NCBI GenBank assembly: GCA_937997635.1
Contig: CALLFA010000086.1
Coordinates: forward strand, 1-64,000
Reading direction: 5' to 3'
From: an uncultured Saprospiraceae bacterium
GTDB lineage: Bacteria > Bacteroidota > Bacteroidia > Chitinophagales > Saprospiraceae
Length of the DNA: 64,000 bases
The translations under genes and the position numbers were made by a program. Of this stretch, positions 1 to 64,000 are shown one piece after another. The number at the start of each line of letters is the position of its first letter. The first letter of the stretch is position 1. The notes beneath the pieces are model-generated. The model was not told where the DNA came from and did not search any database. It saw only the letters and a list, made by a program, of their open reading frames with translations.

Positions 1-119
1 TAACATCTATAGCATCTACTTTACTACATATATAATTAGTTAACATTAATGTCCATATGTTAACTTATAATATATTTAAGTAAATATATGTTTCATAGTA
101 TTTACTTAATTGACATTTT

Positions 120-301
120 TGTAAAGATTATCAAGTCCCATGGGGACTAAATATTGGTAGCCATTCCACACATACAAATCATTGTGCCGTAGGTACAAAA
201 CGTGATCTTACCACATAGTCATGTACCCACATCCCGTACCTAACGGCACGGCAAATGCAACCAATTAATTATACTACCCATATATTGTCCCTACGGGACA
301 C
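120..301. repeat. Cluster of short REP-like palindromes
   Basis: gtcccatggggac (135-147), gtgccgtaggtac (184-196) opposed to gtacctaacggcac (236-249), and tgtccctacgggaca (286-300); no ORF here. Confidence 0.7.
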
Positions 302-483
302 AATTGCATCCCACATTGCGCACTGAGGTAAAGTCTAAGCAGAGAATCTGATGAGTGAGCCAAAGGTTTTTTAATAAGTCGGTAGTATCTTTAGCTAAAT
401 GAAAATCTTCAATATGAAGCTTAAATTACTATTTGTAATTAAAATATATTCGTTTCTAGGTTGCGGCACTCTTATATAAAATG

Positions 484-1935
484 CTACTTCTTCCTTTTGG
501 CCTTAGCCAAATTCTCTGGTGTCGGCGGAGGACCCTCTGGTAAAATAGCTTCGTATTCATGATCGCCTTTTCTCTCCTTAAACTCCGCTTTAATCTCTTC
601 AACTAACTGTGGATTCTCTAACAGATCGACAATTGTCATTCCAAGAGCCTTTGATGCGTGCAACATGCCTTTGTGCCCAATTGACATGCCACCACATGCA
701 ACCACAGCCCAAGAATGCCATGGTGTAAGTGCTGGAGCAGTAGTCACCCCGAGCCGAATTTCAGGTACTAGCCAACTGACATCCCCAACATCAGATGAGC
801 CGCCTCCCGGATGCTCTATGGTTTCTTCAAATGGTTTGATGTTGCCATCCATGCCTAATTTAGGTTTGCCTGTAGCCACTTGAATTGTCTTGGCAAATGC
901 CTGCTCAGATTCTGTATACTCTATGTCTCCCAACATCATCAAATTTTCATGCATTGCAGCTCCGCCAGTCCGATTTACCAACACCTCATGTAATCCTGAA
1001 ACCAAACTAATTTTATAATCGACTCGAGCCATGATAGCGGCACCCCTAGCGATCTCTTTGACGTGTTCATATACTTCAAGCATGCCATCTCGCTTTGTAT
1101 CCCTGACTCTAGTCCAAATCTTTGTTTTATCAGGAACAACATTGACGACATCTCCCCCATTCATGATGTGGTAATGGATTCGCACTGTTGGCTTGATATG
1201 TTCTCTAAAATAATTTATACCTGTTGTAAATAATTCTAATCCATCCGAAGCACTTCTACCATTCCAAGGATCTGCTGATGCATGAGCTGCTTGACCATAG
1301 AATTCTACTATAAAATCAACCAGGGCCAAGGAGCTTTGCACATCTGCTTTGGTCTGAGCTGATGGATGCCAATCAAGACACACATCCAGATCATCGAAAT
1401 AGCCTTCACGCGCCAACCAAAGTTTTCCGAAATATTTTTCTTCAGCAGGTGTACCATAAAAGCGTACCGTTCCTTTCAGTTTTCCAGAATCTATTAATTC
1501 CTTAACCGCGATAACCGCTCCCAAACTCCCTGGACCAAATAGGTTATGTCCACATCCATGTCCACCCTTCCCTTCTTGTAAAGGAGCTTTGGTGGGTTGA
1601 GCTTTTTGTGAAATACCTGGCAGTGCATCAAACTCACCTAATACACCAATGATTGGCTTACCTTTCCCATATTCTGCAATGAAAGCAGTTTTCATTCCAG
1701 CAATATTTCTAGTCACTCTCAAGTCATTCACTTCTGCGTAACTCGCCAACGTTTCTGATGATTCATATTCTTCAAATGCCAATTCGGCGTGGGACCAGAT
1801 TTGTCGACTTATATCGATAAGATTCGTTTTATGCCTATCAACAGAAGTAACTATCGCTTTTTTACTGTCTGTCCATTCTTGCGCTTGTACCATTCCAGTA
1901 AATAACAGACATAAAATGAGGGGTGTATATTTCAT
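484..1935 (-). CDS. M20-family amidohydrolase/aminobenzoyl-glutamate utilization-like peptidase with signal peptide
   Basis: ORF 484..1953; motifs GEFDALPGISQ, GHGCGHN, TPAEE, GQAAHASADPWNGRSA typical of M20D amidohydrolases; start probably the internal MKYTPLILCLLF signal peptide. Confidence 0.85.
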   Translation of the reverse strand: MKYTPLILCLLFTGMVQAQEWTDSKKAIVTSVDRHKTNLIDISRQIWSHAELAFEEYESSETLASYAEVNDLRVTRNIAGMKTAFIAEYGKGKPIIGVLGEFDALPGISQKAQPTKAPLQEGKGGHGCGHNLFGPGSLGAVIAVKELIDSGKLKGTVRFYGTPAEEKYFGKLWLAREGYFDDLDVCLDWHPSAQTKADVQSSLALVDFIVEFYGQAAHASADPWNGRSASDGLELFTTGINYFREHIKPTVRIHYHIMNGGDVVNVVPDKTKIWTRVRDTKRDGMLEVYEHVKEIARGAAIMARVDYKISLVSGLHEVLVNRTGGAAMHENLMMLGDIEYTESEQAFAKTIQVATGKPKLGMDGNIKPFEETIEHPGGGSSDVGDVSWLVPEIRLGVTTAPALTPWHSWAVVACGGMSIGHKGMLHASKALGMTIVDLLENPQLVEEIKAEFKERKGDHEYEAILPEGPPPTPENLAKAKRKK

Positions 1936-2156
1936 AGTATTGCTTTGTAGCAAATTAAGGATTCAGACTCAATTATTCATAGGCTTTGCGATATTTCAGT
2001 GAAAAAGAAATGACATGTTTTCTTACATTTTTACCATGAAATTTGGAAATAGTCGAGTATTAACGAATTTTGACCTTTGATTTTTATTCAAATTAGTGAT
2101 TAGATACATAGTAATAATCCATCTGTTTACGTTTATCATTGGCAAAGATTAGCATC

Positions 2157-4238
2157 ATGAAGTATACAAGTACGCTTATTTCACTCCTCTTTCTTCTTCC
2201 TTTTATGACATTCGGGCAATCGCCTTCTGGTGAGTGGAATGGCACTCTCCAAGTACCAGGATTTCAGCTGGATATGTCTATCACCTTAATTGAAGATAGT
2301 GAAGGTTGGAATGGGACTTTAGATATTCCAATGCAAAAAATCAAACGAATGGAATTGGCTGATCTTTCCATTCAAGGCCGAGATATTTATTTTAGCCTTC
2401 CTAATGTTCCAGGGTCCGCATCATATAGTGGTCAATTCGCAGAAGATTACAATGAAGTAACTGGCACCTTTACTCAAGGAGGTCAAAACCTAGATCTCAC
2501 CTTTACGAAAGCATCACAACAAGATTTAGAAAGAATCATTAGTGAACTCACCGGTTTTGAAGATCTGGTTGATTCGATGTTGATTGAAAAGAACGTACCA
2601 GGTGTCGCCATTGGCTTAATCAAAGATGGTAAAATTCTCATGAGCAAAGGATTTGGCTATAGAGATTATGAGCATAAAAAAGAGGTTGATGAAGAAACAA
2701 TTTTTGCTATTGGTTCTACCACTAAAGCATTTGTCTCTGCAGGTCTTGCTATTTTGAATGATGAAAATACTATAGACTGGAATACGCCCATTAAGGAATA
2801 CTTTCCAAATTTTGATTTGGTAGATGATATCGCAGAGCAAGAAATGACACCATTAGACCTTGTCACCCATCGATCTGGATTACCAAGACATGACCTTCTT
2901 TGGTACGGGACTGAATATTCAAGATCTGAACTGTTTGAGCGATTGGCTCATTTGGAACCAACGAAGCCTTTCAGGACAAGCTTTCAATATCAAAATTTGA
3001 TGTACATGACTGCAGGTTTGCTTATCGGAGAAAAATCTGGAAGTAGTTGGGAAGAGTTTACAGAAGAAGAGATTTTTCGCCCTCTTGGCATGACTAGCAG
3101 TAATTTTTCTGTGGATGAATCAATGAAGACAGATAATTTTGCTTTGCCTTATCGAGAAAAAGAGGATAAACTAGTCCAAATAGATTTTAGAAACATTGAC
3201 AATGTGGGCCCTGCTGGTTCAATAAACAGCAATGTAGAAGACATGTTGAAATGGGTAGAATTACAACTAAACAGAGGGACCGTTCAAAATAAAGAGATCA
3301 TCAATGATTCACAATTTGAGATCATGCATGAACCACAAATGATTGTAGGCAAAGGCTCGAATCCATCATTCAATGCAGAATTTAGTACCGCCATGTATGG
3401 TACGGGTTGGTTTATCTATCAATATGATGGACAAAAAATAATTCAACACGGTGGAAACATTGACGGGTTTAGTGCCTATGTTCAATTATTGCCTGACAGC
3501 GATATAGGAATGGTTTTTCTAACCAATAAAAATGGTTCTCAACTCAACATGCCATTAGCTATGGAATTGACAGATTTATTACTAAACAATGATGCCAATA
3601 TAGATTGGATAGAGCGAGCATACGCAGGCAGTGACATTGAAGACAAGGAAGAAGAAATTGACGATCGTCGAAGAACGAATACAAAAGCTAGTTTTCCTTT
3701 ATCTGATTATGAAGGTGAATACGTGCATCCAGGTTATGGCGCAATTTCGATTGATCAAAAGAGTGGTGTGTTGCACTACAACTTTCATTCCTTTAACGGG
3801 CCTTTAGAGCATTATCATTTTGATGTCTTCCAAGGAGAACTCAATGATTTAGACCAAAAGGTAAATATTCAATTTCACATGGATCAGGAAGCAAATCTTT
3901 CCTCTTTATCAACGATCGTAGAACCTACATTAGATCCGCTGGTATTTAAAAAATTGCCACCAAAGCAAATTGAAGACAGAAGATTTATAACAGCTGTTGA
4001 AGGAGAATACACACTTGATACGCAAAAGATAGTTGTTCGAAAATCTGTTGATGAATTAAAGCTAAAAATTACTGGACAACCAGAATACACTTTAGAACCA
4101 TACCAAAAAGATGAATTTAAATTAAAGGGGCTCCCTGGATTTAGTGTACGCTTCGCTTTCGACAATTCTCGAAGAAATGTCAAGGAACTTATTTTTTATC
4201 AACCTAACGGAACATTTAGGGCAAAACCTGTTGAATAG
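2157..4238 (+). CDS. Secreted beta-lactamase-family serine hydrolase
   Basis: SxxK-type motif (IGSTTKAF), GxxxGY-type segments, HGGNIDGF; class C beta-lactamase/penicillin-binding fold signature, signal peptide. Confidence 0.85.
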   Translation: MKYTSTLISLLFLLPFMTFGQSPSGEWNGTLQVPGFQLDMSITLIEDSEGWNGTLDIPMQKIKRMELADLSIQGRDIYFSLPNVPGSASYSGQFAEDYNEVTGTFTQGGQNLDLTFTKASQQDLERIISELTGFEDLVDSMLIEKNVPGVAIGLIKDGKILMSKGFGYRDYEHKKEVDEETIFAIGSTTKAFVSAGLAILNDENTIDWNTPIKEYFPNFDLVDDIAEQEMTPLDLVTHRSGLPRHDLLWYGTEYSRSELFERLAHLEPTKPFRTSFQYQNLMYMTAGLLIGEKSGSSWEEFTEEEIFRPLGMTSSNFSVDESMKTDNFALPYREKEDKLVQIDFRNIDNVGPAGSINSNVEDMLKWVELQLNRGTVQNKEIINDSQFEIMHEPQMIVGKGSNPSFNAEFSTAMYGTGWFIYQYDGQKIIQHGGNIDGFSAYVQLLPDSDIGMVFLTNKNGSQLNMPLAMELTDLLLNNDANIDWIERAYAGSDIEDKEEEIDDRRRTNTKASFPLSDYEGEYVHPGYGAISIDQKSGVLHYNFHSFNGPLEHYHFDVFQGELNDLDQKVNIQFHMDQEANLSSLSTIVEPTLDPLVFKKLPPKQIEDRRFITAVEGEYTLDTQKIVVRKSVDELKLKITGQPEYTLEPYQKDEFKLKGLPGFSVRFAFDNSRRNVKELIFYQPNGTFRAKPVE

Positions 4239-4299
4239 CTGTAAACAATCAACCCTCTATAATTTAATCTAAGAATACGAGTAAAGTAAAGTAAATAAA

Positions 4300-4998
4300 T
4301 TAAATCCACCCCTCATCTGCAAAACTTGTGTAGCCTCGACTGCTAACAATCAAGTGATCAATTACTTTGATGCTCAACACCTCACCAGCATCCACTAACT
4401 TTTTGGTCAGAACCTTATCTTGCTGACTTGGATTCAAATTACCAGATGGATGATTGTGGACCAAAATAATGGAACTCGCTAATTGATCTAATGCGTATTT
4501 AAAGACGACTTTTGGATCGACTACCGTACCTGCGACACCGCCTTCACTAATCTTTCGTTTTGCAATAATGTTGTTTGATCTGCTAAGAAGAATTATCCAA
4601 AATTGTTCTAGATCTAAGTCTGCGAGCATTGGACCAATGAATTGATAGGCGTCTTGACTACTACTCACCTTTGGATTTACGATCACATCTTTTATCTGCC
4701 TGCGCCTGCCCAATTCTAGCGAAGCAATTATACTTATCGCTTTTGCTTCGCCAATGCCTTTAAATTTCATCAATTGGGAAAGAGATAATTTTCCAAGTTC
4801 GTTCAAGTCGTCGTTAACAGATTTCAAAATCCGCTGCGCCAGACTGACTGCACTTTCGGTCCTTGATCCCGATCCAATTAATATAGCGACTAACTCTGCA
4901 TCAGATAATACTTGTTTGCCATGCTCTAGCATTTTTTCTCTAGGTCTATCCGACTTGGATAAATCCTTTATGGTAAAGTGTTTGTAAATATTGTTCAT
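4300..4998 (-). CDS. radC: RadC-family JAB domain protein
   Basis: HhH-like N-terminus (LMKFKGIGEAKAISIIASLELGRR) and JAMM motif VHNHPSGNLNPSQQD. Confidence 0.93.
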   Translation of the reverse strand: MNNIYKHFTIKDLSKSDRPREKMLEHGKQVLSDAELVAILIGSGSRTESAVSLAQRILKSVNDDLNELGKLSLSQLMKFKGIGEAKAISIIASLELGRRRQIKDVIVNPKVSSSQDAYQFIGPMLADLDLEQFWIILLSRSNNIIAKRKISEGGVAGTVVDPKVVFKYALDQLASSIILVHNHPSGNLNPSQQDKVLTKKLVDAGEVLSIKVIDHLIVSSRGYTSFADEGWI

Positions 4999-5087
4999 GA
5001 AACAATAATACTACTTTCTCAGAACTTAAGTAATATTGATGGAAAGTAAGATTAGTAGGCGAGCGAGAATAGTTACACATAAATAAA

Positions 5088-5771
5088 TCAGAATTGATGT
5101 CTATGCTCATATATTTGCTCATACAATTTAATCGCTTCTGTCAACATTGAATGATTATTAATCTGCTCTCTGAATCCTTCCTTAAGTTTTTCTTTCTCTG
5201 GTGTTGGCAATGGTGATGATGTTGCTATATTTTGACTTAAAATCTGTTTTTTAAATGTATCTAATTGTTTGTCAGTATACTCTGGTAAAGCAAAGTTTGT
5301 TTCGAAATGAGTATTAAACGTTTGAACAACTTTTACTGGTTTTGCTGTAACATCTTCAAAAGAAACTATAAACAATTGCTGTACATAAGGCATTAACTTT
5401 TTATGAAAGGATATATACGCTTTCAATGCTGTTCTGATTTTCAACTTGGTATCCCAAGCTAAGAGGGAAGCAACAACTTCTATCGGTTCGCGAATGAGTA
5501 AAATCCTCGGGACATTATATTTGATTGCACGAATAAGTTGTTCAGAAGCGTGCATGTGATGAGCTATCTTAACAGATTTATTTTTGCTTTTAAAAAGGAT
5601 AAAAAAAAATGAATTACCTGAACGTTGAAAACCTTCAATACAGCAATCAGAATTTGGATATATGATTTTGCTCTTGCAATTTTCTCGATAGTAGTTTAAT
5701 GGAAATAAAAATTTGGAATTCCCAATTGAAGTCCCAGCAAGGAATCTCAGGTTCTTCTCAAATGCATTCAT
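5088..5771 (-). CDS. Sulfotransferase-like protein
   Basis: N-terminal PAPS-binding-like GFQRSGNSFFF, later ILLIREPIEVVASLLAW; start overlaps the upstream gene stop by 4 nt. Confidence 0.65.
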   Translation of the reverse strand: MNAFEKNLRFLAGTSIGNSKFLFPLNYYRENCKSKIIYPNSDCCIEGFQRSGNSFFFILFKSKNKSVKIAHHMHASEQLIRAIKYNVPRILLIREPIEVVASLLAWDTKLKIRTALKAYISFHKKLMPYVQQLFIVSFEDVTAKPVKVVQTFNTHFETNFALPEYTDKQLDTFKKQILSQNIATSSPLPTPEKEKLKEGFREQINNHSMLTEAIKLYEQIYEHRHQF

Positions 5772-6910
5772 GAATCAAGGGCAACATTCAAATCAGCAAC
5801 CAAATCATCCACATCCTCTACCCCAATACTCAATCGAATCAATGAATCTGTAAGTCCCACTTTTAATCTTTCTTCTTTTGGAATAGAAGCATGTGTCATT
5901 GTGGCTGGGTGACCGATCAATGACTCGACTCCACCTAAAGATTCAGCCAAAGAAAATAGTTTCGTATTACTCAGTATGACATCTGCAGCTTCTAATGTAT
6001 TGTCATGCAAGTCAAAAGACACCATGCCTCCAAAATCTTTCATTTGTTTTTTGGCAATTTGATGTCCTGGGTGAGATTCAAATCCTGGATAATATACTTT
6101 CGAAACCTTAGGATGCACTAATAATTGTTCAGCAATTGTTCTTGCGTTTTCACAAGCCCTCTGTACTCTTAAGTGCAAGGTCTTAATCCCTCTGAGGATA
6201 AGAAAACAATCCATTGGTCCAGGTACGGCACCTGCGGCATTTTGTAAAAATCTCAACTCGGCGGCTATTTTATCGTCACTGGTTATGACACACCCGTGAA
6301 TGACATCTGAATGGCCACCAATGTATTTAGTTGCAGAATGAGTCACCATCGTAGCACCGAGATCCAGTGGATTTTGCAAATACGGAGATGCAAATGTGTT
6401 GTCAACACAGCTTGTAATACCTTTGGCATTTGCAATCGCCGTGATTGCTTTAATGTCCACAATATTCAACATTGGATTCGTCGGTGTCTCGATCCAAATC
6501 AATTTTGTTTTCTCCGTAAGGTATTGCTCAATATTGGCAGCGTCGTACATATCAACAAACGTTGACTTAAGACCAAAGCGCTCAAATACTTTAGTTGCAA
6601 GTCTGTAAGATCCACCATAAAGATCATTCGTACATAGGATCTCATCACCTGGATTCTGTGTTTTAAATATGGCGTCCATAGCTGCTAGACCACTAGAGAA
6701 GCAAATCGCATGTTTCCCATTTTCCAATGCCGATAAGTTAGCTTCCAATGCGTGCCTGGTAGGATTTTGAGTCCTTGCATATTCGTAGCCCTTATGTTTG
6801 CCTACTGATTCTTGCACATAGGTCGACGTTTGAAAAATAGGCGTCATTATAGCACCAGTCGTCGGATCTGGTTCGATACCTGCATGTATAACTTTAGTTC
6901 CAAATTTCAT
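5768..6910 (-). CDS. Trans-sulfuration PLP enzyme (cystathionine gamma-synthase/gamma-lyase family)
   Basis: Cys/Met metabolism PLP motif THSATKYIGGHSDVIHG; SLGGVESLIGHPATMTHAS. Confidence 0.93.
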   Translation of the reverse strand: MKFGTKVIHAGIEPDPTTGAIMTPIFQTSTYVQESVGKHKGYEYARTQNPTRHALEANLSALENGKHAICFSSGLAAMDAIFKTQNPGDEILCTNDLYGGSYRLATKVFERFGLKSTFVDMYDAANIEQYLTEKTKLIWIETPTNPMLNIVDIKAITAIANAKGITSCVDNTFASPYLQNPLDLGATMVTHSATKYIGGHSDVIHGCVITSDDKIAAELRFLQNAAGAVPGPMDCFLILRGIKTLHLRVQRACENARTIAEQLLVHPKVSKVYYPGFESHPGHQIAKKQMKDFGGMVSFDLHDNTLEAADVILSNTKLFSLAESLGGVESLIGHPATMTHASIPKEERLKVGLTDSLIRLSIGVEDVDDLVADLNVALDS

Positions 6911-6951
6911 AATTACAATTGTGGCGCAAAATTAACTAAATTGCCAATACT

Positions 6952-7396
6952 TATGCATAAGGATAAATTTTTCGAAGAAGCCGTCAATCAAGCGAAAAAA
7001 AGCCTCGAAGAAGGTGGAATTCCTATTGGTTCCGTTATTGTACACGAGGGTGAGATTCTCGGCAAAGGACACAACAAGCGCATTCAAAAAGGCAGCGTCG
7101 TTCTTCATGGCGAAATGGATGCATTAGAAAATGCAGGTAGACTTTCTGCTCAGGTATATCGAGATAGTACGCTGTATACCACACTATCCCCATGTCATAT
7201 GTGCAGTGGTGCAATCTTACTATACGGGATTAAGAAAGTCATCATTGGAGAGAATATCACCTTCAAAGGCGCAGAACAATTGCTGATTGATAATGGTGTT
7301 GAATTGACCATTCTTCAAGATGAGACTTGTATTTCAATGATGAAGAATTTCATTGAGGAGAAGCCTGAATTGTGGAATGAGGATATTGGTGTATGA
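6952..7396 (+). CDS. Cytosine/nucleoside deaminase-like protein
   Basis: HGEMDA and PCHMCSGAIL zinc motifs; start is the ATG at 6952, not the upstream ORF extension. Confidence 0.88.
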
Positions 7397-7499
7397 TAAT
7401 TTTTAATTTTTAATGTTTAATGATGTCACATAACCAGCAGTTAGTTCCAAAAAATAGGCTATTGTATGTTTGAAAAACGCCAGCATTTTACTAAAACAA

Positions 7500-7985
7500 A
7501 TAAAAGCCCTGAAAGGGCGCTAGACTATAGCCTAGGGTATCACCCTTGGGAAAAGAACTATTTCATAACGTAAGCCCTGAAAGGTCGTAAGAAAAAATAC
7601 AATAAGTCAATAACAAATACTTGTCTTAGTTCAAGAATTTCTTTTACGCTATTCAGAAATACAAAAAGCAATATCTGCTAACGCCCCTTCAGGGCTTTGG
7701 TACAATAACGACTTCACACCAATGGCGTTGCCATTGGCTATATGCTTTGCGCCCTTTCAGGGCTAACACATTTTACAAGTTATTTTATATCATTATTAAG
7801 ATTATAATTGACCAAAAAAACAATTAGCCCAACTGGCCCAACGGGGTTACATCACTAGGATGGTGCATCACCCCAGACAATTTGCAAATAAACAAGGTCG
7901 TCCCCGTGGGACTCTTCGGCGAAACGTTACAATTGCGAGGGACGATGTCCCACGCTTTTGATGACACCCCTTTGGGGTATGGCAA
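7500..7985. repeat. REP-like palindrome cluster with inverted gccctgaaagggc termini
   Basis: agccctgaaaggg/tcg at 7505 and 7573; inverse (c)gcccctttcagggct types at 7683 and 7750; ccaatggcgttgccattgg 7719-7737; gtccccgtgggac 7900-7912; gggacgatgtccc 7939-7951; acccctttggggt 7966-7978. Confidence 0.8.
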
Positions 7986-8007
7986 ACTAAAAAGAGTTAG
8001 TAGCTAA

Positions 8008-9543
8008 TTAATATTTCGCAGACTTCTTACCAGGATTTGAATTCTGAATAAAATTTCGTAGATCATCATTGGCAGCTTTCAGATCATCTCTCCGAAGATA
8101 CATCATATGACCACTTCGGTATCCTTTAAACGATAAACGATCTTGCATCCGACCACTTGGATCTATCTGCCACATCGTATACTTAGCATTAAAATAGGTT
8201 GTCGCGCCATCATAATATCCAGATTGTACAAGGACATTTAAATATGGGTTTTGAGCCATTGCTTGACGAAGATCATCTCTTGTATTGTCATTCCTTCTGT
8301 CCCATGGTCTTACTGGACCAAACATATTGTATTTGATGTCTGTCTTAAACTCTAAATGTTCTCTGAGGTAATAATTTATGGCTGGTGTAAACGAATGTAA
8401 CCATGAGGTTAGTTCAGCATTATATTCAGGTCTGGACCCTGCAACTTTTTTATCGATTCCTTTATATCTAGAATCTAGTCTGCCTACAGTCATACCAGAT
8501 TCATCTCGTAACAATTCTTTCCAAAAATAACTGGTTGGTACATCAAGGTTATGCTGCATGATGTTCTCTTTAGAGATGGTCGTGTAACGCGCCATTTTTT
8601 CTGCACAACTATTTCTTTCTTCATTGGAAATAAACCCACCTTTCGCAAGTGCTGGCATTAAATCATCAACGGCAAATGCTTCCACTTCGGGTAAAACTTC
8701 AAGCAAATCTTTTGATTGTAGATCTTCTGGCAAAACTCCATGGTGCCATGCAGCAGCAGCCATGTATGGCACATTAAGTGCAGATGATAAAGCATTGTCA
8801 GCGCCATAAGATTTGTAGTCGGCTGGAGAGACTAGAATAACACCATTCAGATACATCCATTGTTGGTTTTGTAGAGCTAAAGAAAGACCCATGACTCTCG
8901 TGCCACCATAGCTCTCCCCAATCAAATATTTGGGAGATCTCCATCGATTGTTTCTGGTGACAAATGTGTTTAACCATTCTGCTAAATACTTAATATCCGC
9001 ATTGATGCCAAAAAACATATCGCGGTCAACCTCTTTACCAGATTCAGGAATCGTCCGTGAATAGCCAGTATTGACGGGATTGACAAAGACGATATCGGCC
9101 ACATCTAACACAGAATATGGGTTGTCTTGAATACCATAAGGCTGGACCGGATAGCCTTCTTCGTCGATCCGCAATACTTTAGGACCAGTATACGCCACAT
9201 GCATCCACACTGATGCTGATCCTGGACCGCCATTAAACGAAATCAATAATGGCCGGTCAGCATTATCACCTCCTTGCTTTTCATAGTACGTATAGAATAA
9301 GCTTGCTATCGGCACTCCCATATCATCCCAAACAGGGATAGTGCCAGTCTTGGCTTTATAGGAAATAGATTGACCATTAATAGTCGCTTGGTGAGATGTG
9401 ACAACCGTCGTGTCGATGGGTAATTTTCGCATGTTGCTATGAGCAACTGATATATTGTTTTTAGCTTTTGACATTTGACTTTGTGCAACTGAAAAAAGTC
9501 CAAAAACGAACAATACAGCAAGTATGAAAGGTTTTATATTCAT
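8008..9543 (-). CDS. S10 family serine carboxypeptidase-like peptidase
   Basis: NGGPGSASVWMH, GESYGGTR catalytic serine motif, C-terminal SGHMMYL His. Confidence 0.88.
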   Translation of the reverse strand: MNIKPFILAVLFVFGLFSVAQSQMSKAKNNISVAHSNMRKLPIDTTVVTSHQATINGQSISYKAKTGTIPVWDDMGVPIASLFYTYYEKQGGDNADRPLLISFNGGPGSASVWMHVAYTGPKVLRIDEEGYPVQPYGIQDNPYSVLDVADIVFVNPVNTGYSRTIPESGKEVDRDMFFGINADIKYLAEWLNTFVTRNNRWRSPKYLIGESYGGTRVMGLSLALQNQQWMYLNGVILVSPADYKSYGADNALSSALNVPYMAAAAWHHGVLPEDLQSKDLLEVLPEVEAFAVDDLMPALAKGGFISNEERNSCAEKMARYTTISKENIMQHNLDVPTSYFWKELLRDESGMTVGRLDSRYKGIDKKVAGSRPEYNAELTSWLHSFTPAINYYLREHLEFKTDIKYNMFGPVRPWDRRNDNTRDDLRQAMAQNPYLNVLVQSGYYDGATTYFNAKYTMWQIDPSGRMQDRLSFKGYRSGHMMYLRRDDLKAANDDLRNFIQNSNPGKKSAKY

Positions 9544-9600
9544 ACCTAAATATAAAGAATAGGATTAAAAAACTGAGTGATCCAAAGAATTTAGATCGTG

Positions 9601-10560
9601 CTATTTTCTTGTTAGTGCTCGTTTTGCTGCAGCATACACATCGTCAATTCCCAGTCCATATTTGGTGAGCAATTGTGCAGGTTTACCACTTTCACCGAAT
9701 GAATCATTGACAGCAACATACTCCATTGGTACAGGATTATGTCTAATGATTGTTTGTGCCACACTGTCACCAAGACCTCCATTTCGTTGGTGTTCTTCAG
9801 CAGTCACAACACATCCAGTTTTTGCAATGGATTCCAGAATTGCTTCTTCGTCCAATGGCTTGATGGTGTGAAAATTATACAGATCAACAGTAATGCCTTC
9901 TTGTACGAGTTTTTTCGAAGCTTCCACAGCGTGCCACATTAAATGTCCAGTTGCAAAAATACTGACATCGCTGCCTTCGCTAAATTGGATAGCCTTCCCT
10001 ATTTTGAAAGAACCGGTTTCTGTAAACATTGGCCAGCCCGGTCTACCAAATCGCAGATAGCACGGTCCATCGTGGTCAGCAATTGCGATGGCAGCTTCCC
10101 TAGTTTGTTGTGCGTCACATGGATTGATGACTGTAAATCCCGGAAGCATTTTCATCAATCCGATGTCTTCTAAAATTTGGTGAGTTGCCCCATCTTCTCC
10201 CAAAGTGACTCCTGCATGAGAAGCACATATTTTGACATTTTTATGAGAATAGGCAATTGACTGTCGGATCTGATCATAGACTCGACCAGTTGCAAAATTT
10301 GCGAAGGTACATGCATATGGAATTTTACCACCAATAGCCAAACCAGCCGCGATTCCCATCATATTCGCCTCAGCTATTCCAACTTGAAAAAAGCGTTCGG
10401 GAAATTCTTTGATAAAAGCCTGCATTTTTAAAGAGCCAACCAAATCAGCACATAGACCAACGACATCAGAATTGCTTTGTGCCACCTCGTGAAATCCTTG
10501 TCCGAAGCCATCTCTGGTTGCTTTCTTCTCCACTGCCTCTATTGTCAATATATCTCTCAT
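9601..10560 (-). CDS. Transketolase C-terminal half
   Basis: Pyr/C-terminal transketolase domains (GIAEANMMGIAAGLAIGGKIPYACTFANFA; EEHQRNGGLGDSV); partner gene immediately upstream. Confidence 0.92.
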   Translation of the reverse strand: MRDILTIEAVEKKATRDGFGQGFHEVAQSNSDVVGLCADLVGSLKMQAFIKEFPERFFQVGIAEANMMGIAAGLAIGGKIPYACTFANFATGRVYDQIRQSIAYSHKNVKICASHAGVTLGEDGATHQILEDIGLMKMLPGFTVINPCDAQQTREAAIAIADHDGPCYLRFGRPGWPMFTETGSFKIGKAIQFSEGSDVSIFATGHLMWHAVEASKKLVQEGITVDLYNFHTIKPLDEEAILESIAKTGCVVTAEEHQRNGGLGDSVAQTIIRHNPVPMEYVAVNDSFGESGKPAQLLTKYGLGIDDVYAAAKRALTRK

Positions 10561-10579
10561 TTTTGTTTTGCTTTGTATT

Positions 10580-11422
10580 TTAATAATCGCCTAATGTTTC
10601 TTCTAATTGTCCCAATGCTTTCTCAGCCAATTCGTCATTTGGAGCTTTGCCGTGCCATGCGTGCGTACCAGTCATAAAATCAACACCCATTCCCATTTCA
10701 GTTTTCATCAAAATACAGATTGGTTTGCCATTACCAGTTTTGTCTTTGGCTTCATTCAATACGTTGACGACTTCCTCCATATCGTTTCCATTCATATGCA
10801 TGACATCCCAGCCAAATGCGATCCATTTAGCTTCAAGATCCCCTAGTGACAAGACATCGTCATTGGCCCCATCAATCTGCTGCCCATTCCAGTCAACTGT
10901 GACCACGAGATTATCTACCTTATTATGTGGTGCATACAAAGCTGCTTCCCATATTTGACCTTCTTGCAATTCGCCATCACCAGTCAACACAAAAACAGTT
11001 TGGGTATCTCCTTTCAATTTTTTGCTTAGAGCTACTCCAATTGCAACTGAAATTCCCTGACCTAGCGACCCAGACGCCACTCTTACACCCGGCAAGCCTT
11101 CATGTGTCGCAGGGTGCCCTTGTAATCTGGAATCAAGCTTTCTAAATGTTGATAATTCCTTTACAGGAAAATAACCTGATCGTGCTAGTACACTATACCA
11201 TAATGGCGAGATGTGACCATTCGACAAAAAGAATACATCTTCATTGGCGCCATCCATATTAAAAGATTGCTGGTGATTCATAACAGCAAAATAGAGGGCG
11301 ACCATAAAATCTGTGCACCCCAATGATCCTCCTGGATGACCAGAACTTACAGCATGTACTTGTCTTATAATGTCTCTTCTGACTTGAGAAGCTATTCGTT
11401 TTAGTTCGGCGATATCAGCCAT
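10580..11422 (-). CDS. Transketolase N-terminal (TPP-binding) half
   Basis: GHPGGSLGCTDFMVALYF, GSLGQGISVAIGVAL, GDGELQEGQIWEA. Confidence 0.93.
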   Translation of the reverse strand: MADIAELKRIASQVRRDIIRQVHAVSSGHPGGSLGCTDFMVALYFAVMNHQQSFNMDGANEDVFFLSNGHISPLWYSVLARSGYFPVKELSTFRKLDSRLQGHPATHEGLPGVRVASGSLGQGISVAIGVALSKKLKGDTQTVFVLTGDGELQEGQIWEAALYAPHNKVDNLVVTVDWNGQQIDGANDDVLSLGDLEAKWIAFGWDVMHMNGNDMEEVVNVLNEAKDKTGNGKPICILMKTEMGMGVDFMTGTHAWHGKAPNDELAEKALGQLEETLGDY

Positions 11423-11522
11423 ATTTCGTTTTGGTTTAAATTGAATAGTTCAAAGATACATTTGGATTTCTAATAATGTAATATTAGAAGGATAACAATA
11501 TATTCTTTGGAAAAAGTATGTG

Positions 11523-11559
11523 AAATAAATAAGGCCCGATGGAGTTTTACCATCGAGCC
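11523..11559 (-). terminator. Intrinsic terminator downstream of HU gene
   Basis: Minus strand GGCTCGATGG-taaaact-CCATCGGGCC followed by TTATTTATTT. Confidence 0.85.
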
Positions 11560-11585
11560 CAATTGAACTTTTAGATTCAGTAATC

Positions 11586-11858
11586 TTAATTCACAGCGTC
11601 AGCAAGTCCTTTACCAGCTTTGAACTTTACTACTTTTTTCGCTTTGATTTTGATCTTCTCACCAGTAGCAGGATTCACTCCCATTCTGGCTGCTCTTTTC
11701 GTCACAGAAAATTTACCAAATCCTGGTAATGAAACATCATCACCTTTTTTCATACTTTTTTCGATAACAGCGAAGACTGCATTTACTGCGCCTGAAGCAT
11801 CCGTTTTTGTTAAGTCAGAAGCTGCTGCTACAGCATCGATTAATTCACCTTTATTCAT
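11586..11858 (-). CDS. HU-family DNA-binding protein
   Basis: MNKGELIDAVAAASDLTKTDA..., GFGKFSVTKRAARMGVNPATGEKIKI. Confidence 0.96.
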   Translation of the reverse strand: MNKGELIDAVAAASDLTKTDASGAVNAVFAVIEKSMKKGDDVSLPGFGKFSVTKRAARMGVNPATGEKIKIKAKKVVKFKAGKGLADAVN

Positions 11859-12056
11859 AATGTTTAACAGTTTGATTTTGAATACATTAAAATTATGCGC
11901 TAATGTATATTATAAAAATTTATAATACAAAGTTTTACACCCTAAAACCTAGCATTTATCGCATTTTTATGTCCAAACATGCTAATTTTGGACAATACTT
12001 GACAGTTTTTTATGAAATCTTGCTTTTTTCTAGCAGGAGTCGAACATTAAAGTAGA

Positions 12057-13082
12057 TTAAGACAAGTCCTTTTCTAGGCTATCTGCTATGAGGTTTAAAG
12101 ACAAAACCAGAAGGCAAATACAAATTCCTGGAAATACCGCCAACCACCAGGCACGATAGTTCAAACGGGCAGCACTCAACATATTGCCCCAGGTCATCAA
12201 ATCTGTATTATTGCCTATGCCTAGGAATGAAATTGATGCTTCCAGTATAACCGCCGAAGCAAAACTAAACGCAAATACGATCAATAAAGGCCTAATAGAA
12301 TTGGGTAGTATGTGGTACCATATGATTCTGAAATGGGAATAAGCAAGGCCTTTTGCTGCTTGTACATACTCAAGGTTCTTAATGTTCAATATTTCTGCTC
12401 TCAGCAATCTTGCTACCCTAGTCCAACTCAACACCCCAATAATGACTCCGATGACAACAAGTGAAGGTTGTCTAATCATTGACAAAATCGCCAATAGAAT
12501 AAACAAAGCCGGTACCGCTCGCCACACTTCTATCAACCTCGACACGAAAAAATCTGCAGGGAAATTGATTTGCCTAGTTCCTTTTGTTCGTAAACGCTGA
12601 TTATAGTTCGTAAGCCCAAATAGAGATAATAGAAAGCAAAAAACGAATAACACGACCTTGAACAAAAATGAAAATTGAATATGATTCACATAAAAACTAA
12701 GCAACAGCACAAATAAAGTCCAGATAATCAATGGGACTATACCAACCTTCAATTGCTTATCACCAAAATAACCAGAAAATACGCCAAGTACGATTCCTAT
12801 ACAAGCTGAGACAAAAACAGCGATAAATCCAATGACCAATGCCCATCTTGTGCCCTCAATAATACCAGAGAACACATCGCGCCCAATTTGGTCAGTCCCA
12901 AAAGAATAGTAATTATTTGTCCCTTGACCCGGAGGATGAAAAGGCTCCAAATTAGCAGCAGAGAGGTTTAATTGGGGAATGAGCGTTGGACCTATAAGTC
13001 CTACCAAAAAAAAAACTAATAAAATCAAGATGCCAATCCGACCTCCTAATGAAGCATTTATATGTGAAAAAATAGCCTTCAT
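12057..13082 (-). CDS. ABC transporter permease, dipeptide/oligopeptide OppC-like
   Basis: FGTDQIGRDVFSGIIEGTRWAL; RAEILNIKNLEYVQAAKGLAYSHFRIIWYHILPNS permease EAA loop; extra internal hydrophobic segment. Confidence 0.88.
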   Translation of the reverse strand: MKAIFSHINASLGGRIGILILLVFFLVGLIGPTLIPQLNLSAANLEPFHPPGQGTNNYYSFGTDQIGRDVFSGIIEGTRWALVIGFIAVFVSACIGIVLGVFSGYFGDKQLKVGIVPLIIWTLFVLLLSFYVNHIQFSFLFKVVLFVFCFLLSLFGLTNYNQRLRTKGTRQINFPADFFVSRLIEVWRAVPALFILLAILSMIRQPSLVVIGVIIGVLSWTRVARLLRAEILNIKNLEYVQAAKGLAYSHFRIIWYHILPNSIRPLLIVFAFSFASAVILEASISFLGIGNNTDLMTWGNMLSAARLNYRAWWLAVFPGICICLLVLSLNLIADSLEKDLS

Positions 13083-14464
13083 TATGTAAAAGAAATTCTC
13101 GGATTGATTAAAGAATAAATGATATCGCCAATAAAATAAAAGATTGTCGTTACTGCAGACACTAGAATGATAATGGCGGCAATTACATTCCAGTCATTAT
13201 TCAATATAGAATCGTACATCAGCCTTCCCATCCCTGGTATATTAAATAAGACTTCTACAATGAGCGACCCGCCGAGCGAGGCCGGAATTGCGCCTATCAT
13301 AATCGTGATAAATGGTAAAAGTGAATTTGGTAAACTGTGCTTCCACAACACTTGAAATGGTGACAAGCCTTTGGCAAGACCTGTAAGAAAATAGTCCTTA
13401 GCTTTCTCTTCCACAATAGCAGCCTTCACCTGTCTACCCAAATAGGCTAGGCTGTGGATCGAAATACAAAAAACAGGTAGTACAAGTAATTTTGCGTGTT
13501 TTGCCATTCCAGCCAAGACACCCTCTTCTCCAGAATAAAATAAGCCTACGGAGGGGAATATATTTGTCCAACGACCAAAATCATCTGTCGTAAAAAAAAC
13601 AATCAACATTGTAGCCAACCAAAACAGCGGTATTGAATAAATACCAAATAAAAATCCAAAAATGATTTTATCAAAGGTACTGCCTTCATAATGACTCGTG
13701 AATAAGCCCAATAAGATTGACAACACCGAGGCAACGATTATACTCAATATTGACAAGCAAAAAGACCACACCAACGCTGTCGAAATTTTAGCCCATACAG
13801 GTTTGCCGTCAACCATAGCAAAGCCGAAATTACCACTCAATATTTTTGACATCCATACATGAAATTGATTTTGACTTCCGTGCCATCTAAAACTCGGATA
13901 AAACCACTTCTGCTTTTTAGCATCTAGTTGTTCTACCCTTTCCTGTAATAATTGAAATTCGCTTTGTTGTTTTGGAGACATTGTCAAAATGTCATTGTCT
14001 AAGGAAGTAAACATAGCTTCAAGATTGATATTGTCAACATCTTGGTTGAGTATTAATAACCCTTGCTCTATCGAAGTTGGCAATTGGGAATGCCTTTGCA
14101 TTGCTTGTAAAGCCATTAAATAATTTCCAACACACTCCCAGTTTTTATATGTATGCAGGAGTTTTTTTGCGAATGATTTTTGTCGTGGTATTATTAGCGC
14201 ATGTAAGGTATCTGGATAATATGATGGCACCACCGAGCAATAAAATTGAGGCAGATGTCTTCCTTGTTTGCGTGCTTCTTCTTTGTAAGCCGCATTGTAT
14301 GCATCGGCAGCAATGCGATCGTTATCGACCATGCCCTGCAATTGCAAAACACTTTTCACAGGATCAGCTCCTGAAACATTAAATAGAAAAAAACTAACGA
14401 CAATGACGATGAGCACTGTAGGAATGATCATCAATAAACGGCTAAAGATGTAGCCTACTTTCAT
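13082..14464 (-). CDS. ABC transporter permease, OppB-like, with large N-terminal insertion
   Basis: EAA loop KDYFLTGLAKGLSPFQVLWKHSLPNSLLPF; about 170-aa hydrophilic segment after TM1. Confidence 0.87.
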   Translation of the reverse strand: MKVGYIFSRLLMIIPTVLIVIVVSFFLFNVSGADPVKSVLQLQGMVDNDRIAADAYNAAYKEEARKQGRHLPQFYCSVVPSYYPDTLHALIIPRQKSFAKKLLHTYKNWECVGNYLMALQAMQRHSQLPTSIEQGLLILNQDVDNINLEAMFTSLDNDILTMSPKQQSEFQLLQERVEQLDAKKQKWFYPSFRWHGSQNQFHVWMSKILSGNFGFAMVDGKPVWAKISTALVWSFCLSILSIIVASVLSILLGLFTSHYEGSTFDKIIFGFLFGIYSIPLFWLATMLIVFFTTDDFGRWTNIFPSVGLFYSGEEGVLAGMAKHAKLLVLPVFCISIHSLAYLGRQVKAAIVEEKAKDYFLTGLAKGLSPFQVLWKHSLPNSLLPFITIMIGAIPASLGGSLIVEVLFNIPGMGRLMYDSILNNDWNVIAAIIILVSAVTTIFYFIGDIIYSLINPRISFT

Positions 14465-16188
14465 TATTCAACTGTTGCTTCATATAAAAAATATCCTGGT
14501 CTTTGGACACTTGTCAAAACGGAGATTTTTTTATTTGTTGCTATTTTAGCCACTGGTGAATATAGGAAAATGACTGGTTGATCTTCAAACATTATTTCTT
14601 GCAGTTCGAAATACAAATCGTCTCGCTTTTCCTCATCGGTCTCCTCTTTCAATTCTTCAATAATGTCATCAGCTTCTGGGTTTGCGTACAGCATATAATT
14701 GCTCCCTCCAGGCTTTGCATTATCTGAATGCCAAGACGTATATGGATCATATTCTCCTAAATGAGTTCTTTTTCTCATTGGATAAAGATCAAAATCTCCG
14801 GTAGCAATGTGTTCTGTTCGAATCGCCCTATTTGCTTTTTGAATGGTATTTATTTCAAGACCAATGTCCTTTCCGTTTTCTGTCAAGATTAAGGCCAAGC
14901 GTTGGCCCAAGGCTCCTGAAGACACATACATGTCTAGTGATAATTCTGTTAATTGTCCAAGTATTTTTTTATCAAGTACACCATTATTGTTGGTGTCACT
15001 CCAACCAGCATTTTCTAATAATTCTAGGGCTTTTTCTTTATTGTATGAAATCGGCTTTATCGTTGTATTATATTCCTCTCGATATGGCAGTACTGGGCCA
15101 ATCGTTCTTTCGCCTTCACCAAATTCTACTTGGTCAATAAAATCTTCAACATCAATCAAATGACTTAACGCTTTTCTCACATTCTTATCTGCCAGTTCCG
15201 GCGATCTATTATTCATACAAATAAAATAGAAGGCAGGGGTTTGAGGAGTTGCGAAATTTAGAGAAGTTTCTTCCGATTTAATTTGTTTGAAATTTTCACC
15301 ATTTGTAAATGTCATCACATCAATCGCGCCTGCTTTAAGCTGGGTCATTGCTGTGACCTCATCTGGAATAATATTAAATATTATTGTTTTCGGCTTCGCT
15401 TGTAATAAAGGTCTGTCAGGATATTTGTTTCCCCACCAATTTTCTTTTCGCTCTAATCGCACAAATTGATCTGTGCGATGATCTGCTATGACATACGGGC
15501 CATTGCCTACAGATACATCAGCATGAAATCTAGCATCATTAAATGTTTTTGCAAATGCAGTAAACGCCTCTTCACTAGATATTTCTTCTAATTCACCATT
15601 CACAAAATTTTTAAAGGGAATATCAGACAAGGCTCCTGCGGGATCATAAATGTGCGCAGGAAATACTTCTATACCTGTTGCAATTTCGAGGGCATTAACG
15701 CCTGGTTTTTTAAAATAGACACGAACTTTTTTATTATTTTGATCATCTACTTCTACATCAGAAACCGTGTTAAGATATGCTTTCCAACTCGGTGTATTAA
15801 CATCAGGATGTAATGCAGATTTTAAAGTAAACAAGTAGTCGTCACCATCCATAGGACTACCATCTGGCCATATGGCATCAGGTAGAAATTCCATTTCATA
15901 ATATATACCACCTGCAAACGGTCCTGAAGTTATCTCCAATGCTTCTGGGACTTCTTTTATAATGTTCGGCTCTAGCTGTAAAGTCTTTGGACTATAGCCT
16001 GCAAGGTGCACATGCACATATGAATAAACATCTCTGCTTACCACATATTTGGAAAACATTGGAAACAAGACACCAGGGTCTCGATCAATTCGAACATGAA
16101 TCACCCCATCAGATTTATTGTTTGTGGATTCATCAGAACAGCAAACGACCATGACACATATAAACAATATTCCAATTACTTTCCTCAT
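14464..16188 (-). CDS. ABC transporter substrate-binding lipoprotein (family 5, peptide-binding)
   Basis: Lipobox VVCCSDE; WPDGSPMDGDDYLFTLKSALHP, ADIVMTF-like SBP_bac_5 layout. Confidence 0.88.
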   Translation of the reverse strand: MRKVIGILFICVMVVCCSDESTNNKSDGVIHVRIDRDPGVLFPMFSKYVVSRDVYSYVHVHLAGYSPKTLQLEPNIIKEVPEALEITSGPFAGGIYYEMEFLPDAIWPDGSPMDGDDYLFTLKSALHPDVNTPSWKAYLNTVSDVEVDDQNNKKVRVYFKKPGVNALEIATGIEVFPAHIYDPAGALSDIPFKNFVNGELEEISSEEAFTAFAKTFNDARFHADVSVGNGPYVIADHRTDQFVRLERKENWWGNKYPDRPLLQAKPKTIIFNIIPDEVTAMTQLKAGAIDVMTFTNGENFKQIKSEETSLNFATPQTPAFYFICMNNRSPELADKNVRKALSHLIDVEDFIDQVEFGEGERTIGPVLPYREEYNTTIKPISYNKEKALELLENAGWSDTNNNGVLDKKILGQLTELSLDMYVSSGALGQRLALILTENGKDIGLEINTIQKANRAIRTEHIATGDFDLYPMRKRTHLGEYDPYTSWHSDNAKPGGSNYMLYANPEADDIIEELKEETDEEKRDDLYFELQEIMFEDQPVIFLYSPVAKIATNKKISVLTSVQRPGYFLYEATVE

Positions 16189-16300
16189 ACTTTAAATATA
16201 CGAATTAGCTCCATCCTTTAAACCAAGACACGAAATCATTGGTCAGATTTATTTCTGAATATCTGAATAAACATTCAATGTCTGCTTCTGTTACCACTCT

Positions 16301-17233
16301 ATGAAATCAAAACAAAACCGTGTCCTCTTGGCAGGAGGCACTGGATTGGTGGGCTCACGATTAACAAAACTCTTGCTTGAAAAGGGCTATCAAGTCCATA
16401 TTTTATCTAGAAGATCATTAAACTCAAAGGAGGCAAACATCACATACCACCGCTGGGATTTGAGTGATATGCAGATAGATGCTGCTGCTTTGGATGTAGA
16501 TTTCATTGTAAACTTAGCTGGAGCTGGAATTGCAGATAAGAGATGGACAAGTGCTCGTAAAAAAGAAATCTTGGAGAGTCGAACCAAAAGTGCAGCACTC
16601 ATACATCAAGGCATACAGAAAAACAAACAAAACCCAACTCATTATATCGGCGCTTCAGCTATCGGTATATATGGCAATTCGACAGCACCAAAACTTTCAG
16701 AAGATCAGATTTCGACAGAAGATGATTTTATGGCTGACGTCTGTAGACAATGGGAACAAGCACATGAAAGACTCAAAAGTGATGTGACCAATTTCTCCAT
16801 ACTCAGAATAGGCATTGTACTTAGTACAAAAGGAGGTGCCCTCAAAGAAATACTAAAGCCACTTGAAATGGGTAGAATTGGCGCGTATTTTGGGGATGGT
16901 CAAATGATCTACAGCTGGCTTCATATTGATGACCTCTGCGATATGATTATTGACCTAATGGAAGGCAACATTGTCGCAGATACCTATAATGCAGTAGCTC
17001 CGAATCCTGTCACCAATAAACACTTGGTTGAGCAAATAGAAGAAGCTTCAAATAAAAAGGCACTGACTTTGCCAGCGCCTTCGTTTATCATGAAGCTTGT
17101 TTTAGGTGAAATGTCCAATACAATTCTCAACAGCACATCCGTTTCTTCTGAAAAGATAGAAAAAGCAGGTTTTGAGTTTGGACATCCAATTCTTTTGGAC
17201 GCATTGAGGCATTTACTACAACACCGTATCTGA
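16301..17233 (+). CDS. TIGR01777-type NAD-dependent epimerase/dehydratase
   Basis: LLAGGTGLVGSRLTKLLLEKGYQVHILSR, INLAGAGIADKRWT, IGASAIGIYG. Confidence 0.92.
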   Translation: MKSKQNRVLLAGGTGLVGSRLTKLLLEKGYQVHILSRRSLNSKEANITYHRWDLSDMQIDAAALDVDFIVNLAGAGIADKRWTSARKKEILESRTKSAALIHQGIQKNKQNPTHYIGASAIGIYGNSTAPKLSEDQISTEDDFMADVCRQWEQAHERLKSDVTNFSILRIGIVLSTKGGALKEILKPLEMGRIGAYFGDGQMIYSWLHIDDLCDMIIDLMEGNIVADTYNAVAPNPVTNKHLVEQIEEASNKKALTLPAPSFIMKLVLGEMSNTILNSTSVSSEKIEKAGFEFGHPILLDALRHLLQHRI

Positions 17234-17283
17234 TCAATGACCTTAATGGAATCTGATCATATACCAACCAGCCAAATGGTCGA

Positions 17284-17706
17284 TTAATGATCGAATACTT
17301 CGATTTCTTTATTCTTTAGAACAAGATCTGTGAATTTACCTTTAAATCTTGTCGCTCTAACCATGTGATTATCAATCCAATGGTAGTTACCGCCACGAGG
17401 TTTACCCATCAAAAGCCCATGGTATTTGAATCCATGTTGCTTTAACCACGTTTCTGTGATTTTGCGATGTTCTTCCGTACGAGAAGTAAAAAAGGTAATG
17501 ATGTGATTGTCATCGTACCACTGATTCAATATCTCCAAAGCATCTGGATAATGTTCAGCTGTCACCATACGTTCAGGTTCTTCATTAGGAACGTCATCAC
17601 ATATTGTACCATCTATATCGATGAGATAATTTTTCACATTTGGGTCCAATACAGGACTTAATGCTTCTCCTTTTTCGTTTGTTACGTTTTTTAGCGAATG
17701 ATCCAT
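17284..17706 (-). CDS. HAD-like phosphatase-fold protein
   Basis: YLIDIDGTICDD (DxDGT) and ITFFTSRTEEHRKITETWLKQHGFKYHGLLMGKPRGG. Confidence 0.7.
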   Translation of the reverse strand: MDHSLKNVTNEKGEALSPVLDPNVKNYLIDIDGTICDDVPNEEPERMVTAEHYPDALEILNQWYDDNHIITFFTSRTEEHRKITETWLKQHGFKYHGLLMGKPRGGNYHWIDNHMVRATRFKGKFTDLVLKNKEIEVFDH

Positions 17707-17707
17707 A

Positions 17708-18523
17708 TTAATTAAATTTTATGTAGTCTTCCGGGTTTACCGGATTACCATTATACCATAATTCAAAGTGCAAGTGTGGTCCATCTGACAGTGTACCACT
17801 ATTTCCTATTATTGCTATCGCCTCTCCAGCTTTGACAAAATCACCTGCTTTTTTGAGGTTCTTTTGATTGTGCTTATAAAAGCTAATAAACATGTCTTTA
17901 TGCTGCACACCTATTGTATGCCCTGTTTCAAGATTCCAACCTGATGAGATTACATGACCTTCTGTGACAGCTTTAACTGGTGAATCTTTTGGTGCCAAAA
18001 TGTCAACGCCAAAATGATTGATTTTAGGGTCAAATTGTAAACTGATTAATCCTCGAATAGGTGCAGAAATTTGCATGCTTGTTGAAGATTTCTTGCTTTT
18101 GCTTGGAATTAACTTTTGCTGTGAAGCATCATCTACAGTTAGCGTTTTGACATCGCCTTCGAGTGCAAGTGTAGTTCCGTCAGCTGTCAATAGCTGTCTA
18201 AATGCAGACAAATAAACCTCTTGAGCTGCTATAGAATCCTGAATAGACTCCAAATCCTTAGTCAATTGAATAAACTTAGGATTTGATTCAAAGTCAGCAT
18301 AGCCCGGGATCAACTTTTTGACCGGTGTAAATACAATACATGCGACAATAAGAAGCCCCAAAGCTACAACAAAAGAACTAATCAAGGCATATATATTTCT
18401 TAACGTAAGTTTATAGCTAGATACTTCTTCAAATGTTTCATCATTTAAAATCACCATTCGATAGGTATTTTGGTCTGAAATCCCTGATTTTTTGCTACTA
18501 TTTGATGAAGATGGCAATGTCAA
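17708..18523 (-). CDS. M23 family metallopeptidase, membrane anchored
   Basis: HFGVDILAPKDSPVKAVTEGHVISSGWN ... GPHLHFELWYNGNPVNPEDYI. Confidence 0.92.
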   Translation of the reverse strand: MTLPSSSNSSKKSGISDQNTYRMVILNDETFEEVSSYKLTLRNIYALISSFVVALGLLIVACIVFTPVKKLIPGYADFESNPKFIQLTKDLESIQDSIAAQEVYLSAFRQLLTADGTTLALEGDVKTLTVDDASQQKLIPSKSKKSSTSMQISAPIRGLISLQFDPKINHFGVDILAPKDSPVKAVTEGHVISSGWNLETGHTIGVQHKDMFISFYKHNQKNLKKAGDFVKAGEAIAIIGNSGTLSDGPHLHFELWYNGNPVNPEDYIKFN

Positions 18524-18703
18524 ATGCGTTATATTTTTATAATAATTTCTGCGTATTTGTGTTAAAGTACTGTAATTCAGATTCTCATGACGCGAATTCG
18601 CAAAAATAAGGCAAATCCTGACACAATTATTGCAGTAAAGTGGTTTAAATCAGTCGAGAATCAACTAAACCGTTATCAGATTCAATTTTGACAATCGCAG
18701 CAA

Positions 18704-21700
18704 ATGTTAAAAAACATCTTATTATTTATAGTTAGTCTGTCCATAATTATTGGCGTGTCTTCTTGCAAAACAACGAAAAAAGAAGGGGAGATAGGCTGGG
18801 TAGGCAAACAATACCACGATTTGACAGCAAGATTCAATGGGTATTATAATGCAGATGTCATCTATGACGAGACTTTAGTCATTTTAGAAAATCAATATCA
18901 GGACAACTACAACCAACTGTTGCCAGTATATCCTGAAATCAGCATTGAAAATCCAGAATCTCAGGCTCAAGAACTAGATCGTGCGATAGAGAAAGTAGCT
19001 GTTGTCAGTAACTTACATCCAGGCTCTAAATGGGTAGATGATTGTTATGTCATGATGGGGAAAGTGCAATATCTCAAACAAGATTATGAGTCTGCCGAAG
19101 AGACCTTAAAGTATTTTTCTGAAAATTTCAATCCAGCTGATCCAAATTCGCGCGCCTTCAATGCAACGAAAAAGGAAGACCCTAATGAAGTGAGAAGAAA
19201 TGAACAAAAGGAAAAAAAGAAGATTCGAGAGATTGAAAGAAAAAAAGAGGAGGAACAACGAAAAGAAGACAACAAACTGAAAGAGAAACTAAAAGAAGCG
19301 CAAGATAAAGTCAAAGAGAAAGTCAGAAAAGTAAAAGACGACAAGCATAAATTCACTGAAGACAGAAAAAAAGATTTTGCTGATTTGCGTAAAAAACAAC
19401 GAGAGCTACGGGATAAAGCAAAATCTGTCTATGATAAAGAGTTGAAAAAATTAAAAGACGACATCAAGAAAAGAAAAGAAAATCTGACCGCAGCACAGCG
19501 AAAAGAAAGAGAAAATGAGCGAGATAGAAAATTAAAAGAAAGAGAAAATGCTGCTAAGAATAATGACAGATCTGCCAAAAGGAAAAAATCAGAGATAGAG
19601 GCTGAGAAACAGGCAAAAGAATTAGAGAGACAGAAAAGTGCCGCTCTACTCAGTAAAACTGAACAGCTGGAAAAAGAACTTGAGCAAAAACAAGCAGAAT
19701 TAGAAGCTTTCCAGGCAAAAAGAGCTGAAGAGAAAGAAGCACAACTCGCTGCCAACACTAAAGCAGTTGAAGACTTCCAAGCGGAAACAGATCGATTGGA
19801 AGAAGAGTATGATTCTAAAGAGGAGGACATAGTTCAGCAAGAAGAAAACAGACAGAATGCAGAAGAAGAAAAAGAAGCTGAAGCTATTGTCAATCCATTC
19901 GACGAGCAACTGGCAGGTGAAGATGAGCAAGAAGAAAAGGAAGACAACATCAAAACAAGAGACAACATTGGCAAAGCAGGATTTATGAAACATAGACCCG
20001 CATATGCTGAAGGACAATATTGGTTAGCCATGACCTATATAGAGCGGCAGAATTATTTTGTGGCTGATTATATTTTAAAATCATTGGCAGAGAACTCCTC
20101 TATATCAAAAGACGTCGCAAAGAAATTACCCGCAGCAAGAGCACATTTATATCTAAAACAAGAAAGAGAGGATCTGGCCCCTTCTATGTTGCAAGAAGCA
20201 ATGGAAATCGCTGATAAAAAGCAAGACAGAGCCAGATACGCATTTATACTCGCTCAATTAATGGAAAAACGAGGTCAATATGCAGAAGCGAGCGAAGCTT
20301 TTGAGAGTGCCAGAAAAATGAGTCCTGCATACGATATGAAGTTTAATGCGCAACTAGCCAATCTGAGAACAGAGTGGTTAGCTGGACTTTCATCAATGGA
20401 CGAGTCTCAAAAGAAGTTGAATAAGCTAACTCGTGATGTAAAGAATTATGACTTTCTAGATCAAATATATGTGACAAAAGCTGAGATGTTCATGGCTGCT
20501 GGAAATCAAGAAGAAGCTTTATTGGCATTCAAAGAAGCCACGCGATATGGTTCAGACTCTCCTCAACGGAAAGCAGAATCATTCTATCGATTAGCATCTC
20601 TATTTTATGGCACAGATGATTATGTGAATGCAAAACTATACTACGATAGTACGCTGCAAGTCATGCCAGAAAAAGATGACAGATATCTTGATGTCAAAAG
20701 ACTCAATGAGAATTTAACCGCTGTTGCTGAAAGTGCCATGTTAGTAGCAAAACAAGATTCATTACTTGCTTTATCTAATTTATCAGAAGAGGAGCTAGAA
20801 AAATGGGCACTGGAGAAATATGAAAGAGAAAATAAAAATGAAGATACTGAAGCAGCTCCACTGATAGCAAGACCAAATACCAGACGTCCGTCTTTCGGAA
20901 ATCAAGCAAATTCAAGTTTCTTTGCTTACAATTCTCTAGTGCTCGAAAAAGGTAAATTTGATTTTAATCGTAAATGGGGAGACCGCCCATTGCAAGATAA
21001 CTGGAGAAGATCAAGCGAAATCTCAGAGACGCTATTGGTGGATGATCCGGAGATAGAAGTGCCGGATGAAAATGAAATTGCTGAACAAGAAGCCATTGCC
21101 CAAATTTTAAGAGAAGTACCAGTAGGAGCAGCTCAACGAAAAACAGCTGAAATAAAACTTCAAGCTGCAATGTATGATCTTGGTACGAGTCTCCGGAACA
21201 ATTTAGATAATTACGAAAAATCAAATAACGTTTTAACCGAATACGTCAAGCGCTTTCCAACTTCAGACAAGCTAATCAATGTTTATTATTACTTGTATCT
21301 GAACCACACTGACTTAGGTCAAACATCAGAAGCTAATGTCTATCTACAATTGATCAAGTCAGGTTTCCCAGATTCTGACTTCGCAAAAACTTTAGAAAAT
21401 CCTGCTTATGTCGAACAATTGGAGACTGAACAAAAAAAACTGGATGATTACTATGAAGAAACCTACAGAAAATTCGATGCTGGTCAATATGAATCAGCGT
21501 TCGAAATGGCATCACAGGCTCCAGAAATATTTGGTGAAGAAAATGAGTATGCAGCTAAGTTAGGTCTTGTAGCCGTAATGAGCCAAGGAGCTATTGATGG
21601 CAAAGAGTTTTACATTACAGAACTAAAGAAATTCATTCAAACATATCCGAATACGCCTGAGACGACTAGAGCTAGTGAGATATTGAGGTTTTTAAGAGGC

Positions 21701-22123
21701 AATCAAAATGCCTTCGACGGTGAATTATATGAAGAGCAATTGGCTAATTTCACCAGACAAGATGACAAATTGCATTATGTCATTTATGTATTATACGATT
21801 GCGATCTTGCTAAAATGAAAAGTGCAAAAGTTGCTATTGCTGGATACAATAACAAATTTCACAAATTAGCTAAACTAAGAATGTCCAATATCTTCCTCAA
21901 TCCAGAGGATAAATCTCAAGTAGTCTTAATCAGAAGTTTTGACAACAGAGCAAAGGCACTCGAATATATGACCATCGCAAATAGAAACATCAAGGATCAT
22001 CTCAAACCTGAAGAGTTCAGCTATGACATGTTTGCGGTCACACAAAACAATTATAGAGAAGTCATGAAACAAAAAACGACTAAGAACTACGAGGCGTTTT
22101 ATGATATACACTATATACAGTAG
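18704..22123 (+). CDS. TPR lipoprotein resembling SprE/PorW (type IX secretion) with charged coiled-coil insertion
   Basis: Lipobox VSSCKTT; N-terminal WVGKQYHDLTARFNGYYNADVIYDE typical of SprE/PorW; TPR body; Glu/Lys-rich segment encoded at ~19150-19900. Confidence 0.75.
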   Translation: MLKNILLFIVSLSIIIGVSSCKTTKKEGEIGWVGKQYHDLTARFNGYYNADVIYDETLVILENQYQDNYNQLLPVYPEISIENPESQAQELDRAIEKVAVVSNLHPGSKWVDDCYVMMGKVQYLKQDYESAEETLKYFSENFNPADPNSRAFNATKKEDPNEVRRNEQKEKKKIREIERKKEEEQRKEDNKLKEKLKEAQDKVKEKVRKVKDDKHKFTEDRKKDFADLRKKQRELRDKAKSVYDKELKKLKDDIKKRKENLTAAQRKERENERDRKLKERENAAKNNDRSAKRKKSEIEAEKQAKELERQKSAALLSKTEQLEKELEQKQAELEAFQAKRAEEKEAQLAANTKAVEDFQAETDRLEEEYDSKEEDIVQQEENRQNAEEEKEAEAIVNPFDEQLAGEDEQEEKEDNIKTRDNIGKAGFMKHRPAYAEGQYWLAMTYIERQNYFVADYILKSLAENSSISKDVAKKLPAARAHLYLKQEREDLAPSMLQEAMEIADKKQDRARYAFILAQLMEKRGQYAEASEAFESARKMSPAYDMKFNAQLANLRTEWLAGLSSMDESQKKLNKLTRDVKNYDFLDQIYVTKAEMFMAAGNQEEALLAFKEATRYGSDSPQRKAESFYRLASLFYGTDDYVNAKLYYDSTLQVMPEKDDRYLDVKRLNENLTAVAESAMLVAKQDSLLALSNLSEEELEKWALEKYERENKNEDTEAAPLIARPNTRRPSFGNQANSSFFAYNSLVLEKGKFDFNRKWGDRPLQDNWRRSSEISETLLVDDPEIEVPDENEIAEQEAIAQILREVPVGAAQRKTAEIKLQAAMYDLGTSLRNNLDNYEKSNNVLTEYVKRFPTSDKLINVYYYLYLNHTDLGQTSEANVYLQLIKSGFPDSDFAKTLENPAYVEQLETEQKKLDDYYEETYRKFDAGQYESAFEMASQAPEIFGEENEYAAKLGLVAVMSQGAIDGKEFYITELKKFIQTYPNTPETTRASEILRFLRGNQNAFDGELYEEQLANFTRQDDKLHYVIYVLYDCDLAKMKSAKVAIAGYNNKFHKLAKLRMSNIFLNPEDKSQVVLIRSFDNRAKALEYMTIANRNIKDHLKPEEFSYDMFAVTQNNYREVMKQKTTKNYEAFYDIHYIQ

Positions 22124-22145
22124 ATAAACCTGTTATAGAAGATAA

Positions 22146-22250
22146 GCCCAAGATGTAATCTAGGAATTCATCGGCATTCATTTTGCCTCGTCGTGTATTG
22201 GCAATATTCTAGAGTTGCTGTTCGAGTTGTTTTTTCTGTTCTTCGCTCAT
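22146..22250 (-). pseudogene. hsdM (type I R-M methyltransferase subunit) N-terminal remnant
   Basis: Minus-strand translation MSEEQKKQLEQQL*NIANTRRGKMNADEFLDYILG closely matches the HsdM N-terminus (…QLEQQLWNIANTLRGKMNADEFRDYILGFIFYKYLSEK); TGG to TAG stop and truncation. Confidence 0.85.
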
Positions 22251-23355
22251 TATACTTCTTCAGTTAATAGGGTGATGGTTTGATGCCAATAATAAAAGAT
22301 AGATTTATCTGGTTGCTTTTTTAGTCTATTTAAGTAGGCATAGTCTTGATTCTCGATATTTAAGTCTTTGATGTCTTGTCCTTCGTAGTAAGCGATAGGA
22401 CTCATATCGTTTTTGATAATTTTGGCAACCATTAAAGCGACTCGTGCAGATGCTGCCATGGCATTTTCGATTCTGAAATGTCCTTCCATTAAATAGCCAG
22501 CACCAAATGATCTGATACCTTTCTCTAAAAGTTTAAAATTGTCCTTTGAACGTTTATCTGGATTTCGTTCTCTTCTTGCGATGGTAAGACAAGTCTCAAA
22601 AGTGTCATCAAGTACAACTTCTACTGTTTTATCATAGCCTCCTTGTGTTGATTTTCTAAAGCCGATTTCCTGTTCTGCATGAAGTCGGAAACTATCTGCA
22701 ACAATTTCCATGTTCGATACATTTTCAAAGAGTCTGCTGAGATCGTATAACTGTTTTGAAATTTCTGTCGTTGAATCTCTATCTCCTTTAAAGTAGGGTA
22801 TCCCTATAGTGTTCGGAGCAAATGCTGTTAGTTTATCTCCAGTTATGGCATCAATGGAAGGAGTTTGTACAGTTGTTTCGTTTTCTGTTTCTATCCATTT
22901 GGTCTGAATTGAAGATTCCGTAAATTCTGGATAAATAGATTTTTCTATAAGTATGTCCAATAGAATTCCTCCTGGTACATTCGCGTTAACAACTGATTCA
23001 AAATTAAATTTATAATGTGCTTTTGGAACTCCTCCTTGTAGCTCCTATGTTCGTCAAGATCCCACTTTTCAAATCTTGAATCCTCCACAATTTCATCGAG
23101 CATATTTTCAACTTCTTCCCGTTCAGATTGACAGACAATATCTATATCAATTGAAAATCTCGTTCCCTCATCGAGAAGTAGGACTAAACTTGTTCCGCCT
23201 TTGAAAGTAAAATCAAGACCTTTGTTCTTTAACCTTTCTAATAGGTGTAAGGCGTAAATCATTCGTTCAAGTATTCCAACTTGAATTGACTTATGTTTCT
23301 TCTGTTGTTTGAAGCTATCTAACCATTCTCTTGTGAAGCATTTTTCCGAAATCAT
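22250..23355 (-). pseudogene. AbiEii/AbiGii nucleotidyltransferase toxin, frameshifted
   Basis: N-terminal ORF 22945..23355 has FKGGTSLVLLLDEGTRFSIDIDI; the continuing frame reads GGVPKAHYKFNFESVVNANVPGGILLDILIEKS into ORF 22250..22960; frame break near 23030-23037. Confidence 0.85.
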
Positions 23356-24116
23356 TCTATCATATCTTTTATCAGGTGGTTCAAATTATTGTTTAAGAAT
23401 GATTTTAATTCATCTGCCCTATCTCTACGCTTAGCGTAGCTAAATAGGCGAGTATAATTTATTGTATACTGTTTTACGGCGTTCTCGAACAAATGAGTCA
23501 TTTCAGATCCTTGATAGAAGTAGAATAGTTTATCATCAGAGAATAAGTCCACCAAAATTTTTTCAAGTTGTGGAATTGGAATCTCATTTTTTTTGATTGT
23601 TTGTTTTGCTAATGGTGATCTTGTGATCAGCTTTTTAATCACAACAGGTTTTCTGCTCTCAGTTATATACAGATCGATCTCTTTTTCATAGGGATTGAGA
23701 TATAACTCATATTTGAAATTATCTTTTAGGCGGAAATAGAGGTCTTGTTCAAATCCTTTTTCTATTTCGATTATGATTATTTCTTTACTAGATTGGTGTT
23801 GAAGAAATTCATTTAACCAAGATGTTTCCCAGAGGCAGTACTTTAGATCATTGAAGTATTCCTTTGTTGTTCTACTTAGTTTAAGCAGTTCTGAGGATAT
23901 TTCAGGTTTATAATTGGGTTTAAAGCTTATGGCATAGCATCCTCTTTTCACGCTTTTAATGATATTTTTATCCTTTAGATCATAGATTCTCCATCCAAGC
24001 GTTCCTTTTTTGAGGTTTGGTTCAAAATATCTATAGAAGTCATATAGTTCATCTCTTGAGAATGAGTCCCTTTCCTTGAATTCCTCGATTAATCTATGTT
24101 CAAAAATCTTCGACAT
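23352..24116 (-). CDS. AbiEi-like antitoxin/transcriptional regulator (DUF6577-like)
   Basis: N-terminal wHTH-like (FSRDELYDFYRYFEPNLKKGTLGWRIYDLKDKNIIKSVKRGCY), 4-bp overlap with the AbiEii ORF; start MSKIFEHRL at 24116. Confidence 0.72.
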   Translation of the reverse strand: MSKIFEHRLIEEFKERDSFSRDELYDFYRYFEPNLKKGTLGWRIYDLKDKNIIKSVKRGCYAISFKPNYKPEISSELLKLSRTTKEYFNDLKYCLWETSWLNEFLQHQSSKEIIIIEIEKGFEQDLYFRLKDNFKYELYLNPYEKEIDLYITESRKPVVIKKLITRSPLAKQTIKKNEIPIPQLEKILVDLFSDDKLFYFYQGSEMTHLFENAVKQYTINYTRLFSYAKRRDRADELKSFLNNNLNHLIKDMIE

Positions 24117-24130
24117 GATTACCCAATTTA

Positions 24131-24204
24131 TGCCAAAAATAAGAATAATTGGCAAATATTAGAAATCTAATAAATGCCAGTAAATAAGAATACTGGTAAA
24201 TATT
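24131..24204 (-). promoter_or_regulatory. Paired operator-like palindromes upstream of abiEi-like gene
   Basis: GCCAAaaataagaataaTTGGC (24132-24153) and GCCAGTAaataagaaTACTGGT (24176-24197), each followed by aaatatt; direct repeat with 44-bp spacing. Confidence 0.7.
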
Positions 24205-24373
24205 TGCAAAACCTTGTGTGGGTGGAAAAAGATTGTGGGAGGCGGAAAAAGCAATGTGTCTGATAAGAATCTTTGCTCTTTTTTGAAAGTTGGCAAAATT
24301 CACCTGTAGCTTTTCAATTATTCCAAAGGCTCATTTTTACTTTTCTATCATCAGCTTGCATGTAACTTTCTTA

Positions 24374-24381
24374 TATCTTTG
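24374..24381 (+). promoter_or_regulatory. Bacteroidota -7 promoter box (TAnnTTTG) for pheT
   Basis: TATCTTTG 19 nt before the pheT ATG at 24400. Confidence 0.6.
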
Positions 24382-24399
24382 CACACGAACGCAAAGCTT

Positions 24400-26838
24400 A
24401 TGAAGATTTCACTGAATTGGTTGTCTGATTACATTAATATCCCAGTTTCTCCAGAAGAACTATCTGATATACTTACTGACCTAGGTCTCGAAGTGGAAGG
24501 TATGGAAAAGATAGAAGGTGTCCCTGGAGGATTAGCTGGTGTAAAAGTTGGTTATGTCGTTGAATGTGGAAAACATCCAAATGCCGATAGATTATCTTTG
24601 ACGAAAGTAGAGCTTGGAATTGGAGATCCCGTACAAATAGTCTGTGGAGCACCCAATGTGGCTCAAGGCCAAAAAGTATTGGTCGCTACAGTTGGCACAA
24701 AACTTTACCCGCATGGTGGAGAGCCATTTAAAATCAAAAAAGGGAAAATAAGAGGAGAAGTATCTGAAGGAATGATATGTGCGGAGGACGAATTAGGGTT
24801 AGGCTCTGATCATGAGGGGATCATGGTATTGTCTGAAGATGCAATTATTGGTCAAGATGCAAAAGACCACCTTGACTTGGAAGAGGATGTGATCTACGAT
24901 ATTGGCTTGACACCAAATAGGTCAGATGCAACTTCTCATATTGGTGTGGCCAGAGACCTGTTGGCTTATTTTAAAGTGCATGATTTAGAACACACAGGTA
25001 TAAAGCTGCCTGACACCTATAATTTCAGCATGGAAAAAAGAGACTTTAACCATGTCACCGTAGATATTCAGGATCTCGTCGGTTGTCCACGATATTCTGC
25101 TGTGTCCCTCAGTGAAGTCAATGTCAAAGAATCGCCAGATTGGATTAAAAAACGTTTGGCATCAGTAGGTGTGCGATCAATCAATAATATAGTTGACATT
25201 ACAAATTTTGTTTTGCATGAAACTGGTCAGCCTTTGCATGCATTTGATCTCCAAAAAATAGCAGGTGAAAAAGTGATCGTTCAGAATCTTCCGGCAGGTA
25301 CCAAATTCACGACTTTAGACGAAAAAGAACGGACATTAGCTGAAGATGATCTGATGATTTGTAATGGCAATAACGAAGGCATGTGCATAGCTGGAATTTT
25401 TGGTGGCATCACGAGTGGTGTGACGGAATCCACAAAGCATATTTTCTTAGAGTCCGCTCATTTCAACGCTAAGAGAATTCGAGTATCGAGTACTAGGCAC
25501 TTATTGCGTACCGACGCTGCAATGAGATTTGAAAAAGGAACAGACCCAAATGAAACAATATTTGCACTCAAAAGAGCGGCCCAGTTAATGGAATCTTTAG
25601 CCGATGCCATCATCAGTTCGGATGTCATTGATGTTTATCCAGAGGAGATCAAACCAGCAGCCATTCATGTGACATACAAAAAAGTGAATGATTTGATAGG
25701 TATCGAATTGTCAAGAGAGACGATATCACGAATTCTTGACGCTTTAGATATAGAAATCATTTCTACAACGGATGATTCATTTACGGTACAAGTCCCTACG
25801 AATAAGGCTGATGTCACTAGAGATGTTGACATTGTAGAAGAGATATTAAGAGTCTATGGATTTAATAATGTCCCTTTCTCTTCAAAAATGACAACTTCCA
25901 TCTCGTTTACCAAGCAACCAGACCCGATGGCTGTCCAAGAGTCTTTAAGTGAATTGCTTGTATCCAAGGGCTACTCAGAAATGATGAATTTGTCCATCAC
26001 ACAATCTGAGAAATATAAAAAGGTGTTGCCAGAATATGAAGATAAATTCATCTACATTAATAACACCTCTAATATTCATCTCGATATCATGAGGCCAGAG
26101 ATGATGTTACCTGCTTTACAAACATTGCAATACAACAAAAACAGGCAACTAAAAGACATTAAATATTTTGAGTTTGGAAGAAGCTATCACAGCGGAGAAG
26201 TGCGAAAAGAGGATAAACATCTGATACTACTGTTGAGTGGTCAATTAGATAAACAGAGTTGGCACAGCGATAGTCGCCACACTGATTTTTACGATTTGCG
26301 AAGAGTTGTGGATGAGATCCTTAGTCGCACTGGTGCAAGTTCTTACAAAGTCAGCGAAATTCAAGACAGTTCAAAATGGGAATATGGACTTACCTATGAG
26401 AGAGGCAAAGATCACATCGTCAGTTTTGGTAGTGTAAAAAGAGATGTCTTGACAGTAAGTGATATTTCTGATGATGTTTTCTATGCTGAATTTGATTTGG
26501 AAATGCTACATAAGTTGACAAGTCAGTCAAAGACAAAGATCAAACCAATCAGTAAATTTCCTACGATTCGTCGTGACTTAGCGATGGTCATAGACAATCA
26601 ATGCACATTCTCAGAAATAGAAGCGATAATCAAAAAGGCTGATAAAAAGCTCATCAAAGATGTCAACCTGTTTGATGTGTATAAAAATGAAGATCAACTG
26701 GGTACAGGTAAAAAATCTTATGCAGTCAGTATCGTATTCGAAGATGATTCAAAAACCTTGCAGGATAAGGACATTGACCCGATCATTAAGCATGTGATGA
26801 AAATGCTTGAAGATAAATTGGGGGCATCATTGAGGTAA
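24400..26838 (+). CDS. pheT: Phenylalanine-tRNA ligase beta subunit
   Basis: MKISLNWLSDYINIPVSPEELSDILTDLGLEVEG, tRNA-binding domain, FDX-ACB C-terminus. Confidence 0.97.
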   Translation: MKISLNWLSDYINIPVSPEELSDILTDLGLEVEGMEKIEGVPGGLAGVKVGYVVECGKHPNADRLSLTKVELGIGDPVQIVCGAPNVAQGQKVLVATVGTKLYPHGGEPFKIKKGKIRGEVSEGMICAEDELGLGSDHEGIMVLSEDAIIGQDAKDHLDLEEDVIYDIGLTPNRSDATSHIGVARDLLAYFKVHDLEHTGIKLPDTYNFSMEKRDFNHVTVDIQDLVGCPRYSAVSLSEVNVKESPDWIKKRLASVGVRSINNIVDITNFVLHETGQPLHAFDLQKIAGEKVIVQNLPAGTKFTTLDEKERTLAEDDLMICNGNNEGMCIAGIFGGITSGVTESTKHIFLESAHFNAKRIRVSSTRHLLRTDAAMRFEKGTDPNETIFALKRAAQLMESLADAIISSDVIDVYPEEIKPAAIHVTYKKVNDLIGIELSRETISRILDALDIEIISTTDDSFTVQVPTNKADVTRDVDIVEEILRVYGFNNVPFSSKMTTSISFTKQPDPMAVQESLSELLVSKGYSEMMNLSITQSEKYKKVLPEYEDKFIYINNTSNIHLDIMRPEMMLPALQTLQYNKNRQLKDIKYFEFGRSYHSGEVRKEDKHLILLLSGQLDKQSWHSDSRHTDFYDLRRVVDEILSRTGASSYKVSEIQDSSKWEYGLTYERGKDHIVSFGSVKRDVLTVSDISDDVFYAEFDLEMLHKLTSQSKTKIKPISKFPTIRRDLAMVIDNQCTFSEIEAIIKKADKKLIKDVNLFDVYKNEDQLGTGKKSYAVSIVFEDDSKTLQDKDIDPIIKHVMKMLEDKLGASLR

Positions 26839-27014
26839 AGCCAGTTGAAAACCTTTAGCTCACTTTAGAATGAGAGGGCGAACAAAAAGGTATCTCGACC
26901 ATCTAGCGACCTCTTTGTATAATTTTAGTTTACTGCCTGGTGCAAACCGGTTGAATTCCTCTGTACTAGCCAAAACTCCATTCTCAACCAAAAACATCGT
27001 ATATTGAGACAATT

Positions 27015-27296
27015 ATGGAGGATGTTGTTCAAAAAATAAGTTTGATTGAACATAAACTAAAAAGAGTTCTCCAAACGTTAGTTGATAAAAACAAAGATCT
27101 CTTAGAGGAAAACCAAAATTTACATAAAGAAAGGGTCCGTTTGTTAGAAAAAATTGAAGATTACAAGACGAAACTTGTGAAATTTGAGAAAAGTGAGGAC
27201 TCGGAGAAGAAAGAGTTGGAGGAAGTGAGGGTAAAACTGAAAGATTATATATCTGAGATAGATTCTTGTATAGAATTGTTGCACATAGATGGATAA
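27015..27296 (+). CDS. Small coiled-coil protein preceding zapA
   Basis: 93-aa Glu/Lys-rich heptad protein, overlapping the zapA start. Confidence 0.75.
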   Translation: MEDVVQKISLIEHKLKRVLQTLVDKNKDLLEENQNLHKERVRLLEKIEDYKTKLVKFEKSEDSEKKELEEVRVKLKDYISEIDSCIELLHIDG

Positions 27297-27579
27297 TACG
27301 CGTGTAAAAGACATGACGCTTCGAATTTCTGGAAGAAGTTACCCAATAAAGGTAAATCCAGAAGATGAAGAGCATATCCATCAGATGGAAAAGCAGATTA
27401 ACAATAAAATCCAATTCTATAAAGTGGAATTTAAAGACATCGATCATCAGGACGCCTTAACCATGACTCTACTTACCTACGCATTCGATTTAAATAAATT
27501 AAAACAACAGAATGCTGACTTCTCCAAAATTGGGCAAAAACTTGAATCATTAGAATCTATTATAGATCAAGCCTCGTAA
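27289..27579 (+). CDS. zapA: Cell division protein ZapA
   Basis: DMTLRISGRSYPIKVNPEDEEHIHQMEKQINNKI, ZapA domain; upstream of rny. Confidence 0.85.
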   Translation: MDNTRVKDMTLRISGRSYPIKVNPEDEEHIHQMEKQINNKIQFYKVEFKDIDHQDALTMTLLTYAFDLNKLKQQNADFSKIGQKLESLESIIDQAS

Positions 27580-27671
27580 CAAGCCCAGATCCTTTCCCAA
27601 GCAGGTGTTCATAAAAGTTGAGCACTTTATTTTTGAAAAAGCTGTACATGTGCAGCACAAACCAATATAAA
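27580..27671 (+). ncRNA. Candidate structured RNA (possible 6S-like) between zapA and rny
   Basis: Two hairpins: GUGUUCA-uaaaagu-UGAGCAC and GCUGUA-caug-UGCAGC-like; no coding role in the spacer. Linkage to zapA recalls zapA-ssrS of gammaproteobacteria. Confidence 0.3.
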
Positions 27672-29330
27672 ATGGATCCAATACTTGGAATTATAGGTCT
27701 CATTGTAGGAGCAATCGCAGGATTTTTTGGAAATCGTGTCATTGCAGGCAAATCAAATCAAGCGAGAATTGAAGAAGTAAATAAAAAAGCTGATTTGACT
27801 CTTGAAGAAGCAAGAATCAGTTCTAAACGCGTCATTGATGAAGCCCAAATGAAAGCCGATAAAATCATCAGTAAAGCTGAGTCTAAGAACGAAAGCATCA
27901 AGCAAAAGAAGATATCTGAAGCAAAGAACAAATTTGCTAAAATGAAATCCGACTTCGAAAGCTATAAATCAGAGCAGAAAGTCTCAATGAAAGAGCGCGA
28001 AATGACTGCTATTTCGTTAGAAAAAGACCTCAAACAAAAAACAAATGCGTTTAAGGCGGAGAAAGAAGCGATAGAGCATAAAGAGTCAGAGGTCAAAGCA
28101 ATCAAATCGAACCTAGAAAAGCAGCTTAAAATAGTAGCTAAGAAAAAGGAAGAGCTCGATAATGCGAATGAAAAAATCATCAAAGAGTTAGAAAAAGTAT
28201 CTAATCTCACAGAAGCAGAAGCTAAAGAGCAAGTACTCGAAGCTGTTAAAGCAAAAGCGAAAAATGACGCCATGGTACTCGAAAGAGAAGCTTTATCGAT
28301 GGCTAAGGAAAACGCAAACAAAGAAGCGAAAAAAATAATCATCCAAAGCATTCAGCGGATGTGCGCTGAGTATACTATCGAAAATACTGTCAGTGTTTTC
28401 AATCTTGATTCGGATGACATCAAAGGTCAGATCATAGGTAGAGAAGGACGTAACATCAGAGCTCTTGAAGCTGCGACAGGTGCTGAAATCGTTGTAGACG
28501 ATACACCTGAAGCAATCGTCATCTCTTCTTTTGATCCCATTAGAAGAGAAATATGTCGACTCTCATTGAAGAGATTGGTATCTGATGGCCGTATACACCC
28601 TGCTAAAATCGAGGAAACAGTTGCTAAGGTCAAAAAGCAATTGGAAGAACAGATTAAAGAAATTGGAGAGCGTACGGTTATTGATCTTGACATACATGGC
28701 TTACACCCTGCATTGGTGCGGATGATTGGTAGAATGAGATTCCGTTCCTCTTACGGTCAGAACCTACTCAAACACTCCATCGAAACAGCAACTCTCTGCT
28801 CAACCATGGCAGCAGAAATTGGCCTCAGCAGCAAACAAATAAAACTAGCCAAAAGAGCCGGACTACTCCATGATATTGGTAAAGTCGCTGAAGAAGAATC
28901 AGAGTTGCCTCACGCATTACTCGGTATGGAAATGTGTAAGAAATACAAAGAACATCCAGCAGTACTAAATGCTGTCGGTGCTCACCACGACGAGATCGAA
29001 ATGAATAACATCATCTCCCCTCTTGTTCAGGCCTGTGATGCGATCTCAGGTGCAAGACCAGGTGCAAGAAGAGAAATTTTAGAAAGTTATCTCAAGCGAA
29101 TTGGAGAACTTGAAGACTTAGCGATGGCTCATGAAGGCGTCCAAAAAGCATATGCAATGCAAGCTGGTCGAGAACTTCGAGTGATTGTCGAAAGCGATAA
29201 AGTGAGTGACGGATATGTAGACGATCTATCCTTTATGATTTCTAAAAAAATCGAAGAAGAGATGCAGTATCCTGGTCAGGTGAAAGTAACCGTCATCCGA
29301 GAAAAACGTGCAGTCAGTTTTGCGCGATAA
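27672..29330 (+). CDS. rny: Ribonuclease Y
   Basis: TM anchor, coiled coil, KH ([31 protein letters not shown]) and HD domain ([11 protein letters not shown]). Confidence 0.96.
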
Positions 29331-29598
29331 TCTCGGCTAATTATCAATTAATCATTTTAGTTAAGCTTACCAATAGCTGCACCCTTAGACGTGTTGTGTT
29401 AAGAGTTAGTCAGATGTAATAGTTGCGCCTTTATCTTCGTATTTGAAACTGGTTAAAATACGAAAAGCTAGTTTATGTTGCCCTATTTGCCCCAGTTCTT
29501 ACATTTTCTGTTATTCATTCGTTAAATGACTCCATCTAGTCTAAAATAATGCAAACTTTATACACATATTTCGTTTATATTTATACAGAATTGAATCT

Positions 29599-31785
29599 AT
29601 GAAGAATCGGAGCATTGTACATCTATTAGATAAAGTTTATATGAAATTGAGAAGTTCGATATTCTTGGTATTGGCACTTGGAGCATTTTTAGTAAGTGCA
29701 TATTATCCTAAAGCTGATCCAAAAGAAAAAGAAGCAGTCATATTTGAAACACTTCTTACCATTTTAGATAGGGCGCATTTTGATCCCAAAACACTTGATG
29801 ATGAGTTCTCTGCAGAAGCGTTTGAGACGTTCTTAAAGTATATTGACTATGGTAAGCGTTTCCTTACACAGGAAGATATCGATGAGTTGGAACAATACAA
29901 ACTCCTGATCGATGATCAGGCTCAGCAAAAAGACCTGACATTCTTTAATGCAGCTTTAGAAAGATTAGATGCTGGGTTTGCTAAGGCTGAAAAATATTAT
30001 GATGAGATCATTGCTGGTGAGCTTTCTGATAACGAACCTGGTACAATTGAACTTGATAGTGAGAAAAAAGTATGGGTGTCTAGTGATCAAGAATTAAGGG
30101 AAAGATGGAGGACCTCTATCACCTATGATTACATTTCTGACATATATGAATTGAGAGAAGATCAAAAAGATCTCGCTGAAGAGGAAGAAGAATTAACTGA
30201 AGAGGAAATCAAAACCAAAGCTAAAGACAAAGTTCAAGAGCGATGGGATAAGTGGTTTGATAGAATGGGCAAATTAAGAAGATCTGACAGATTCGAAACT
30301 TACTTAAACACATTCACTCATTTATTTGACCCTCACTCAGATTATTACAACCCTAAAGAAAAACAGGATTTCGATATCAATATGGGTGGCAAACTTGAAG
30401 GAATTGGTGCTCGATTATCATCAGAAGGGGATTACATCAAAGTTGTTGACATCATTCCTGGAGGTCCTGCGTGGAAAGGGAAAGAACTTGAAGTAGATGA
30501 CAAAATCATGGCTGTCACGCAAGATGGTGAAGAACCAGTGAATGTTGTTGGTTGGAGGACTGATGATGCAGTGCAGCTGATTCGAGGTAAAAAAGGAACT
30601 GTCGTACATCTAAAGGTTAAAAAGAAAGACAACACCGTGCAATCTATACGAATTGAAAGAGATGAGGTCATCATAGATGCAGCTTTTGCACGATCAGTCA
30701 TCATGGACATTCCAAATAAAATAGAAAATATAGGTTACATAAAATTGCCTAAATTCTATTCTAGCTTTGAACGAAAAGGTGGGAATAGTTGTGCTGAAGA
30801 TATCCGAGTAGAACTAGAAAAGCTCACTGAACAAAAAGTAGGAGGCATCATCCTAGACTTGCGTAATAATGGTGGAGGTAGTCTTAACGATGTTGTTAAA
30901 ATGAGCGGTCTATTCATTGAGGATGGCCCTATTGTTCAGGTCAAGCCTAGAGAAAAAAGACCATATGTGTATGAAGACACAGACGAAAAAGTACAATGGG
31001 ATGGTCCACTTATCGTCATGGTTAATTCTTACAGTGCATCCGCGTCTGAAATATTAGCAGCGGCGTTGCAGGATTACAACAGAGCCTTGATCGTAGGAAG
31101 TAATTCTACTTTTGGGAAAGGTACAGTACAGCGTTTCTTCAATCTTGATAAAGCAATATCTGGTATTAGAGATATGAAGCCGTTGGGCGAATTGAAGCTT
31201 ACTATGCAGAAATTCTATAGAATCAATGGAGGTTCTACACAATTGAAAGGAGTCGTTCCTGATATTATATTTCCGGACAGATTTAGCTATGTAGATGTCG
31301 GGGAGAAAGATTATGACTTTGCTATGCCTTGGTCTGAAATCAAGCCTGTCAGTTACAGTCAAAATGTTTTTCAGTTAAAGCATATCGATGATTTAAAGGC
31401 TAAGAGTGAAAAAAGAATTAGCAACAATCCACAGTTTCAATTGATGTCAGAGCAAGCAAAGAAAATTAAAGATGATCAAGACAAAAGTCAATATCCATTG
31501 GACGTCGACTCTTTTGGAGACTTAATGGCAGAAAGAGTATTGGAAAGTGAAAAATTTGATGAGCTCATGAGTGACACCTTAGACAATCTAAGCATCAAAA
31601 ATCTAGAAGTTGATTTAGAATACATCAATCTTGATGAATCTAGAGTTGCCAGAAACGATGATTGGATCGAAGGTCTTTACAAAGATATTTATGTAGAGGA
31701 GACCTTATTGATCATGCACGATTTGATATCGACACACGATACACGTGCCAGTGTGGTGCCCGCAATAAAAAACGACGAAAGATAA
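29599..31785 (+). CDS. Carboxy-terminal processing protease (Prc/Tsp family, PDZ + S41)
   Basis: GIGARLSSEGDYIKVVDIIPGGPAWK, GGIILDLRNNGGGSL, NSYSASASEILAAALQDYNRALIVGSNSTFGKGTVQ. Confidence 0.94.
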   Translation: MKNRSIVHLLDKVYMKLRSSIFLVLALGAFLVSAYYPKADPKEKEAVIFETLLTILDRAHFDPKTLDDEFSAEAFETFLKYIDYGKRFLTQEDIDELEQYKLLIDDQAQQKDLTFFNAALERLDAGFAKAEKYYDEIIAGELSDNEPGTIELDSEKKVWVSSDQELRERWRTSITYDYISDIYELREDQKDLAEEEEELTEEEIKTKAKDKVQERWDKWFDRMGKLRRSDRFETYLNTFTHLFDPHSDYYNPKEKQDFDINMGGKLEGIGARLSSEGDYIKVVDIIPGGPAWKGKELEVDDKIMAVTQDGEEPVNVVGWRTDDAVQLIRGKKGTVVHLKVKKKDNTVQSIRIERDEVIIDAAFARSVIMDIPNKIENIGYIKLPKFYSSFERKGGNSCAEDIRVELEKLTEQKVGGIILDLRNNGGGSLNDVVKMSGLFIEDGPIVQVKPREKRPYVYEDTDEKVQWDGPLIVMVNSYSASASEILAAALQDYNRALIVGSNSTFGKGTVQRFFNLDKAISGIRDMKPLGELKLTMQKFYRINGGSTQLKGVVPDIIFPDRFSYVDVGEKDYDFAMPWSEIKPVSYSQNVFQLKHIDDLKAKSEKRISNNPQFQLMSEQAKKIKDDQDKSQYPLDVDSFGDLMAERVLESEKFDELMSDTLDNLSIKNLEVDLEYINLDESRVARNDDWIEGLYKDIYVEETLLIMHDLISTHDTRASVVPAIKNDER

Positions 31786-31808
31786 CCCCTTTGTAATACA
31801 TTTATAAT

Positions 31809-31848
31809 AACAGCCATTGCGATTCTTCTCAATGGCTGTTTTATTTTT
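31809..31848 (+). terminator. Intrinsic terminator
   Basis: AACAGCCATTG-cgattctt-CTCAATGGCTGTTTTATTTTT. Confidence 0.9.
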
Positions 31849-31856
31849 GCACTTGT

Positions 31857-33719
31857 ATGAATTACCTCACACTAGAACATGTCAATAAATCCTTTGGCGA
31901 AAAGGTACTGTTCAAAGATTTAGACCTTACCATTAGTAAAGGTCAAAAAATCGCGCTTATCGCCAAAAATGGAAGTGGCAAAACGACTCTTCTGAAGATC
32001 ATCGCAGGTGAAGAAGCACCTGAAGGCGAACATTCAAGAATAATCATCCACCCTAACGTTAGCATAGGATACCTGCCACAAGAGCCCGAGTTCAATTCGA
32101 ATGACAGTATCCTAGATGCGGCTTTAGATTCTGAAGCAGAAGAAATTCAGGCAATTAAAAAATATGAAGCTGCTGTTCAACATGGATCTGAAGAACAAAT
32201 AAATGCGGCCATTTTAGATGTTGACAGATTAAACGCTTGGGACATCGAGTCTAAACTCAAAGAGATACTAGGCAAACTAAATCTACATGATCTCAAGCAA
32301 AAAGTCGGTACACTTTCAGGAGGTCAGCGCAAGCGTCTTGCATTAGTCAAAATTATACTTGAAAATCCGGATTTCGTTATCCTAGATGAGCCGACAAACC
32401 ATCTGGACATACACATGATCGAATGGCTTGAGAAGTTTTTGTCAAATGCTCAGATGGCACTTTTCATGGTCACGCACGACAGGTATTTCCTCGAACGTGT
32501 ATGCAATGAAATCATAGAATTAGACAATGGTAAGATCTACACCTATAGAGGAAACTACAGCAGTTATTTAGAAAAGAAGGACAGTAGACTTCAGAATGAT
32601 TCCTCCAGACTAGAAAAAGACAAACAACTCTATAAAAAAGAATTAGAATGGATTCGGAGACAGCCTAAAGCCAGAGGCACCAAAGCTAAATCCAGAGTCG
32701 ATGCCTTTGACCAAATAAAAGAAGATGCCCATAAGACTGTCGAAACACCATTGTCAAAAATAGAATTCGAACCAAAACGGTTGGGCTCAAAAATATTAGA
32801 ATTACACCATGTGACTAAGTCCTTTGATGATCTTCCTATTGTCAAAGACTTTAGTTATAAATTTAAACGCGGCGAAAAGATTGGTGTGGTTGGCCCAAAT
32901 GGCGTTGGTAAAACCAGCTTCATTAAACTAATGACAAAAGAGCTACGACCTGATGCAGGAAAGGTGGTCCTTGGTGATACCGTAGAATTTGGACACTACA
33001 ATCAAGAAGGCCTCCAACTTCAACAAGACAAGACTGTGATCCAAGTCATACGCGATGTTGCAGATTACATACCTTTGAAAAAAGGACACAAGATGACTGC
33101 AGAAGCATTGCTCGAACGATTTTTATTTCCTCGGCCCCAACAACAAGTATTTGTCTCCAAATTGAGTGGCGGCGAACGACGCAGATTATTATTGTTGCGG
33201 ACCCTTATCGGGAATCCAAATTTTCTCATCCTCGATGAGCCGACGAATGACCTTGATGTAGTAACATTAAATATTCTAGAAGACTATTTAATCCAATTTC
33301 CAGGTTGCGTGATTGTCATTTCTCACGACAGATATTTTATGGATAAAATCATCAACCACTTGTTTATCCTTGAAGGTGAAGGAAAGGTGAAAGACTACAA
33401 TGGATCATATAGCTCTTACAAACGACAGAAAGCATCTGAAATAAAATCAGACAATAATGTCAAAAAAGAGCCAAAAAAAGTAACACAAAAAGAAACAACC
33501 GATGAACGTAAACTCAGCTATTTCGAGAAAAAAGAATACAACGACTTACCAAATGAGATCGAAAAACTAGAGAAAGAAAAGAAAGATATCGAGGGAAAAT
33601 TTGTGGATGGCAATCTTTCAGGTGAAGAGATCTCCAAACTCTCACAGCGCTTAGGCGTCATCAATAAAGACATCGATGAAAAAGAAAGTCGATGGCTAGA
33701 ATTAGCTGAATTTATGTAG
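31857..33719 (+). CDS. ABC-F family ATPase
   Basis: Two ATPase domains (GSGKTTLLKIIAG, LSGGQRKRLAL; GVGKTSFIKLM, LSGGERRRLLLLR) with linker and C-terminal coiled coil. Confidence 0.95.
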   Translation: MNYLTLEHVNKSFGEKVLFKDLDLTISKGQKIALIAKNGSGKTTLLKIIAGEEAPEGEHSRIIIHPNVSIGYLPQEPEFNSNDSILDAALDSEAEEIQAIKKYEAAVQHGSEEQINAAILDVDRLNAWDIESKLKEILGKLNLHDLKQKVGTLSGGQRKRLALVKIILENPDFVILDEPTNHLDIHMIEWLEKFLSNAQMALFMVTHDRYFLERVCNEIIELDNGKIYTYRGNYSSYLEKKDSRLQNDSSRLEKDKQLYKKELEWIRRQPKARGTKAKSRVDAFDQIKEDAHKTVETPLSKIEFEPKRLGSKILELHHVTKSFDDLPIVKDFSYKFKRGEKIGVVGPNGVGKTSFIKLMTKELRPDAGKVVLGDTVEFGHYNQEGLQLQQDKTVIQVIRDVADYIPLKKGHKMTAEALLERFLFPRPQQQVFVSKLSGGERRRLLLLRTLIGNPNFLILDEPTNDLDVVTLNILEDYLIQFPGCVIVISHDRYFMDKIINHLFILEGEGKVKDYNGSYSSYKRQKASEIKSDNNVKKEPKKVTQKETTDERKLSYFEKKEYNDLPNEIEKLEKEKKDIEGKFVDGNLSGEEISKLSQRLGVINKDIDEKESRWLELAEFM

Positions 33720-33856
33720 GGACTTGACTTGAAATGATTCCGCTTTTGGATTTACATTTCTAAAGAGAGTTAAGTTCTTAAGAGTATCAGATCGGCTACA
33801 TGCGTCTTAGGGACAAAAAAGCATGATTGTCATCGTCGCTAGTTATGGGTGGTGCT

Positions 33857-35032
33857 TCATACTTTCTCCAACAGGTATTCATTAGGTACTTTCTTCGAAA
33901 ATGTAATTTTTTTTAATCTTTTCTTTTTGATTGGAATCAGTGTTGGATATTTTTTCTTAGTAGAATTAAAAAATTGCTTCTTAATCTCCAATGCAAGAAC
34001 TTCAGCCAATCCAGAAGGCACAGCATTGCCAAGTTGCTTTTGTATATTAGAAATACCTCCAGTGATTTGCACTTTATCAGGAAATGTTTGAATTCTCGCC
34101 ATTTCACGCATTGTTAATCTTCTATTATTCCAATGAAATGGACCTATTGAAGTTCCAGGTTGTGCTTGAATTGTCCAACTTGGTTTATCTGGATGAAGTT
34201 TAAGAAGAAAACTCCAATATCTTGAACGCCATTTAAATAAATCTTCGCCTTTACCTCTTTCAGTATGATATAAGTAGTTTTCTCCTGGAGGAATGCTTGG
34301 CAATAGTTTACCCCATTTACCTCCAACATCGCTCTTTAATGATGTTGTTTTTAGCTTGTCTAAATCACCAATTGCATCCCAAGCGCAACGGTAAGGTTCG
34401 AGTTTTTCGAAAAGTGTATTTGGTTGTATCCTTTTATTGGTATTATAAAATTTTCGTTGTGGGAATTGAAATTTTTTTCCATCTCTATGTCCTATAATAA
34501 ATACTCTTTCTCTTATTTGGGGTATGCCATAATCAGCAGCGTTTAATACTTTCCACTCAAATGAATAACTAACTGAGTTTTTCTTATTGATTAGATTGAG
34601 AGCATTTTCTAAGAATTTCAATCCTTCGTCTTTACCTTTATAGGCTAGGCCAAATACATTTTCTAATAGAAATACTTGTGGCAAGGTGTCATTTAGAACC
34701 CTCATATAATGTTCAAGAGTATTTGAACGTGGGTCATTTAGTCTTTTCGTGTCTCCATTAAACCAATAACTGGATTTGGAAAATGGTTGGCAAGGTGGAC
34801 CTCCAATTAAAATTGATGCTTCACCCTTCTTCAATTTTCCTTCATTCAGGATTTTTTCTGAGCTTACATTTTCAATTCTATCTTCTATAACTTTCCAATT
34901 ACTGTTCGCTCTCAATGTATTGCATGACCATTTGTCCATTTCTACGCAAACAGCAGTATCAAATCCGCCAGCTTCAAATCCAAAATCTATGCCCCCAGCT
35001 CCACTGAACAAGCTAATTATCTTATCTTTCAT
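33857..35032 (-). CDS. DNA (cytosine-5) methyltransferase
   Basis: LFSGAGGIDFGFEAGGFDTAVCVEMD, GGPPCQPFSKSSYWFNG, VFLLENVFGL, QIRERVFIIGHR, MTREMARIQTFPD-type motifs I, IV, VI, VIII, X. Confidence 0.95.
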   Translation of the reverse strand: MKDKIISLFSGAGGIDFGFEAGGFDTAVCVEMDKWSCNTLRANSNWKVIEDRIENVSSEKILNEGKLKKGEASILIGGPPCQPFSKSSYWFNGDTKRLNDPRSNTLEHYMRVLNDTLPQVFLLENVFGLAYKGKDEGLKFLENALNLINKKNSVSYSFEWKVLNAADYGIPQIRERVFIIGHRDGKKFQFPQRKFYNTNKRIQPNTLFEKLEPYRCAWDAIGDLDKLKTTSLKSDVGGKWGKLLPSIPPGENYLYHTERGKGEDLFKWRSRYWSFLLKLHPDKPSWTIQAQPGTSIGPFHWNNRRLTMREMARIQTFPDKVQITGGISNIQKQLGNAVPSGLAEVLALEIKKQFFNSTKKKYPTLIPIKKKRLKKITFSKKVPNEYLLEKV

Positions 35033-35094
35033 TATATTTAATAGAATTACTTCTTTCAAAGATAACAAAATAATATGTATCCACAATACACGAA

Positions 35095-35325
35095 ATGATA
35101 CGATTTGAACTCAGAAGGGCTATGATGGATTTCCAAGCACGGACTGGAATAAAGATGTCTTATGATGAATTAAGTAATGATATTGGCGTTTCTGTCGAGA
35201 CACTTAAATCAATAGCTACCAGAAAAAACTACAATGCAACTTTCGGAGTAATATCAAAGATTTCGCTTTCTCTTGGAATTGATCCAATTGATTATTTTAT
35301 ATGGGATGTAAAAGAGCAAAATTAA
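35095..35325 (+). CDS. XRE-type HTH protein, candidate R-M controller
   Basis: MSYDELSNDIGVSVETLKSIATRKNYNATFGVISKISLSLGIDPIDYF. Confidence 0.8.
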   Translation: MIRFELRRAMMDFQARTGIKMSYDELSNDIGVSVETLKSIATRKNYNATFGVISKISLSLGIDPIDYFIWDVKEQN

Positions 35326-36098
35326 TGGATAGATTATTTAGGCTATGTGGACTTGATCCAGATGAGTTAGCAGAGGCTTTAGAAAACAATCCTAGAGCCT
35401 ATATGGCAGTAAAAGGCGCTGTTGCTGAAGTTCACCTGCATAAGTATTTAATTGAGCAAGGCAACTTAGGGCACATTGTTGGCTTGAAATCTGCTCAAGG
35501 TGATTTCGACAAGGACTTCTATATTCAGCTGCCCGATGGAAGAGAGTTCGCTATAGAATGTAAAAATATCGAAGTTTTGAAAACAAATCAAAATAAAACT
35601 TCTTGCATTGAATATTTAAGATACTTACAGCTTAAGGAAGATATATTCGAAGGTCAGGATTTCAGTAATATTTCTGATTATACTTTAGCTGACTTAAAAG
35701 TACTGCATAGTGATTTGCCTCAATCTTTCAGAGAATCAGGTATCCCGCGTTATGAGTATAGTGCATCAAAAATAGAGGAGAAATCTCTAGCAGGTGGTCT
35801 GAGTGATTCTGATTTCTTAGCTCAATTCGATAACTCTCCATTAAGTATTGATTTTCAAAGGACAAGAAATTCAAATAACAAGAAAGGTGTTAACGCAGAT
35901 CCAAAAACTAATCGGTTTTATACTCTGGATGAAGTAGATATTGTTGCAGCTTGTTTATTCTCACGAACTATGAAATGGGAATTTGTTTTCGGTTCAAAAT
36001 CTTCTCTAATAATTCATCCTAAGTATAAGGGTCTCTATTCAAATAGATTGGTACTGGATTCTAAAAAATGGCATTCAAATTTGATGGATGTTGTTTAG
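35325..36098 (+). CDS. Putative type II restriction endonuclease (PD-(D/E)XK-like)
   Basis: QGDFDKDFYIQLPDGREFAIECKNIEV gives D-Xn-ECK; TAATG overlap with the HTH gene; opposite a C5 MTase. Confidence 0.65.
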   Translation: MDRLFRLCGLDPDELAEALENNPRAYMAVKGAVAEVHLHKYLIEQGNLGHIVGLKSAQGDFDKDFYIQLPDGREFAIECKNIEVLKTNQNKTSCIEYLRYLQLKEDIFEGQDFSNISDYTLADLKVLHSDLPQSFRESGIPRYEYSASKIEEKSLAGGLSDSDFLAQFDNSPLSIDFQRTRNSNNKKGVNADPKTNRFYTLDEVDIVAACLFSRTMKWEFVFGSKSSLIIHPKYKGLYSNRLVLDSKKWHSNLMDVV

Positions 36099-36262
36099 CC
36101 TTAATTACCCATAAAATTTATTTATGGATTGTAGCCTATTTATCTGCTGCAACAATTTTAAAACTGTCCTGATTTACCTTTTAATGTTTTAAAAACATCA
36201 ATGTAAGTTAGTTACAGATAGAATTACCCTGATCGTTTTCTTACAGAATAAATTGGTGAAAG

Positions 36263-37060
36263 TTACCTAAGCTCTATTTTGTTGAAAAACTCAAATGACT
36301 TATGGACATTTCGCTCCCAATACGGCCACTCATGACTACCTTCCAATTCTTCATATTGATGGTCGATATTTTGCTTTGTAAGGTATAGATGTAAATCCCG
36401 ATTGCCATTGATCAACATGTCCGAAGTCCCGCAATCAAAACGAATGGGAGGTAATTCAGTCTTTATTGCAATCAATGCATCTATAGAAGTGATGCCATTT
36501 AATTCTTGCCAAAGAGACCAGTCTTCTTCAACAAATTGAGTCATTTCATCGATGTGAGTGATAGCAGAATGTGCACTTATAGCCTTATATCTATCGTATT
36601 GCAGTCCTATCCAAAAAGCACCCCATCCCCCCATAGATAATCCACCGATATAGAATCGACTTTTAAGACTAACTTCATCGATCTCTTGCTCTATCAGTTG
36701 TGGCAGTTCTTCACCAATCCATGCTTGATAATTTTCCACGCCATGATCCACATAGCCACTGCCGTCGCCCCACAGTCCATCTGAAGGAGTGACTAGTATG
36801 AATGATCCAATTTTTTCTTCGCGAATCATATGCTGCAATGTCTGGTATGCTCCTGCGCCCATGTTCCACGAAAAATGGCTGCCATAAACGCCGTGTAACA
36901 ATACAATCACCGGCACATCAGATTTAGACCTCGCTTCGTCAGGAATAAACACAGAAGTATCGACTCGTTTATGCAATGACGGACTTTTACAAGTCAAGTG
37001 CCTGATGCCCCCTAATTCAAACTTAGGGTTCGAAATTTTTGTGGTTCGAAATAGGCTCAT
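36263..37060 (-). CDS. Esterase D/acetyl-esterase-like alpha/beta hydrolase
   Basis: VIVLLHGVYGSHFSW, FYIGGLSMGGWGAFWIGLQ (GxSMGG). Confidence 0.85.
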   Translation of the reverse strand: MSLFRTTKISNPKFELGGIRHLTCKSPSLHKRVDTSVFIPDEARSKSDVPVIVLLHGVYGSHFSWNMGAGAYQTLQHMIREEKIGSFILVTPSDGLWGDGSGYVDHGVENYQAWIGEELPQLIEQEIDEVSLKSRFYIGGLSMGGWGAFWIGLQYDRYKAISAHSAITHIDEMTQFVEEDWSLWQELNGITSIDALIAIKTELPPIRFDCGTSDMLINGNRDLHLYLTKQNIDHQYEELEGSHEWPYWERNVHKSFEFFNKIELR

Positions 37061-37174
37061 ATTTTATATGTGATAAAAAAATAATGGAAGATAGACAATT
37101 ACTTCTCTATTTTCATTGAGTGATTCTATCAGTAAACTCATCAATTTGCTTATTTTACTTTAAATTGAATCATC

Positions 37175-37891
37175 GTGAAAAAGATATTTTTACTCTCTTG
37201 TATATGCTTTCTGTATTATTCTATTTATGCTCAAATTACTGATCCAGTTGCTACCGAAGTATGGGAGCCAGAACCATCAGCCATCAAGCCCGGCAAAGGC
37301 TTAACACCTCCGTCAGATGCCATTAGACTAAGCCCAGACGCTTGGGAACATAAAGACGGCAATCCATTACAGTGGGAGGTCAGTGAAGGGATCATGACGG
37401 TGAAGCCAGGATCTGGGCCTATTTTTACGAAAGAAAAATTTGGTGACTGCCAGTTACATATAGAATGGCGATCCCCCACAGTCATTAAAGGAAAAGGACA
37501 AGGAAGAGGCAATAGCGGTATATTTTTACAGAATCGATACGAAGTGCAAGTATTAGATAGCTATGAAAACCGGACTTACTCGAATGGGCAAGCAGGATCG
37601 ATCTACAAGCAATCAATGCCATTAGTCAATGCGATGAGCCCTCCAGGAGAATGGAATACGTATGACATTATCTATAAGGAGCCTCACTTCAATGCGGATG
37701 GGATTAAAGTATCTTCAGCATTTATAACAGTGTTGCATAATGGCGTGATCATCCAAAATCATACAGAAATAAGAGGCACGACGCCTTATATAGGACTGCC
37801 TAAAAATCCACCTCATGAAGATGACGTCATCCAACTGCAAGATCACGGCAATCCAGTCAGTTTTAGAAATATGTGGATTAGAAAATTATAA
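37175..37891 (+). CDS. Secreted DUF1080 (3-keto-disaccharide hydrolase-like) protein
   Basis: FGDCQLHIEWRSP...GNSGIFLQNRYEVQVLDSYENRTYSNGQAGSIYKQ; signal peptide. Confidence 0.9.
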   Translation: MKKIFLLSCICFLYYSIYAQITDPVATEVWEPEPSAIKPGKGLTPPSDAIRLSPDAWEHKDGNPLQWEVSEGIMTVKPGSGPIFTKEKFGDCQLHIEWRSPTVIKGKGQGRGNSGIFLQNRYEVQVLDSYENRTYSNGQAGSIYKQSMPLVNAMSPPGEWNTYDIIYKEPHFNADGIKVSSAFITVLHNGVIIQNHTEIRGTTPYIGLPKNPPHEDDVIQLQDHGNPVSFRNMWIRKL

Positions 37892-37897
37892 GAATAC

Positions 37898-38449
37898 ATG
37901 AAAAAACTGTTAATCATTACTGGAGACGGAGGTGAGAGTTATGAGACCCTCTACGCCATGCATCGATTTCAAGAAGCGAACTGGGACACAACGGTTGCTG
38001 CACCATCTAAGAAAACATTGAATCTGGTGATTCACGATTTTGAACCTGGCTGGGATACCTACATCGAACGAAAAGGATATTATGTAGAGTCTGACATTGC
38101 TCTTTCTGATGTCAATCCAAGTGATTACGAAGCTGTCTTACTCATTGGTGGCAGAGCCCCTGAGTTTTTGAGGAATGATCAAAAGACCATTGATATTGTC
38201 CGGCACTTTTCTGATAACGATAAATTCATTTTTGCCATTTGTCATGGCATACAAATCTTAGTGACAGCTGGTTTAGTCAAAGATAAAAACATCACTTGTT
38301 ACGAACATGTAAAGTTTGAAGTTGAAACTTGCGGCGGCACCTTCATCGGTAAAGACCAGGCAGTGAGAGATGGTAAGATTGTGACAGGCCAGACTTGGCA
38401 ATCACATCCAGATTTCTATCGTCTAGTATTTGAATGTTTAAATGAATGA
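37898..38449 (+). CDS. DJ-1/PfpI family protein
   Basis: LLIGGRAPEFLRND, FAICHGIQILVTAGLVK. Confidence 0.92.
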   Translation: MKKLLIITGDGGESYETLYAMHRFQEANWDTTVAAPSKKTLNLVIHDFEPGWDTYIERKGYYVESDIALSDVNPSDYEAVLLIGGRAPEFLRNDQKTIDIVRHFSDNDKFIFAICHGIQILVTAGLVKDKNITCYEHVKFEVETCGGTFIGKDQAVRDGKIVTGQTWQSHPDFYRLVFECLNE

Positions 38450-38477
38450 AAAATAGGCTGTGAACGGCTTATCTCAG

Positions 38478-38963
38478 CTACTTCAATAGTGCCTTGATCT
38501 TCTTCTCCATTTCAGCTTCATATCCGTTATAATAGCCCTCAGAAGTAGACACAATATTTCCTTCTTGGTCGATCAGCATTGAATATGGAATTCCTCTGAC
38601 ACCAAGATTACCTGCCAAAGCACTATCTGGGTCGCTGAAGAATGTGTACGGCCAAGCTTCTTTCTCTGCCATCGCACTTGCTCTGCTTACTGATCTTGCC
38701 TTATCGAGTGTTATGGCAATTATCTCCAAATCATATTTTTCTTTCCAATCTGGATATACTTTTTCTAAAGCGTTAAGTTCCATTTTACATGGTCCGCACC
38801 AAGTTGCCCAGAGGCTAACCAATTGTATTTTGCCGTTATTCGTATAGTCTTTTATATTGACTGTTTCTCCTTCGAAGGTGTTGACCTCAATTGATGGTAA
38901 TGTATCTTTAACTGTAAAGATCGACAAAGTCAATACTGAAAATAATAGTGCCTTGAATGCCAT
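38478..38963 (-). CDS. TlpA-like thioredoxin-fold protein
   Basis: LVSLWATWCGPCKMELNAL. Confidence 0.9.
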   Translation of the reverse strand: MAFKALLFSVLTLSIFTVKDTLPSIEVNTFEGETVNIKDYTNNGKIQLVSLWATWCGPCKMELNALEKVYPDWKEKYDLEIIAITLDKARSVSRASAMAEKEAWPYTFFSDPDSALAGNLGVRGIPYSMLIDQEGNIVSTSEGYYNGYEAEMEKKIKALLK

Positions 38964-39208
38964 AACAATGTATTTACTGCAAATAAAACCAAGATTTGTA
39001 CCGATTAGTCCTCATTTGATACCCTTTAACCTCAATTTAACGATGGCATGATCAATCATAATCCAGTGTAATCATTGCAATTTTCCACAAACTAGACGAT
39101 AATGGGCATGAATCATGTGTTAAAGAAAAGAAATGACACATTAAGTCAATTCACACATGATAGGACTAATCTTTTTCGTTTATTTGCAAAGCAATTCAGA
39201 GCACGTAT

Positions 39209-41227
39209 ATGCAGTTTTTGTACCCCGGGTTTCTCTGGGCATTATTCCTTCTCGCAATTCCGATCATTATCCATCTGTTTTACTTCAGACGGTTCAAGAA
39301 AGTATACTTCACAAATGTCAAATATTTAAAGGAAGTAAAGCAGGAAACGAGTAATCGCAGCAGACTAAAAAACTTGCTGGTCTTACTATCCAGGCTACTA
39401 GCTCTTGCTGCTTTGATCTTCGCATTTGCACAACCCATTTTTACAGACAATGAATCCATAGAAGAGTCAAATAAAGCTGTCAGCATTTTTGTGGACAATA
39501 GCTTTTCTATGCAAGCACTAAGTGAAGATGTCCAATTATTTGATCTGGCAAAAGATAAAGCTAGGGACATCATCAATGCGTATGGCGAATCAGATAAATT
39601 CCAGATAATCACTCACGATTTTGAAGGGCGACACCAACGCCTATACAATCAAGAAAATGCATTAAGCTTAATAGATGAATTAGATATATCTCCTTCAGTA
39701 AATGAACTTCAAGTCGTGTTGAGTAGACAGCAGCAATTGCTTGCAAATGAAAATTTGGATAAGGAACTGTATATGATCTCCGACTTTCAAAGCAATATTG
39801 CCAACTTGGAATCTGAGTTGGATACGAATTATCAATACAATCTCATTCCGCTCCAAGCGGTACAAGAAAAAAATGTCAGCATAGACTCTGTATGGTTTGC
39901 CGCTCCTGTACCCATCATCAATCAAGCGAATCCGTTACTAATCAAACTGACAAATTACAGCGACACAGAAGCACAAAATGTCCAGTTGAGCTTAGAATAC
40001 GATGGTCAAACAAGACCCTTGGGTACCAAAGAAATATCAGCCGGTATGTCTATAGTTGATACTGTAAATTTTTCCATTTTGAAAACAGGCTGGCAAGAAG
40101 CTGAAATCGTGATATCTGACTACCCTATTCAATTTGACGATCGATATAAAATTAGTTTTGAAGTCGACGAGAAGGTCAACATACTATCCATCAACGAACA
40201 AGGCAACAATCGTTATTTGACAGCAGCCTTTAAGGGCTTGAGCTATTTCGATATTTTAAATCAACAAGTTGGCAGAATCAATTATGGTGATTTTCAAATG
40301 CAGGATCTCATCATACTCAACGAACTATCCAATATTTCGAGTGGATTAGCTTCTTCTGTGCAAAGTTATGTGGAAAACGGAGGTAACGCGCTTTTGTTTC
40401 CCGGACGCAACATTTCAAAAGAAGGCTACAACCAATTGCTTACTGCTATGCAGGCGAATACGATAGTCAATTCAGAATCTAGTGCAAAACAAGTAGGATA
40501 CATCAATACGGATGAATTCATTTTTAACAATGTGTACGAACGCAATCAACGAAACATCAAATATCCTGCAACAAGTTTTCAGTATGCCATGACATCATTC
40601 CAAAGAAATAAAGGACAAGATCTCTTGAGGTACCGAGACGGATCTAGCTACTTGACAAAATATATCTACGGGCAGGGTAACCTATATGTTTGTGCAGCTC
40701 CACTAAATGAAAACGCCAATGATCTTGTACGGAATGCTGAGGTCTTTGTCCCAATGTTGTATAAAATGGGCATTTCCAAAGCCAAGAAAGATAAGATATC
40801 CTATACCATTGGTTCGGACCAATTGATAGAAGTAGAGAATGCCTCTAATGATGGTGATATCGTGTATAAGATGACAGGAGATGAAGAGTTTATCCCAGGT
40901 CAATACAGCATCGGTGCCAAATCAGTCATAGATGTCAACGATCAAATAAAAGAATCAGCCTTTTACACGCTCAAGCTAGATGATAACGAATTGGGTAAGT
41001 ATGCATTCAATTTTAATCGATTAGAATCTGATTTAAATTATTTGCCTGAAGCAGAATTAAAATCTTCACTTGGAAATGAAGTCAATGTCATCAGCAATGC
41101 CGATTCAGAAAACCTGACCGAATACATCAAAACAGAAGAAAGTGGTAAAGCATTATGGAAGTGGTGTATTATTCTAGTATTAGTATTTTTGGGACTTGAA
41201 TCCTTATTACTGCGATTTTGGAAATAA
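39209..41227 (+). CDS. BatA-domain/VWA-like membrane protein
   Basis: MQFLYPGFLWALFLLAIPIIIHLFYFRRFKKVYFTNVKYLK; VSIFVDNSFSM; C-terminal TM. Confidence 0.88.
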   Translation: MQFLYPGFLWALFLLAIPIIIHLFYFRRFKKVYFTNVKYLKEVKQETSNRSRLKNLLVLLSRLLALAALIFAFAQPIFTDNESIEESNKAVSIFVDNSFSMQALSEDVQLFDLAKDKARDIINAYGESDKFQIITHDFEGRHQRLYNQENALSLIDELDISPSVNELQVVLSRQQQLLANENLDKELYMISDFQSNIANLESELDTNYQYNLIPLQAVQEKNVSIDSVWFAAPVPIINQANPLLIKLTNYSDTEAQNVQLSLEYDGQTRPLGTKEISAGMSIVDTVNFSILKTGWQEAEIVISDYPIQFDDRYKISFEVDEKVNILSINEQGNNRYLTAAFKGLSYFDILNQQVGRINYGDFQMQDLIILNELSNISSGLASSVQSYVENGGNALLFPGRNISKEGYNQLLTAMQANTIVNSESSAKQVGYINTDEFIFNNVYERNQRNIKYPATSFQYAMTSFQRNKGQDLLRYRDGSSYLTKYIYGQGNLYVCAAPLNENANDLVRNAEVFVPMLYKMGISKAKKDKISYTIGSDQLIEVENASNDGDIVYKMTGDEEFIPGQYSIGAKSVIDVNDQIKESAFYTLKLDDNELGKYAFNFNRLESDLNYLPEAELKSSLGNEVNVISNADSENLTEYIKTEESGKALWKWCIILVLVFLGLESLLLRFWK

Positions 41228-41244
41228 GCATATAACGGAAAATC

Positions 41245-42510
41245 ATGGATATCCTTCTGAAACAAGTAAAGCTAATTGATCAACGCTCTACCTTTCACAA
41301 AAAAAAGGTTGATATCCTGATTCAAAAAGGCATCATTACAAAAATCAACAAATCCGTAAAAGCACCTGCCAAAACAAAAATTTGGGCTGAAAAAAATACG
41401 CATGTGTCCATCGGATGGTTTGACATTGGGACTCAAATAGGTGAACCAGGTTTTGAGCAGCGAGAAACCATTGAGTCTGCAGCACAAGCTGCAATTAAGG
41501 GAGGTTATACGGGTATTGCATGTTTTCCAAATACAAATCCAGTACTCGATCAACAATCAAGTGTTGCATTCATTATTAACAAAGCAAAGACACAACCAAT
41601 CGACATCCATCCCATAGGAGCAGTTAGTAAATCTTGTGATGGAAAAGAAATTGCCGAAATGGTGGACATGCATCACGCTGGCGCCATTGCATTTTCTGAC
41701 GGTGATTATCCATTACACCACAGTGGTATTTTATTACGGGCTTTAGAATATGCAAAAAGTTTTAATGGCCTAATCATCAACAAGCCAGCAAATAAAGAAA
41801 TACAATCGAATGGCTTGATCCATGAAGGAGAGATCAGTATCCAACTTGGCATGTCAGGCATACCGTCCATAGCTGAGTCGCTGACTGTCCACAGAGATTG
41901 TGAGCTGTGTTCCTATGCAAATGGTCGATTATTAATTCACAGTATATCTGCTGCAGAATCACTTAAAGAAATCAAAGCGTATAAGAAAAAAGGGCTTCAC
42001 ATTGATGCAAGTGTGTCTTATCTGAACCTCGTTTATACGGATAAACAATTGACTGGTTTTGATGCCAATCTAAAAGTATTGCCACCGCTACGGAGCGAAT
42101 CCGATCGGAAGGCTCTACTTAAAGCTTTAGAAAATGGCGATGTGCATATCATTACGAGCAATCATCAACCACTCGAACCAGAGATAAAAGAAAAGGAATT
42201 TTTCTATTCGCCATTTGGTGCCATTGGATTGCAGACTGCATTTTCAGCAATCAACACAATTTGTGAGAATGAAATAGAATTAGATACTGTCATACACGCG
42301 CTCTCCATTGGCCCCCGGTCCGTCTTAGGCTTAGACATGCCAGACATCAGCGTCGGATCTAAAGCTAATCTGGCCTTATTTGATCCAAAAGAAAAATGGA
42401 TATTCACCAAAGACTTGAATCAATCTAAATCCGTTAATTCACCATTTATAAATCAAGAATTCGTCGGTAAAGTGCAAGGGATCATCCATGAGAATTCTCT
42501 TTTACAGTAG
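41245..42510 (+). CDS. Dihydroorotase-family amidohydrolase
   Basis: HVSIGWFDIGTQIGEPGFEQRETIESAAQAAIKGGYTGIACFPNTNPVLD; C-terminal SVGSKANLALFDP. Confidence 0.88.
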   Translation: MDILLKQVKLIDQRSTFHKKKVDILIQKGIITKINKSVKAPAKTKIWAEKNTHVSIGWFDIGTQIGEPGFEQRETIESAAQAAIKGGYTGIACFPNTNPVLDQQSSVAFIINKAKTQPIDIHPIGAVSKSCDGKEIAEMVDMHHAGAIAFSDGDYPLHHSGILLRALEYAKSFNGLIINKPANKEIQSNGLIHEGEISIQLGMSGIPSIAESLTVHRDCELCSYANGRLLIHSISAAESLKEIKAYKKKGLHIDASVSYLNLVYTDKQLTGFDANLKVLPPLRSESDRKALLKALENGDVHIITSNHQPLEPEIKEKEFFYSPFGAIGLQTAFSAINTICENEIELDTVIHALSIGPRSVLGLDMPDISVGSKANLALFDPKEKWIFTKDLNQSKSVNSPFINQEFVGKVQGIIHENSLLQ

Positions 42511-42546
42511 CTATTATTATCTTTCCGACTCATCTAAAAAACAACA

Positions 42547-43116
42547 ATGGAAAACAGAGTAAGCTCTTTCGGCAGAAATATCAGTCCAATGAAAGCAGGT
42601 CTTAAGTATGGTGCATTCCTTGGATTAGCCTTGTCAATTTTTGAGCTTATTGCGCATTATACAGGTTTGCAAAATTATTCATCCGTAGAGATGTCAAGTG
42701 CTTTCTTAGTAACCGCAATCCAATGGATCATTCTTGCTCTTTTATTTTTTCTTGGTATCAAATATTTCAAAGAGAATAATGAGGGGCACCTGACCCTTGG
42801 AGAGGGAATGACCACATCGATGTTCATCGGACTTGTATCTGGTATTATTTCTGCAATATTCACATTTATATTTTTGAGTTATATCGCTCCAGAAGCACTC
42901 GCTACAATGTCCGACACCATTATGGATAGCACTGCGGTGAATGCAGACTTTAGTGACTTATCAGAAGAAGACAGACAAGAAGCAGAGCAAATGATGGGTG
43001 GTGTAATGGGATTTTTCACCTCGCCAGGCTTTATAGCAGCTACTACCATCTTTGGGAGAATAATGAGTGCTATCATTTTTGGTTTAGTGTGTTCCTTGAT
43101 TTTAAAGACTGATTAA
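42547..43116 (+). CDS. DUF4199-like membrane protein
   Basis: Four-TM protein with GLKYGAFLGLAL and GEGMTTSMFIGLVSGIISAIF. Confidence 0.75.
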   Translation: MENRVSSFGRNISPMKAGLKYGAFLGLALSIFELIAHYTGLQNYSSVEMSSAFLVTAIQWIILALLFFLGIKYFKENNEGHLTLGEGMTTSMFIGLVSGIISAIFTFIFLSYIAPEALATMSDTIMDSTAVNADFSDLSEEDRQEAEQMMGGVMGFFTSPGFIAATTIFGRIMSAIIFGLVCSLILKTD

Positions 43117-43122
43117 TCTTAT

Positions 43123-44058
43123 ATGGATTTAAGCATCGTCATTGCACTTCTCAACGAAGAAGAATCATTACCAGAATTGGTGAGTTGGATTGACCGAGTC
43201 GTCAAGGAAGCAAATCTGACCACAGAGCTCATCATGATTGACGATGGCAGTACAGATACCTCATGGCAAGTGATTCAAAACCTGAAGAAGGAATACGATT
43301 ATATTAAGGGCATAAAATTCAGAAGGAATTACGGTAAATCCGCTGCGCTCAATGTTGGGTTTGAAAAAGCTACAGGAGAAGTCGTCCTGACAATGGATGC
43401 AGATATGCAGGACAGTCCCGACGAGATACCAGAGCTGTATGCCATGATCAAAAACGAACACTACGACATTGTCTCAGGTTGGAAACAAAAACGACACGAC
43501 CCTATCGGCAAGACAATTCCATCTAAGTTTTTCAATATGGTCACTCGCAAATTTAGTGGCATAAAACTTCATGACTTCAATTGTGGTCTAAAAGCATATG
43601 ATAAAGAAGTGGTGAAAAACATTGAGATTTACGGCGACATGCACAGATACATACCTGTCATTGCAAAAATGAATGGCTTCCATAAGATTACGGAGAAAGT
43701 AGTCGAACATCGGGCTAGAAAATATGGCGTATCCAAATTTGGTGTTGGTCGAATGATGTATGGCTTTCTTGATTTAACCACAGTATTATTTCTAGGTAAA
43801 TTTGCAAAGCGTCCCATGCACTTTTTTGGTACATGGGGAATATTTTTTATGCTTATCGGTTTTGCAATTTTATCGTATTTGACAATTGTAAAAATGATCT
43901 ATAATACGGGAGGAATAGCGACACGACCTTTATTCTTTTTTGGCATTCTAACATTAATCATTGGGACTCAATTATTTGTTACAGGCTATGTTGCTGAGCT
44001 AGTGTCACGAAATGCTGTAGATCGCAACAATTATAAGATAGCAGAAGAGATAACATAA
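43123..44058 (+). CDS. Family 2 glycosyltransferase, DPM1/GtrB-like
   Basis: LSIVIALLNEEESLPELV, MDADMQDSPDEIP, two C-terminal TMs. Confidence 0.92.
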   Translation: MDLSIVIALLNEEESLPELVSWIDRVVKEANLTTELIMIDDGSTDTSWQVIQNLKKEYDYIKGIKFRRNYGKSAALNVGFEKATGEVVLTMDADMQDSPDEIPELYAMIKNEHYDIVSGWKQKRHDPIGKTIPSKFFNMVTRKFSGIKLHDFNCGLKAYDKEVVKNIEIYGDMHRYIPVIAKMNGFHKITEKVVEHRARKYGVSKFGVGRMMYGFLDLTTVLFLGKFAKRPMHFFGTWGIFFMLIGFAILSYLTIVKMIYNTGGIATRPLFFFGILTLIIGTQLFVTGYVAELVSRNAVDRNNYKIAEEIT

Positions 44059-44086
44059 ATACGAGTCATTAAACGGCACATTATTC

Positions 44087-44461
44087 ATGAAGTATTATTC
44101 TTTTTTCATAGTAGTATTTTTATTCTCTTGTCAAACTCAAAAAGGCAATTCAAATGTGACGGAGTCCTGTTTTGGTTTTGACCAGCGACAATGTCAAGTC
44201 GATGAATTTGCTTCATTAATCAAAGGAAATTCGCAAGAAGAATTATTTACGGCAATGACCACTTATCTAGGCAATAAAGGAATACAATTACAACACATTC
44301 GCATAGACATGGATCATCATGAGACAGTTTGTCAGGCATGTGAAGTTTGTCCCGAGCATCATCGTTATTTTGTAAGTGTTAATCCAGAAGACTCAGCAAC
44401 ATTACAAAGCTTGAATTTATTCAATTTGGAAACTGTTTCTTGTGCTGATTATTTCAAATGA
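44087..44461 (+). CDS. Small Cys/His-rich lipoprotein of unknown function
   Basis: Lipobox LFSCQT; DMDHHETVCQACEVCPEHHRYF. Confidence 0.65.
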   Translation: MKYYSFFIVVFLFSCQTQKGNSNVTESCFGFDQRQCQVDEFASLIKGNSQEELFTAMTTYLGNKGIQLQHIRIDMDHHETVCQACEVCPEHHRYFVSVNPEDSATLQSLNLFNLETVSCADYFK

Positions 44462-45618
44462 AAAACAAGAGTATTGAAAAAATAACCATACTTGGACCAG
44501 CTCATCCATTCAGAGGAGGTATCGCAAGCTTTAATGAACGCTTAGCAAAAGAATTACAAGACTTTGGGAAAAAAGTCAACATTTACACCTACACTACGCA
44601 ATACCCTTCTCTTATTTTTCCAGCCAAAAATCAACTAACAGATGACCCAGCACCAGATGGTCTTTCCATTGAGAGAACATTCAGTACGATCAACCCATTG
44701 ACATGGAGATCAACTGTACAAAAACTAAAACAAGAAAAACCGGATTTATTGATTAGTCGATTTTGGTTACCGTACACAAGTCTTTCCACAAACTTTATTC
44801 ACAAAAAAATAAAAAATGAAAAAAGCATACGTCAACTCTCAATCGTAGATAATTTAATTCCACATCAGCATATGCCTGGTGACGATTTTATCATCAAACA
44901 ATTCCTACATTCTTTAGAGCATTTTATTTGTTTGTCGTCAGGTGTATTAGAAGATGTCTTAAAAAGAAAAAAGAACGCCGTAACTGACAAAATCCTCCAC
45001 CCAATTTATGACCATTATGGCGATGTCATCAATAAAACAGATTCAGCCAACATATTAAATGTCAAGTCTGAGTATACATATATCCTTTTTTTCGGATTCA
45101 TTAAACCATATAAGGGTCTCGACTTACTCTTGGACTGCCTCGATGTTGATTTTTTAAAACAACAAAAGATTAAGGTACTTATTGCTGGAGATGTCTATGG
45201 ATCTTCTAAAGTGTATGATGACATCATATCAAAAAACAATTTGGCAGATCACATAATTTTCCATAAGGACTATATACCTAATGAGAAAGTTGCCGCCTAT
45301 TTTTCATTAGCTGATTTAGTCGTGCAACCTTATCGCACTGCCACGCAAAGTGGCATCAGCCAAATAGCATTGCACTTTGAAAAACCTGTGGTAGTTACAG
45401 ATGTTGGAAGTTTATCTGATTTTGTTGCGGATGGAAAATCTGGTTATGTTGTTCCTGTTGACAAATCAGCCATTATGACTGCCATCAAAAAGCATTTCAA
45501 AAAAAATAACGATTTACAAGTAATGACAGATTCTATAAAAGAACAAAAGCGAGCATTTGGATGGGATGAGTTTGTGAAAAAATTACTTGCATTTGCAGAA
45601 CAAATACCGAACAAGTAA
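44458..45618 (+). CDS. Family 4 glycosyltransferase
   Basis: GPAHPFRGGIASFNERLAKEL, ILFFGFIKPYKGLDLLLDCL, EKPVVVTDVGSLSDFV; overlaps the upstream gene by 4 nt. Confidence 0.9.
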   Translation: MKNKSIEKITILGPAHPFRGGIASFNERLAKELQDFGKKVNIYTYTTQYPSLIFPAKNQLTDDPAPDGLSIERTFSTINPLTWRSTVQKLKQEKPDLLISRFWLPYTSLSTNFIHKKIKNEKSIRQLSIVDNLIPHQHMPGDDFIIKQFLHSLEHFICLSSGVLEDVLKRKKNAVTDKILHPIYDHYGDVINKTDSANILNVKSEYTYILFFGFIKPYKGLDLLLDCLDVDFLKQQKIKVLIAGDVYGSSKVYDDIISKNNLADHIIFHKDYIPNEKVAAYFSLADLVVQPYRTATQSGISQIALHFEKPVVVTDVGSLSDFVADGKSGYVVPVDKSAIMTAIKKHFKKNNDLQVMTDSIKEQKRAFGWDEFVKKLLAFAEQIPNK

Positions 45619-46179
45619 TTAGAGACTTTTAATGATGTCTTCAGCATATTTAAATGCCGTTGTCGCATTACTCTCAAACGCTTCTCGAGGGATTACTTTT
45701 TGAATGATTCCATCTGCATCAATCAAAAATAGCCGACCCAAACCCAAGTCGCCTCCGAAAGCAGCTTCGCCTAAAACCTTACCATGTGGGATAATAGGAA
45801 AATCTATTGGATAAGAACGTCTAAAATCCAAGAGCTCTGTTTTACTTTCTTCTGCAAGTGAGATAACTTGAAGATCATCTCGATATCGGCTTTGCAAAAG
45901 ATTTAGCTGATCAATTTGACTTGTACTAATCGCATCAGTTGTGCTCCAAAACCAAATAATGAGATTTTTACCTTTATAATCACCCAAAAATTGTTCAGTA
46001 CCTAAAATATCTGTTGCCAAAAATGGAGCCGCCTCAGTATTTTCTAATGACGCAATCAAGTCCTTGGTAGGTGGAGTAAATGCATCAAATTCTACAAGAA
46101 AATAGCCTTTTTCGTTTTGGCTTATTAGCTTCAAAGAGATCAATAAGCATATGCCACAAGACAAAAGTAAACGTTTCAT
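45619..46179 (-). CDS. Redoxin/thioredoxin-fold secreted protein
   Basis: KNLIIWFWSTTDAISTSQIDQLNLLQSRY; C-less active-site position (WSTTDA). Confidence 0.7.
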   Translation of the reverse strand: MKRLLLSCGICLLISLKLISQNEKGYFLVEFDAFTPPTKDLIASLENTEAAPFLATDILGTEQFLGDYKGKNLIIWFWSTTDAISTSQIDQLNLLQSRYRDDLQVISLAEESKTELLDFRRSYPIDFPIIPHGKVLGEAAFGGDLGLGRLFLIDADGIIQKVIPREAFESNATTAFKYAEDIIKSL

Positions 46180-46307
46180 ACAGTGTTCGAGGTTTAAGAC
46201 GCCAATATCAGACAACTTTCTGACAAAGGAAACTGTACTCAAGTTAATGTTTAGTCAAAAAATTGAAGACATTCTGGTTTTCAACTGACAAATCAAGTTT
46301 AAGGGAG

Positions 46308-46315
46308 TACATTTG
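46308..46315 (+). promoter_or_regulatory. Bacteroidota -7 box for queE
   Basis: TACATTTG matches TAnnTTTG, 10 nt before ATG 46326. Confidence 0.5.
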
Positions 46316-46325
46316 TGCCTGATTT

Positions 46326-46952
46326 ATGTACGCTGTAAAAGAGATATACTATACAATCCAAGGAGAGGGATTCCATACTGGAAGACCAGCTGTGTTTTGC
46401 AGATTCAGTGGATGCAATCTATGGTCAGGTAGAGAAGAAGATCGTCACAAAGCAATCTGCAAATTCTGTGATACAGACTTTTGGGGTACAGATGGTGTAC
46501 ATGGTGGCAAATATAATGCTGGCGAAATTGCCCGTATTTGTTCAGAACTGTGGCCGGATGTGCAAGCTAATAAACTAGTTGTTTGTACGGGCGGCGAACC
46601 AGCTTTGCAAATGGACGACACATTCGTAAAAGCACTTCATGAGGCAGACTTTGAGATAGCAATCGAGACCAATGGCACACTTGAATTGCCATATGGAATT
46701 GATTGGGTTTGTGTGTCTCCAAAGGCCAATACGGATATCGTTGTACAAAACGGAAATGAATTAAAGTTGATTTATCCACAACAAGGTATTTCTCCTCAAG
46801 AGTTGGAAGCATTTGATTTCGAACACTTTTACCTACAGCCTATGGATAATCCGGCTTTATCTGAAAACAGAATTAAAACCATCAATTACTGTAAGAACAA
46901 CCCTAAATGGAAATTGAGTTTGCAAATTCACAAAGTGCTCAATATTCCTTAA
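46326..46952 (+). CDS. queE: 7-carboxy-7-deazaguanine synthase
   Basis: YYTIQGEGFHTGRPAVFCRFSGCNLWSG...CKFCDTDF; radical SAM variant with insertion CxxxCxxC-like. Confidence 0.92.
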   Translation: MYAVKEIYYTIQGEGFHTGRPAVFCRFSGCNLWSGREEDRHKAICKFCDTDFWGTDGVHGGKYNAGEIARICSELWPDVQANKLVVCTGGEPALQMDDTFVKALHEADFEIAIETNGTLELPYGIDWVCVSPKANTDIVVQNGNELKLIYPQQGISPQELEAFDFEHFYLQPMDNPALSENRIKTINYCKNNPKWKLSLQIHKVLNIP

Positions 46953-47071
46953 TGAAAAGTAAATAGATCTTCATCATCTCTTTCTTATATAGAATAGCTC
47001 TTAGATAAAACCAATAGACCAAATACCCAACCAAAATCAATCTGACTATTGCGCTTATTTAGATTACTACC

Positions 47072-48586
47072 TTACAAAGTACATCCATTTATAAGACCAT
47101 TAAAAATAGCACCAGCTTCAATTTCAAATTCAGGATTTAATTGAATAAAAGTCCCAGCTTCAAATCGGACATCAGCATTCGACTCTATAATGACGTCAGT
47201 AGTTGTTATCTCATTTACTGTGAAATATTGATCTGCATTACCTCCTTGAAAAGTTGTATTATTTATCTGTTCGTTATCTCGACATTGATTGTACATCCAT
47301 TCAATACATTCGACATCTAGGTTTCTAATGCCAAAATCTGGAACGTTGTTTACAAAATCGCTATTGCATAAGCTACCATTCATCAATGCCGTGCAAGAGC
47401 CTCCTATATGATCCAAATTATAACTATGTAACAATTCATGTATGATCAACGCTGTATATTGATAACCTGAAAGACAACCAGCATCACTATTTAAAAATAT
47501 ATACGAGGATTTGGCTTCGAGCCATTGATTGCCGCATTGGTCAGTGATGCAGGGTATTTTAGCAAAAGTACCACCTGTGCCTACAATGCCGTTGCAAGAT
47601 GGTGAAAGATCAGCAAGTTCATCACAAGGGTCATCAAAATATACCCATATCACGGGTAGATCATTGGGATTACAAATATTATTCGTCACGGTAGCGACTT
47701 CTGAACAACCCGTTGTGTTACAATCCTGGACAAGTGGTGATGCCAGACTAATGGAAATACCATCTATATTATTCAATGTCTGTATTGCATCTTCCAAATA
47801 TGTGAATTCTAAACTAGTCGATGGATCATCAGATGCCGTATTCGCTACTTTTATTTCAAGATGAGTATTAGAAGGATACTTTGCTGGAGAAAGTGCACCA
47901 GCTGATATATTACAAAACGTATTTAGATTAAAAGGGTCACCTATTAATGTTGTGCAATGAGCTGGTATTGCACAGGAGCTTGTCTTGTTAACAGCTATTT
48001 GCTGTATACGATTAGTTGAATAATCGAACGATTTAAATCCGGCTTTTTTGTAAGCAATTTTATTTGATTTTAATTGCTGTCTAAACTGATTGCTTTTATA
48101 TGAACCAAGTAATGATTCATCAATGTCTCCCATAAAACATAGATCTAGAATTTTTTCTGTTCTTGCCAATATCAATTCTCCATCTTTCTCTATTTCTTGA
48201 AAAACAGACAAGGCTTGTAGTCTTGGCCTGTAATATCCCTTTCCATCCTTAAAAAGAAACAGCAGATATTTTTCTCCAATGGCAAAATTGACATCCCCGC
48301 TCACACTCAACCATTCTGAAGCAGTCTGCGTACTTGCTTCTTTGATAAGAATTGTAGAATTTTTGTTTACCGCTCCTTTAAATGACTCTAGCACCCTAAA
48401 CTTATTAATCGTGCCAAAGTCGTCGTGATGAGCCTTCACTTCTCCAAACACCACGAATTCTGAATGTTGAAATAATTCATTGATGTCTTTGGGTGGAATT
48501 ATTGTAGTCGCCAAATTGACATTACAAAAACTCAAAAACGTTAAAAGTGTTAAACATCCGCGACTACACATCGAAAATACCGTCAT
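47072..48586 (-). CDS. Secreted metzincin-like zinc metallopeptidase with C-terminal Cys-ending domain
   Basis: HELLHSYNLDH zinc motif; C-terminus VRFEAGTFIQLNPEFEIEAGAIFNGLINGCTL. Confidence 0.75.
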   Translation of the reverse strand: MTVFSMCSRGCLTLLTFLSFCNVNLATTIIPPKDINELFQHSEFVVFGEVKAHHDDFGTINKFRVLESFKGAVNKNSTILIKEASTQTASEWLSVSGDVNFAIGEKYLLFLFKDGKGYYRPRLQALSVFQEIEKDGELILARTEKILDLCFMGDIDESLLGSYKSNQFRQQLKSNKIAYKKAGFKSFDYSTNRIQQIAVNKTSSCAIPAHCTTLIGDPFNLNTFCNISAGALSPAKYPSNTHLEIKVANTASDDPSTSLEFTYLEDAIQTLNNIDGISISLASPLVQDCNTTGCSEVATVTNNICNPNDLPVIWVYFDDPCDELADLSPSCNGIVGTGGTFAKIPCITDQCGNQWLEAKSSYIFLNSDAGCLSGYQYTALIIHELLHSYNLDHIGGSCTALMNGSLCNSDFVNNVPDFGIRNLDVECIEWMYNQCRDNEQINNTTFQGGNADQYFTVNEITTTDVIIESNADVRFEAGTFIQLNPEFEIEAGAIFNGLINGCTL

Positions 48587-48651
48587 AATTACGTAGAATA
48601 AAAAAACATTTAAAAAAGGGTGTAGATTCGGGGCATCAAAAATTGCGTACC

Positions 48652-49989
48652 GTGAAAATTAGAAATCTCTTATTGGTAGTAACAATTTCCGCTATAAGTG
48701 TACAAATGTATGCTCAATTATCTTTACGCACAAGTCTACAGTCTGAATGGAAAGACAGTACAGATTTAAATTTAGGCTATAATGACGTTTGGGGTTATGT
48801 CGCACCTAACGGAGATGAGTACGCGATTATTGGTTCTCGCACGAAGGTAAATTTCGTCAATATTACAGACCCAACCAATCCTTTCAGTGTCACCAAACAT
48901 GTGGGAGGAAGCAATACGATTTGGAGAGATATCAAAACCTACAAACAATACGCCTACAGTGTATGTGATGTATGTACTGAAGGCTTACTTGTTTTCGATT
49001 TATCAACATTACCCAATACAGCGACACATGTCAATCAGATTACGACAGACTTTGAGCGGGCACATAATATTTTTATTGAAGGAGATAGATTGTATGTTGT
49101 TGGTATGGTTGGCAATGATGATTTATTGATTTACGATTTATCTGTTGATCCTGTTAGCCCTACACTTTTAGCAACTGTTGACTTGGATATTATTTTAGAT
49201 ACGGGGGTTGACATGTTGTATATACATGATATATATGTTCGAAATGATATTGCATACGCATCACATGGGAATCCGGGCTATTTTATATGGGATGTATCAG
49301 ATCCACAAAACATTTCTCTCATTGCTGAAAATGCTTTTGGTGGTTATAATCACAGCAGTTGGCTGAGTGAAGATGGCGAATATGCGTATGTCGCTGAAGA
49401 AGTACCAAGAGGATTGCCTATGCAGTTAGTAGATCTGCGGGATATGACCAATGGTAATATCAACAGTATATCTACCTTTCATGATAACCTTGCTCCTATT
49501 GGTCCAAATAATGAGAGAGTAACCCAACATAATCCATTTGTCAAAGACGACCTTCTCTACATATCAAATTACGAAGATGGGTTGAAAATATACGACATTG
49601 AAATTCCCGATAATCCCGTCCTATTTGCATATTACGATACTTATCCAGACGACAATCTCGCTGGTCAATATAGTGGCTATAATGGTGCTTGGGGGACTTA
49701 CCCTTTCTTACCATCCGGTAATATTTTAGTCTCTGACAGAACCTATGGATTGCAGGTTATTGTACTAGATTACAAAGAGTGTGCTGGTGTTGCAAAAGTG
49801 ATTGGTCATATTACATCTAGCGAAAATGAGAGCTACTCTTGTTGCATCATCACAAGTACGTCCTCTTCTTCTATCAGCGGTAATGTAGATTCTGAATATA
49901 CTGCGGGTCAATACGTTACTTTGGGCAATAACTTTGAAATAACTTTAGGGTCAAATGTTCTATTTGACATTGAATCATGTGAAAACTGA
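48652..49989 (+). CDS. Choice-of-anchor-B (LVIVD-like) secreted protein
   Basis: NDVWGYVAPNGDEYAIIGSRTKVNFVNITDPTNP, HDIYVRNDIAYASHG; C-terminus YVTLGNNFEITLGSNVLFDIESCEN. Confidence 0.8.
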   Translation: MKIRNLLLVVTISAISVQMYAQLSLRTSLQSEWKDSTDLNLGYNDVWGYVAPNGDEYAIIGSRTKVNFVNITDPTNPFSVTKHVGGSNTIWRDIKTYKQYAYSVCDVCTEGLLVFDLSTLPNTATHVNQITTDFERAHNIFIEGDRLYVVGMVGNDDLLIYDLSVDPVSPTLLATVDLDIILDTGVDMLYIHDIYVRNDIAYASHGNPGYFIWDVSDPQNISLIAENAFGGYNHSSWLSEDGEYAYVAEEVPRGLPMQLVDLRDMTNGNINSISTFHDNLAPIGPNNERVTQHNPFVKDDLLYISNYEDGLKIYDIEIPDNPVLFAYYDTYPDDNLAGQYSGYNGAWGTYPFLPSGNILVSDRTYGLQVIVLDYKECAGVAKVIGHITSSENESYSCCIITSTSSSSISGNVDSEYTAGQYVTLGNNFEITLGSNVLFDIESCEN

Positions 49990-50057
49990 CACTTTTATGT
50001 GAGCTTCCACATTGTTTATTTAAAGTCGTATACTTGTGTTACATCTAACATTCAATT

Positions 50058-51599
50058 ATGCGGATTTTTCTATTTGTCTTAACACTATTTCTATCGACTA
50101 TCTCATATGCTCAATTAATCCAAACGGTTAATTTGCTTGGCACCTATGATCCTCCTACTAGCGATTTGCCACAATCTGGAGGTGTACAGTTTAATGATGT
50201 ATGGGGCTATACCAGTCCAGCTGGAAGAGAAATAGCAATTCTTGGAAATGTCAGTTATGTGGTTTTTGTTGATGTGACAGATCCTACAAATCCAACGGAA
50301 ATCCATAGGCATGCGCCTGGGAATACGTCTATTTGGCGTGATTTCAAAACCTACAAACAATATGTCTATGGTGTCAGCGATCAATTTGGTGCTACTGAAG
50401 GTCTGCAGATTTATGACCTTAGTAATTTGGATTGCGGTGGAGAAATTATAAATCTGGGTGGCATCACAGATCAATTTGAAACGTCACACAACATCTTTAT
50501 AGACGAACCAAACCACAGATTGTATGTCGTTGGTCTAAGACAATTTACAGATGTTTATGTGTACGATCTGGAGCCGGACCCTACAAATCCAGTCTTATTA
50601 GCTAATGTGAATTTTAATGCAGCGATAGCTAGCAGTGAAGGCTTATATGTTCATGACATTTATGTTAGAGATAACATTGCATATTGTTCACATGAATTTA
50701 CTGGTTTATATATTTGGGACATGACAGACCTTAGCAATCCAAATAACCCGCCTTCGAATGGTGGCAGTTCAATACAGCTATTAGCTACAGATGACTATGG
50801 AGGGTATAATCACAGTTCCTGGGTCACAGAAGATGGTCAATTCGCAATAACCGCAGAAGAAATCCCTGCTGGTAGAGAATTAATCTCCGTTGACATTTCT
50901 CAAATGACAAGTGGTAATATTTTTGATGTCGACATGTTTTCTCATAGCTTAGAACCTGTGGGAAGACCTACACCACACAATCCGTATATCAGAAACGACT
51001 TTTTATTTATTTCCTACTACGAAGACGGATTTAAAGTTTTTGATTTCAGTGACCCAACAGCACCTACCCTGTATGGGAATTATGACACATATCCACTCAA
51101 TCAAGGAGGCTATTCAGGTACTGAAGGTGCGTGGGGTTGTTATCCATTCTTCCCATCTGGTAATGTACTTATCTCTGACATCACCTTTGGTCTCCATGTT
51201 TTTCAAGTCACTGGGGTTGAAACTTGTGCAGACGGCATTTTGAATCAGGATGAGACGGGTGTGGACTGTGGTGGTAAATATTGTTTGCCATGCGATACAT
51301 GTTTTGATGGCATACAAAATCAGGATGAGACTGGTATAGACTGTGGAGGCTCGATTTGCTGTGCCACATGTCCACCACCATCTGCAGTTGATTGTGATGA
51401 TGTCAGTCTCACTATCACAAGCGACATTACTACTGACAGAGATGAGTATTATTCAGATTTTGTAGTCACATCAGGTGTCGTTATTCACCAATCACCATTT
51501 GATGCCAAATTCCACGCAGGTAATTTTTTACAAGTGAATCCTGGTTTTGAAGTACTGCAAGGTGCACAATTGTTGTTGGCAATTGAAAGATGTCAATAA
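50058..51599 (+). CDS. Choice-of-anchor-B secreted protein with Cys-rich repeats and C-terminal Cys-ending domain
   Basis: NDVWGYTSPAGREIAILGNVSYVVFVDVTDPTNP; CADGILNQDETGVDCGGKYC/CFDGIQNQDETGIDCGGSIC; C-terminus FLQVNPGFEVLQGAQLLLAIERCQ. Confidence 0.82.
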   Translation: MRIFLFVLTLFLSTISYAQLIQTVNLLGTYDPPTSDLPQSGGVQFNDVWGYTSPAGREIAILGNVSYVVFVDVTDPTNPTEIHRHAPGNTSIWRDFKTYKQYVYGVSDQFGATEGLQIYDLSNLDCGGEIINLGGITDQFETSHNIFIDEPNHRLYVVGLRQFTDVYVYDLEPDPTNPVLLANVNFNAAIASSEGLYVHDIYVRDNIAYCSHEFTGLYIWDMTDLSNPNNPPSNGGSSIQLLATDDYGGYNHSSWVTEDGQFAITAEEIPAGRELISVDISQMTSGNIFDVDMFSHSLEPVGRPTPHNPYIRNDFLFISYYEDGFKVFDFSDPTAPTLYGNYDTYPLNQGGYSGTEGAWGCYPFFPSGNVLISDITFGLHVFQVTGVETCADGILNQDETGVDCGGKYCLPCDTCFDGIQNQDETGIDCGGSICCATCPPPSAVDCDDVSLTITSDITTDRDEYYSDFVVTSGVVIHQSPFDAKFHAGNFLQVNPGFEVLQGAQLLLAIERCQ

Positions 51600-51666
51600 G
51601 CCAATATGTAATATAGCTTACTTGTTTTTTCAAATATGTGTTTTAACTTTATGTAAAATTTCAAAA

Positions 51667-52287
51667 ATGAAAAACCTCAGGTTATTACTATCACTCGTAT
51701 GTATGTTACTTGTGCAGCTGACATTTGCGAGTCACGACGAAGATCTAGATGGTGATCTTTCTAATGATCCGATGAATCCAACTGTTATAAATGTAGTAAA
51801 TGGTTCAAATGAGGTATGTGCAGCTTCTCTAGCACCAGATACGGATTTTTTTACAATTACAGTTCCAGCTGGAGCGACATTGGATGAAATCGAGCTGACG
51901 AGTTTTAATTCTGCTGGTGTCGGGTTTTTAGGTTTCGCTTCAGGTACGACCATTGATCCGAATGCAGGAATACCAGGATTACTAGGATGGACACATTTGG
52001 GTAATGCACAAGGTCCACAATTGGCAGAATTGGGGGCTAATGGTGGAATTGGCTTTACTAGCCCATTAGGCCCTGGTGATTATACATTTTGGACACAAGA
52101 AACATCACCTGTCAATTCGACTAGCTATTGCCTAGATTTTCAGCTAACCATTCCTCCACCACCTGTTACAGCTATTCCTACTATGGGTGAATGGGGTTTG
52201 ATGATCCTCGGATTATTGATGTTGATATTAGGAGTAACCCAGATAAGAAGTGTTAATAGACACAAGAGCTTACCAGAGACAGTATAA
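51667..52287 (+). CDS. Secreted protein with IPTL-CTERM-type sorting signal
   Basis: Signal peptide MKNLRLLLSLVCMLLVQLTFA; C-terminus AIPTMGEWGLMILGLLMLILGVTQIRSVNRHK. Confidence 0.82.
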   Translation: MKNLRLLLSLVCMLLVQLTFASHDEDLDGDLSNDPMNPTVINVVNGSNEVCAASLAPDTDFFTITVPAGATLDEIELTSFNSAGVGFLGFASGTTIDPNAGIPGLLGWTHLGNAQGPQLAELGANGGIGFTSPLGPGDYTFWTQETSPVNSTSYCLDFQLTIPPPPVTAIPTMGEWGLMILGLLMLILGVTQIRSVNRHKSLPETV

Positions 52288-52406
52288 GCAGTAAATTCTT
52301 TGTTTGGTTTCACAACACACTGACTAAAAGTTGATCAGCTTTTGGCTTGAGATGAATACGCCTTCTCGAAAGATTCGCCCTTAAATCTCATTTACAAAGT
52401 GTCCAT

Positions 52407-55400
52407 TCAAACTAGTGGAATCTCTACAGTGGTATACGATTCAATCAATGTTTTGTACAAAGGATTTAATTCGAGTAGTTCTCTATTGCCTAGTAAAATA
52501 ATTTGCTCTCTTGCTCGAGTCAAGGCCACATTTAATTTTCTATCCACACCTTCAGAACTCAAGACACTTAAATTTCTCAACTGAATCGAGTGATTCAGGC
52601 ACAACGAAATGATAATAACATCTTTTGCTCCTCCTTGATATCGCTCTACGGTGTCAATGGTGATTTCTGATAGATCTATACCTGAAGCCAACATGTGTTC
52701 TCTAATATTTGCTATTTGTGCCCTGTAAGGTGTAATGATACCAATGGATTGTTGTTCATTTCTTAAGGCATTTCTCTCTTGTATCTGCTTGACAATGATG
52801 GGGATTTTTCTTGCTTCATCACTGTTCATCTTAAAATTCATATCCTCTTCCTTAACTAAAGAAGGCACATAAATCAATCGTTTGCTTGACACCCAATTCT
52901 CTTCTTCCTTCGCATTTGTATGCATCGGTTTCTGTAGCCTATCGATATGAGGTAAGCACGTAAGTTCTTTATTATAAAAGTGTTGATTGGGAAACTGCAT
53001 GATGTCTTTATGCATTCTACCTTGTGCATTGAGTTGGCCGATTGCCCAATACCAATCGTGTTTGACACAAGTTAAGTATAATCTTTCGAAAAGAGAATTT
53101 GACATATTTTCAAATCCCAATTGTTGTAATTTTTCATCGTCGATTTGTGACTCCTCTTTTGATTGTTGGACAACTGCAGGCAATTGATAATGATCACCGA
53201 TGAGTATCGCTTTTCTAAATCTAGATAGAATGCCCAAAATAGTCGGTTCTAACAATTGAGATGCTTCATCAATGACGACCCGATCAAATTTGATCAAATT
53301 GAATAATTCAGGTTTTCCAATTATAGAGGCTACTGTACCAACAAACAGTCTTGTTTTTTGAAGCAACTGTACCATTTGTGATCGCCGTTCCATTTTTTCT
53401 GCTATCTCGATAAGCAAATTTGATTTATACTTAGGGTCAACAGAATATCTTGACCCAACTCTTATGAATTTGTGTTTATAGTCATCTGAAATTGCGCAGA
53501 TGGATTCGCAGATTTCATCAACTGCTTTATTGGTATAGGCAAGTAATAAAATGGTTTCGTTACTATTCGTATACAGATACTGCACTACCCTTCTGATCAT
53601 AAAACTGGTTTTGCCTGTACCAGGAGGACCCCACAATAAATAATAATCCTTTGCTGCTATGATCTCTTCAAAAATCTCTTGTTGTTGTTCAGTCAAATCT
53701 TGAAAGTCATCCAATTTGACATTATCGTGATTCCCAGGGCTTCTTCGACCCAACCATAAATCTTTTGTGGACTTATCTGTTTCTATGAATTCAAATAGGG
53801 ATCTGTACATCGAATGAAACCCATTGTCTAATCTGTCGTGTTCTATATGCCATATCGGATGCAAGCGGAATATCTCATGGTTATGTTGTCGACTTCTCAG
53901 TTTCACTTTAATGAGTTGATCATCCATCGCTAGGAGTGTTCCTTTTATGATTTGGTTGTACAAGGCGGCATCTTGTATCCCGTTCAAATCTGGATAAAGC
54001 ACTAAAATATCTCCAACCCGGAAATTAGATATGACTGCTGTCCTTGAGGTTTTTTTAAATAATAAAAATGGCTTGTCTTCATCGCTATCATTTTTCTGTA
54101 GTTCGAGATGATTTAATATATTGAATGCATCGACTTTTTCTGCAATACTATTTTGCCAAATGGACGATAAGCCATTTAGTCTTTCTTGATCTTTGACACC
54201 TATTTTAGACAGTCGTTGTTCTCTTGCGATAAATGCAGAAAAATGACTGAAATAGCTTTTCTCGATAGCATCTAAAGATTGATATACATTTTGAAAATGA
54301 GCAATGTCAGTTTTTGCGAAGCCCTTAAGTTTTGGAAATGCCTTTGCATTCAATGTCTCAAATAATTTACCGTTGTTTTGCTTTTCTTCTAATAGTAGCT
54401 GTTGAATGAGTAATTGATTACGCACACCAATTGCCTCTTTTTGCTGCTGGCTAATGTTTGGCGCATACCTCAAATGTTGATCATCAACCCCTGAATACAA
54501 AATAAAATTATTGAGTCTCAACTTATGTCCAAAACAAGAGTGAATCAGCAAATCGTATAAAAGTGTTTGATGATAATGACTATTATTCAGTCCATACTTA
54601 TTCGCTCTGTAAGGCTTCCCTCCTTTAAGTTCGACTATAGAGGCTTGCTTTGACTTTTTGTTGATGTGAAGTAAATCAAGTCTTCCTTGTATTCCATATT
54701 TTGGAGAGTAAAATGCAGGTTCAATGTAGATATGTTCTTTTCGAATATCATTCTTCGTGAACTCAATTTCTATTGTTTTTTTAATGTTGCGAAATTGTTT
54801 TTCAAGTTCCTTGATTAAATCCTTGATGGTTTTGTCATCAAATTGAGAAAGAGAAATTGGGTTGATGGTGAATATTCGCTTTTTCAAATCTTCAAAACTC
54901 AAGGCAGGATTATGCACCAACTCATCCAAAAAGAAATTCGCAATATTCCCTTTCATAATAGCAGCAGAGGGATAAACCGTCATGTATTTTCTGAGAAATT
55001 GATCTTGGCTCTCACTGCCATGCGGATGAAAACAGTTTGATATGGTTGTCACATCAATCAAAAATGAAGGTTCAAATACAAAAATTGATGGAATATATTC
55101 CCTGCTCTCCGTCACTTTAATTTGGTGTATGCACATTGGGATTGGGAGGTAATTCAACTTGTGCAATCTCAAGATAGATTCCGAGTACATGTCATTAAAT
55201 TCCATTTTATCCCAATAGACTGTCAATTCTTCATACGGCTCTTGTGCGCTGATGGCCTCCATGGTTTTTGCTTCTACATCAATAGCCAACACCAGTATAT
55301 TCAAGAATGGAATATATTCTTTAAAATTTTCTTGTCGTTGTACGAGATACGTCTGTCTATACGCTTTTTCCATTTCAATGTCCGATGGAATAGCAAAGAG

Positions 55401-55724
55401 TTTGTGGATCGCAATCTCTACTGTTTTTCGATATAAGTCATAATTTGATTCTGTATAAGAGGCTTTATCGGATGATTCATTGTATTTGCGAAAGCCATGC
55501 ATATGATAGATCAACAATTTGGGCAACTGTTTGCGATTACCCAGATATGCAATTTTGGTAAAGAGTGAACTTAAGTGGATGTTTTCCTTACGTATGATCT
55601 CATGAATCAAATAGACAAACAAACGAAACAGTTTGTCAAACTTATCCTCTAAAGGTTCGTCTAACTCATCAAGCTGAGTCAATTTCTTCAACAGAAAATA
55701 CCCAAACGACTGTGTTGCTTTCAT
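52407..55724 (-). CDS. Dna2-like protein: PD-(D/E)XK nuclease domain fused to SF1B (UPF1-like) helicase
   Basis: GIQGRLDLLHINKKSKQASIVELKGG...HYHQTLLYDLL nuclease motifs; GPPGTGKTSFMIRRVV, VVIDEASQL, GDHYQLPAVV, YQGGAKDVIIISL, NVALTRAREQ. Confidence 0.85.
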   Translation of the reverse strand: MKATQSFGYFLLKKLTQLDELDEPLEDKFDKLFRLFVYLIHEIIRKENIHLSSLFTKIAYLGNRKQLPKLLIYHMHGFRKYNESSDKASYTESNYDLYRKTVEIAIHKLFAIPSDIEMEKAYRQTYLVQRQENFKEYIPFLNILVLAIDVEAKTMEAISAQEPYEELTVYWDKMEFNDMYSESILRLHKLNYLPIPMCIHQIKVTESREYIPSIFVFEPSFLIDVTTISNCFHPHGSESQDQFLRKYMTVYPSAAIMKGNIANFFLDELVHNPALSFEDLKKRIFTINPISLSQFDDKTIKDLIKELEKQFRNIKKTIEIEFTKNDIRKEHIYIEPAFYSPKYGIQGRLDLLHINKKSKQASIVELKGGKPYRANKYGLNNSHYHQTLLYDLLIHSCFGHKLRLNNFILYSGVDDQHLRYAPNISQQQKEAIGVRNQLLIQQLLLEEKQNNGKLFETLNAKAFPKLKGFAKTDIAHFQNVYQSLDAIEKSYFSHFSAFIAREQRLSKIGVKDQERLNGLSSIWQNSIAEKVDAFNILNHLELQKNDSDEDKPFLLFKKTSRTAVISNFRVGDILVLYPDLNGIQDAALYNQIIKGTLLAMDDQLIKVKLRSRQHNHEIFRLHPIWHIEHDRLDNGFHSMYRSLFEFIETDKSTKDLWLGRRSPGNHDNVKLDDFQDLTEQQQEIFEEIIAAKDYYLLWGPPGTGKTSFMIRRVVQYLYTNSNETILLLAYTNKAVDEICESICAISDDYKHKFIRVGSRYSVDPKYKSNLLIEIAEKMERRSQMVQLLQKTRLFVGTVASIIGKPELFNLIKFDRVVIDEASQLLEPTILGILSRFRKAILIGDHYQLPAVVQQSKEESQIDDEKLQQLGFENMSNSLFERLYLTCVKHDWYWAIGQLNAQGRMHKDIMQFPNQHFYNKELTCLPHIDRLQKPMHTNAKEEENWVSSKRLIYVPSLVKEEDMNFKMNSDEARKIPIIVKQIQERNALRNEQQSIGIITPYRAQIANIREHMLASGIDLSEITIDTVERYQGGAKDVIIISLCLNHSIQLRNLSVLSSEGVDRKLNVALTRAREQIILLGNRELLELNPLYKTLIESYTTVEIPLV

Positions 55725-56045
55725 AAAATTGTTCTGATTATGAAATGAAGATACCAAGATAAAATTAAGATTGGACGTATCGAAAAGAATCTAATTATCA
55801 ATTTTTACTGAAAGTTTTGGTGGATTTTAGTCTTCTTAAACAAGATACCTAAAATCAAAGCTTTAAAAAATGTTAAAAAATTAAGCCATTTTAGAACTTC
55901 TAAATGCTTATTTTGCGTTAACTAACTGTAATTGCCCTAGAAAAACCAAGTATTAGCATCTATAACACTCATTATCAGCACATTAGGTTGATTTTGACAT
56001 CTAACTTTGATAACTAACAAATTTTTCATTAAAACATAATTACAA

Positions 56046-57464
56046 ATGTCAGTTAATTTATTAGATCTTTTTAAAGATCAGGTATCTGGTGCTTTAGTCA
56101 GTAATGCATCAAAATTCCTAGGTGAATCTTCTGAAAATACAAGCTCAGCTCTTGGAAATATACTTCCTTCTCTGTTAGGAAAAATCGTGGACCAAGGTAG
56201 TACCGAAAAAGGTGCTGGTGGTCTCATGGATATGTTGACCAAGCAAGATGACAGTATTCTTGATGACATCGGAGGCATATTCTCAAAAGGTTCAGGATCT
56301 GTAAATGGTCTATTGAACGGCGGATCAGGCATCTTATCAGCTCTTCTTGGAAACAAAATTGGTGGTTTGGTTGACCTTGTATCAGGCGCAAGTGGTATGA
56401 AGAGTAGTTCTTCATCATCATTATTAAAAATGGCTGCTCCATTTATTTTCGGAATCATTAAGAGACAGGTTGCAAACAAAGGTATCTCTGGTTTAATGAG
56501 CTTGTTATCAGGCCAAAAGAGTCATCTTAAAAGTGCAATGCCTGCGGGTGTAGGCAGTTTGCTTGGTTTGTCTTCTTTCGGAGGAGATATGGTTGATAAA
56601 GTTACTGGCGCTGCTGGTAATGTTGTTGGCGGTACAGTTGATGCCGGTAAAAAAGTTGTCGGTGCGGCTGGCGATGTTGTTGGTGGTACAGTTGACGCTG
56701 GTAAGAAAGTTGTCGGCAAAGCTGGCGATGTTGTAGGTGATGTAGGAAGAGGTGCAGCGAATGTTGCTGGAAATGTTGCAGACACAGGTGCTAAAGCTGG
56801 TGGTAGTATCTTGAAGTGGTTATTACCTGCTTTATTGGTATTGGCGGCTTTAAGTTTCTTCGGTATAAAAACATGTTCTCCGATCGATAATGCAACAGAC
56901 ATGGTTAAGGATACTGCAGGTGCAGTAGTTGAAAAATCTGGCGATATGGCTAAAGGTGCTGCTGATGCAGTTGGAGATGTTGCTAAAGGTGCTGCTGATA
57001 TGGCGTCTTCAGCGTTTGCAAATGTAAACGAAGCTGCTAAAAATGCTTTAGGAAGCATCAAATTTGCTGCTGGTTCTGCAGGTTCTCAAATGATGGAATT
57101 CATCGATGGAGGATTTAAAGGTAGTGGAAAAGTAACCTTTAAAAACCTAACTTTTGCAACAGGTTCTGCTGCTATATCTGGAGCAACTGCTGCAGAGGTA
57201 GATAACCTTGCAGCGATTTTAAAGGCATATCCTGATGTCAAAATATCTGTTGATGGCTATACAGATAACACAGGTAATGCTGAAGCTAATGTGAAATTAT
57301 CAAAAGCAAGAGCGGATGCTGTAAAAGCAAGACTTGTCAGCCAAGGTATTGCAGGAGCTAGAGTTGTTACTAGTGGTAAAGGTGCAGCTAGCCCAGTTGC
57401 TTCTAATGACACAGCAGAAGGTAGAGCTCAGAACAGAAGAATCGAAGCTACAGTTATGAAATAG
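56046..57464 (+). CDS. DUF937 + OmpA-domain protein
   Basis: DUF937-like N-terminus; TM; OmpA C-terminus VDGYTDNTGNAEANVKLSKARADAVKARLVSQGI; internal 18-aa repeat. Confidence 0.88.
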   Translation: MSVNLLDLFKDQVSGALVSNASKFLGESSENTSSALGNILPSLLGKIVDQGSTEKGAGGLMDMLTKQDDSILDDIGGIFSKGSGSVNGLLNGGSGILSALLGNKIGGLVDLVSGASGMKSSSSSSLLKMAAPFIFGIIKRQVANKGISGLMSLLSGQKSHLKSAMPAGVGSLLGLSSFGGDMVDKVTGAAGNVVGGTVDAGKKVVGAAGDVVGGTVDAGKKVVGKAGDVVGDVGRGAANVAGNVADTGAKAGGSILKWLLPALLVLAALSFFGIKTCSPIDNATDMVKDTAGAVVEKSGDMAKGAADAVGDVAKGAADMASSAFANVNEAAKNALGSIKFAAGSAGSQMMEFIDGGFKGSGKVTFKNLTFATGSAAISGATAAEVDNLAAILKAYPDVKISVDGYTDNTGNAEANVKLSKARADAVKARLVSQGIAGARVVTSGKGAASPVASNDTAEGRAQNRRIEATVMK

Positions 57465-57495
57465 AGAGTGTCAAAACTCTGTAGATATAGTAGAA

Positions 57496-57526
57496 GGCAA
57501 CCTGTTGATTCAGGTTGCCTTTTTTT
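57496..57526 (+). terminator. Intrinsic terminator
   Basis: GGCAACCTG-ttgatt-CAGGTTGCC followed by T7. Confidence 0.93.
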
Positions 57527-57529
57527 GTT

Positions 57530-58834
57530 ATGTCCCTTTTAGAACATTACAAGTTCAATCAACACCCTATATTAGTGGAAAGATCGTCATTGAAAATCAA
57601 TCGATACATATGCTTCTTGATTCTGTTTGCTGTAAATACACTTACAGGTCAACGGCTAGGAATTGATATATTGGATGGGAAATCGAGCGTAGAAATCCCA
57701 TTCCAACTCCAAAATGGCTTCATTACTGTTGATCTCAGCTTTGACAACAAACTTGGCTTAACATTTATCTTCGATACTGGTGCTGATAATACCATCTTGT
57801 TTCACAAAGCATATGCTGATCTTTTAGGCATTCAATATTCAAAAAAGATAGAAATCAAGGGCTCTGATCTACGCGAAAGTCAATTTGCCCTGATTGCCAG
57901 AAATATACCTTTAAGACTGCAAAATCAAATAGCTGTACCAAGAGATGTCCTTATCTTGGAAGAAGCACTCCAGTTGTTTCAAGAGAGTTTAGGTTTTGAT
58001 ATAGATGGCATATTAGGCGGCAGTTTCTTTAGAGGTCTTGTAGTCGAATTGGATTACACTAGAAAAAAAATTCGTCTTTATCATCCTACACAGTTTAAGT
58101 TGAAAAAGAAAGGATATACCAGCTTTGATATTGAAGTCATTGCCAATAAGCCTTACATCTATACAAAGTCAATAGTAAACCCTAGGGACACTACACGTAC
58201 TAAACTATTGATAGACACTGGGGCTGCAATTCCTTATCTATTGCATGCAAATACGGACAGTTCGATTGTACTCCCCGATTATGTGATAAATGGAACGATC
58301 GGGCATGGATTAAGCGGTAATCTTGTCGGGTTTATGGGCAAAATTCACGGATTGTCTTTTGGACCATTTGAGTTCAATAATATCATTACTCTCTTCCAAG
58401 ATTTGAGTGATATAGAAACTAAAAAAGTAGAACTGATTAGAAATGGAATATTAGGTAATGAACTGCTGAGTAGATTTTCCATCTATATTGACTACCTCAA
58501 TAAAAAACTTTATGCCAAACCGAGAAAGAAGTACAACAAGAACTTCAAATACGATAAAAGCGGCTTGATCATATTTGCATTTGGGCCCGACCTCAATCAG
58601 TTTTACGTAAAAGATGTGTTCCCTAACACACCAGCTGCAGAAGCCGGGATACTTCCTGGAGATATCATTAAAAAGGTAGGCATTTGGAAGAGTACTGGCT
58701 TAACATTGGATAAGATTGTTGAGTTATTACAAAGAAAGGATGGCAAGAAAATCAAAATGAAACTAGAAAGAGACGGCGTAGAGATCAAAAAACAATTCAT
58801 TCTCCGTGATTTATTTCAAGAATCAGGCAAATAA
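57530..58834 (+). CDS. Retropepsin-like aspartyl protease with C-terminal PDZ
   Basis: Two DTGA motifs (IFDTGADNT, LIDTGAAIP) and PDZ FPNTPAAEAGILPGDIIKKVG. Confidence 0.83.
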   Translation: MSLLEHYKFNQHPILVERSSLKINRYICFLILFAVNTLTGQRLGIDILDGKSSVEIPFQLQNGFITVDLSFDNKLGLTFIFDTGADNTILFHKAYADLLGIQYSKKIEIKGSDLRESQFALIARNIPLRLQNQIAVPRDVLILEEALQLFQESLGFDIDGILGGSFFRGLVVELDYTRKKIRLYHPTQFKLKKKGYTSFDIEVIANKPYIYTKSIVNPRDTTRTKLLIDTGAAIPYLLHANTDSSIVLPDYVINGTIGHGLSGNLVGFMGKIHGLSFGPFEFNNIITLFQDLSDIETKKVELIRNGILGNELLSRFSIYIDYLNKKLYAKPRKKYNKNFKYDKSGLIIFAFGPDLNQFYVKDVFPNTPAAEAGILPGDIIKKVGIWKSTGLTLDKIVELLQRKDGKKIKMKLERDGVEIKKQFILRDLFQESGK

Positions 58835-58860
58835 TTGTTTCCAAAATGGATATATAGTTA

Positions 58861-58868
58861 TATCTTTG
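58861..58868 (+). promoter_or_regulatory. Bacteroidota -7 box for rplU
   Basis: TATCTTTG 31 nt before the rplU ATG. Confidence 0.6.
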
Positions 58869-58899
58869 CACTCCATTTGCAAAAAGTAAATTTAAAATC

Positions 58900-59205
58900 A
58901 TGTTTGCAATCGTAACAATTGCTGGTCAACAGTTTAAAGTTTCTTCAGGTGATGAGATCTTCGTCCACCAACTACAAGGAGAAGAAGGAGATAAAGTTTC
59001 CTTTGAAGACGTCTTGCTAGTTTCAGGTGATTCAGGGACCACAGTTGGGACTCCTAATATTTCTGGAGCGTCAGTCAACGCGACTATACTAGGTCATCAA
59101 AAAGGTGATAAAGTAATCGTTTTCAAGAAAAAAAGAAGAAAAGGCTATAAAGTGAAAAATGGCCATAGACAATCTTTTACTAAACTCAAGATCGACTCAA
59201 TCTAA
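58900..59205 (+). CDS. rplU: 50S ribosomal protein L21
   Basis: [25 protein letters not shown]...[23 protein letters not shown]. Confidence 0.97.
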
Positions 59206-59228
59206 AGTCATCTCAAAATTCTAATACA

Positions 59229-59561
59229 ATGGCTCATAAAAAAGGTGTAGGTAGTACGGATAATGGACGTGACAGTAATAGTAAGCGTTTAGGTGTTAAG
59301 CTTTTCGGTGGCGAATTTGCTAGAGCAGGTAACATTATCGTCAGACAAAGAGGCACAAAATTCCATCCAGGTGAACACGTGGGTATGGGAAGAGACCACA
59401 CGCTACATGCTCTCGTAGATGGTAACGTTGTATTCAGCAAAAAGAGATTAAACAGAACTTTCATCAGTATAGCTCCAAGTGAGCCTGTTGCTGAAAAAAT
59501 AGCTGCACCTGCCAAAGTAGCTGCTGCACCTCCAGTTCAAGCAAGTCAGGAAGAAGAATAA
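59229..59561 (+). CDS. rpmA: 50S ribosomal protein L27 with Ala/Pro-rich C-terminal extension
   Basis: [48 protein letters not shown]. Confidence 0.97.
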
Positions 59562-59567
59562 GCAAAT

Positions 59568-60320
59568 TTAGACTCGTTCTAGCTTTTCAGCGCTGACCCA
59601 TCCAATTTCTTGATCTCTTAGCTTAACCTTTAAGTATGTACTTATTTGGTCTAAGATAACACATTCAACTCCAGGACTTAGTTGAATTAATGCTTCACTT
59701 CTATCGTCTGGTCCTTCAAATAAGGCTGAGGATTCCATAATGACGGCGTATTTCGTGGTAGTTTCTTCCTTATATTTGGACCATCCAGCGGCAAGAGTCA
59801 AAAGAAACAGTAAGACACCTGAAATTAAGCCATAAAATGCCTTTTTCTTTCGCTCTATGGATTGACCAAATAACCAATAGTAACATGCTATTGCAGCTGC
59901 AATCAAACACAGCATACCTAGTAGTGCCCAAACACTAGACGACATAATACCAGCAAAGGAACGCCAGTATCTCAACAAGAAGAATTCAGGAATGGCAATA
60001 ATTTCCAGATCTACAGTATTTCGTGCAATCTGCAAATTGTGCTTTGCTTCCGAATGAAGTGGATTCGACTTCAACGCTTTTTTCAAGTATAAGACTGCTT
60101 TGCCTGGTTTGCCTAAACTTGTATATGCTGTACCCAAATTGTAAAACACATGTTCGCTCGCATAACCTTCAGACAGTATATTCTCATATAAAGAAACAGC
60201 GTCTTCGACTTTCTCTTCCTTTAATAATCGTTCGGCGTCCTTCAATTGTTCAGAAGCATCTTGTGCAAAAGAAAGGCAGGAGAAAAGGATAATTATTATT
60301 ACTGTATTAATCAAACGCAT
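59568..60320 (-). CDS. BatE-like TPR + SH3 membrane protein
   Basis: TPR (VFYNLGTAYTSLGKPGKAVLYLKKALKSNP), two TMs, SH3-like C-terminus. Confidence 0.75.
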   Translation of the reverse strand: MRLINTVIIIILFSCLSFAQDASEQLKDAERLLKEEKVEDAVSLYENILSEGYASEHVFYNLGTAYTSLGKPGKAVLYLKKALKSNPLHSEAKHNLQIARNTVDLEIIAIPEFFLLRYWRSFAGIMSSSVWALLGMLCLIAAAIACYYWLFGQSIERKKKAFYGLISGVLLFLLTLAAGWSKYKEETTTKYAVIMESSALFEGPDDRSEALIQLSPGVECVILDQISTYLKVKLRDQEIGWVSAEKLERV

Positions 60321-62166
60321 CTGATAAACCAACATCTAAATCATTTAAAACTAATGGTCGCTGCGTAATATACCACCCAAAAGCAGATAATTGCAACTCT
60401 TGCAAATTTATACCTTGCATAGGAACAAATGTAGAAGTTGGCTTAGTAATATGTTGAATTCTTGTTAATTCTTCTTCTTCAAAGTAAAACATGATTGCAC
60501 TACAGGCCGTTTTATCCGCTCCTATATAAGCATCTTGCTCATCTTTCATAAAATAGACGGACTCCGCATTGCCTTTGACAAACATAGAATCAATTTTACT
60601 ATTCGACAGCCAGACCGTTATTTCCTTACCTTGAATCTGATCAAACACCGTAGGATAAGATTCGATTATTATAATTGCATTTGAATTAAGGAACAACATA
60701 GAGGGCTCATCATTGACCAACGTAATCTCTATCGAGTCTGCTTTAAATTGAGTTGAATCTACCCACATAATTGGATTCTTCGTCAAACTCAACAAAGAAT
60801 CAGTGGTGTTATAAGACAAAAATTCACTAGTCGCTTGAAATGAACTACTCAGGACTTTGACATCTTTTGTTGCATTAAATATTTTTTGCAAGCCAGTAGA
60901 GTCAGTAATTTCTTCAGCATCAACTTCAATTGCTGACATCCATATCGTATCTCCGTCACTTACATTTCTTAGCAAGGGTTTGAACGCTTCATTTTTAGCC
61001 AACACAGAATTGTTTTCTTCATCCAAAAACAAACTGTCACTCAACACTTGGATGTTCTCTACAGTGTCCCGCCAGACAACGTCTCCTGTGGCAATCTTAA
61101 CGGTTGACTCTGGCTTAGAATAAAACTTCTCCGCAACCAAAATTGATTCATCTTGCACCAATCTCATCTCCCCTCTCGTGCTAAACGAATCATCGATACC
61201 ATTGTGTTCAATCACATCGGCTTTCACAGTCCTATCTTCAGTAATGAAAATGGCATCTCCGGTCAATACTGATGCCTTTGTTTTTTCATTGTGTACAATT
61301 TGAATAGACTCGCCAAATGAGGTATGATTTTTAAATTTCGCGTTGCCTTGAAGTACAATCTCTTCTTGTAGACCATCATAGAATAATTGATCAGCCGATG
61401 CAACTAAGGAATCACTTTCATACTGAGCATTAATGTTTAGTTGAGCAGCTTGGTCAGGTATGTCGTAGTGTCCTTTTTCACAATACAACCTTGCATCATT
61501 TTGGTTAATTCGCGTTGGACCAAAAAAATTAGCCCTATCTGTCCTCAGGTTGTATCTCATCGAATCAGTCCATAGCACAAAGGATGAATCCACCACATAC
61601 ACATTAGATCTAAATATTGCTTCTTTTCGAGAAACAAAATATGTTCCTTTATCACTGCGCAAACTGACATCATGTTGAGTCATTTCTGCACCAGTAAAAT
61701 ACTCAGCTATCTTTGTTGCGAGGTCATAATGCAGTGTTTCTGTTACTAATCTTTCATCTTGATTTTGTAAGACCACTTTACCAGTTAATTTAGACTTTTT
61801 AGTCAACGCATTGTATGTCAATGTATCACTAAAGGCTTCTATGGTATCATGTTGAACTAGCGCGACATTGCCCCATGCCAGTACATCTATCTCATTAACG
61901 ATTATTGCAGAATCACAATACAACACCATGCTATCCTGAGAGAAAATGACATTCCCTGACAAGGAATCTATGAATATGCTATCGGTTGTCCATCGCACCC
62001 AAGAATCTTGTGTATGACTAGTGCTTCCTTGTGTTAATGAATCTGTCTCACCCTCTTGGTTGGTAATGATTTGAGGAGTATTCACTTGCGGAATCGTATC
62101 TGATTGAGCATAAGTTTGGGTACTTATGCCAGCAAGAAATACAATATATAGGATTACCTTATTCAC
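60307..62166 (-). CDS. OstA/LptA-like outer membrane LPS transport protein
   Basis: Repeated OstA beta-strand pattern (NALTKKSKLTGKVVLQNQDERLVTETLHYD; FYDGLQEEIVLQGNAKFKN). Confidence 0.8.
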   Translation of the reverse strand: MNKVILYIVFLAGISTQTYAQSDTIPQVNTPQIITNQEGETDSLTQGSTSHTQDSWVRWTTDSIFIDSLSGNVIFSQDSMVLYCDSAIIVNEIDVLAWGNVALVQHDTIEAFSDTLTYNALTKKSKLTGKVVLQNQDERLVTETLHYDLATKIAEYFTGAEMTQHDVSLRSDKGTYFVSRKEAIFRSNVYVVDSSFVLWTDSMRYNLRTDRANFFGPTRINQNDARLYCEKGHYDIPDQAAQLNINAQYESDSLVASADQLFYDGLQEEIVLQGNAKFKNHTSFGESIQIVHNEKTKASVLTGDAIFITEDRTVKADVIEHNGIDDSFSTRGEMRLVQDESILVAEKFYSKPESTVKIATGDVVWRDTVENIQVLSDSLFLDEENNSVLAKNEAFKPLLRNVSDGDTIWMSAIEVDAEEITDSTGLQKIFNATKDVKVLSSSFQATSEFLSYNTTDSLLSLTKNPIMWVDSTQFKADSIEITLVNDEPSMLFLNSNAIIIIESYPTVFDQIQGKEITVWLSNSKIDSMFVKGNAESVYFMKDEQDAYIGADKTACSAIMFYFEEEELTRIQHITKPTSTFVPMQGINLQELQLSAFGWYITQRPLVLNDLDVGLSDAFD

Positions 62167-62187
62167 TTCGTAACAATAAAAACGAAC

Positions 62188-63339
62188 TCAACGTTTTATC
62201 TGTTGTTGATCCAACACTAAGTTTGCCAGCTCAGTTCCGACCAAACTTCCAATTGCGACACCCATTCCTCCCATTCTTACACCGACAAATTGCCTGCTGG
62301 TATGCTGCTTGATTATCGGCTTTTTCTGACTTCCCACAGCTAATATACCGCTCCATTTATGTTCAAATTGAAACGCTTCATTGATGTTAAGATGCTGCTC
62401 GATAAATGACTTAAGGTAGTCTTCTACTTCTCTTGTAATCCCAAATGATCCAACATTTTCATTTAAAAAGCGATTTCTGGCACCACCGATCAAAATCCTA
62501 TTACCAATATTTCGAAAATAGACATAGCCTTCATCCACATGAAAACAACCTCTCCATCTCAAATCTTTGATCTCACTTGTCACAAACACTTGATTTCTAA
62601 CGGGCTTTATGTCTTCTAATTCAGGCAAATGTTTTGTGAATCCATTGGTTGCATGTATCAGTTTGTCACAACTAATCTCACGAGAATCTTTCAATTGAAT
62701 AGACACATGATCTTGCTTTTCTTTTATGGTCGAAACTTCAGTTCCAAAGAAAACATGAGCACTACGACTCGCTTTATTTATTAAGGCTTTTATCATTTTG
62801 GCTGGGTGTAGCTGGCTTTCATGTCTATTCTTGATCAAGGGCAAATCAACAGTCACATCTAAATCTCGAGGTTCAACTATCGAATAGGTATTCTCTAAAC
62901 CAGTTGCCTGAAACACCAGCTCATTAAAATAGTCAAGTTTTTGTGTGCAAGAGTGATACAACGCTTCCTCCCCAGGGAGAAAAAATTCAAACCCACCATA
63001 TTGTTGATAATCCATATCTGAATCATCAATAAGACTTCTCAAATTATCAAGACCTGACTTCCGCATAGAAACCAATTGTTTCAACTTATCTTCTGACATA
63101 GAAGATAAGTCATCTTTCAATTCTGAGATACTACCAAAACATGCAAATCCAGCATTTCGAGTAGACGCGCCTGTAGGGATTGCTCCTCTTTCTAACACGG
63201 CAATACTGATGTGTTTGTCTCTTTCCGATAATGCCATTGCTGTGCTAAGCCCTACTAAGCCTCCACCAATAATGATGACATCATAATGCGTAAAAAAAGT
63301 ATCCTTCTCCCAATAGCTCGAGTTTAGTTGAAAGCTCAT
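62188..63339 (-). CDS. FAD-dependent oxidoreductase (DAO family)
   Basis: YDVIIIGGGLVGLSTAMALSERD; GASTRNAGFACFGS. Confidence 0.92.
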   Translation of the reverse strand: MSFQLNSSYWEKDTFFTHYDVIIIGGGLVGLSTAMALSERDKHISIAVLERGAIPTGASTRNAGFACFGSISELKDDLSSMSEDKLKQLVSMRKSGLDNLRSLIDDSDMDYQQYGGFEFFLPGEEALYHSCTQKLDYFNELVFQATGLENTYSIVEPRDLDVTVDLPLIKNRHESQLHPAKMIKALINKASRSAHVFFGTEVSTIKEKQDHVSIQLKDSREISCDKLIHATNGFTKHLPELEDIKPVRNQVFVTSEIKDLRWRGCFHVDEGYVYFRNIGNRILIGGARNRFLNENVGSFGITREVEDYLKSFIEQHLNINEAFQFEHKWSGILAVGSQKKPIIKQHTSRQFVGVRMGGMGVAIGSLVGTELANLVLDQQQIKR

Positions 63340-63433
63340 GCATAAAAATACTCAAGAATCTGGCAATACATAGTGGTTAAATGGATTCAAAAATCTACGA
63401 AAAATTGTATTCTTGCATTCAAATTGCTTTCAA

Positions 63434-63865
63434 ATGATTCAGCGAATTCAATCATTATTTCTGCTTTTGGCGTCTATAGCCACATTCTTAGAATTTGTAT
63501 TTCCATTCTTCAAAGGAAAACAAGCTGCGACTGGTTTTTTTGCAGATTCTATCTATACCATTCAGGACCATCCTGTTTTATTGGGTCTGACCGTGGCAGC
63601 AGGTGCTCTTGCTTTCTTGACGATCTTCTTATTCAACAATCGTTCGTTACAACAAAAGTTGGTCTACTTAACAATTCTGTTATCGTTGGCTCTGCTTGTA
63701 GTTTCAGTTGTGCTTGGATTTCAAGACACGCCGAATTTGTTTAATAGTGCTTCCGTTTTTATCGGGACCTTTCTACCTGTCATTGCCATTATCTTTCTTG
63801 GTATCTCGCTTAGGGGGATTAATAAAGACGATAAGTTGGTGAGGTCAATGGATCGATTGAGATAA
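63434..63865 (+). CDS. DUF4293-like membrane protein
   Basis: MIQRIQSLFLLLASIATFLEFVFPFF; four TMs. Confidence 0.8.
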   Translation: MIQRIQSLFLLLASIATFLEFVFPFFKGKQAATGFFADSIYTIQDHPVLLGLTVAAGALAFLTIFLFNNRSLQQKLVYLTILLSLALLVVSVVLGFQDTPNLFNSASVFIGTFLPVIAIIFLGISLRGINKDDKLVRSMDRLR

Positions 63866-64000
63866 TTCAGACCTTGGCTGAGGCAAGATGCCTTCAGCGA
63901 CACAACTTCAGACCTTGGCTGAGGCAAGATGCCTGCAGCGACACAATTTCAGACCTTGGCTGAGGCAAGGTGCTTGCAACTACGCAACTCAGTCCTTTGC
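63866..64000. repeat. 41-bp tandem repeat (three copies plus partial, continuing beyond window)
   Basis: ttcagaccttggctgaggcaagatgccttcagcgacacaac at 63866, 63907, 63948, partial from 63989; each contains a ccttg...caag hairpin. Confidence 0.95.

Follow-up and report, generated by a model that had tools for sequence, protein, structure and literature searches.

Three neighbouring genes in the window (the whole 64-kb stretch of DNA that was analysed) encode exported proteins that end in a GCX_COOH domain, here called GCX (Table 1). The three open reading frames and the ends of their products are exactly as reported in an earlier sequence-only reading of this DNA, and TIGR04312 matches bear out the description given there of proteins 2 and 3 as choice-of-anchor B proteins. 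The label metzincin-like, used there for protein 1, has its basis in the HELLHSYNLDH motif; Pfam and PDB sequence searches with this protein gave no match, and the motif is the sole basis of the label. The proteins end in NGCTL, ESCEN, and ERCQ, respectively, such that in each a cysteine is followed by one or two residues (CTL, CEN, CQ). A second cysteine lies 66-67 residues upstream of the terminal one in all three, and protein 2 has an additional pair of cysteines between these two.

Table 1. Features of the three GCX genes and the adjoining gene (positions in the window).
Feature	Position	Strand	Basis
Protein 1, exported, 504 aa, zinc motif and C-terminal GCX domain	47072..48586	-	ORF list, NF045639 match, motif
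Metalloprotease zinc motif HELLHSYNLDH, protein 1, residues 383-393	47408-47440	-	
GCX_COOH domain, protein 1, residues 434-504	47075..47287	-	42.3 bits; AlphaFold
Protein 1 GCX cysteines	upstream Cys 47282-47284; terminal Cys 47081-47083	-	
Protein 2, exported choice-of-anchor B, 448 aa, C-terminal GCX	48643..49989	+	TIGR04312 195.8 bits; NF045639 29.6 bits
GCX_COOH domain, protein 2	49774..49986	+	
Protein 2 GCX cysteines	upstream Cys 49780-49782; terminal Cys 49978-49980	+	
Protein 3, exported choice-of-anchor B, 513 aa, C-terminal GCX	50058..51599	+	TIGR04312 176.7 bits; NF045639 22.0 bits, below cut-off
GCX_COOH domain, protein 3	51387..51596	+	NF045639 match; AlphaFold pLDDT 80.7
Protein 3 GCX cysteines	upstream Cys 51393-51395; terminal Cys 51591-51593	+	
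Gene adjoining the three GCX genes	51664-52287	+	
IPTL-CTERM exosortase-H signal at the end of the adjoining gene	52174-52248		29.3 bits

The three C-termini belong to a family that already has a name. All three matched NCBIfam NF045639.1 (GCX_COOH), a model of 49 positions with a score cut-off of 26 bits; the E-values in the protein scan were 4.6e-11, 4.5e-7, and 1.1e-4 for proteins 1, 2, and 3. Protein 3 was under the cut-off in that scan, and its tail was accepted in the genome search, in which it scored 25.7 bits and, with its neighbours, 26.2 bits. The family name given in the sequence-only reading (3-coathanger stack/GCX-COOH) was right. The genome from which the window comes (a 5.36 Mb draft with 89% completeness, resembling Saprospiraceae most) has 91 copies of the domain. 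None of 14 control genomes gave a match, so the tail matches go well beyond what chance would produce; the profile scores likewise rule out that the three tails are alike by chance. The function of GCX_COOH is undescribed in the searchable literature. Our literature search found no paper naming GCX-COOH, 3-coathanger stack, or choice-of-anchor B, and no paper tying Saprospiraceae to T9SS C-termini.

The domain is predicted to be all-beta. AlphaFold models of the GCX domain of protein 1 (pLDDT 93.9) and protein 3 (pLDDT 80.7; two of the five models were poor) had the same order of strands, with five strands as counted in the models of a domain with no solved relative. No fold in PDB or among viral models resembled the domain significantly, and a PDB sequence search gave nothing useful. 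The weak PDB fold matches included several beta-solenoids.

GCX is present in a minority of genomes across the phylum and has multiplied in a few. It was found in 36 of the 298 genomes sampled, mostly as 1-3 copies, with separate expansions in a genome of another family (G190, 40 copies) and in one of the same order (G298, at least 74 copies). A scan of genome contigs with an alignment of one tail subfamily found 19 loci, 18 of which are labelled Saprospiraceae. In the source genome, 76 copies are C-terminal, nearly as numerous as the T9SS type A tails (99), which occur there together with the T9SS sortase PorU. A signal-peptide-like segment was present at the start of 62 of the 64 complete GCX proteins of this genome.

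GCX genomes are enriched in PorU. PorU was found in 33 of 36 genomes with GCX versus 174 of 262 without it (Fisher p = 0.0016); put the other way, GCX was in 33 of 207 PorU-positive and 3 of 91 PorU-negative genomes. One of these three (G262) has a GCX copy near the N-terminus and without the cysteine, and the other two have partial matches with the terminal cysteine outside the matched part. We found no T9SS component that expanded with GCX among the two families examined. PorV did not increase (three in the source genome, two in G190) and PorP was present in ordinary numbers (nine and five).

The cysteine at the end of the domain is conserved and coupled to a second cysteine at its other edge. 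The terminal cysteine aligned in 89 of the 91 copies of the source genome, as the sequence-only reading had expected of a family, and in 30 of 30 copies from G190. Among those 89, 78 have another cysteine 60-68 residues upstream, compared to a background of 25% in windows of equal width further upstream (p about 1.6e-35, a value that overstates independence because the copies are related). Cysteine frequency was 0.2% per site in the 55 residues between the pair and 3.1% further upstream. The distances were taken without alignment, so the spacing is not an alignment effect. The upstream cysteine is outside the NCBI model, which begins after it. Of 106 copies from other genomes, 63 have both cysteines, 30 have only the terminal one, 13 have neither, and none has only the upstream one (Fisher p = 2.3e-6). 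Copies that lack the terminal cysteine also lack the upstream one (p = 2.8e-10 when the source genome is added); these p values likewise overstate independence, as the copies are mutually related. Two G190 proteins of 930-960 aa have, after their first 22 residues, exactly two cysteines, and these bracket the GCX domain.

The partner of the terminal cysteine may vary where the usual one is missing. No cysteine was found 57-75 residues upstream in 30 of the 93 other-genome copies with a terminal cysteine, and some of these have one further up. Three tandem paralogues in G190 (C34; L205, L212, L213) have the terminal GCX cysteine and none within 75 residues upstream; each has instead a cysteine at approximately 250 residues before its end, a shared position and a possible partner. 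Of the 64 complete proteins of the source genome, 26 have an even and 38 an odd number of cysteines, which is uninformative as a test of pairing and does not support full pairing.

The terminal cysteine is kept when the domain is far from the C-terminus. We determined the position of 57 domains in samples of one locus per genome. In 37 of these, a T9SS type A CTD was downstream and the domain was within 260 residues of the end; 15 were otherwise internal, and 5 were C-terminal. The terminal cysteine was kept in 34 of the 37 domains that precede a type A CTD, about 100 residues from the end of the protein, indicating that its conservation is not owed to the neighbourhood of the C-terminus. Copies without the cysteine are mostly internal, many of them in RHS-like proteins. 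Most of the copies inside RHS-like proteins (G000:C7, C193, and C144, with L081, L085, and L068; and L096, L098, L100, and L104) lack both cysteines, which suggests that a cysteine-free form of the module exists. GCX was also found near the N-terminus before a subtilase-like region and in the middle of proteins. In the source genome, the cysteine is followed by only one or two residues in 57 of the 91 copies, all 57 being among the 76 C-terminal ones, and the number of residues after it ranges from 1 to 17. A disulfide within the domain does not by itself account for this tight end.

The GCX tails differ from the classical T9SS CTD, as the sequence-only reading had proposed. Neither TIGR04183 (type A) nor TIGR04131 (type B) was reported for proteins 1-3 at E <= 10, and a local CTD profile had no match in the entire window. 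The type A CTD has the conserved motifs B, D, and E and a basic residue near the C-terminus (PMC11969387); as judged by eye, motif E and the basic end are absent from the NGCTL, ESCEN, and ERCQ tails.

On similar protein bodies, GCX is found where other proteins carry the T9SS tail. In the source genome, 36 of 74 bodies with a C-terminal GCX were homologous to bodies with a T9SS type A tail. Ten of the 36 matched bodies of CTD proteins over at least half their length, one of them over its full 522 residues, and some of the shorter matches represent shared domains only. Contig C115 encodes a paralogue, matched by both protein 2 and protein 3, whose C-terminus is a T9SS tail, and at least 13 relatives of these two proteins in the order end in T9SS-type tails, as judged by eye. 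The gene that adjoins the GCX trio has an IPTL-CTERM exosortase-H signal at its end (Table 1). Nine IPTL-CTERM proteins are encoded in the same genome, together with a single XrtH-like exosortase that scored 75.6 bits, under its cut-off of 86 bits. This genome thus combines three kinds of tail: type A T9SS, GCX, and exosortase.

Based on these results, we believe, with moderate confidence, that GCX is a disulfide-closed beta-stack that is used interchangeably with a T9SS tail and is neither cleaved nor a covalent anchor. The domain would be an all-beta, probably solenoid-like stack of approximately 70 residues that closes a Sec-exported surface protein, delivered to the surface in a T9SS-bearing cell. 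Its terminal cysteine is most likely disulfide-bonded to the cysteine approximately 63 residues upstream, at the N-terminal edge of the domain, and this bond would tie the first strand to the last without cleavage or covalent anchoring. The coupling of the two cysteines and the retention of the terminal one before T9SS tails point to such a bond, which is the simplest reading of the pair as judged from sequence comparisons. Most T9SS Bacteroidota with GCX have the domain just before the type A tail. In some few lineages, including that of the source genome, it appears to have multiplied and moved to the very C-terminus, replacing the T9SS tail on similar bodies.

C-terminal GCX could also be a third class of T9SS signal, beside types A and B, that is read by the translocon or by a shuttle protein. 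Such a role is compatible with the disulfide and would add a function to it. The alternation of GCX and type A CTDs at the ends of homologous proteins within one genome, the enrichment of PorU in GCX genomes, and the very short stretch after the cysteine favour this possibility, as does the report that signals of more than one family are recognised by the T9SS (PMC12618676). However, a signal in GCX would be redundant in the many proteins in which a normal type A CTD comes after it, PorV and PorP were not raised in the two expanded genomes that were compared, and GCX does not have the basic motif of the type A C-terminus. We regard as tentative the proposal that C-terminal GCX is a signal for secretion or surface delivery, as yet undescribed, and that it derives from a disulfide-closed module whose original place was ahead of the type A tail. 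The sequence-only reading had proposed a sorting or covalent surface-attachment signal; a sorting-type role is plausible and consistent with GCX and T9SS tails on homologous bodies, but the part of the claim that concerned covalent attachment or processing was not supported.

It is rather doubtful that GCX is solely a folding cap, with no address, on proteins that lost their T9SS tail and are periplasmic or leave by some other route. A cap would fit the compact, independent fold predicted by AlphaFold and the copies inside RHS-type proteins, near the N-terminus before a subtilase-like region, or in mid-protein. However, the 76 C-terminal copies, most of which end tightly after the cysteine, and the separate expansion in G190 suggest selection for the terminal position, and the bodies that carry GCX are common to T9SS cargo. 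It is quite unlikely that the terminal cysteine is a site of processing or covalent attachment for surface anchoring, as the sequence-only reading had supposed from its place next to the C-terminus: it is present in nearly all copies of the source genome and of G190, mostly at or near the C-terminus, and disulfides between proteins are known in the Bacteroidota envelope (SprF-GldK and PorG-GldK; PMC12635249), but it is kept upstream of T9SS CTDs, the upstream cysteine never occurs without it, the length after it is variable, and we identified no candidate enzyme.

A disulfide-closed module that is exchanged with T9SS tails would matter for the prediction of cargo, for which tails of types A and B are normally used. 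If the proteins that end in GCX are surface cargo, then approximately 76 exported proteins of the source genome would be missed, and many more in genomes with at least 40 GCX copies. The coupled cysteine pair shifts the question from an enzyme that processes the cysteine to a binding partner of the domain, and pairs of paralogues with swapped tails are ready-made test constructs.

GCX shares properties with several known C-terminal modules. Like the T9SS type A CTD (TIGR04183), it is a C-terminal module of Sec-exported Bacteroidota proteins and is found on common body families; in contrast to that CTD, it has no TIGR04183 match and no basic end, and a type A CTD is often directly downstream of it. 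The type B CTD (TIGR04131) is also an alternative class of C-terminal signal in Bacteroidota, and GCX does not match its profile. The IPTL-CTERM signal of exosortase H (TIGR04174), present in the next gene and elsewhere in this genome, is a further signal for sorting at the C-terminus. TIGR04174 tails are hydrophobic and read by an exosortase, and GCX tails do not match that model. The domain agrees with NF045639 GCX_COOH in its C-terminal profile match, in a cysteine that all but ends the protein (one or two residues remain), and in its many copies per genome. To the description of that known family, our comparison of sequences adds three properties: a coupled upstream cysteine outside the model, internal placement in many genomes, and the replacement of T9SS tails by GCX on homologous bodies.
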